Below are positions 1 through 34,690 of a stretch of DNA of 34,690 bases, piece after piece. The notes beneath the pieces are model-generated. The model saw only the letters and a list, made by a program, of their open reading frames with translations, ran no database searches and was not told the origin of the DNA. Positions within the stretch are counted from its first letter, which is position 1; each line of letters begins with the position of its first letter. The translations under genes and the position numbers were made by a program. Source of the stretch: an uncultured Mycoplasmatales bacterium (GTDB lineage: Bacteria > Bacillota_I > Bacilli_A > Mycoplasmatales > Mycoplasmoidaceae); assembly GCA_949422915.1 (NCBI GenBank), contig CASPLF010000007.1, positions 1-34,690 on the forward strand, written 5' to 3'.

Positions 1-109
1 CTTTTCCTATTACTCTTAATTCTAAAATATCTTCTTCTTTTATTTCTTTCGGTTTATTTGTGTTATTTGTTTGTTATTAAAATTGTCCATTCTATCATAT
101 GAATAGTAA

Positions 110-670
110 CTTTGTTTTAATAAATATCCTGATATTGATTTTTATTGATTTAGTTTTTATGCAGTAACTCCTGAGAAAAAATATTATTTTGATGAAAGTT
201 GACCAAGTTTACCAAGTCCAACAAAAGCTAATAATTTTAATTTAATATCACGTATTTCAAAAATGGCTTGACTAAAAGCATACAAAAAAGATTTCTTAAT
301 TAATAATTCAATTTATTTTGTTGAAGAAAATTTATATTCAGAAGATACTTTTTACAATATAGCTTGTTTATCAAAAGCTAATTCATTTATTGTAAGAAAT
401 ACAAAAAATTATTTTTATAGCGCTGGAGTAGAAGGTTCTATAACTAGCAATGGTTTTTCAGTTAAAAAGGCGGAAGACCTTCTTCGTAATTTTATAAAAG
501 CATACGAATTTATTAAAAATGATAATAGTTTGTTGTCAAACAATTATGGTATGTTTTTTAATTATTCTTTTTATAAAGAATTACAACAATTTAAAATACT
601 TAAAGGTAACAAAGAATTCGAATCCGTTTTTAATAAAAGTGAAGAATTTCTTTCTTCACTAAAAAAGTAA
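110..670 (+). pseudogene. Family 2 glycosyltransferase, C-terminal relic
   Basis: Read with UGA as Trp, this frame is open from 110 to the TAA at 668-670. It resembles the C-terminal half of a GT2 glycosyltransferase: a DIDFYWFSFYAV segment, then KMAWLKAYKKDFL, then FVEENLYSEDTFYNIACL, then NYFYSAGVEGSIT. These match the usual order 'W-K-a-y-k-x-x-f-l ... e-g-l-x-x-E-D ... y-x-Y-r-x-x-x-g-S-I-T'. No nucleotide-sugar-binding N-terminal domain or DxD is present. The frame is closed upstream by TAG at 104-106 and TAA at 107-109, and the first in-frame ATG is at 263. The 5' part seems lost or frameshifted. A short expressed ORF from 263 (135 aa) cannot be excluded but would lack the catalytic domain. 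Confidence 0.55.
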
Positions 671-729
671 TAAAGTTTTTTATTATTTTTTATATATTAC
701 ATATAATTAATAAATAAAATAATCAGGTT

Positions 730-1212
730 ATGGAAGAACAAAAGAAGTATTTACTTTCCCAAGAAGGTATAGATAAATTGAAGGCAGAATTGCGTGAACT
801 TATTGATGTTAAGCGTCCTGCTGTTATTAAACTAATTCAAGAAGCCCGTGAACAAGGTGACTTATCTGAAAACGCAGATTATGATGCAGCTAAAAACCAA
901 CAAGCTGAAATTGAAGGCAGAATTAAAGAAGTTCAAGAAATCTTGAACTATGCACAAGTAATTGAAGACCAACCAAAGGATTCAAATGCTCGTGTTAAAA
1001 TTGGTTCAAAGGTTGAAATTTATGATTTTTCTGAAAAGAAATCTTTTGTTTATGAAATTGTAGGTGAAGTTGAAGCTGATCCAGATTTAAACAAAATTTC
1101 TAACCAATCACCATTAGCAAAAGCTATTTTAAACAAAACTATTGGCACAACAGCTGAAGTTCACGGTGTTGAAGATCCGTACAAAGTTAAGATAGAAAAA
1201 ATTAAAAATTAA
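730..1212 (+). CDS. greA: Transcription elongation factor GreA
   Basis: 160 aa, the normal length for GreA. GreA enters the RNA polymerase secondary channel and stimulates cleavage of backtracked transcripts. The N-terminal coiled-coil finger is clear: LSQEGIDKLKAELREL near residue 9, then the acidic tip and helix REQGDLSENADYDAAKNQQ around 45-63, with the conserved D-L-S-E-N-A-D-Y. The C-terminal FKBP-like domain follows (IGSKVEIYD, then DPDLNKISNQSPLAKAI near the end). A TATAAT box lies at 702-707, and only a weak AGG precedes the ATG. The gene stands alone, between the glycosyltransferase relic and the tRNA cluster. Confidence 0.97.
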   Translation: MEEQKKYLLSQEGIDKLKAELRELIDVKRPAVIKLIQEAREQGDLSENADYDAAKNQQAEIEGRIKEVQEILNYAQVIEDQPKDSNARVKIGSKVEIYDFSEKKSFVYEIVGEVEADPDLNKISNQSPLAKAILNKTIGTTAEVHGVEDPYKVKIEKIKN

Positions 1213-1319
1213 TTAAGACTTTTTATTTATCACTTTTCTAAAAGTTGTAAAATAATTAATTTTTAAATAATTTATTAATATAATTTTAATACTATATTTT
1301 ATAAGTATAGTGTTACTAC

Positions 1320-1404
1320 GGACGGGTAGCGAAGCGGCCAAACGCAGCTGACTGTAAATCAGCCACCTCCGGTTTCAGTGGTTCGAATCCACTCTCGTCC
1401 ACCA
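1320..1404 (+). tRNA. tRNA-Tyr (GUA)
   Basis: A full cloverleaf with acceptor stem GGACGGG / CTCGTCC (one G-T pair), a long variable arm, T-arm GGTTCGAATCC and an encoded CCA at 1402-1404. The anticodon GTA is at 1354-1356. The extra arm fits a class II tRNA-Tyr. It is the first of five tandem tRNAs. A TATAGT box seven bases upstream of the 5' end is a likely promoter element. Confidence 0.95.
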
Positions 1405-1407
1405 GTT

Positions 1408-1482
1408 TGGGTTGTAGCCAAGCGGTAAGGCATCAGATTTTGATTCTGACATGCGTTGGTTCGAATCCAACCTACCCAGCCA
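1408..1482 (+). tRNA. tRNA-Gln (UUG)
   Basis: A cloverleaf with anticodon stem TCAGA / TCTGA at 1433-1437 and 1445-1449, and anticodon TTG at 1440-1442. The acceptor stem TGGGTTG / CTACCCA has a T-T mismatch at position 6. The discriminator is G and CCA is encoded. It starts three bases after tRNA-Tyr. Starting the acceptor with T, giving a U-A first pair, is typical of bacterial tRNA-Gln. Confidence 0.94.
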
Positions 1483-1486
1483 TTAT

Positions 1487-1561
1487 GTCTCACTAGCTCA
1501 GCGGTAGAGCATTTCACTTTTAATGAAGGGGTCCGGAGTTCGATTCTCCGGTGGGACACCA
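1487..1561 (+). tRNA. tRNA-Lys (UUU)
   Basis: A cloverleaf with acceptor GTCTCAC / GTGGGAC, D-arm TAGCTCAGCGGTAGAGC, anticodon loop with TTT, T-arm GGAGTTCGATTCTCC and an encoded CCA ending at 1561. It is the third gene of the five-tRNA cluster, four bases from its neighbour. Confidence 0.94.
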
Positions 1562-1566
1562 TTTAT

Positions 1567-1652
1567 GCTGAAGTGGCGGAATGGTAGACGCACAGGACTT
1601 AAAATCCTGTGGTAGCAATACCGTGAGGGTTCAAGTCCCTCTTTCAGCACCA
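1567..1652 (+). tRNA. tRNA-Leu (UAA)
   Basis: A class II tRNA with acceptor GCTGAAG / CTTTCAGC, anticodon TAA in the CAGGACTTAAAATCCTG hairpin, a long variable arm (GTGGTAGCAATACCG) and encoded CCA. The UAA anticodon suits the UUA-rich codon use of this AT-rich genome. Confidence 0.95.
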
Positions 1653-1658
1653 TTTTAA

Positions 1659-1732
1659 GCGGGTATAGTTCAGTGGTAGAACCATAGCCTTCCAAGCTAT
1701 TGATGTCGGTTCGATTCCGATTACCCGCTCCA
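1659..1732 (+). tRNA. tRNA-Gly (UCC)
   Basis: A cloverleaf with acceptor GCGGGTA / TACCCGC, anticodon stem-loop ATAGCCTTCCAAGCTAT with anticodon TCC, and an encoded CCA ending at 1732. It is the last tRNA of the cluster and is followed directly by a strong terminator. Confidence 0.95.
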
Positions 1733-1749
1733 TTAAAAAAAATAATCAA

Positions 1750-1780
1750 AAAAGTCCTAGAATTTCTAGGGCTTTTTTTA
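1750..1780 (+). terminator. Rho-independent terminator of the tRNA operon
   Basis: An 11-bp stem (AAAAGTCCTAG at 1750-1760 with CTAGGGCTTTT at 1766-1776, one G-T pair), a five-base loop and a T tract. It lies 18 bases after the last tRNA. Confidence 0.88.
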
Positions 1781-1804
1781 ATTAATTCATTTATGTTTTT
1801 TAAA

Positions 1805-2015
1805 TTAATCAAGAATTATTTGATTAAATTCTTCTTGATGTTGTCAATCCTTATCATTTTGATCTAAACACTTATTGATTGCATCAAAACCTTCAATACT
1901 ATCTGTCTTAGTTCTTTACTCTTGATTCTTGTTTGTTTCACTAGTTCTAATGTTACTTTACCTAATGTATTAGTTTCTTATTTAAGATTTGAATATTTAT
2001 ACTCTTTTTTCATAT
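1805..2015 (-). pseudogene. Small decayed ORF, unknown product
   Basis: On the minus strand an ATG at 2013-2015 has a good ribosome site (GGGAG seven bases before it) and starts MKKEYKYSNLK, then a TAA stops the frame after 11 codons. The same frame continues as ETNTLGKVTLELVKQTRIK. A shift of frame then gives TDSIEGFDAINKCLDQ and DKDWQHQEEFNQIILD, ending at TAA 1805-1807. The acidic, charged composition and the UGA Trp look like former coding sequence. I do not recognise the family. A nearby minus fragment (VETIGINPFPQITLDV, from the ATG at 2159) may belong to the same decayed unit. Confidence 0.35.
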
Positions 2016-2158
2016 ATACGCTCCCATCTTCACAGTAGATTAATCTTATTATGAAAGTGGGCAAATAAAGGTACTTAAATACTCTCTATTTTTGTTCAAA
2101 ATTATTTCACGTCTAAAGTTATTTGTGGAAATGGGTTAATTCCTATCGTCTCTACCAT

Positions 2159-2194
2159 ATAAAAAACGCCAAGTAATTATTTACGTTTTTTTGA
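2159..2194 (-). terminator. Terminator after the BspA-like gene
   Basis: An A6CG ... CGT6 hairpin arm pair encloses about 15 bases, with T-rich flanks on both sides. The stop codon of the large minus-strand gene (2177-2179) lies in the loop. The hairpin is modest, so this call is moderate. Confidence 0.5.
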
Positions 2195-5100
2195 TTTACT
2201 TTTTTTGTTTTTCTTTCTTTTAACTAACAAAATAATTAAGATAATTAAACCAATTAGAGTTACACATCCAATGGCTGTTCCTAATATTATTAGAAAAGTA
2301 TTCATTGGGGATATTTTACAATTGAAATAATTAGTTTTTAATTGATAACCGTATTTTGATTCTGTAATAATAATTCTTATGTTACCAGTTCAAGCGTGTT
2401 TTGCGTTTATTGAAATTTTACCATTAGAATCTATGGTTATACCCAAACTAGATAAATCAGTTCCATCTTCTGCTTCTAATCTAAATGAGAAGTTTTTAAT
2501 GTCAGGAATTAAATCATATGTTTCACCTTTTGCATTAATATACTTGATGTTTTCAGTAATGATGTTAGCATAGTCATTAGTGAATTTATCACCAACAGCA
2601 GTAGAAATGTTACCGATATTACATTCATCTACAAATTTAATTCCTGCATATAATTTGTCATCGCTAGGATCTTTAGGGAAACGAGATAATCATTGTTGAG
2701 GGAAGAAATTTAAATTTGGATATAAGTCTTCAGTGCCATCCACTACATATACTTTAGCGCTACTTGACAAATTAGGATATCATGAATCTCCTCCTAAAGT
2801 AATTGCGCCATCTTCATTAGAATCTAAATATAAGTGTTGTGATGATCAATATAAATGAACTGAAGTAAAAGTAGGACCAGGTATGTCTTGTGTAGTACCA
2901 TCAGCAAGGTGGTTTGTAACAGCGGCAAATGCTTTATCTTGGATTGCTTCAACACTATTTGGTATTGAAAAATCCCCCGTTAAGCTTTCGCATCCACCAA
3001 AAACATAATCATAATCATAGTAAGGGCTACTCTCACCAATTATCTTTAACGAAGTTGCTTCTTCAAGATTGATTGATTGTAAAAGATAATTTCTATTAAA
3101 TGCTCCTTTACCAATAAATTTTAAATTTTTTGCAAGACTAAAATCAACTTCTGTTAAATTACATCTTTCAAAACAAAAGTTATTAATTGATTGAAGGTTT
3201 TTTGGTACTATTAATTTTCCAGTAACTTTTGTATAACCAAAGGCGTTATCACCCAACTCTTCAATTTCTTCAGGAAGACCAACTATTCCTTCTCTATTTG
3301 AGTCAAGAACAGTTTCTAAGTTTTGACATACATAGAAAGCACGTGTACCTATTTTCTTAAGTGCTTTACAATTAGTCATATCTACAGTTTGTATTTTTGA
3401 ATCGTAAATAGGTTTTTTATTATCTATTTCTAAATTTCTTGAGAAAGAGGAAGAACCAATATATTCGATGTTGTCGGGTAGAATTAAATCCATGAATTGA
3501 TCGGTATCATTTAAAACACTAAAACATCCTCAAAAGCATGTGCCTTCAATTGATTTTAAATCATGTAAATTACTCAAATCTAATTTTGTTGGTTCATCTG
3601 GATCAAACCCTTCAATACCTTCGCAATCGCTATTGAAAAACGCTCTATAGTCAATACTTCTCAAGCTAGTTGCCTTATTTATATTTGCATATTTGATAGA
3701 ACAGTTATTAAATGCTGATTCACAAATTCTTTCAAGTTTTGAACATTTTGAAAAATCAACAAAGTCACAAACAAAATCTCCCAAAGTATTGTAAACAGCG
3801 AATGCTTCTCTTCCTATAAATAATAAATCACTTGGTAAAATTAATTTTTTAATAGGACCAGCAGATATCACACATTTTGAAGAAATCGCTGTAATTTTCT
3901 TGCCTTGATATGAATCATTGATTGTAATAGATAAATCAGTAGTAAGAGAAGCAATTGTTAAGCTAGTTAATATATAACTTTCTTTATTCTTTTCGTCTGT
4001 ATATAAATCTAAAGTTGCATCTCCATTGATAATTGTTCCCTTATCAGAAGATAGTATGTCATTTGCAGCAACATGAATGGTTTCATGTGAATATGGGTTT
4101 TCACCTTGAAGTAAATTAGAAGGTTCAATTCATGGCTCAAATGTTTCAGCAGTATCGATCTTATCAAAAAAGTTATCAACACCATAATAATATTGTGCTG
4201 TATTTTCTAATACATGAATTTTTGTTTCTTGTTCTCCAGTACCAATGTTTGGATGTCAATCGATTGATAAATCTATTTTGTCATCTAAACTTGTCAATTC
4301 TTGAGCTGTTCAGTTGAAATAGATATCAGAGAAAAACACTTGTCTCTCAATTCTGTTTCCAAATGCACAAGCGCCTATAGATCTTACTGAAGATGGGATT
4401 CATAATTCTCCACTTAGTTTAGGACAATTAGCAAATGCATAGTTTTCTAATATTTTTAATTTTGTACATTTTGTGAAATCAATGTTTTCTAAATTTTCAT
4501 TTCCACTAAACGCATTATTTCCTATTTGTTCTATGTTTTTAGGAAAAACAACAGATGTTAAAGCACATCCTTCGAAAACACCACCATCAATTCTATATAA
4601 ATTTTCACATTCATCTAAATTTACTGTTGTTAGAGCAGGACATTTAGTGAACGATCCTTTATACATTCTTTGAAGTGTTCTTGGAAAAACTACTTCTGTT
4701 AATAATGCATTGCCTTCAAAGCAATTTGCACCAATTTCAGTAATGCTAGTATTAGATAAATCTATTTTTGTTATGGCAGAATTAGAATTGGTATTTTCAA
4801 ATACTTTTTCTCCTAAATATTTTAACGATGGGCAATTGATTTTAAATCCATCTTCTGGAGTTCCTAATTTAAGACAACCACTAAATACTTTCGCTCCTAT
4901 ACTATTTAATGAAGTGGCACCAGATAAATCCACATTTCGAAGAATGTTGCAATATGAAAAAGCTGAATCTTCTATTTTTTGCAATTTTGGGTTGTTAGGA
5001 AATACAACTTCTTCTAATTCATCACAACTTCCGAATGCACTTTTTCCAATAACCGTTAATGCTTGGGCTTTAGAAAAATCAATTTCACTAATTGAGGAAC

Positions 5101-5617
5101 CATAGAACCCTCATAAAATATGGGTTAAAGTATTTGAAATAATTAGTTTTCCTTGGGTTGCTTGTCCAAAAACTTTTTCAGTAATTCTAGTAATATTAAA
5201 TTCTCCAGTATCATCAATTTTGATCTTTGATCCAATTTCATAAACTGTATTTGCGCTTGTTACTAATCCTTCACTTCCAACAATATGATATGCTTTCTTG
5301 AATGTCATATTGTCTTCTTCATATTCTTTTACCAAACGAATTTTTATATAACCTGTTGCATCTTGACCGGTTTCGCTAACTCTTTTAATTACTTCATTAG
5401 CAGAAACTATTTTTATTTCAGATAAATATTCAACTTTACTGTTTGTAGTTTTTGAATCTTCATTTTCAAGAACGTTAGTAGTTTCATTATCTAAAGAATT
5501 GTCTTTTTTATCCAAGTTAACATTACTAGTATTAACGCTTGACATAATTGCAGGACAACCCAATATTCCAGTGCTTAAGCTTGCTGATATCATTTTCTTG
5601 ATTACTTTTTTATTCAT
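2177..5617 (-). CDS. BspA-like leucine-rich-repeat surface protein, C-terminally anchored
   Basis: One frame of 1146 aa when UGA is Trp. The N-terminus MNKKVIKKMISASLSTGILG-C21 has a lipobox-like ILGC, then a Thr/Asn/Ser-rich linker. Residues about 170-410 and 583-920 hold BspA-type repeats (LRR_5): 'L..IG..AF..C..L..V', for example ALTVIGKSAFGSCDELEEVV. A non-repeat domain lies between them (about 430-580), and a beta-rich, Trp-containing region follows. Residues about 1107-1131 form one membrane helix (FLIILGTAIGCVTLIGLIIL), followed by a Lys/Arg tail. A clear Shine-Dalgarno (AAGGAG) precedes the ATG. Such proteins bind host proteins or cells in other bacteria; that role is inferred here. 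Having both a lipobox and a C-terminal anchor is unusual. Confidence 0.9.
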
Positions 5618-5643
5618 AATTTACTCTCCTTATTTATAGACAA

Positions 5644-5680
5644 AAAAATCTACTAGTTAAAAATTACCTAGTAGATTTTT
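5644..5680 (-). promoter_or_regulatory. Strong hairpin in the leader of the BspA-like gene
   Basis: A perfect 13-bp stem (AAAAATCTACTAG at 5644-5656 with CTAGTAGATTTTT at 5668-5680) lies 27 bases upstream of the BspA-like ATG and is followed on the minus strand by seven T. It has terminator form. Promoter-like boxes (TTGTTA, TATATA) lie above it on the minus strand, so transcripts would have to pass it. Possible roles are attenuation, or simply insulation from upstream transcription with a start just below it (TATAAAT near 5630-5638). Confidence 0.6.
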
Positions 5681-5765
5681 ACACAAGTTTGAATTTGCTT
5701 TATATATGTCCATATATAACAACATATAACAACTTAATAATTTGTCGATTACAAATAAAATTATA

Positions 5766-5786
5766 TGCATTTTTAGTAAAAATGCA
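5766..5786 (-). terminator. Hairpin below the carB relic, possible old terminator
   Basis: A nine-bp stem TGCATTTTT / AAAAATGCA with a three-base loop, about ten bases after the last stop of the carB relic. On the minus strand it is followed by an AT-rich stretch, not a clean T run. It is probably the former carB terminator. Confidence 0.4.
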
Positions 5787-5796
5787 AGGTCGTTTC

Positions 5797-6033
5797 TTAC
5801 TTAGTGTCTATTGTAGAAACTCTTAGTGTTGTTTCATCTAAAACTTAAAGAACAACTTTAACTGTATCTAATGAAGTAAATAATGGTAAAGCTTCTTCTC
5901 TATCTTTCTTTGTTACAGTAGCAAATACAATTCCATAATTTTGGATCTTCATTTTAATAGCTTGCATTGCATTATAGAATGCGCGGTTTAATTTATCATC
6001 ATAACCAATTGCTTTACCGGTAGACTTCTGTCA
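5797..6033 (-). pseudogene. carB: Relic of carbamoyl-phosphate synthase large subunit (C-terminal end)
   Basis: The minus-strand frame from 6033 reads WQKSTGKAIGYDDKLNRAF, then YNAMQAIKMKIQNYGIVFAT, then VTKKDREEALPLFTSLDTVK. It aligns by eye with the start of the CarB MGS-like C-terminal domain: K-S-T-G-E-v-M-G, then F-x-x-A-f-x-K-A-x-x-A, then G-x-V-f-x-x-v-x-x-k-D-K-x-e. The frame hits TAA at 5845-5847, then runs on as VLDETTLRVSTIDTK to a second TAA at 5797-5799. Nothing of the other thousand residues is present, and a terminator and the lipoprotein gene lie directly upstream. This is inactive debris of a pyrimidine or arginine pathway gene. Confidence 0.6.
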
Positions 6034-6050
6034 CAACAAATAATAATTAA

Positions 6051-6079
6051 AAAAATCCATGGGATACTCATGGATTTTT
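6051..6079 (-). terminator. Rho-independent terminator of the lipoprotein gene
   Basis: A perfect 11-bp stem (AAAAATCCATG at 6051-6061 with CATGGATTTTT at 6069-6079) with a seven-base loop and a T tract. It starts eight bases after the lipoprotein stop on the minus strand. The symmetry makes it potentially bidirectional. Confidence 0.85.
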
Positions 6080-6086
6080 GTTTTTA

Positions 6087-7397
6087 TTAACCTGCTGACC
6101 AATGATTACCGGTGAATGGAGTGCGACCATATTCAACATATGAACAATTATAGAATTGAGCCATTAAATCAGAAGATTTATATGTACTTTTTGTGTTTTG
6201 AACAAAAAATCTTCCTTTGGTTGATTCTTTTGAGTCCGATGAATTAAGTCATCTTTGAGATGTTGCTTGAAAAGCGGAACCAATAATATGTGGTTCGTCA
6301 CTTGTTGGACTTAAATTTAATTGACAAGTTGTGTTCTTTCCACCGCCATCTCAAATAATAGTACAAAGATCTTGACAAGCTTTTAGAGTCATACCTGTAA
6401 AATATTTTACATTCACAGGTAAGATTATTTTTTCTAATTTAACTTTAGGATCATTTCATTCTACTCTTTTATTAACTTCATCTATAACTTCTAAGCTTTC
6501 GCAATTTGAAAGATCAAGTTCTGTAACACCATATCATATTAATCTAGTCACTGAGGTTATTTCTGACCCCTTAGCAAAACTAACTTTTTCAGGAGTTTTT
6601 TCAATTCCATTTAAAGTAGAAGCGATAGAAGAAGAATATTGAGTGACTTCTTTAGGAAATACAAATTCACTAAAATTCGAAGCTTGATCAAAATCAATAT
6701 CTGTTAATGTGCCATTTTCATCAATTTGCATATATTGATATGGGTAAACATTATTTGCAACAGAAGAATATTGAATTTGAGTAGTAGCAGAAATAGTGCT
6801 ATCATTTTTAGATGTTGCAGTAATTGTAGGCTGCATAGTAGTATTTTGAGGGAATGTATTTTTCACAGTGATAGTTCCATTTTGGTCAATCGAAAAATAT
6901 TGTGTGTTATCTATTGATCAAGTTACATTTTGATCAGTTCCTGGTTTTGGGTTAACAATTGCTGATAAACCTGTAATAGTAGAAGTTTGTCCGTTTACAC
7001 CAGAAGCAATTGGTTTTAATGTAGATGAATTGTTTCACAATATGTTTACAGAAGTTGCAGGTTGATAAATAGCTTTAATTGTAAAATTAATAACATTACT
7101 TAACACTCCACCATGTAAAGCTCTAGCTTGAATGCTAAATGATTTGGCAGTATCGGTTGGTTGGTTAAACGTATTTCATGTAATGTAATTGTTTTGATCA
7201 ATTGCTATTCCTAAATTATTAGGGTCACTAATAATTCATTCATAATCATTAAAAGCTAATACTGGATCAACAGCAACAGACAATGTACCAGTTGATTTTG
7301 TTTGATTTAAAATTGTAGTTTGTAAATTAGTACTTTCTGAATAATCAACTCTAAGACTTGTTGGATTTCTTCTAGTAATCATCAAATCAAAATTCAT
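6087..7397 (-). pseudogene. 3' part of the frameshifted Ig-like repeat lipoprotein
   Basis: This frame continues the lipoprotein that starts at 8404 but is offset by one base. The join is near 7410-7414: the upstream frame reads ...ADPTK and this frame picks up as VSDPMNFDLMITRRNPTSLR. An internal ATG at 7397 could start a separate 436-aa product, but no ribosome site is visible. It contains two to three further Ig-like repeats (NPTSLRVDYS, ID-N-I-T-W, VNFTIKAIYQPATSVNIL). Then comes a BspA-like end with LRR-like strands (VTELDLSNCESLEVIDE, KIILPVNVKYFTGM) and a C-terminus NHWSAG, with several UGA Trp codons. It may be joined to the upstream part by sequence correction, slippage or a population variant. 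Confidence 0.7.
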
Positions 7398-8404
7398 AGG
7401 ATCACTAACTTTGTAGGATCGGCGGTGCTTTTTGCTACAACTGAAAATGGAATAGAATCAATTGTGGTATCAATAGCTGTTCACTTAATGATACCATTTG
7501 AATCGATAGTTACATTGTTTTTGTATTCATCTGGAATATTTATTTCATAAGTTATAGATTGGTCTGCATTGTCTGGGTGTACTACAGCAGATAGTTTATC
7601 AGTTCCTGTGCTTCCCTCTTCACTAATATATCCAGTAAGATTTGTATCTTGTGATGAATATGACAATTCAACACTTGTTGTTTTAGCATAAATAGCTTTT
7701 AATGTGAAAGGTTTAGTGTCGGTTACACCACCATAAACTGCAGTTCCTACAACATCAAAATGAATATCTTGATTTGTAGGTGTTTGAAATTGAGGTCAAG
7801 TAATATATCCATCAGAATCTAACGAGATATCAACAGAACTATCATTGTTTTTAATTTGATATGTAACTTCTGGATGGGCATATGAAGGAGATACTTCAGA
7901 GTAAATTTTACCAGTTGATTTAGTTGTGTCTTTAATAGTTGCTACTAAATTAGTTGATTCTCCTGAATATTTTAATTCAATAGAAGTGGGGTTTGGACGT
8001 TTGATACTTAATGTTACTTTAATTTCACCAAATATTGCATGATCCACATTGGATGTGGCAATTACATTAAAAGTGATGTCATCAGGGTTACTAAATTTTC
8101 CTCAAACTAATTGGTTATTATTTGTACCTCCAATTTTAATTCTTGGGTCAGTTCCTTCTTCAATTGTAAATGTTACATCATTAGGTGCACTTGATGGAGT
8201 AACAACTGCAGTGAATGTTTTATCATCTATTGTTTCATCTTGTTCAATATATCCAACAATCGTTGGTGAATCAATTGAATTATTGTATTTAACTTCAATG
8301 GTTTTTGGGTTTTGGCTATAAGAGCAAGAAGCAACGTTTATTACACTAGAAATAGTACAAGTAGAGCCTAAAAATAATAAAAATTTTTTTAAAAATTTTC
8401 CCAT
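7307..8404 (-). CDS. Ig-like repeat surface lipoprotein, 5' part (truncated by a frameshift)
   Basis: MGKFLKKFLLFLGSTCTISS then VINVAS-C27 gives a classic lipoprotein signal with lipobox VASC, so the mature protein is probably lipid-anchored at residue 27. It is followed by tandem beta-sandwich-like repeats of roughly 115 aa, each with a TS-x-EL-x-YS start, a middle 'L.A.V.P..A...V.Y.I' strand and an 'I-D-x-N/D-G-x-I-x-W' end. As read, the frame ends at TAA 7307-7309 after 365 aa. The last 33 residues (from VIL onward) are out-of-frame sequence. One added A in the AAA run at 7410-7412 restores a 772-aa protein ending at 6087. The A16 promoter tract suggests phase variation. The ligand is unknown. 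Confidence 0.82.
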
Positions 8405-8448
8405 ATATATTAATAATAATACTTCTTTTTTTTTTTTTTTTGCAACAA
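8405..8448 (-). promoter_or_regulatory. Promoter with a 16-A tract (likely phase-variable)
   Basis: On the minus strand a TTG-rich -35 candidate (TTGCAA, overlapping 8440-8445) is followed by a run of 16 A (8426-8441 as T on the plus strand) and TATTAT boxes at 8413-8421, with the ATG at 8404. With the first TATTAT the spacer is 18 bases, so gain or loss of A would change promoter strength. No Shine-Dalgarno is present, so the transcript may be leaderless. This is the layout known from mycoplasma vlp-type lipoprotein genes. The 170 bases upstream contain no clear gene. Confidence 0.6.
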
Positions 8449-8621
8449 ATTTTGCATTTTATCATCACAAATTTGAGTAAAAATTATCTTTTTAAGTTGT
8501 ACTTTATTAGAATCTGATCATTCACACATAAAACAAAATTAATCTTAGGATTTTTTTCATTTAATAGTAAAACATAACTATAATTTTTTAATATTGGCTA
8601 ATCAACCACTATTACTAAATT

Positions 8622-9682
8622 GTGTTCAAAGTTAATAAATTTTGCTTAAAAGATTATTTAAAAATTCATAATTTGCTATTTGCTTCAATTTTGTTTGGGT
8701 TAATTTTTCATGCTATCACTGCTAATCAGTGAAATATTGGTAGTGTTTTTCAAAAAATATTTGAAACAAGAACAAACTGAAAGCTACATTCATTAGATTT
8801 GTCAATTGATAAAAAAATACCAATTTATGTTGGTTTTCTTATATTTTATAAACTAGGTAATGTATCATGAGTTGTGATACCCATGATAATTTATTTTGTT
8901 TATGGTAAAAGGAGATTTTCAAAACTGATTGCTATTGCAATCGTTATCTATTCCACTAATTTTGCAATAAGCATTCTTTATCCTGTGTCTTCTGAATCTA
9001 TTGAAAATTATGGACTATCACAAGTCAATGCAATAATTGCATCAGGAAATAACGAATGATTATATAAAACATTACAAAGCACTTTACTTAACATGTCACA
9101 TTATTCATGTTTTCCTTCAGGTCACTGTAGTAATACATTAGTGTTAACATATGCAATTATTGATTTCAATTATTTTGATAATGAAGATCATACGTTAGGA
9201 TTTAATGTTAAGGCTAATAATACTAAAGTTATTTCATGAACTAAAGGAATATTAACATCGTTAATGGTATTATTTTGCTTAAGTGTCTGTTTTGCTACAT
9301 TTACTCTGAAGGTTCATTATTTTTTAGATTTTGTTTTTGCATTATTAATCACATCATCATATTGAATTGCATACCATTTAATCAAATCTAAAAAAACACT
9401 TAAACTAAATGATGAACAAATTATGAAAATGACATATGGTTTAACAAAGTTTTTTACTAATGTTGAATGTTGGTTTGGTTATTATTCATCAGAAAATGGA
9501 TTTAACAGATATGACCAATACATAACTTGGGGGGGAAGAATAATTTAACCCAAGGATTAAAAGATAAGTCATTAAAATATTTTGTTGGCAGATATGTTTT
9601 AATCGATTTGCTAGCAATCTCAATAATGTTATCAGAAGCATATAGCATAGCTTGGTATTCGATGGCTATACATTTAATTTAG
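8622..9682 (+). pseudogene. PAP2-family membrane phosphatase, frameshifted
   Basis: A multi-helix membrane protein with PAP2 signatures: PSGH at 165-168 (from GTG 8622) and HYFLD with H232 and D236, matching the PSGH and H-x(3)-D motifs of lipid or phosphoprotein phosphatases of this superfamily. The frame is open from 8619, but no ATG exists before 8874, so GTG 8622 is only the best guess and the N-terminus may be damaged. It ends early at TAA 9546-9548 after a run of seven G (9529-9535). With eight G the frame continues as GKNNLTQGLKDKS and a last hydrophobic stretch, to TAG 9680-9682 (about 353 aa). This may be decay, sequence error or slippage. Likely substrates are membrane lipid phosphates. 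Confidence 0.6.
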
Positions 9683-9704
9683 AAATATCATAACCAAATG
9701 AAGT

Positions 9705-9710
9705 TATAAT
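9705..9710 (+). promoter_or_regulatory. -10 box for leaderless ispG
   Basis: An exact TATAAT ends seven bases before the ispG ATG, with no Shine-Dalgarno. Transcription would start at or next to the start codon. Confidence 0.6.
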
Positions 9711-9717
9711 TTTTTAA

Positions 9718-10761
9718 ATGCTTTATTTAAGAAATAAAACAAATAAAGTTCATGTTGGTAACATTACCATCGGTGGACAAAACAAAGTAGTAATTCAAAG
9801 TATGACTAACACTAAAACATCAAATGTTAGTGATACTTTATCACAAATTCAACAACTAGTTAAAAATGGTTGCGAATTAGTTAGAGTTGCTATTTTTGAT
9901 GAATTAGACCTTGATGGTCTTAAAGAAATTTGTAATAAAGTAGACTGCCCAATAGTCGCTGATATTCATTACAACTATTTATATGCTATTAAAGCTATTA
10001 AATTAGGGGCTAAAAAAATTAGAATTAATCCTGGAAATATTTCTAATAAAAAGCAATTAATTCAAATTATTAATATAGCCAACGAATACAAGGCTGCTAT
10101 TAGAATCGGGATTAATACGGGATCTTTACCGAAAAACGTTAAACCAACGGTTAGTAATATTATCAAATGTGCTAAACAATGAATTAAATTCTTTGAAAAC
10201 AATAATTTCACTAATTTAGTAATTTCTTTAAAATCATCAAATGCTTTCCTAACAAAAGATCTTTATTTAAAAGCTGCATCACAGATTAAATATCCATTAC
10301 ACCTAGGTGTAACTGAAGCTGGCAGCATAATTGATGCTACAATGAAATCCACTGTTGGTTTATATGGTTTATTAAAACAAGGAATCGGAGATACTATTAG
10401 AATTTCGATTTCTGGTAGTCCATTAGATGAACCGATTGTAGCAAAGAAATTGTTAAGTATTGCAGGAATTAAACAAAATCTTACTAATGTAATAGCTTGT
10501 CCTACATGTGGTAGATGTCAGTACAACCTTGATGAACTACTAAGTAAAATCGAAACATATGTTAACACTAACCCTAAAGAATTAACTATTGCTATTATGG
10601 GTTGTTCAGTAAATGGTGTAGGTGAATGTAAACATGCTAACATTGGTGTTTATGGCGTGGCTAAAAATAAAGTAATGTTAATTAAAGATGGCAAAGATTT
10701 TGGTGTATTTAGCACTAACGAAGCACTTAAACAATTTATTAATATATATAATAATTATTAA
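9718..10761 (+). CDS. ispG: 4-hydroxy-3-methylbut-2-en-1-yl diphosphate synthase (IspG/GcpE)
   Basis: 347 aa with UGA as Trp. IspG reduces methylerythritol cyclodiphosphate to HMBPP in the MEP isoprenoid pathway, using a [4Fe-4S] cluster. The TIM-barrel part shows VIQSMTNTKTSNV near the N-terminus, ELVRVAIFD, then VADIHYNY and KIRINPGN, as in the family. The cluster ligands are visible: C261 and C264 (CPTCGR), C296 and E303 (GCSVNGVGE). The length matches the short bacterial form. The gene leads a tight run: pheS begins two bases after its stop. MEP genes are rare in mollicutes, and no other MEP gene is in the window. Confidence 0.96.
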
Positions 10762-10763
10762 TA

Positions 10764-11780
10764 ATGCAAGACATTAAAATAAACCAACTAATTGATAAAT
10801 TAAATGATCAATTAAAAAATATTGATAGCGAAAAACAAGCAATTGAGGTTCGTAATATTTTTACTAAAAAATATTTAACTCCTTTATACAGCGAGTTAAA
10901 GATTACTCCCAATGAACAAAAAAGAGAATTTGGTTTATTAATTAATTCATTAAAAAATAAAATTACTGAAGTTGTAGAAAATAAAATAAAAGAGATTAAA
11001 GAATTAGTTGAATCTAAAAACTATTCTTTAAATTATGACATTAATTTAAATACAGCTAATTTTGAAAAAGGAACTTTGACTCCATTAAATTTAATGGCTA
11101 ATGAGATCATTTCTTTTTTTAAAAAAATGAATTTTAGAATTGAATATGGTGATGAAATAGTTACAAGTGTTGAAAATTTTGATCTATTAAATATCTCTAA
11201 AGACCATCCAGCTCGTCAAGGAAACGACTCTTTTTTTCTAGACAATGGTGATATGTTAAGAACTCATTGTACTGCTACAACAGCAAGAGTTATTAACAAC
11301 AATAAATCTAAAGACATTAGAGTTTTATCTTTTGGTAATGTTTATCGTAAAGATGATGATGATGCTACACATTCACATCAATTTAACCAAGTCGATATTG
11401 TATGAATTAAAGATGGATTATCTTTACTTAATTTAAAATGATTAATTCATGAATTACTTAAATATTTATTTGGTAGTAAAGTAGAAACTAGATTTAGATT
11501 AAGTTATTTTCCATTTACTGAACCTTCATTTGAAGTAGATGTTACATGTCCTTATTGCAATGGCAAGGGATGTAATATTTGTAAAAATTCAGGATTTATT
11601 GAAGTATTAGGTGCAGGAATGTTGCATTTCAATGTTATGAAGAATGCTAATATAAATATTAAAACCGGATTAGCAGCAGGTATGGGTATTGATAGATTAG
11701 CAATGATTAAATATAGAATCACTGATATCAGAGATTTATATTCAAATGATTTCAAAATCCTAAATCAATTTAAAAAATAG
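10764..11780 (+). CDS. pheS: Phenylalanyl-tRNA synthetase alpha subunit
   Basis: 338 aa, catalytic class II subunit of the alpha2-beta2 enzyme that charges tRNA-Phe. The N-terminal coiled coil (about 1-90) precedes the catalytic core: [12 protein letters not shown], then [12 protein letters not shown] (motif 2 region), [19 protein letters not shown], then [12 protein letters not shown] and the motif 3 [14 protein letters not shown] Cys-rich insert [16 protein letters not shown] resembles the CxxC-x4-CxxC knuckle found in many Firmicute and mollicute PheS. Trp codons in the C-terminal half are UGA. pheT starts one base after the stop, so the two are co-transcribed and probably translationally coupled. 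Confidence 0.97.
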
Positions 11781-11781
11781 T

Positions 11782-14103
11782 ATGATTGTTTCTAAAAAAG
11801 CTTTATGTAAGATAATTCCAGAATTAAAAAATGTTAGTGATGAACAAATCGCTAAAGCTTTTAATAACTCTGGATGTGAAGTAGAAAGAGTTATTCATCA
11901 TGAACAAGTAAATAACTTAGTTATTGGTAAGATTATTAGTTTAGAAAAACATCCTAATGCAAATAAGCTTAACGTTTGTCAAGTTCAATTGGATGCTAAC
12001 GGAACCACTCATACAATTGTTTGTGGTGCTACAAATTTACAAGTAAATAAATATGTAATTGTAGCTTTGCAAGGCGCCAAGATGGTAGATGGCAGAGTAA
12101 TTGAATACAAAGAATTACGTGGAATTTTGTCTCAAGGAATGATTTGTGCTTATAGCGAATTAACTTCATTTGTAGATTACTTAAGTCCAACAGAAGATAC
12201 AAATATCATTCTTTTAGATGATGCTAAAATAGGCGACACTGATGTATTCAAATACATCAATCTAGACGATACAATTTATGATTTATCATTACCATCAAAT
12301 AGAAATGATCTAAATAGCATCTATTCTATTTGCCAAGAATTAAGTGGGTATTTTGGTTTTAATTATCAAAACACTTTACCAGTTAACAATCTGATTAACA
12401 CTAATAAACTAGACGTTACATTAGATTCTACATGTAAAGGTTTAGTGTTGTTAAAACTTAAAGCTAATTTAATTACTGAATCTGATTGACAAGTTAAATC
12501 TTATTTAATGAACAACGGTATTGTTCCGATAAACAATCTTTTAGATGAGCTTGCTTTAATCTCGTTATTTAATAACGTTTCTATTGTTGTATATGACTAT
12601 GACAAAGTTGGTTCAAGCATTAATTTAGGATTATCTAACACTAATGTTAAGGCTAAATTAAACAATAAAGAACTTCAAATTTCCAAAGAAGATCTTGTTA
12701 TTAGCAACAAAAATAACCCAGTTGGTTTAGCTGGCATAGCAGCTTTTGATGAATATAAACCAGACAACAACACAAAAAATTTCTTAGTAGAAATTGGTAA
12801 CTATGATTTTAGATTTGTTAGAGCATCAATGGTTAAACATGATTTATATTTAGATTCTGGTAGAAGATTATCTAAACCATTGTCTAATTGATACATTGAA
12901 AAATCATTAAGTCAATTTAAAAATGCTGAAATAGTTTACAAAAACTTAAAACTTGAAGAATCAAAGGTTATTCCAGTAGATTTTGCTGATGCAAACAAAT
13001 TCTTAGGTGTCAATGTGTCTAAAGAAGAAATTACTTCTAAGTTAACACAATATGGATATTCGTTTAAAGATGATAAAATTATAGTTCCTCCATATAGACT
13101 TGATATTGAAATTTGACAAGATATTTATGAAGAAATTTTAAAGGTTGTTGATATCAACAAAGCAAGCGGAATCAGTGTTAACTTATCACCAATCTTAAAT
13201 GATCAAAACATTGAATACAACAAAATTAATGAAATTAAAAAATTAATGAATGAAAATTATTTTACTGAAGTTAAATCATATAACTTAGTAAATAAATCTT
13301 CATTAGACACATTTAATATTTTCAATATTAAGGATTACATGAAAATTGCTAATCCATTAAATTCGAATCATGAATATTGAAGAACAAATTTAATTGAATC
13401 ATTATTAGAAATTTACAAATATAACATTTCATATAAAAATAAGATTCAACCAATTTTTGAAATCCAAAAAATTTACACTCAAAATAATACTGAATGAAAT
13501 TTAACTTGTATTAGTGAACAATCAGTTAATTTAGATAAGGTTAATAAAATTAATCTTGTTTATAATGTTTCTTCATTAAAATCAATCATTAATTCTTTAG
13601 CTAAAATTTTTAATATTGAATTTTCTTATTTCCCAACTAAAGAATCAAACATCTATTACCAACAAGAAACTTTATCGATTTATTGTTCAGGACAATTAGT
13701 GGGTTATGTTGGTAGAATTAGAAATTCTTGTTTAAAGTCTTATAGTTTAGACAATAAACCAATTTACTTTATTACAATAAACTTAAATTTGTTATTTAAG
13801 TTATATAAACCACAAGATATCCATGTTCAATATGCAAGCAAACTTCCAACTGTATACAAGGATATCTCATATGTATCAACATTAAACATTGATACAATGC
13901 AAGTTTTAGAAAGTCTTCAAAAACTTCCTTTCATTTTTTCATATGAATATATTGATCTATTTAAAATAGATGAAAACAAGTATTCTTACACATTAAGAGT
14001 TTACTTTAAGAATGATAAAGTATATTCTTCTGAAGAAATAGACCAAATGATGAAAGAATTACAACATTTACTAATCACATTACATTGCGAAATTAGAAAA
14101 TAA
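11782..14103 (+). CDS. pheT: Phenylalanyl-tRNA synthetase beta subunit
   Basis: 773 aa. The N-terminal tRNA-binding (EMAP/OB) domain is seen at about 40-150 (VIGKIISLEKHPNANKLNVC, IVCGATNL), then the B3/B4 editing region. The B5 domain follows (VPVDFADANKFLGV, IIVPPYRLDIEIWQDIYEEI), and the C-terminal FDX anticodon-binding domain has YASKLPTVYKDISYV. The protein is somewhat divergent in the editing domain, where some mycoplasmas lose activity; I cannot judge activity here. The stop codon is the first three bases of a 33-bp terminator that recurs at 16971, across the restriction-modification island. Confidence 0.96.
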
Positions 14104-14133
14104 AAAAACACCAGACATTAACCTGGTGTTTTT
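14101..14133. repeat. 33-bp direct repeat, copy 1; also a bidirectional terminator
   Basis: Exact match to 16971-17003. It has an 8-9 bp stem (ACACCAG with CTGGTGT plus flanking A/T tracts) and a short loop, and works as a terminator in both directions. It starts with the pheT stop codon. The two copies bracket the restriction-modification genes, as attachment-site or target duplications do. Confidence 0.85.
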
Positions 14134-14155
14134 CAAGAAATTCTAAAATAATAAA

Positions 14156-15649
14156 TTATTTTTTATTAGATTCAATATATTCTTCCATTTTTTTGATAAT
14201 TGAATTAAATGCTTTTTGGTCAATGTCATTAAGTATTGTTGAAATTATAAAGGTTGCTTCATCGCGATGAGAGATTGCATTTCTTTTTTTGCGAACATCA
14301 TGCAATAATGTTGACTCAACTTCAGATAAATTAATTTTTTTAGAAACATCATTTATTCTTTCGACATTGATTCTGCTATTATTTTGAACTTTTTCAAATG
14401 AGAAATCATTAATTTTTTTTGCAAGTTTTTCAAATGCATTCCATGCATCTACATAACTCATGCTTTCGACATTAACATTTTTTGCCAAGGCTTTATTAAC
14501 ATTATTGCCTTTTCAGTCTTTGTAATTTAAATCCTTCTTAGAAGCGTTGTGTTGTTTGCATAACAATTGAGCATTTTTTAAATTAGTTTTTCCACCTTCA
14601 GATCATGGCTTTATATGATCTACTTGTAAATCATCATATGTGTCAACATTACAACCTTCAAATCAACATTTCCCTTTTTGATTGAATAATACAGATTTAT
14701 CTTTTTTATCAAAAAAACGTCTATAGTCACACTTTATGTTTCTATTCATCAAATTAGTTATTGCTATGTAATGAGCATCAATTTTTCATTTTTTAATGTC
14801 ATTTGTTTCTTTAATTCCTAATTGGTAATATTCAATAATATTTTTAATATTTCATTTACCTTTTTGAATGAATTGAGCAATTTGCAAGCAAATTTGTATA
14901 TCACATTTTGATGCTTGTGCGATTTGATTGTAAATTTCTATAACTCTTTGAAAATCATTTGCATTACAGTCAAAAGAATTATTTCTATTAATATTTAAAT
15001 TGTATCTTATTGTAATATTTCATGAATTTGAAGAAGGTTTTAGTTCATTGAAATATGCTCTTAAAAAATAGATTGCACGATCTCCTCTTCCGATTTCACT
15101 TGGTACATTGTCTAATATTTTTCCTTGTTGGCAGATAAAATCTTCGAAACCCTTAAATCATTTGCCATACATAAGTCCTCTGATACATTCATATTCAGTT
15201 AAAGGAACAGAATTTGTGTTTATTAAATCAAAACTTTTTTCTTCTAATTCTCTATTTCCTTCTTTAACAACAATGTCGAATTTATAATTTAATAATTCAT
15301 CTTGTCAATCCTTTTGTAAGTTATTAAACGAATATTCTTGGCCATTTATTTTTGTTGTGACCTGTATATTTTCAGAGTTTAGGGGATTACAGAAATAATA
15401 TAAAGATAAAATTCTTTGCTTCCCATCATGTATGTTGTATTTACCATCATCTCTTTTTCAAAAGAATAAAGCAGGTAATTGAATTTTTTCTTGAAGAATT
15501 GACCTTATAACATTACCAGCTTTTGATATATCTCCATCTTCAGTTTGTATGGTCATGTTACTATATATAAATTGCCTTTGTGTTGTTTGATCATAATAAA
15601 GTTCTTTATTATTAATCATTTCAAATATTTCTTTTACAGTTTTTCTCAT
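14156..15649 (-). CDS. DUF262 and HNH-domain endonuclease, likely restriction partner
   Basis: 497 aa when UGA is Trp. The N-terminal DUF262 (ParB-like/GmrSD-N) domain shows the DGKQR motif at 75-79, preceded by QRQFIYS and IRSILQEKIQLP. A C-terminal HNH nuclease follows: Cys328-x4-Cys333, D344-H345 (LQVDHIKPWSEGG), N356, Cys364-x2-His367 (LLCKQHNASKK). An alpha-helical tail of about 110 aa ends the protein. Its ATG overlaps the methylase stop by one base (TAATG), with AGGAGG just upstream, so the two are translated together. DUF262/HNH proteins occur in modification-dependent restriction and as partners of methylases. The pairing here favours a restriction role; the target is unknown. Confidence 0.8.
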
Positions 15650-16791
15650 TATTTTCTCCTCCTTGCTATTATTCCGTTAAAAAGTTTTTTACCATTTAAA
15701 ACTTGTCATTTTTCATTGTATTTATTGTTTTCAAATTTTGATAAATCAAAAGGTGTTTTATCTGGGTTTGAATTGTGCCAAGCAGTATAATGCGTTCCAT
15801 ACCATTCAAAATTAGTACCATCTAATGAGTCTAAAGCACCAACACTTGAAAAGAATCATCCATAGTAGTCATCAGGCAAAGATTTAAAATTGTTCAATCT
15901 TATAGGATGACTTCCATCTTTCATAATTACAGTTTTCATAATTGGATAATCATCTTTATAAATTTCATATTTAATTCCACTTTTAAAAGGAGATTTTACC
16001 CTTTTTTCTTCTGCATCTTTATAAGATGTTATTCAATCAGTTGCTACTATCTTCTTTTTCCTTACAATTATCATTTTTTGAATGTCCCAATTTTCAAATG
16101 GTATATGGTTATCAATATTAAATCCCAAATAACATTCTTTTAGCATTAAGTGAAGCCCAACTCTCGGGTTACCCCGAGAGAGAAAATCTGAAAGTATTAT
16201 GAAATTTGTCTTACTTTGAATCAATTTATTAAGAAAATCTTTAATGCAAGTAAAAGCGGGATTTGTTATTACAATGTCAAAGTCTTTGTAATCATAAGTT
16301 TTATAATCTATACCTTGTAATTTTGCTGGGTTATAACCTGAGAAAGTTCAAGATTTTGGTTTTCAAATTTTTGCATAATTTAAAACAGCTTTTATAAAAT
16401 TACATCTAGGCCCATGGACCTCTTTGTCGTTTATAAAAAATTTTTTTGCATTATTATCATAACTAATATCAATTATAGAAATGGTATCAGTTTCACAAGG
16501 ACAAGCTCGGTTATTTTCATCACATGTTAAATTTACTACTTCATCAACATCACCATTTTCATTAAAACGAAACTTAATTCCATAAATTTCTGGGTGATCG
16601 GAAAACAAATCTCAATCAAATGGTGATAATCCATTCTTTTTAAAAAAATAACTTGATGGATAGTTTTTGATTTCATCAATTATTGATTGGAGAGGAGTAT
16701 AGCATTCATCATTACTTATAGTTCCTGATGGAGTTTTTTGCCCAGAATCATAATTGATTTTGTTCAAAACTTTGTTCTGTTTTTGAGACAT
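15649..16791 (-). CDS. EcoRI-family adenine-specific DNA methyltransferase
   Basis: 380 aa with UGA as Trp. It resembles the EcoRI-type N6-adenine methylases: SNDECYTPLQSIIDEI near the N-terminus, then an ND-type region, then DIVITNPAFTCIKDFLNKL with motif IV NPAF at 176-179. FIILSDFLSRGNPRV and KECYLGF follow. The family normally has NPPF, so the Ala in place of the second Pro is odd and could affect activity. It precedes and overlaps the DUF262/HNH gene by one base. There is no Shine-Dalgarno close to the ATG, and a 30-bp near-perfect palindrome begins ten bases upstream. The likely role is to protect the host genome from the partner nuclease; the recognition sequence is unknown. Confidence 0.75.
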
Positions 16792-16800
16792 AACAAAAAA

Positions 16801-16830
16801 TCATTCTATAGGTAATTACCTATAAAATGA
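16801..16830. promoter_or_regulatory. Near-perfect 30-bp palindrome in the methylase leader
   Basis: An 18-bp perfect core (TATAGGTAATTACCTATA, 16807-16824) extends to 30 bases with one mismatched pair (16806/16825). It lies just upstream of the methylase ATG and downstream of an AGGAG. It could be an operator for autoregulation or an RNA hairpin controlling translation. Confidence 0.6.
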
Positions 16831-16880
16831 TGCTCCTATAAATGCTTATGTTTAATAAGCTATTGTTTAATGAACTCTTA

Positions 16881-16901
16881 CTCTCTCTCTCTCTCTCTCT
16901 C
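16881..16901. repeat. (CT)10 dinucleotide repeat upstream of the restriction-modification operon
   Basis: Ten uninterrupted CT units plus one C, read as AG on the operon's strand, about 90 bases upstream of the methylase start. It is the only such dinucleotide repeat I noticed in the window. Its position suits slipped-strand variation of promoter spacing. Confidence 0.85.
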
Positions 16902-16970
16902 GAGCGCCTTAATTATTTTTTTGTTCATATTTATCTTTAGTTTATTATATAAAAACTACAATAATTCTTT

Positions 16971-17003
16971 TAAAAAAACACCAGACATTAACCTGGTGTT
17001 TTT
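16971..17003. repeat. 33-bp direct repeat, copy 2; terminator of tmRNA
   Basis: Exact copy of 14101-14133. It lies four bases past the 3' CCA of tmRNA and serves as its terminator on the minus strand. It marks the right end of the island. Confidence 0.85.
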
Positions 17004-17007
17004 TATA

Positions 17008-17409
17008 TGGTGGAGATGACGGGAATTGAACCCGTTTCCACAAATAACCTTCTATCAAAGTCTACAGTTTAGTTTTAATTTAGAGCATTCATTAAACATT
17101 ATTAGGTAATAAAACGAACCTATGTTTAACTAATCCGATGGGATTAATTCTTCTTATCGGAGTCAAAGAATATAGCTATTTATGTTAATGTATTAATGTA
17201 AATAGCAAACACTAATACCTATTCCAAAGTTAAATTAAGCTAAATATGCTAAATTAAGGTTTTGGTTTGACATTTGGTTAATCATGAATGCTTCGTCCAT
17301 GTTAACGTTGTCATTGTTGTTGTCTGCATTTAAGAAGACCTTGAGCTATAAGGGGCAAACCCCACTGCATTTGGTAGTCAATTATTCATGTCGAAGCCTT
17401 GACATCCCC
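17008..17409 (-). ncRNA. ssrA: Transfer-messenger RNA (tmRNA)
   Basis: 402 nt on the minus strand. The 5' GGGGATG pairs with the 3' CATCTCC, followed by A and an encoded CCA. The 3' end carries a tRNA-Ala-like T-arm (GGGTTCAATTCCCG). The tag reading frame starts at the GCA complement of 17325-17327 and ends at TAA (17235-17237). It encodes 30 residues: ADNNNDNVNM, then DEAFMINQMS, then NQNLNLAYLA. The AYLA end resembles degradation-signal tails of other mycoplasma tags. With SmpB it rescues stalled ribosomes and marks the product for proteolysis. Its 3' end is a common island insertion site, and an island adjoins it here. Confidence 0.95.
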
Positions 17410-17445
17410 ACAATATTTTACCTTAATTTAACTGAATATGAGTAA

Positions 17446-19005
17446 TTATTTAATTCTTAAATAAATAGGAGAAGACTCATTAACAGTATGTTTATCAAGC
17501 AATTCAAACTTATCAATTGAATTAATAGAAAGTTGTTCATTAGATAAATTCAATTGACTAATTGCTTGTTTGGTGCCTTTTGTCAAGATTGGTGATAAAA
17601 AGAAAGTCATGATTCTTACTACATTAATTAATGTGTATAAGAAAGCATTGATTTCATTAGTCTTATTCTCTTTAAATAAAACTCATGGTTTCTTGTCTTC
17701 AATATATTTATTAGCATGATCACCTAGTGTCATGATATCAATAATCATTTGCTGTAGTTTATTGTCATTAATGTGTTTAACACATTTAGAAATCGTTGCT
17801 TTAGCAAATGAGATTAATTCATTATCGTTATTATCAAAGTATTGGTCATCAGGTTTGTTAACAACTTTATTAGAGTATTTTGTTAACATACCAATAGTTC
17901 TAGAAACTAAATTTCCATAGTTATTAGCTAAATCATTATTAAAACAATTAATAAATAGATCTTTAGAAAAAACGCCATCATTTTCTAAAGAAATTTCTTT
18001 AACTAAGAAATATCTTAGAGCATCTGAACCATAGTTTTGAATATATTCAAAAGGGTCAATAACATTACCTAAAGACTTACTCATTTTACCTTTGTCTGTA
18101 ATAATTCAACCATGAGAAATGATGTGAGTTGGTTTTCTTATATTCAACATTTCTAACATAATTGGTCAATAGATACAGTGAAATCTTGTAATTTCTTTAG
18201 ACATTAAATGAACAATTTCACAAGATTCATCATTTCAGTAATGTTGATAATTTTTATCATCATTACTTAAATAACCTAAACCTGATAAATAGATCATTAA
18301 AGCATCTATTCATACATAAACAACATGTTTATCGTCATTAGGAACTTTAATTCCTCAATCATAAGTAGTACGACTGATTGATAAATCAGTCAACCCTTGA
18401 TTAATAAAATTATTGTTCAATTCTTTTAATCTATTATTTGGATAAATAAATGTTGGATGGTTTATTAAATATTCTTTTAATCAATTTTCAAATTGACTAA
18501 TTTTTAAAAAATATGATTGTTCTTTCTTGTAACTTAATTTATGTCCTACTTTACAATAAAGACAATTATCATCTTCATGCTTAACAGCTTGAGACTTTGT
18601 ATAGTTTTCTTCACATTGAACACAATACAAGCCTTCTCAGTTATCTAAGTAGATAAAGTTTTTTTCTGTATAAATTTGAAAAACTTTTTCTACTAAATCA
18701 TAGTGTTGTTTACTAGTGGTTCTTGCAAACACATTGTAATTGATATCTAAATCTTTTCATAATTGTTGGAATTTATTTGCAATTTCATCAACAAATTGTT
18801 GAGGTTGTTTATTTTCTTTTTGAGCTTTTTCAAAAATCTTTTGACCATGTTCATCCATACCAGTCAAAAAGAAAACATCATTACCAATTAGTTTCTTACT
18901 ACGAGCTAAGCTATCAGCTAAGATGGTAGTATAAGAGTGACCAATATGAGGATTTCCTGATGCGTAATATATTGGAGTTGTAATATATACTTTTTTATTA
19001 CCCAT
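17446..19005 (-). CDS. metG: Methionyl-tRNA synthetase
   Basis: 519 aa, a class I synthetase. The HIGH motif is at 20-23 (NPHIGHSY) and KMSKS at 307-311. A zinc-knuckle region is visible (CVQCEENY then CLYCKVGH). The C-terminal helical anticodon domain is present, and there is no C-terminal tRNA-binding extension, the usual mycoplasma form. The ATG at 19005 is preferred over the upstream in-frame start at 19026, because [11 protein letters not shown] must begin near residue 4 and a TATAAT box at 19013-19018 stands seven bases before it. That makes the mRNA leaderless. It is transcribed toward tmRNA. Confidence 0.96.
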
Positions 19006-19012
19006 GCTAAAT

Positions 19013-19031
19013 ATTATAAGTAACACTTATA
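19013..19031 (-). promoter_or_regulatory. metG -10 box inside an inverted repeat
   Basis: TATAAT (19013-19018, minus) overlaps the inverted repeat TATAAGT-aac-ACTTATA at 19015-19031. A repressor or activator could bind there. The box is seven bases from the ATG. Confidence 0.45.
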
Positions 19032-19165
19032 TTTAAAGCATTTAGATTGATGATTTTTTTATTTTGTAGAAGAAAATAGATGAAAAATAAAAAAATTTTT
19101 TATTCATAAAACATTGAAAATATAGGGGTTTTTTGAATAAGTTAAAAATATTTTTTACAAAAATA

Positions 19166-19222
19166 ACCTATTAGAACCATAGGTATATATATGAAGGCAC
19201 AAATAGTACACTTGTGGCCTTC
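19166..19222 (+). promoter_or_regulatory. Inverted repeat, promoter and leader hairpin of the small coiled-coil gene
   Basis: ACCTAT and ATAGGT arms (19166-19171, 19179-19184) are separated by seven bases, and a TATATAT -10 candidate begins at the right arm. A hairpin follows in the leader: GAAGGCACAA at 19193-19202 pairs with TTGTGGCCTTC at 19212-19222, with one bulged G. The ATG is at 19249 behind AAGAAGGA. Together this suggests a regulated start. Confidence 0.5.
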
Positions 19223-19248
19223 AAAAAAAACACAAGAAGGACTACAAA

Positions 19249-19527
19249 ATGTTTAAAGAACAAGACATAATTTTATTGAATACATGAGAAGCTCTGAAAG
19301 AATTTATTAACAATACTAACTACAGAGATTCAAATGTGTTTGTCAAAGATAATTCTATAGTTGCTCATAAGAGTAATCTATATCATGCGCATGAAGAACA
19401 ACCAAAATGAGCTGCTATTATGGAAAGAAGAATCTTTGATACTCTTAATAAAATTGACTCTCGTTTAACTAATGTAGAAAATAAACTTGATAATGTGATA
19501 AGAGTTAATAATCTTAAGACTGAATAA
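19249..19527 (+). CDS. Small protein with C-terminal coiled coil, unknown function
   Basis: 92 aa when UGA is Trp; too broken to be seen in the standard code. It starts MFKEQDIILLNTWEALKEF behind a good ribosome site (AAGAAGG, spacing about eight). The C-terminal third, ERRIFDTLNKIDSRLTNVEN, has heptad spacing of hydrophobic residues and a short coiled coil. No signal peptide or membrane segment is seen. Such short coiled-coil proteins resemble in design the UPF0134/DUF16 proteins of Mycoplasma pneumoniae, but I cannot show homology. The complex leader and its place just before recA are noteworthy. Confidence 0.7.
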
Positions 19528-19556
19528 TGAGTTTATTTATTGTGTTAATTAACATG

Positions 19557-19578
19557 AATTGCATTAATTAATGCAATT
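19557..19578. promoter_or_regulatory. 22-bp perfect palindrome upstream of recA
   Basis: AATTGCATTAATTAATGCAATT is symmetric over its whole length and lies between the small coiled-coil gene and recA. No T run follows it, so it is not a typical terminator. It could be an operator for recA or an RNA hairpin. Confidence 0.5.
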
Positions 19579-19666
19579 ACATCAGGAATTAAGTTTTATA
19601 CTAATATAGTATTTTGTTAGTTCCATTATGAAAAAAAATAAAAAGTTGAAAGGAAAATGTAATAAA

Positions 19667-20668
19667 ATGAACGAACAAAAAATATTTGATGAAGCTATTA
19701 AGCAGATTCAAGAACAGTTTGGCAAAGGTTGCATTGCAAGCTTTTCCAAAAATGCAGGTAATGTGGATGTGATCCCATCAGGTAGTTTGCAATTAGATAA
19801 TGCATTAGGGGTTGGAGGATATCCTAAAGGAAAGATCATTGAAATTTATGGAAACGAATCTTCTGGTAAATCTACTCTTGCTATGCAAGCGGTTGCGTCT
19901 TGTCAAAGAATTAATGGCAAGTGTGCTTATATTGACGTAGAACACTCATTAGATGCTAAATATTGTGAAGTGAATGGTATTGATCTATCAAAACTATTGT
20001 TGGCTCAACCAGATTCAGGAGAACAAGCATTTGCGTTGATTGAAGCTTTAGTAAAAACAGGAATGATTGATTTAATCATAGTAGATTCAGTAGCTGCTCT
20101 TGTGCCGCAAGCTGAAATTGATGGAGAAATTTCTGATCAGACTATTGGCTTACATGCAAGACTTATGTCAAAAGGATTAAGAATACTTGAAACACTACTT
20201 GCAAAATATAACACTACAATAATTTTCATTAATCAAATTCGTGAAAAGATTGGAGTAATGTTTGGCAACAATGAAACAACTACAGGAGGACGTGCTTTAA
20301 GATTCTATTCATCAATTAGAATTGAACTTAAACGTGCTGAATTAATTAAAAGAGGAAATGATTGCATTGGCATTAAATCATGTGCTAAGATTGTTAAAAA
20401 CAAGTTAGCTCCTCCTTTAATGAGGGCTTACATTGAAATTTATTTCAATGAAGGAATTGATCATACTATGGAAATAATTGATTATGCTCTTGAAATGAAT
20501 GTTATCGAAAAAAGGGGTGCATGATATTATTACAAAGATAAAAAGATTGGACAAGGTAAAGATGCTACGAAGAAAACATTGTTAGACAACCTTGATGTCT
20601 TTGAGGACATTAAACAAACTTGTTTAAATCTTAAAAAATCTAATGAGGAAGTAAAACAACCTAAATAA
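19667..20668 (+). CDS. recA: Recombinase RecA
   Basis: 333 aa from ATG 19667. RecA forms filaments on single-stranded DNA and drives strand exchange. The Walker A is GNESSGKST (62-70), with Asn where most have Pro. The LIIVDSVAALVPQAEIDGEI strand and the INQIREKIGVMFGNNETTTGG loop 2 region match RecA, as does KIVKNKLAPP. Only a modest C-terminal tail (KKSNEEVKQPK) is present. An in-frame ATG at 19628 would add 13 Lys-rich residues. I prefer 19667 because AAAGGAA lies 12 bases before it and RecA family starts match MNEQKIFDEAIKQ. ruvA follows after 72 bases with its own ribosome site. Confidence 0.96.
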
Positions 20669-20740
20669 TTTGGGTTGTATATTACAAAATTAATTTGAAC
20701 TTATATAGTTCTATTTTTATATCACTGAAAGGAAATAAAT

Positions 20741-21340
20741 ATGGTTTCATACATTATTGGAAAAATTACATCATTAAATAAAAAAACTATTACTGTAGAA
20801 AGTAATTGAACAGGATATGTAATAAATGTTACTAACCCAGAATTATTTGAATTGGGTAAAGTAAGAAAAATTTATTTACATAAACATACTTCTTTAACAA
20901 ATAAAAATTCTGTTAACGAAGAATATTATGGTTTTGTTAACTATGATCAGAAAGAAATGTTTTTAAAATTGCTATCTCTAAACGGCATTGGTCCAAAAAC
21001 AGCGGTTCAAATTTTGAAAAATGATTTGTCATTAATCAAAAATATGATTTTAAGCAAAGATGTTAAAGGACTAAGTGCATGTCAATCTATAAACGAAAAG
21101 GTTGCAAGACAAATGATTGACAACATTGAGATTTCTTCTAAAGAAGGATTAAAAACAAATCAAAAAATTTCAGAGCTTATTAGTGCTCTTGAATCGTTGG
21201 GCTATCAAAAGAATGAAATTGAAGATGTCATTAGTAATAAAGAAATTATTGGTGATGCTTCAATTGATTTGTCAGATCTTGTTTCAAATGCCATTAAATA
21301 CATTGCAATAAAAGCAGATGGAATTAGTAAGACCGCATAA
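20741..21340 (+). CDS. ruvA: Holliday junction DNA helicase subunit RuvA
   Basis: 199 aa. The N-terminal OB domain (MVSYIIGKITSLNKKTITVE) contains one UGA Trp that breaks the standard reading. Helix-hairpin-helix motifs follow (LLSLNGIGPKTAVQIL, then SINEKVARQMI), and the C-terminal three-helix domain (ISALESLGYQKNEIEDVI) contacts RuvB. RuvA binds the four-way junction and loads RuvB. AAAGGA precedes the ATG. The last 23 bases overlap ruvB, so the pair is translationally coupled. Confidence 0.95.
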
Positions 21341-22235
21341 TCTTTCTGAGTTTAAAGGTAAAAAAGAGATAAAGGACAATGTCTCTGTTTACATAAAATC
21401 TTCTTTAAAAAATAATACTACACTTGATCATTGTTTATTTTATGGTTTAGCAGGTACTGGCAAAACAACACTAGCTTTAATAATTGCTAATGAACTAAAT
21501 CAAAAAATCAAAATTGTACAAGGTGGAAATATTCAAAAACCAACAGATATTATTAATATTGTTTTGTCTTTGCATGAAAAAGACGTCTTATTCATTGATG
21601 AAATTCATGCAATAAATCCACAAGTTGTAGAATTGTTGTATTCAATTACTGAAGATTTTGCAATTGACATAAACTTAGGAAAAGATTTTAACTCAAAATT
21701 AACAAGAGTTAAAATACCTCATTTTACATTAGTTGGAGCTACAACTAATTTAGGTAAGATCCCTAGAGCATTTGAAGAAAGATTTGGAATTATTATTTAT
21801 TTTGGCCCTTATAGTAAAGAAGAAATTTTAGAAATAATTAATTTTTATTGTAAAAAATACAAAATTGAAATTTCAGACAAAGACAAAGATTTAATAGCAG
21901 CCAACTCTAAGGGCATACCAAGAATTGCTAATAAAATTATTCGTAGAGTAAAAGATTTTAAATCAATAGATGATAAAGTCTCTATAAAAACTATTTTAAA
22001 ACGATTAGGTATTATTAAAAACGGAATAAATGAATTAGATTTAAAATATTTAGAATCTCTAAATGAATTTAATTCACCTGTAGGAATTAAAACAATTTCT
22101 CATGCCATTATGATTGATGAAAACACAATTGAACAAAAAATAGAGCCATATTTAATTCAATTAAAATATATCAACAAAACTAGTAAAGGTCGTTGTTTAA
22201 CAGACAATGGTAAAAACTTCTTAGCTAAGATTTAA
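21318..22235 (+). CDS. ruvB: Holliday junction DNA helicase ATPase RuvB
   Basis: 305 aa, AAA+ motor for branch migration. Walker A is GLAGTGKTT, Walker B LFIDEIHAI, sensor 1 GATTNLGKIPRAFEERFG with the arginine finger, and sensor 2 GIPRIANKIIRRVKD. The winged-helix C-terminus shows the usual late GRCLTDNGKNFL. It is a little shorter than many bacterial RuvB, mostly at the N-terminus (starts MELVRPHNLSEFKG). It starts inside ruvA and its 3' end overlaps the 3' end of dinB on the opposite strand by 11 bases. RuvC is not in the window; RecU downstream probably does the cutting. Confidence 0.96.
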   Translation: MELVRPHNLSEFKGKKEIKDNVSVYIKSSLKNNTTLDHCLFYGLAGTGKTTLALIIANELNQKIKIVQGGNIQKPTDIINIVLSLHEKDVLFIDEIHAINPQVVELLYSITEDFAIDINLGKDFNSKLTRVKIPHFTLVGATTNLGKIPRAFEERFGIIIYFGPYSKEEILEIINFYCKKYKIEISDKDKDLIAANSKGIPRIANKIIRRVKDFKSIDDKVSIKTILKRLGIIKNGINELDLKYLESLNEFNSPVGIKTISHAIMIDENTIEQKIEPYLIQLKYINKTSKGRCLTDNGKNFLAKI

Positions 22236-23412
22236 GTTTATCGGCTGTTTTCAAAATATTTATAGAAAATTTATTATTTACATCATCAATTATTTTTTTA
22301 ATATTATTAACTTTTGTCTTTGGTTTTGGTGATTGATCAAACAAATTATTTTCTCTGTCATCAATTTTTTTCAAATTTGAAATACCAACGCCAATCAAAC
22401 GAATTTTTCTGTTAGAAAAAAATTCTGTATACATATTTAAAAAATAAACATACATCATTTCTTGATCATTGATATGTTTTGGCAAGGTTTTGTTTTTAGA
22501 AGTTAAAATGAATTTCGGACTTTTAATAAACACAGATAAGGTCTTACCCTCTAAATCATAATAATTTAATTCATCACATATTTCTTGAGTAAATTTTTTG
22601 ATATAGATTTTAATTTCATTAAAATCGTTTGTATCATTTAACAATGTTCTACTTTTGCTGATTGATTTAGGTTCTCCATAAGAGTAGACCAATTCATCGT
22701 CTCCGATACCATTAGCGTTATTGATAAAATAATCTTTGTTATTTCCAAAAATTGATGATAGCAAAGATAGATCCTTACATTTTGCTAAATCTCTAATTGT
22801 TGTTATGCCGTTTTGAATTAATTTTTTTTCAGAAGATTTACCAACAAAATACATATTGCCAATCGGTTGAGGTCAAATTATCCTTTTTATATCTTCTTGA
22901 GAAAAAATCTGAGTAATACCCATCGGTTTCTTATAGTCACTTCCCATTTTTGCTAAAAATTTATTGTAAGATATACCGATTGATACATTTAAACTTAATT
23001 TGGTTTTAACCAATTTTTGAATCTTTTGAGCGATCTTTAGTGGAGTGTTAGTAGTGGTTACTAAATTAGTAATATCCATGTAACACTCATCAATAGATGC
23101 ATATTCTATTTTATTAGAAATGTGTTCTAGTAACAAATCAATAAATTGTCTAGAATAAGATTCATAAAGTTCAAATTTATGTGAAACAACAACCGCTTCT
23201 GGACAAAGATTTTTGACCATAAAAATAGGCATCGCAGCTTTAATTCCATATTTTCTAGCTTCATAGTTTGGACTAGCTACAACAGAGCGTTTAGTCACTC
23301 CGCCAACTACAATAGGTTTACCTCTTAACGATGGATTATTAGCTTCTTCGCATGATGCAAAGAATGCGTTGATGTCAATATGAATAATTACTTTTTTATT
23401 TGTACTTGACAT
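22225..23412 (-). CDS. dinB: DNA polymerase IV (Y-family)
   Basis: 395 aa with UGA Trp. A translesion polymerase. Palm motifs are IIHIDINAFFASCEE (catalytic Asp near residue 12) and IEYASIDECYMDIT (second Asp-Glu pair). The fingers show GKPIVVGGVTKRSVVASPNY, and the thumb has KPMGITQIF. A little-finger domain follows, ending NKFSINILKTADKLKS. No clear C-terminal clamp-binding QxxLF-type motif is seen except NLFDQSP. It starts inside the end of tlyA (17-base overlap), and both are read leftward. Confidence 0.95.
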
Positions 23413-24130
23413 AAATTAGATATTCCTTGTTACCCTTACGACCTAATATAGGGGACTCACATAAGCCTAAAATCTTAAAATGATTTTTATTCAATATGTT
23501 TTCGATTTTTTGGATTATTTTTTTTCTTGTTTCTTCATTTGTAACAACACCATTAAAATTTTTAATTTTAATGTCTTCTAGTTCAAATTGTGGTTTGATT
23601 AAAAATACACCATTATATGAATAATCAAACAAGGTTAACAACTTATCAATGATTTTGATCAAAGAAATAAAAGAAACATCGCACAAAACAAAATCAACTT
23701 TTTCTTCAAAAATATCTTTTTTAATGTTTTTGAAGTTAGTTTGCTCAAATAACTTTACTTTAGAATTATTTCTTAAAGATTGATGCATTTGGTCTGTCCC
23801 TACATCTATTGAATATACTTTGTTAGCTTTATTCATTAAAGAAACTTGTGTAAATCCACCAGTTGATGAACCAATGTCTAACACAACTTTATTTTTTAAA
23901 TCAATTTTAAATTCATTGATTGCATGAACAAGTTTATAAGCTGCTCTGCTAACATAATCATCATTATTGTTAATTGTTATTTTATCTTTATTAGTAACCA
24001 TAAAGTTAGGCTTGTTAATAATAATGCCATTAACAGTCGCGTTTCCTTCTTTAATTAAGTCTTGTGCCTTGTTTCTAGATTCAACAAGTTTACTTGTTAC
24101 TAAAAAACTATCAAGTCTAACTTTATTCAT
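23396..24130 (-). CDS. tlyA: TlyA-family rRNA 2'-O-methyltransferase/hemolysin homologue
   Basis: 244 aa. An S4 RNA-binding domain (about 1-60, RLDSFLVTSKLVESRNKAQD) is joined to an FtsJ-type Rossmann methylase: motif I VLDIGSSTGGFTQ (about 83-95), then DVSFISL and LIKPQFELE. TlyA methylates 16S/23S rRNA in other bacteria; the name hemolysin is historical. It shares an overlapping divergent promoter with the gene at 24179 and precedes dinB on the minus strand. Confidence 0.93.
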   Translation of the reverse strand: MNKVRLDSFLVTSKLVESRNKAQDLIKEGNATVNGIIINKPNFMVTNKDKITINNNDDYVSRAAYKLVHAINEFKIDLKNKVVLDIGSSTGGFTQVSLMNKANKVYSIDVGTDQMHQSLRNNSKVKLFEQTNFKNIKKDIFEEKVDFVLCDVSFISLIKIIDKLLTLFDYSYNGVFLIKPQFELEDIKIKNFNGVVTNEETRKKIIQKIENILNKNHFKILGLCESPILGRKGNKEYLIYVKYK

Positions 24131-24145
24131 AAATATTTATTAAAT

Positions 24146-24153
24146 AGTATAAT
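24146..24153. promoter_or_regulatory. Overlapping divergent -10 boxes (tlyA and Bax-inhibitor-like gene)
   Basis: TATAAT on the plus strand (24148-24153) overlaps TATACT on the minus strand (24146-24151). The two genes start 48 bases apart, so one polymerase at a time could bind and their expression may compete. Confidence 0.5.
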
Positions 24154-24178
24154 TTAAATTAATTCAAAGGAGTATTAA

Positions 24179-24946
24179 ATGGAAAATTTAAATGCAAAAT
24201 ATAAGGTAGTAACCCAAACTCAATCTTCTATATTAACAAGAAGTTTTTTGGTTGCTGGACTATCATTCCTATTAATTTGTTTAATTGGATTAGGATTTGG
24301 AAAATTATTTGAATATGAAATATATGAAAAAGGTAACTTATCTGTAGTTAACTCTCTTTATATGATTAGTATTCTTTTAATCTTTATTTCTATGTTTGGT
24401 TCAATGTTAGTCTTTAGAAATTTATTGAACCAGAAAACAAGTAAAATCATATTCTGAATTGGGTTGTATTGTTTAGCTCAAGGTATAGGGTTTGGTATGT
24501 TGTTTTCATTATTTGCTCAAGATTCTTGAACATTAATTTTAATATTTGGAGTTTCAGGAATAATGTTTATTCTATGTGCCATTATTGGATATTTCATGAG
24601 CGCTAATGCTGCATTTAGTTTAATGAAAATGTTAAGTATTGGTTGAATTGTAACATTTGTATTAATGATTTTAATGTTTATTCCAATGATCATTATGTTA
24701 TCTATTGGTGGTTCATATGCAGGATTCCAATGATATTATTCATTAATTATGGGAATCTTTTGTTTATTGTTTATGGGTTACATCTCTTATGATGTATGAA
24801 TGATCTCTAAAACTAGTGAATTTGCACAAATCGCTGATTCAAGAGCATTCAATAATTTAAGTTTGTTCTTTGGTTATAGATTATTAATAGACTTCGTTGG
24901 TCTATTCTGAACTATAGCGTCTCTTATTTTAAGGTTTAGAAGATAG
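24179..24946 (+). CDS. Bax inhibitor-1-like multi-spanning membrane protein
   Basis: 255 aa in UGA-Trp code; about seven hydrophobic helices. A soluble N-terminus (VTQTQSSILTRSFLVAGLSF) leads into the first helix. The late motif GYISYDVWMISKT, then ADSRAFNNLSLFFGYRLLID, is the Bax1-I/UPF0005 signature region, with the Asp that senses pH or Ca in other members. Role in bacteria is unclear (ion leak, stress). AAGGAG lies seven bases before the ATG. Its stop overlaps the GTG of recU by one base (TAGTG). Confidence 0.88.
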
Positions 24947-25437
24947 TGAGTAATGCTAATCGTGGCATGTACGCAGAAGAATTAGTTAATAGAACTAATT
25001 CTTATTATTATGAACATGACATTGCCTTAATTGAAAAAAGATATATACCCATAAAGATAATTAAAACACTTAATGAAAATACCATAATAGGCAAACTATT
25101 GGCAAAGTCATATGTTGACTATTGTGGAATTTATAAAGGTAAACACATTGAATTTGAAGTTAAGCAAACAAATAACAATAATTTTGATCTTTCATTAATT
25201 AAACAACACCAATTAAAACATTTAATCAACAATAAAAGACACGGAGGAGTTGCGTTTATTATTGTGTATTTTAATTCTTTAGAACAATTTTATTTAATAT
25301 CAATTGATAATATTCTTGAGTGAAAAGAAAACAACAAATCTAATACAATCAAACATGAATTTATTAAAGATAAATGTCAATTAATTGAAATTTCTTTTCC
25401 GGGGATAATTGATTATTTACCGTTTATTGGATTATAA
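24946..25437 (+). CDS. recU: Holliday junction resolvase RecU
   Basis: 163 aa from a GTG start that overlaps the previous stop (TAGTG), which implies translational coupling. Family features: MYAEELVNRTNSYYYEHDIA with the conserved Glu, DYCGIYKGKHIEFEVKQT with the catalytic Asp-x-n-Glu-x-Lys, then IKQHQLKHLINNKRHGGVAF. The ends are short compared with the ~200-aa Bacillus protein, as in other mycoplasmas. It works after RuvAB to cut the junction. Its nearness to ruvAB and recA makes a complete recombination set. There is one UGA Trp near the C-terminus. Confidence 0.92.
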
Positions 25438-25473
25438 AAGTTAATTTATACTACTTACAAGCATAGCATATCA

Positions 25474-25479
25474 TATAAT
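25474..25479 (+). promoter_or_regulatory. -10 box for leaderless 84-aa gene
   Basis: TATAAT ends six bases before the ATG at 25486, with no Shine-Dalgarno. Confidence 0.5.
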
Positions 25480-25485
25480 TTAAAT

Positions 25486-25740
25486 ATGAGTAAATATCAT
25501 TACAATATTGAAAAGAAAGAAACTAAAACAAATCCTGGTGTTATTAACTTAACAAAAGTTAAAAAAACCGAAACAGTCAATGGTGGCAGAAAACCTCCAA
25601 AAGTTTCTCTTCGTAATCTTTTTATTCAATTTATGAATAAACAAGAAGAATTTAATAAACGTCAAGAACAGTTTAATAAACGTCAAGAAGAATTTAATAA
25701 AACTGTTATAGATACTTTCAAACGTAATAATCTCAAATAA
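25486..25740 (+). CDS. Small basic protein with tandem coiled-coil repeats, unknown function
   Basis: 84 aa. The N-terminus is charged and probably disordered. The C-terminus carries three repeats of a heptad unit (KQEEFNK, RQEQFNK, RQEEFNK) that would form a short coiled coil and come from a tandem 21-base DNA repeat. An independent TATAAT is six bases upstream. It has no recognisable domain. It resembles in design the 92-aa protein at 19249 and mycoplasma DUF16/UPF0134 proteins. The repeat could expand or shrink by slippage. Confidence 0.65.
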   Translation: MSKYHYNIEKKETKTNPGVINLTKVKKTETVNGGRKPPKVSLRNLFIQFMNKQEEFNKRQEQFNKRQEEFNKTVIDTFKRNNLK

Positions 25741-25779
25741 ATTTTTCAAAGAACTTTTATTTATCTACACTGTAAAATA

Positions 25780-25810
25780 AAAACCAACACTTAATCACGG
25801 TGTTGGTTTT
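25780..25810. terminator. Bidirectional terminator between the 84-aa gene and HU
   Basis: An 11-bp perfect stem (AAAACCAACAC at 25780-25790, GTGTTGGTTTT at 25800-25810) with a nine-base loop and A/T tracts on both sides. It serves HU on the minus strand and the small gene on the plus strand. Confidence 0.85.
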
Positions 25811-25833
25811 TATTAATCAATTTTATCTAACTA

Positions 25834-26118
25834 TTAAAGAACTGCTTCTTTTAATGATTTAGAAACTCTAAACTTAACAACTTTTTTAGCTGGTACTTTA
25901 ATTTGTTTTCCAGTTTGAGGGTTTCTCATCATTCTAGCTTTACGGCTAATTAATTTTAATTTTCCTAAGTTGCATACTCTGCAAGTTCCGCTTGATTTAA
26001 CTTCTTTGCAAGCTACATCGTTTAAGCAGTTTAATACAGCTTTTACACTCTTAGTAGGAAGATCAGTTTGATCTGAAATTTTTTTAATGATTTGATTCAT
26101 TGTTAATGGTTTTGACAT
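25834..26118 (-). CDS. hup: HU-family DNA-binding protein
   Basis: 94 aa. A basic histone-like dimer that bends DNA. The N-terminal helices (MNQIIKKISDQTDLPTKSVK) are followed by the DNA-binding beta arm with GKLKLISRKARMMRNPQTGK and the Arg/Pro tip (R-N-P-Q-T-G), and a Lys-rich C-terminus. The Cys pair (TCRVC) before the arm is unusual for HU. AAGGAG and an AT-rich spacer precede the ATG. Confidence 0.95.
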   Translation of the reverse strand: MSKPLTMNQIIKKISDQTDLPTKSVKAVLNCLNDVACKEVKSSGTCRVCNLGKLKLISRKARMMRNPQTGKQIKVPAKKVVKFRVSKSLKEAVL

Positions 26119-26161
26119 ATTTTTCTTATTTCTCCTTATGTAATATATTATATTGTTTTTG

Positions 26162-27148
26162 CTATTTGATAATCTTTTTTATAACATTTTTTACAAAATG
26201 CTTTGGATTTTGATTTTTGTATAAAACCTTATAAATTTCTTCTAAAACCGGAGCATCTATCATGTTTGTTTTAATAATCTCATAAGCAATTTTAGTCGCT
26301 GAGAAACCTTCAACAGTTTTTTTGTTAATTTGAAGAGTTTTTGCTAATCCAATTTGAGCAATTGACTTACCAAATGAAAAGTTTCTTGATTTAGAATCGG
26401 TACAAGTTAGATAAATGTCACCTATTCCGCAAAAGTTAGCAATTGTTTTTACATTGCCACCTAGTTTATCAACGATAGTAGATATTTCTTTAGTAGCTTC
26501 TGCTAACATAGCTGCACGTGTATTAATAGATGTATGCAATTCGTATGCCAACCCAAGAGCGATAGCCATAACATTTTTAAGAGAAGCCATAATTTCTGCA
26601 CCTCTTTCATCTGTTGTAACAACACACTTAAATGTTTGATTGTTAAATAAATTAGCAACAAGTTTAGCAATTTTTGCTTTTGTAGATACACAATTAACCA
26701 TTGTTGGTTGGTTATTAAATACTTCAACAGCAAATGATGGTCCTAATAAAGAAACAAAACCTTTAGAAAAACCTCTAATGATTTTTTTAATAGATCTTGA
26801 TCAAACGTTGTTTGTTTCAGGGTTAAAACCTTTAGCGACATTGATATATACAGGTTTAGCTGTTAAGAATTTTACAAATTTTTTAACTGTTGACTCAATA
26901 TACAAGCTTGGTACCGCAATTAAAACATATGAAGGTCTAAAGTTAATAACATCATTTGGGTTAATTGTAGCAATTGGTGCTTTAACCATTTTCTTATTAC
27001 CGAAATATTTAGTGTTTAGACCTTTAATTAAATCTTTATTTTCACATTCATCAATACCATACATTAAAACTTCGTGTTTGTTTTTTAACAAAACATTCGC
27101 TAACGCTGTTCCTCATGCACCTGTTCCTAGAATTGCTATTTTTGCCAT
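26162..27148 (-). CDS. gpsA: Glycerol-3-phosphate dehydrogenase [NAD(P)+]
   Basis: 328 aa with UGA Trp. Reduces dihydroxyacetone phosphate to sn-glycerol-3-phosphate for phospholipid synthesis. The N-terminal Rossmann motif GTGAWG at 8-13 uses a UGA Trp. The catalytic-domain signature SLKNVMAIALGLAYELH with Lys, and the later GIGDIYLTCTD and KTVEGFSATK, are clear. It follows der by one base (der stop 27150, ATG 27148), so the pair is probably one transcript. Confidence 0.95.
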
Positions 27149-27149
27149 A

Positions 27150-28484
27150 TTATCTATCCTTCTTAATTCCTCTTATACGAGAATTCTTGTCCTTAAAATA
27201 TATTGTAATAGGTACATCTGTAAAACCAAAAGAATTTCTAATTTGGTTTTCAAGATATCTTGCATAGCTAAAGTGAACATATTTAGGATCATTTCCAAAT
27301 ATAACGAACGTTGGAATTTGACTTTTTACTTGAGTTGCATATGAAATATTAAATCTATTTCCTTTAAATTTTGGAGGAGGGTTTAAAATTTCAGCTTTTG
27401 CTAATACATCATTCAATATTGAAGTAGAAACTGAAATTTTTAATTGTTGTTTTATTTTTTCAATTGTCTTAAAAATAGCAGTAACTTTTAGATTATCTTT
27501 AGCACTAATAAAAATAACGGGAGCTCAAGTAATGTAATGAAATTTATTTCTAATTAATTTTGTAAATTCAGTTACTGTTTTAGAAGTTTTATTTTTAATC
27601 TTATCTCATTTATTTACAACAATAATTGTTGGAATATTAGCATCAAATGCTAATCCGCCAATGATTTCATCTTGTTCGTTAAAGTCTTCGCTACCATCTA
27701 AAACTAACAAAATTAAATTACTTCTAGAAATTGCATCTTGTGTACGTGATAAAGCAAATTTTTCAATATGATCAGTTATTTTAGATTTACGTTTGATACC
27801 TGCTGTATCAATGATTGTGTAATCTTTTCCATCATATTTAAAGTCACAATCAATTGAATCACGAGTAGTCCCAGCAATGTTTGAAACAATTACACGCTCT
27901 TCATGAACTAACGAATTCACTAATGTTGATTTACCAACATTAGGTCTACCAATTACACAAAATGCAGTTTTATCAAGCTCAATTTTATTTGCTGAAGGGT
28001 TGAAGTTTTTTACAACAACATCTAATAGATCTCCTATGCCAATAGAATGTTCAGCAGAAACATAATAAGGCTTACCAAAACCCAATGAGTAATAAAGTCT
28101 TTCGTATGTGCCTTGTTTGTTTTCGGATTTATTAACAGCCAATATTACATTCTTTGCTTTATTCTTTTTAAGTAACTTTGCAACATAAAAATCATCCTTA
28201 TTGATTCCGTCTTTTTCAGAAACTAGAAAAATGATGATTGATGCTTCTTTAATTGCAAACAAGACTTGATTTTCAATGTTTTGTTGAAAAATCATCTTAT
28301 CATTTGTTAATCCGCCTGTATCAATAATAGTAAATTCTTTACCTAATCATGTGGCTTGCCCATATATACGATCACGTGTGACACCTGGTGTGTCACTAAC
28401 AATTGATTTCTTCTTAAGAATTGTTCTATTAAAAAGTGTAGATTTACCAACGTTTGGTTTACCAACTATTGCAACCTTAAACAT
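27150..28484 (-). CDS. der: Ribosome-associated GTPase Der (EngA)
   Basis: 444 aa, essential for 50S assembly. It has two tandem G domains: first G1 GKPNVGKS (8-15), G3 DTGG, G4 NKSE; second G1 GRPNVGKS near 179-186, G3 DTAG, G4 NKWD with a UGA Trp. A C-terminal KH-like domain follows, with [18 protein letters not shown] and KDKNSRIRG. The ATG at 28484 overlaps the cmk stop by eight bases. Transcribed with cmk and gpsA. Confidence 0.97.
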
Positions 28485-29133
28485 TTCCAATCTCCTTATT
28501 GAACAAATCTATGATAAGATTTACTGTTTGATCAATTGTGTTATAAGAACCATCAATTTCTTTACAACCAGGAGTTTTAATTAATGGAGCTATTTTTCTA
28601 TGAGTGTCTTGATAGTCACGCTCTATTAAAGCTTTTTTAACATTTTCTAAAGAATCAATCTTGCCTGATTGTTCTCACCTTCTTTTAGCACGAACATCAA
28701 TGTTATCAACCAAGAAAATTTTAAGAGTAGCATTTGGTAATACAACACTAGTTGTATCTCGCCCTTCCATAACACAAGATTGTTGAGATGCAATTTCTCT
28801 TTGTTGAACTAAACATGTATCTCTAACTATTTTCATAGTTGCAATTTTGCTAGCTAATTTACTAATGGAAGCGGAATTTGCAAGTTCAGTAACATCGTTA
28901 TTGTTTAAAAATAATTTATCTTCTTGCAATGTAACTTTAGATTGTTCTAAAACTTTTTTAACTTCATTTGAGTCATCTAAATTTGTGTTTTGCAATGCAA
29001 TTGCATAACAACGAAACATACCGCCAGTATTAATAAACTGGAAGTTTAATCTCTTTGCAACTTGTTTAGCTATTGTACTTTTCCCACTACCCGCTGGTCC
29101 ATCAATCGCTATTTGATATATCTTTTTACACAT
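28477..29133 (-). CDS. cmk: Cytidylate kinase
   Basis: 218 aa with a UGA Trp. Phosphorylates CMP/dCMP with ATP. The P-loop GPAGSGKST is at 12-20, then [12 protein letters not shown], then [20 protein letters not shown] with the NMP-binding Arg and Asp. The lid region includes DVRAKRRWEQ and [11 protein letters not shown]. Its end overlaps der by eight bases and its ATG overlaps the preceding gene's end by eight bases. Confidence 0.95.
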
Positions 29134-29773
29134 AAAAAACTAAAACAAAAACCAAAAGAATTAACATTATGATTAGAAAAAATACAGACAAACCTAATGT
29201 GACAAAGAATAAAGTTTTAAATGGTGTTTGTTTTTCTTCCTCATCTTTGGTTGGAGTAATTTTATATTGTTGAAATTCATCATAGATTTTTTTGTTTTGA
29301 ATCAATTTATTTAAACGATCTAATTGATCTTTTGAAGAAGATTGAAAATTATTTCATGTAGTTGATAAATTGTCTAAAGACTTACCTGTTTTAAGTAATG
29401 ATTTAAGGTTTTTATCATCAGATAATCAATTTGAAGAAATCTTTTTACCATCTTCATCTAAGATTGAAACAAAATCATTGTTTTGAACATATTTATCAAT
29501 TTCATTAATGTTTGTTTGAATTTTTTGTTCATCAATTAAACTAGCAAACTCTTTTAAACTTTCATAATCTTGATAATCTTTTTTATCAATTGAAATTAAG
29601 TTAGCAAGAGTCTCAGTTTGAGGCATGTCTTTAAGAATTTTAGGATTTAATTCGTCAATTTTTTGTTTATATTTTGAAATAGTTGATGATTCATTTGCTA
29701 ATTTGTCTAGCATTAAACCATCATTTAGGATTTCTTGACGATACAGTCTTCACTTTTCAATCCTATTTTCCAT
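29126..29773 (-). CDS. Tail-anchored protein of unknown function
   Basis: 215 aa; one UGA Trp near the N-terminus (IEKWRLYRQE) and others later. The bulk is a charged, mostly helical soluble region (LDKLANESSTISKYKQKIDE, then KIYDEFQQYKITPTKDEEEK). It ends in a single C-terminal membrane helix (FKTLFFVTLGLSVFFLIIML) that leaves only a few residues beyond it. No signal peptide, so the protein would face the cytoplasm. The stop overlaps cmk by eight bases, so it is co-transcribed with cmk and der. I do not recognise the family; it could be a membrane-bound accessory of division or ribosome assembly. The promoter is divergent to the APC gene. Confidence 0.75.
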
Positions 29774-29790
29774 AATAAATTAATTATATT

Positions 29791-29796
29791 TATAAT
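29791..29796 (+). promoter_or_regulatory. -10 box for leaderless APC transporter
   Basis: TATAAT lies seven bases before the ATG at 29804. The gap to the divergent start at 29773 is only 30 bases. Confidence 0.6.
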
Positions 29797-29803
29797 ACTT
29801 ATT

Positions 29804-31327
29804 ATGCTTTCATCAAAAAATCAAGAAGCTATTGTTTCTAAAAAAAATAAACTTAGTTTCGTATCAGCAATTTTAATTGTTATTGGCTCCTCTATAGGTG
29901 CTGGTATTTTTCTTAAAAATGATGAAATATTAAAAAATACTCAAGGAATGATTTATTTAGCAATCATTGCATGAGCAATTGCAATTTTTGCCATTGTTTG
30001 TTTGGGGTTGTGCTTAACAGAATTATGTTCAACATCAACAAAAAACAAACTAGGAATTATTGGATGAATCAAAACGTTTTGCAATAACTATTTGTATCAA
30101 ATAGGCAAAAAATTTATGGCATATATTTATTTGCCAATAAATTTCTTTGTTATGCCATATTATTCAATATGTACAATTCAACAAGCATTTCCAAATAGTG
30201 GTTTTGCAAAACTTGATTGATATTATGTTGCATTAATTGCTCTATTAATTTCTTCTTGATTTATTTTGACTTCGGGAATGTCAACAAGAGCAACAAATAT
30301 TCAAAATAAGATTATTACTTGCGTTAAGTTTTTACCATTAATTTTTGCAATTTTAATTGGTTATATATATGTTGGTGATACTCACCACATCAATGAATAT
30401 ACACCAGTTGAAACTAAAACTCCATTGTTTAACGAATTAAGCCCTGTGTTAGGAATATTTATTTCTATCCCATCTATCTTCTTTGTGTTTGATGGATTTT
30501 ATAGTACAGCAGGATTACAAACAGAAATGAATGAACCAAAAAAATCTGCAAAGGCAATGCTTATTGGTTTATTAACTGTTTCATGTATTGATATATTAAT
30601 ATCAATATCATTGATGATTAGTGGTAAGGGATCACTTGATGGATTGAAAGAATGATTTGAAGAAAAGAATTGTTATTGATTATTGCAAACAATGCAATTA
30701 ATAGTTGCTATTGGAATTTGAGGAATTATTAATGGTTTTGCTTTGTATTCAACAAATTATTATGAAGAGTTGATTGATAAAAACGAAGTTATTTTTTCAA
30801 ATAAAATTAGAAACAAAATGACTCCTAACTCTCATTTAGTAGGATGTTTATACTCTTACTGTATGTTTTTAACAATGTTCTTATTGTGTACGTTGGTTGG
30901 TTCGTTAGGTTACATTGATACTAATGCATATCAAGCATCTAATATTGGATTGAATGTTCATGTATGCAAGCTATATTCTTTTGTTGATTTAATGGCTAAT
31001 TGAACATCGGCATTAGTTTTTGGTTGCATTGTCATTTCTATTATCGGTGCATTAAGAAACAGAAAAACTAACAAGATTAAAACGGCAAATGATAAAAACT
31101 TTGTTTGAGCTGCATATGCAACAACAATAATTGTATGTTTTAGTTTACTAATGATTTTAATTGAAACATTTGTAAATCTTGGTTTGGTTTGCAGTTATTA
31201 TTCAAAAGGAATGTATGAAGGTGATGCTGGAAATCAAAATTTAGTTAGTGCAATTATGACCATTGTTGTTCTGTTTGTTTTCTTAGTCATTATGTTAGTT
31301 CCTTACAAGCATAAAAAATATAATTAG
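29804..31327 (+). CDS. APC-superfamily amino acid permease
   Basis: 507 aa with several UGA Trp codons. About 12 hydrophobic segments. The first helix carries VIGSSIGAGIFLKNDE, the unwound 'G-S/G-I-G-A/S-G-I-F' substrate-binding motif of amino acid-polyamine transporters. DGFYSTAGLQTEMNEPKKSA in the middle matches the conserved helix 6-8 region with 'G-x-L-x-x-E-x-x-x-P-k-k'. The substrate cannot be told. The ATG at 29804 is preferred over the upstream in-frame start at 29735, because of the TATAAT placement and the family start. nagA begins five bases after the stop. Confidence 0.88.
31319..31324 (+). promoter_or_regulatory. Internal -10 box for nagA
   Basis: TATAAT stands eight bases before the nagA ATG and overlaps the last codons of the APC gene. 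nagA may have its own leaderless transcript besides read-through. Confidence 0.45.
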
Positions 31328-31332
31328 TATAT

Positions 31333-32463
31333 ATGCAATTTAAAAGAATTAACGTAGTTACCCCTGACAACATATATCTAGCAGATGTTGTCATCAAAGG
31401 TAATAAAATATCTAAAATTAAAAAGATATCTGACAAACCTGCTGCTAACGCTAAATACATGATGCCTGGATTTATTGATTCTCATACTCATGGTGGTTAT
31501 GGTTGGGATTTCAATAATTTAGCTCGTAACGATTTAAAAAAAGCTAAAGATTATTTAAACAATCTAGGTAGTGAAGGTGTCACAACCGTTATCGGAACAA
31601 CGGTCACTTGTTCAATTAAGGATCTTTATGCTATTTCTAAAAATTGAAAAAAATTTAACGCTTTAGATAAAGAAGGGTTAGTTAAAGGATGATACATTGA
31701 AGGACCATTCATTTCAAAAGAAAAGAAAGGTGCACATGATGAAACTTTAATTTGTCAAATTAATACTAAAGTATTAGACACAATTAAAAGAGAAAATAAA
31801 TTCATTAAAATTTTAGCTGTTGCTCCTGAAATTAAAAACAATCTTGAATTAATTAAAAAAGTAAGCAAAGACTATGTTGTTGCAATTGGTCACTCTGCAT
31901 GCAGTGCAGACATTGCATTAGAATCTCTTGTAAACGGTGCGTCAAGAATTATTCATTTATATAATCAAACATCAAAGTTTGATCATAGAAACCCAGGTAT
32001 AGTTAATATGGCGTTTTTAGATACACCAATGAATTGTGAATTGGTTTCAGATGGTTTCCATGTAAACAAACTTGTTTTAAAGAATACTTATGATATTGTT
32101 AAGCCTGATAGAATTATCATTATTACTGATTCATTATCGTGCAAAGGGTTGCCAGAAGGCGACTACATGTTGGGAACATTAAACATTCATAAGTTTGATG
32201 ACATTGCTAGATTAAAAGATGACAATACAATTGCTGGTTCAGTTAAACCATACATTGAACACTTGTACACATTCTTAGAAGCAACTCATTGTAGTTTGTG
32301 TGAGTTAACTATAATGTCTAGTTATAACGCAGCAAAGAACTTAAAGTTAGATAATAAACTTGGTATAATAAAAGAAAATTATTTAGCTGATTTTGTTATT
32401 GTTGATTCTAAATTAAATTTATATGAAACATATAAAAACGGTAAATTAATTTATAAAAAATAG
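31333..32463 (+). CDS. nagA: N-acetylglucosamine-6-phosphate deacetylase
   Basis: 376 aa with UGA Trp codons. Removes acetate from GlcNAc-6-P. The metal site shows H51-x-H53 (FIDSHTHGGYG), then the Glu of WYIEGPF, His in AIGHSACSAD and His in IIHLYNQTSK, and the catalytic Asp of IITDSLSCKG. The usual HLFNAM is replaced by HLYNQT here. It sits 13 bases before nagB, with AGGAGAA between them, so the two form one unit feeding glycolysis. Confidence 0.94.
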
Positions 32464-32476
32464 GAGAAACACAAAT

Positions 32477-33250
32477 ATGAATTTTTTTAAAAAAATTAGC
32501 TCAGGTGTAGCATTTAAAAAAACCCATCCATGCAAACTATATATTTGCAAAGATGAAAAAGAAATTGGTGAAAAAACATCAAAAATAGTTATTGAACAAA
32601 TTGTTAATAAACCTAATACAGTTTTAGGTTTAGCAACTGGTTCGTCCCCAATCCCTTTATACAAAGAATTAGTAAAAGCTTGCAAAGAAAAGAAAGTTTC
32701 TTTTGCTAATGTTGTTTCATTTAATTTAGATGAATATGTAAATCTTGACGAAAAGTATTTTGATCAATCTTACAGAAATTTTATGGATGTTAATTTATTT
32801 AACAATGTTAATATCTTAAAATCTAATACTCATTTTCCTAGCAAACAAACTGTTGAACAATATGATGATGAAATTAATAAATCTGGTGGCATTGATTTAC
32901 AAGTATTAGGATTAGGAGTGAATGGTCACATTGCTTTTAATGAACCCGGGACACCATTCAATGCAAAAACTCATTTAGTAAAAATTACTGATTCTACTAA
33001 ACAAGCTAACGCTAGATTCTTTGATAATAAACCTGAAAACGTTCCTTCAGCAGCAATTACTATGGGAATTAAAACCATTATGAGTGCTAAAAAAATTATT
33101 CTAATTGCTACAGGAAAGAACAAAGCGGAAGCTATTTCTAAATTATTTAAAAATAAATACAATCCTCAATGGCCGGTTACTGCATTAATCTACCATCCAG
33201 ATGTATCAATCTTTGTAGATTATCAAGCAGCTTCTCTTATTGCTCAATAA
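32477..33250 (+). CDS. nagB: Glucosamine-6-phosphate deaminase
   Basis: 257 aa. Turns GlcN-6-P into fructose-6-P and ammonia. Family motifs: VLGLATGSSPIPLYKELVK, VSFNLDEYVNLDEKYFDQSY with the catalytic Asp, LGLGVNGHIAFNEPGTPF with the catalytic His, and IMSAKKIILIATGKNKAEAI. It has a good ribosome site (AGGAGAA). Ends convergently with the 193-aa gene, one base apart. Confidence 0.96.
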   Translation: MNFFKKISSGVAFKKTHPCKLYICKDEKEIGEKTSKIVIEQIVNKPNTVLGLATGSSPIPLYKELVKACKEKKVSFANVVSFNLDEYVNLDEKYFDQSYRNFMDVNLFNNVNILKSNTHFPSKQTVEQYDDEINKSGGIDLQVLGLGVNGHIAFNEPGTPFNAKTHLVKITDSTKQANARFFDNKPENVPSAAITMGIKTIMSAKKIILIATGKNKAEAISKLFKNKYNPQWPVTALIYHPDVSIFVDYQAASLIAQ

Positions 33251-33251
33251 T

Positions 33252-33833
33252 CTAAATATCTAATAAAACATTTAAATATACAATGAAAGTGTTAGTAAAC
33301 CTAGGCATGAATAATTGTATATTTTTTTGTATGTCTTTTCTGATTTCTAAAATATTTATAAAATTATTTTCTTTTTCTTCTGTTACTTGTTTATAAGAAT
33401 TGATTTTTTTATATTTTGCATGTTCTACAAACAAATAAACAATGTTGTTTAACAAAGTATTTAAATGTTTTTTGCTTAATTTATCGTTAAAAGTAAAATC
33501 TCTTGTGTAAGTCAAAAATTCATTAATTTTTTTATTATTGATGATTCAATGAGATTCTGAAAAATCAGATTGTTTTTGGAATGAAAAAATTAAAGGAACA
33601 GATTTCTGTTCATTATCAGGATTGAATTTAAATTCAGATAAAATAGGAAAATAGCTACGATTATGTGTTAATGAATAAAAAGTATGGATGTGTTGAAATT
33701 CCATATACATTTTCATATACATGGTTGCTATTCTTGAATAAAAATCAACTTTTTCTTCTTTACAAATTTTACCTTTTAACAAACTTTTTTTAATTATCTT
33801 TTGCAAAGCAAGAGCTTCTTTTTTTAGTCTCAT
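33252..33833 (-). CDS. Unknown protein downstream of hrcA
   Basis: 193 aa as one frame with UGA Trp near the middle (SESHWIINNKK). Lys- and Phe/Tyr-rich, mostly helical, with a basic N-terminus MRLKKEALALQKIIKKSLLK. No signal peptide, membrane helix or known motif is seen. It starts one base after the hrcA stop, so the two are almost certainly co-transcribed, which hints at a stress-related role. That is inference. Confidence 0.7.
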
Positions 33834-33834
33834 A

Positions 33835-34690
33835 TTATTTTGAATCTATTTTTTCAATTTCATCTTTAATGAATTTTAAAATACCCTTTACTTCTGCATA
33901 ATTCATTCTTGTTGGGCCTACAACAGATAATTGGTGTTTTTGATTATTGTAATTAATCATAGTAGAAGCTACAGAAACACCATTAGCTCCTATTTCATCT
34001 CCAAAAGTAATTTTCGTTTTACCTTCATTTTGTTGGTTGTAAGAAATATGCTTTCAAATGTTAGAATCTTCTAACATAGTTAGAATATTTTTTAATTTAT
34101 CAATATTTTTAAATTCTGGTTGAGTGGTTAATCACTTTGTTCCATAAATACTTGTTTGCGGAACGCTAATTTCATTAAAAGAGAAAATTTTCTTAATGAT
34201 TTCTTGTAAACAAAATTCATATTCATGAACTTTATTACGAATAATTTCTTTAATTACAGAAAGTTTTGACTGAACTTCATCGAGCGGAGTATCAACTAAA
34301 CGATCATTAAATACTCTAATGCAAGTGCTAATATCTTGTAATTGTTGTTTTTTATCAAATTTAATTGTATTTTTATTTACCATTCCGTTTGATGTAACAA
34401 TCAAAACCATTGCTGAATCATCTGACAATTGAATTAAATCAAATCTTTTTAAAAGATCTTTTGAATTAAATTTAGTAACGATAGAAGGAAGCTTTAAAAC
34501 TTCATTCATAATTGAAACTGATTGATCAATTATTGAATCAATACTTAAGTTTCTGTTTGCAAAAATTTTAGATAATTGATTTTTGATATTTGTTGATAAT
34601 TCAGGTTGTAAAATATTTTGTTCGTAGTATTTATAACCTTTAATTGATGGAACTCTACCACTTGATGTATGAGTTTTTTCTAAGTAACCA
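33835..34690 (-). CDS. hrcA: Heat-inducible transcription repressor HrcA (5' end outside window)
   Basis: The C-terminal 284 codons plus stop of HrcA; the start lies beyond 34690. The visible N-terminal end YLEKTHTSSGRVPSIKGYKY is the family's 'G-Y-L-x-x-P-H-T-S-A-G-R-x-P' after the winged helix. The later ISVPQTSIYGTKW and ANGVSVASTMINY (UGA Trp included), then LSVVGPTRMNYAEV, match the C-terminal GAF-like domain. HrcA binds CIRCE sites ahead of chaperone genes; no CIRCE element is in the window. Confidence 0.92.

What the first reader, a model, noticed from the sequence alone, without database searches (positions are those of the whole stretch)
14101..17003. Restriction-modification island between two exact copies of a terminator at the pheT/tmRNA junction
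A 33-bp sequence, including the pheT stop codon and a complete bidirectional terminator, is repeated exactly at 14101-14133 and 16971-17003. The second copy is the tmRNA terminator. Only the methylase and DUF262/HNH genes lie between. The simplest history is that pheT and ssrA once shared one terminator and a 2.87-kb unit inserted there, duplicating it. tmRNA 3' ends are known island sites, but the duplicated piece here is the terminator beyond the RNA, and no integrase is present. This could be an unusual, recombinase-poor transposable defence unit.
Basis: partly seen in the sequence, partly recalled or inferred. Interest (0 to 1): 0.78.

Follow-up and report, generated by a model that had tools for sequence, protein, structure and literature searches.

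The report
Restriction cassette inserted into duplicated terminator
In a small mycoplasma-like bacterium, a two-gene DNA-defence cassette sits inside a transcription stop signal that it left duplicated on both sides; relatives have the empty site, and a second, unrelated defence cassette has done the same thing at another stop signal in two other species, which suggests that such cassettes use stop signals as landing and exchange sites without any recombinase of their own.

Summary
Confirmed and extended. The exact 33-nt repeat (14101-14133, 16971-17003) is a bidirectional terminator and brackets only an EcoRI-family methylase and a DUF262/HNH nuclease. The nearest relative held (G049, PheT 96%) has pheT, one terminator and ssrA with no cassette there and no homologue elsewhere; G048 (88%) also has one terminator there. 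So a 2.87-kb unit inserted and the terminator was duplicated.
It is not a one-off. G049 and G011 carry an unrelated RM system (methylase + AlwI-type nuclease) in the recU/hup terminator, flanked by copies of that terminator (44 nt, 43 identical; 64 nt, exact). G000, G048 and G047 have one copy there. In G049 one copy carries a G011-type recU tail, and the RM unit is ~89% identical between the two species while its flanks are ~72%, so the cassette moved between species with breakpoints at the terminators.
No tyrosine recombinase was found in five genomes, and no serine recombinase in four of them, including all three carriers.
RM insertion with long target duplication is already described in Helicobacter; terminators as target and exchange site appear to be the new part. 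The step that makes the duplication is inferred. Most RM loci sampled elsewhere in the genus lack the pattern.

The parts
11782..14103 (+). pheT, host gene whose stop codon TAA is the first three bases of repeat copy 1
   Evidence: ORF under code 4; orthologues at 96, 88 and 62% in G049, G048 and G011
14101..14133 (.). Repeat copy 1: bidirectional terminator, facing pheT on + and the nuclease gene on -
   Evidence: exact repeat; hairpin on both strands; single copy in G049
14156..15649 (-). DUF262-type (DGKQR motif) + HNH nuclease gene, 497 aa, presumed restriction enzyme; its stop codon lies 22 bases from copy 1
   Evidence: PF01844 HNH 34.9 bits over cut-off, PF03235 below cut-off; PADLOC REase_II 3.9e-15; homologues paired with the methylase in G048 and G007
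15649..16791 (-). EcoRI-family adenine methyltransferase gene, 380 aa, first gene of the operon, overlapping the nuclease start by one base
   Evidence: PF13651 28.8 bits against cut-off 26.4; alignment with G048 and G007 keeps the TNPxF motif
16785..16836 (-). Leader of the operon: AGGAG, then a 14-bp hairpin, then a U run, then the methylase ATG; the hairpin lies between the Shine-Dalgarno-like sequence and the start codon
   Evidence: fold -16.2 kcal/mol, 0 of 200 shuffles as good; same order in six further RM operons
16880..16905 (-). (GA)n dinucleotide tract in GCGCTCGAGAGAG..TAA, shared with the G048 RM operon; presumed phase-variation tract
   Evidence: sequence comparison; one such tract in 788 kb of control stretches, and that one heads an RM operon
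16971..17003 (.). Repeat copy 2: the ssrA (tmRNA) terminator, also isolating the RM operon from ssrA transcription
   Evidence: exact repeat; right flank matches the empty site of G049
17008..17409 (-). ssrA (tmRNA), intact; insertion is beyond its 3' end
   Evidence: ARAGORN; identical gene in G049
25771..25817 (.). recU/hup bidirectional terminator, single (empty) in this genome; target of a different RM insertion in G049 and G011

Best explanation
The window carries a complete two-gene Type II-like restriction-modification cassette (GA tract, hairpin leader, methylase, nuclease, no terminator of its own) that inserted into the single bidirectional terminator between the convergent genes pheT and ssrA, leaving one full terminator on each side. 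Copy 1 now ends both pheT and the cassette operon; copy 2 ends ssrA and shields the cassette from it, so no host gene is harmed. Insertion is shown by empty sites. The likely mode of spread is recombination at the terminators: a cassette flanked by, or circularised with, one terminator copy crosses over with the matching terminator of a new host by general homologous recombination, because the terminator is the best conserved patch between otherwise diverged flanks. This is directly supported for the sister cassette at recU/hup and is inferred for this one. How a terminator is first duplicated at a new site is inferred: most likely a break or template switch at the hairpin, without a dedicated recombinase.
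For: Exact 33-nt repeat bracketing only the two RM genes. Empty site with one terminator in G049, and one terminator without the island in G048; no homologue of either gene in G049. The terminator loop ACATTAA is shared by both G000 copies and G049 and differs in G048, so the duplicate was made from the terminator of this lineage. Same structure for an unrelated RM system (methylase + AlwI-type nuclease) in G049 (44 nt, 43 identical) and G011 (64 nt, exact), with single-copy sites in G000, G048 and G047. In G049 the hup-side copy has a G011-type recU tail in front of it although G049's own recU end differs; identity between G049 and G011 is 81-95% inside the unit and 63-77% in the flanking genes, changing at the terminators. 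No PF00589 in five genomes; no PF00239 in G000, G049, G011 or G047. In these three loci the last cassette gene ends within about 25 bases of copy 1.
Against: No reads, circle or excision product could be examined. Twenty D12- or C5-methylase loci from other members of the genus show no terminator repeat, nor do the RM units G048:C7, G049:C5, G022:C3 and G003:C5. In G011 a pyk-terminator duplication flanks membrane-protein genes, not an RM pair, so the process is not RM-specific. Transfer of the recU/hup unit fits linear homologous recombination as well as a circle. The genomes are draft MAGs.
Confidence: 0.62

Rival explanations
1. Random insertion with long target duplication followed by selection: RM units insert anywhere with variable duplications, and only insertions that duplicate a whole terminator between convergent genes persist, because they harm no gene and isolate the operon. 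Terminators are a filter, not a target.
For: Long, variable target duplications of RM units are described in Helicobacter (PMC3031569, PMC3874152). The duplications here vary from 33 to 64 nt and their ends are not fixed within the gene tails. RM loci elsewhere in the genus without terminator repeats exist.
Against: Does not explain why the interspecies exchange of the recU/hup unit has its breakpoints at the terminators, unless homologous recombination is added; no RM insertion with a duplication outside a terminator was seen in the stretches scanned.
Confidence: 0.3
2. Deletion instead of insertion: the cassette between two terminators was ancestral, and G049 lost it by recombination between the copies.
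For: Exact direct repeats can delete, and G049 has one copy.
Against: G048, the outgroup by PheT identity, also has one terminator and no cassette there, with its RM homologue at another place; both G000 copies carry the loop shared only with G049. Independent losses would be needed.
Confidence: 0.05
3. Site-specific integration by a tyrosine or serine recombinase acting in trans, with the terminator as att site, as for islands at tmRNA genes.
For: Attachment-site duplication and choice of the same site in two species look like att sites. One resolvase-family gene exists in G048.
Against: No PF00589 match in any of five genomes while all 14 control genomes ring; no PF00239 match in the three genomes that carry the insertions; two unrelated terminator sequences are used.
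Confidence: 0.08
4. Artefact: the second terminator copy is a misassembly or binning error.
For: The genome is a 56-contig MAG.
Against: A 33-nt repeat is shorter than usual short reads; flanks on both sides match G049 in order; the same pattern occurs independently in G049 and G011.
Confidence: 0.02

Closest known systems
Insertion of restriction-modification genes with long target duplication (Nobusato et al. 2000, Helicobacter pylori; cited in PMC3031569, PMC1643837, PMC3874152)
   Same: RM genes without a recombinase, flanked by a long direct repeat that is single in a related genome; variable repeat length
   Different: Here the duplicated target is a bidirectional terminator between convergent genes in each of the RM cases, repeats are 33-64 nt rather than in the order of 100 nt, and for one unit there is evidence of exchange between species at the terminators. 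The original 2000 paper was not held and was not read.
MhoVII RM cassette of Mycoplasma hominis between the 3' ends of pyr and serS (PMC12898733)
   Same: Variable RM cassette between the 3' ends of two genes in a mycoplasma, methylase first, TA repeat tract, predicted terminators and palindromes
   Different: Associated with a 96-nt deletion of host DNA and not with a duplicated terminator
Genomic islands integrated at tmRNA (ssrA) 3' ends by tyrosine integrases (general knowledge)
   Same: Same neighbourhood, beyond the ssrA 3' end, with flanking direct repeats
   Different: The duplicated piece is the terminator beyond the gene, no integrase in the unit or genome, and the same structure occurs at recU/hup
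EcoRI-family adenine methyltransferases (PF13651) and DUF262/GmrSD_N plus HNH nucleases
   Same: Methylase passes the Pfam cut-off; nuclease has a DGKQR motif and an HNH domain
   Different: GmrSD_N score is below its cut-off (23.3 against 33.2); recognition site and activity unknown
Phase-variable mycoplasma methyltransferases with AG repeats (M. mycoides subsp. capri type III, PMC3498834)
   Same: Dinucleotide AG/GA tract in a methylase operon
   Different: Here the tract lies about 90 bases upstream of the start codon, not in the coding region

Membership tests
RM insertion with long target duplication | RM genes flanked by a direct repeat longer than usual transposon target duplications | tested here: met
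   33-nt exact repeat
RM insertion with long target duplication | Related genome with a single copy of the repeat and no insert | tested here: met
   G049 and G048
RM insertion with long target duplication | No recombinase in the inserted unit | tested here: met
   only two ORFs, methylase and nuclease; no PF00589 or PF00239 in this genome
RM insertion with long target duplication | Movement shown experimentally | not testable with these tools
   needs culture or reads
Integrase-dependent island at tmRNA | Tyrosine or serine recombinase in the element | tested here: not met
Integrase-dependent island at tmRNA | Repeat lies within the tmRNA 3' end | tested here: not met
   repeat ends 4 bases outside the gene
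Type II restriction-modification system | Adjacent methyltransferase and endonuclease genes that persist as a pair in other genomes | tested here: met
   pair conserved in G048 and G007
Type II restriction-modification system | Cognate methylation and cleavage of one sequence | not testable with these tools
   no methylome or enzyme data; predicted models were too poor to use (pLDDT 43 and 58)
Conventional transposon | Terminal inverted repeats of the insert | tested here: not met
   The repeat finder lists no inverted pair joining the two ends of the insert

The most novel reading that the evidence does not exclude
Bidirectional terminators act as attachment sites for a loose class of recombinase-free defence cassettes in these mycoplasmas: each cassette ends at a borrowed terminator, carries one terminator copy when it moves, and swaps between genomes by recombination at conserved terminators, with a shared hairpin leader (Shine-Dalgarno, hairpin, U run, ATG) that keeps incoming RM genes under control.
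Probability: 0.35. Interest if true: 0.8.

Novelty: new variant of a known kind. Interest (0 to 1): 0.62.

Why it matters
How RM systems jump into genomes without a transposase has been unexplained since long target duplications were noticed around them. Here are two unrelated RM systems at two sites in a small clade, each with empty sites and one with traces of its route between species, all pointing at the bidirectional terminator as the place where the exchange happens. That makes the question testable: terminators are short, predictable and present in every genome, so the rule 'RM cassettes between convergent genes with a duplicated terminator' can be searched for widely.

Tried and rejected
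Homologues of the methylase in genome contigs (0 confirmed) and of the nuclease in viral contigs (0); plasmids gave one distant EcoRI-family methylase and phages four distant HNH/DUF262 proteins, so no plasmid or phage source is indicated. AlphaFold2 on both proteins gave models too weak to search, so no fold comparison was made. Twenty D12- or C5-methylase loci in the genus were searched for flanking repeats and gave no terminator repeats. A first repeat scan missed the G011 pair because of its complexity filter; corrected. Hairpin repeats in G049:C5, G011:C1 and G011:C3 were put down to tandem or repeated lipoprotein paralogues, from the ORFs around the first two and the lipoprotein-like repeat sequence in the third. 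Literature searches for RM units and duplicated terminators found nothing on point. A first pattern search used a wrong sequence and is void.

Full report
Observation. The 33-nt repeat is real, exact, and unique in the genome. It is the only long-spaced direct repeat of this length in the window. Both copies fold as terminator hairpins on both strands. Copy 1 begins with the pheT stop codon and copy 2 lies four bases beyond the tmRNA gene. The window is a whole contig (G000:C7) of a 724-kb, 56-contig draft genome; its nearest named relatives are MAGs labelled uncultured Mycoplasmatota bacterium.

What lies between. Under genetic code 4 two minus-strand genes overlap by one base: a 380-aa protein over the Pfam cut-off for EcoRI-type adenine methyltransferases, and a 497-aa protein with an HNH domain over cut-off and a DUF262/GmrSD_N-like N-terminal half below cut-off but with the DGKQR motif. 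The pair is conserved in G048 and G007, so it is most likely a Type II-like RM system. Activity is not shown.

Empty sites. G049 (PheT 96% identical) has pheT, one copy of the terminator and ssrA in direct succession and no homologue of either gene. G048 (88%) also has pheT next to ssrA with a single, slightly different terminator, about 170 bases of other spacer and no cassette; its homologous RM pair lies at another locus with unrelated flanks and no terminator repeat. In G011 and G047 pheT is not followed by ssrA. Insertion in the G000 lineage with duplication of the terminator is therefore the parsimonious reading. Both G000 copies have the loop found in G049 and not in G048, so the duplicate comes from this lineage.

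The same structure elsewhere. Comparing the window with G049 showed a second case. G049 has 2.2 kb inserted in the terminator between the convergent genes recU and hup; the insert codes for a 204-aa methylase-like protein and a 483-aa AlwI-type nuclease, unrelated in sequence to the window's nuclease. The terminator is present on both sides (44 nt, 43 identical). G011 has the same RM system at the same place, flanked by an exact 64-nt repeat that includes the last codons of recU and the whole terminator. G000, G048 and G047 have one copy there.

Trace of transfer. Between G049 and G011 the RM unit is 81-95% identical per 100 bases (mostly 87-93), while the flanking genes are 63-77%, and the change falls at the terminators. 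In G049 the hup-side terminator copy is preceded by a recU tail of the G011 type, although G049's own recU ends differently. The unit thus came from a G011-like genome in which it already had its duplicated recU tail, and it entered G049 by exchange within the terminators. A circle with one terminator copy and a linear double crossover would leave the same product.

No recombinase. No phage-integrase-type gene was found in any of the five close genomes, while all 14 control genomes gave matches. No resolvase-type gene was found in G000, G049, G011 or G047; G048 has one. The genomes are drafts of 77-92% estimated completeness, so absence is strong but not absolute.

How general. In about 0.9 Mb of stretches from G049, G011 and the window, the hairpin-bearing direct repeats were the three RM cases, repeats ascribed to lipoprotein paralogues, and one at the pyk terminator of G011 (58-column alignment including the pyk tail, 5 differences) around two membrane-protein genes, next to a GmrSD-type gene. 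So the process is not confined to RM cargo. Twenty RM-type loci in more distant members of the genus show none, nor do the G048:C7, G049:C5, G022:C3 and G003:C5 RM units. The pattern therefore marks some insertions, perhaps recent ones, in one clade.

Leader. The methylase gene is preceded by AGGAG, a 14-bp hairpin, a U run and the ATG. The order AGGAGG-like, hairpin, U run, ATG also precedes the first methylase of RM operons in G048, G049 (two operons), G011, G003 and G046, which belong to several methylase families. A scan of 841 control ORFs in G049 and G011 gave 11 loose matches, of which the only one with the full form was itself an RM operon. G007 and G022 lack it. The criteria were loosened and the list read by eye after the pattern had been seen, so this is a lead, not a test. 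The G048 and G049:C5 operons share nearly the same leader before unrelated methylases, which suggests exchange of coding parts behind a common head. A GA tract sits upstream in G000, G048 and G049:C5; in 788 kb of control stretches the only tract of six or more GA units is the one before the G049:C5 operon.

Mechanism. Shown: insertion, duplication of the terminator, recurrence with an unrelated RM system, breakpoints of an interspecies exchange at terminators, no recombinase of the two main families in the carriers. Inferred: exchange by general homologous recombination at terminators, and a break or template switch at the hairpin for the first duplication. A selection-only account remains open: insertions that duplicate a whole terminator between convergent genes harm nothing and isolate the RM operon.

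Known or new. RM insertion with long target duplication is known from Helicobacter (cited in PMC3031569, PMC1643837, PMC3874152; the original was not held). A mycoplasma RM cassette between the 3' ends of two genes is known from M. hominis, with a deletion instead of a duplication (PMC12898733). No paper found here describes terminators as the duplicated target or exchange site. I file this as a new variant of a known kind.

Noticed in passing
L193 5452-8141 (G049:C5), L081 4957-7589 (G048:C7), L223 5701-7742 (G003:C5), L144 7535-9120 (G046:C16), window 16785-16836: Hairpin followed by a U run between a Shine-Dalgarno-like AGGAGG and the ATG of the first methylase gene in RM operons of several unrelated families; almost absent from other genes scanned.
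   Followed up: partly
window 2115-5887: Block of LRR-type surface-protein genes 93.6% identical to the DNA downstream of ssrA in G011, beginning with a decayed copy of a tmRNA 3' end and terminator, while most of the surroundings are far more diverged; G049 has about 180 bases between window 1783 and 6154. Looks like a horizontally acquired block that brought a piece of its old ssrA neighbour.
   Followed up: partly
L216 12950-13007 and 14579-14635 (G011:C4): pyk tail plus terminator duplicated around a TM2-domain gene and a 195-aa membrane-protein gene, beside a GmrSD_N-type gene; same geometry as the RM cases but other cargo.
   Followed up: partly
window 25486-25740: Small coiled-coil protein gene (NKRQEEFNKRQ repeats) between recU and the hup terminator, absent there in G049 and G048; related copies lie on both sides of the RM unit in G048 (L081 3632-3924 and 8245-8385) and in many places in G047.
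   Followed up: no
L153 8590-8613, 10726-10755 and copies 1.3-2.2 kb away: Repeated GGTATACC..GGTATACC palindromes near methylase genes in G019; possibly operator sites of a control protein.
   Followed up: no
L216 end (G011:C4, last 60 bases): Contig ends in a long run of G, probably a sequencing or assembly artefact.
   Followed up: no
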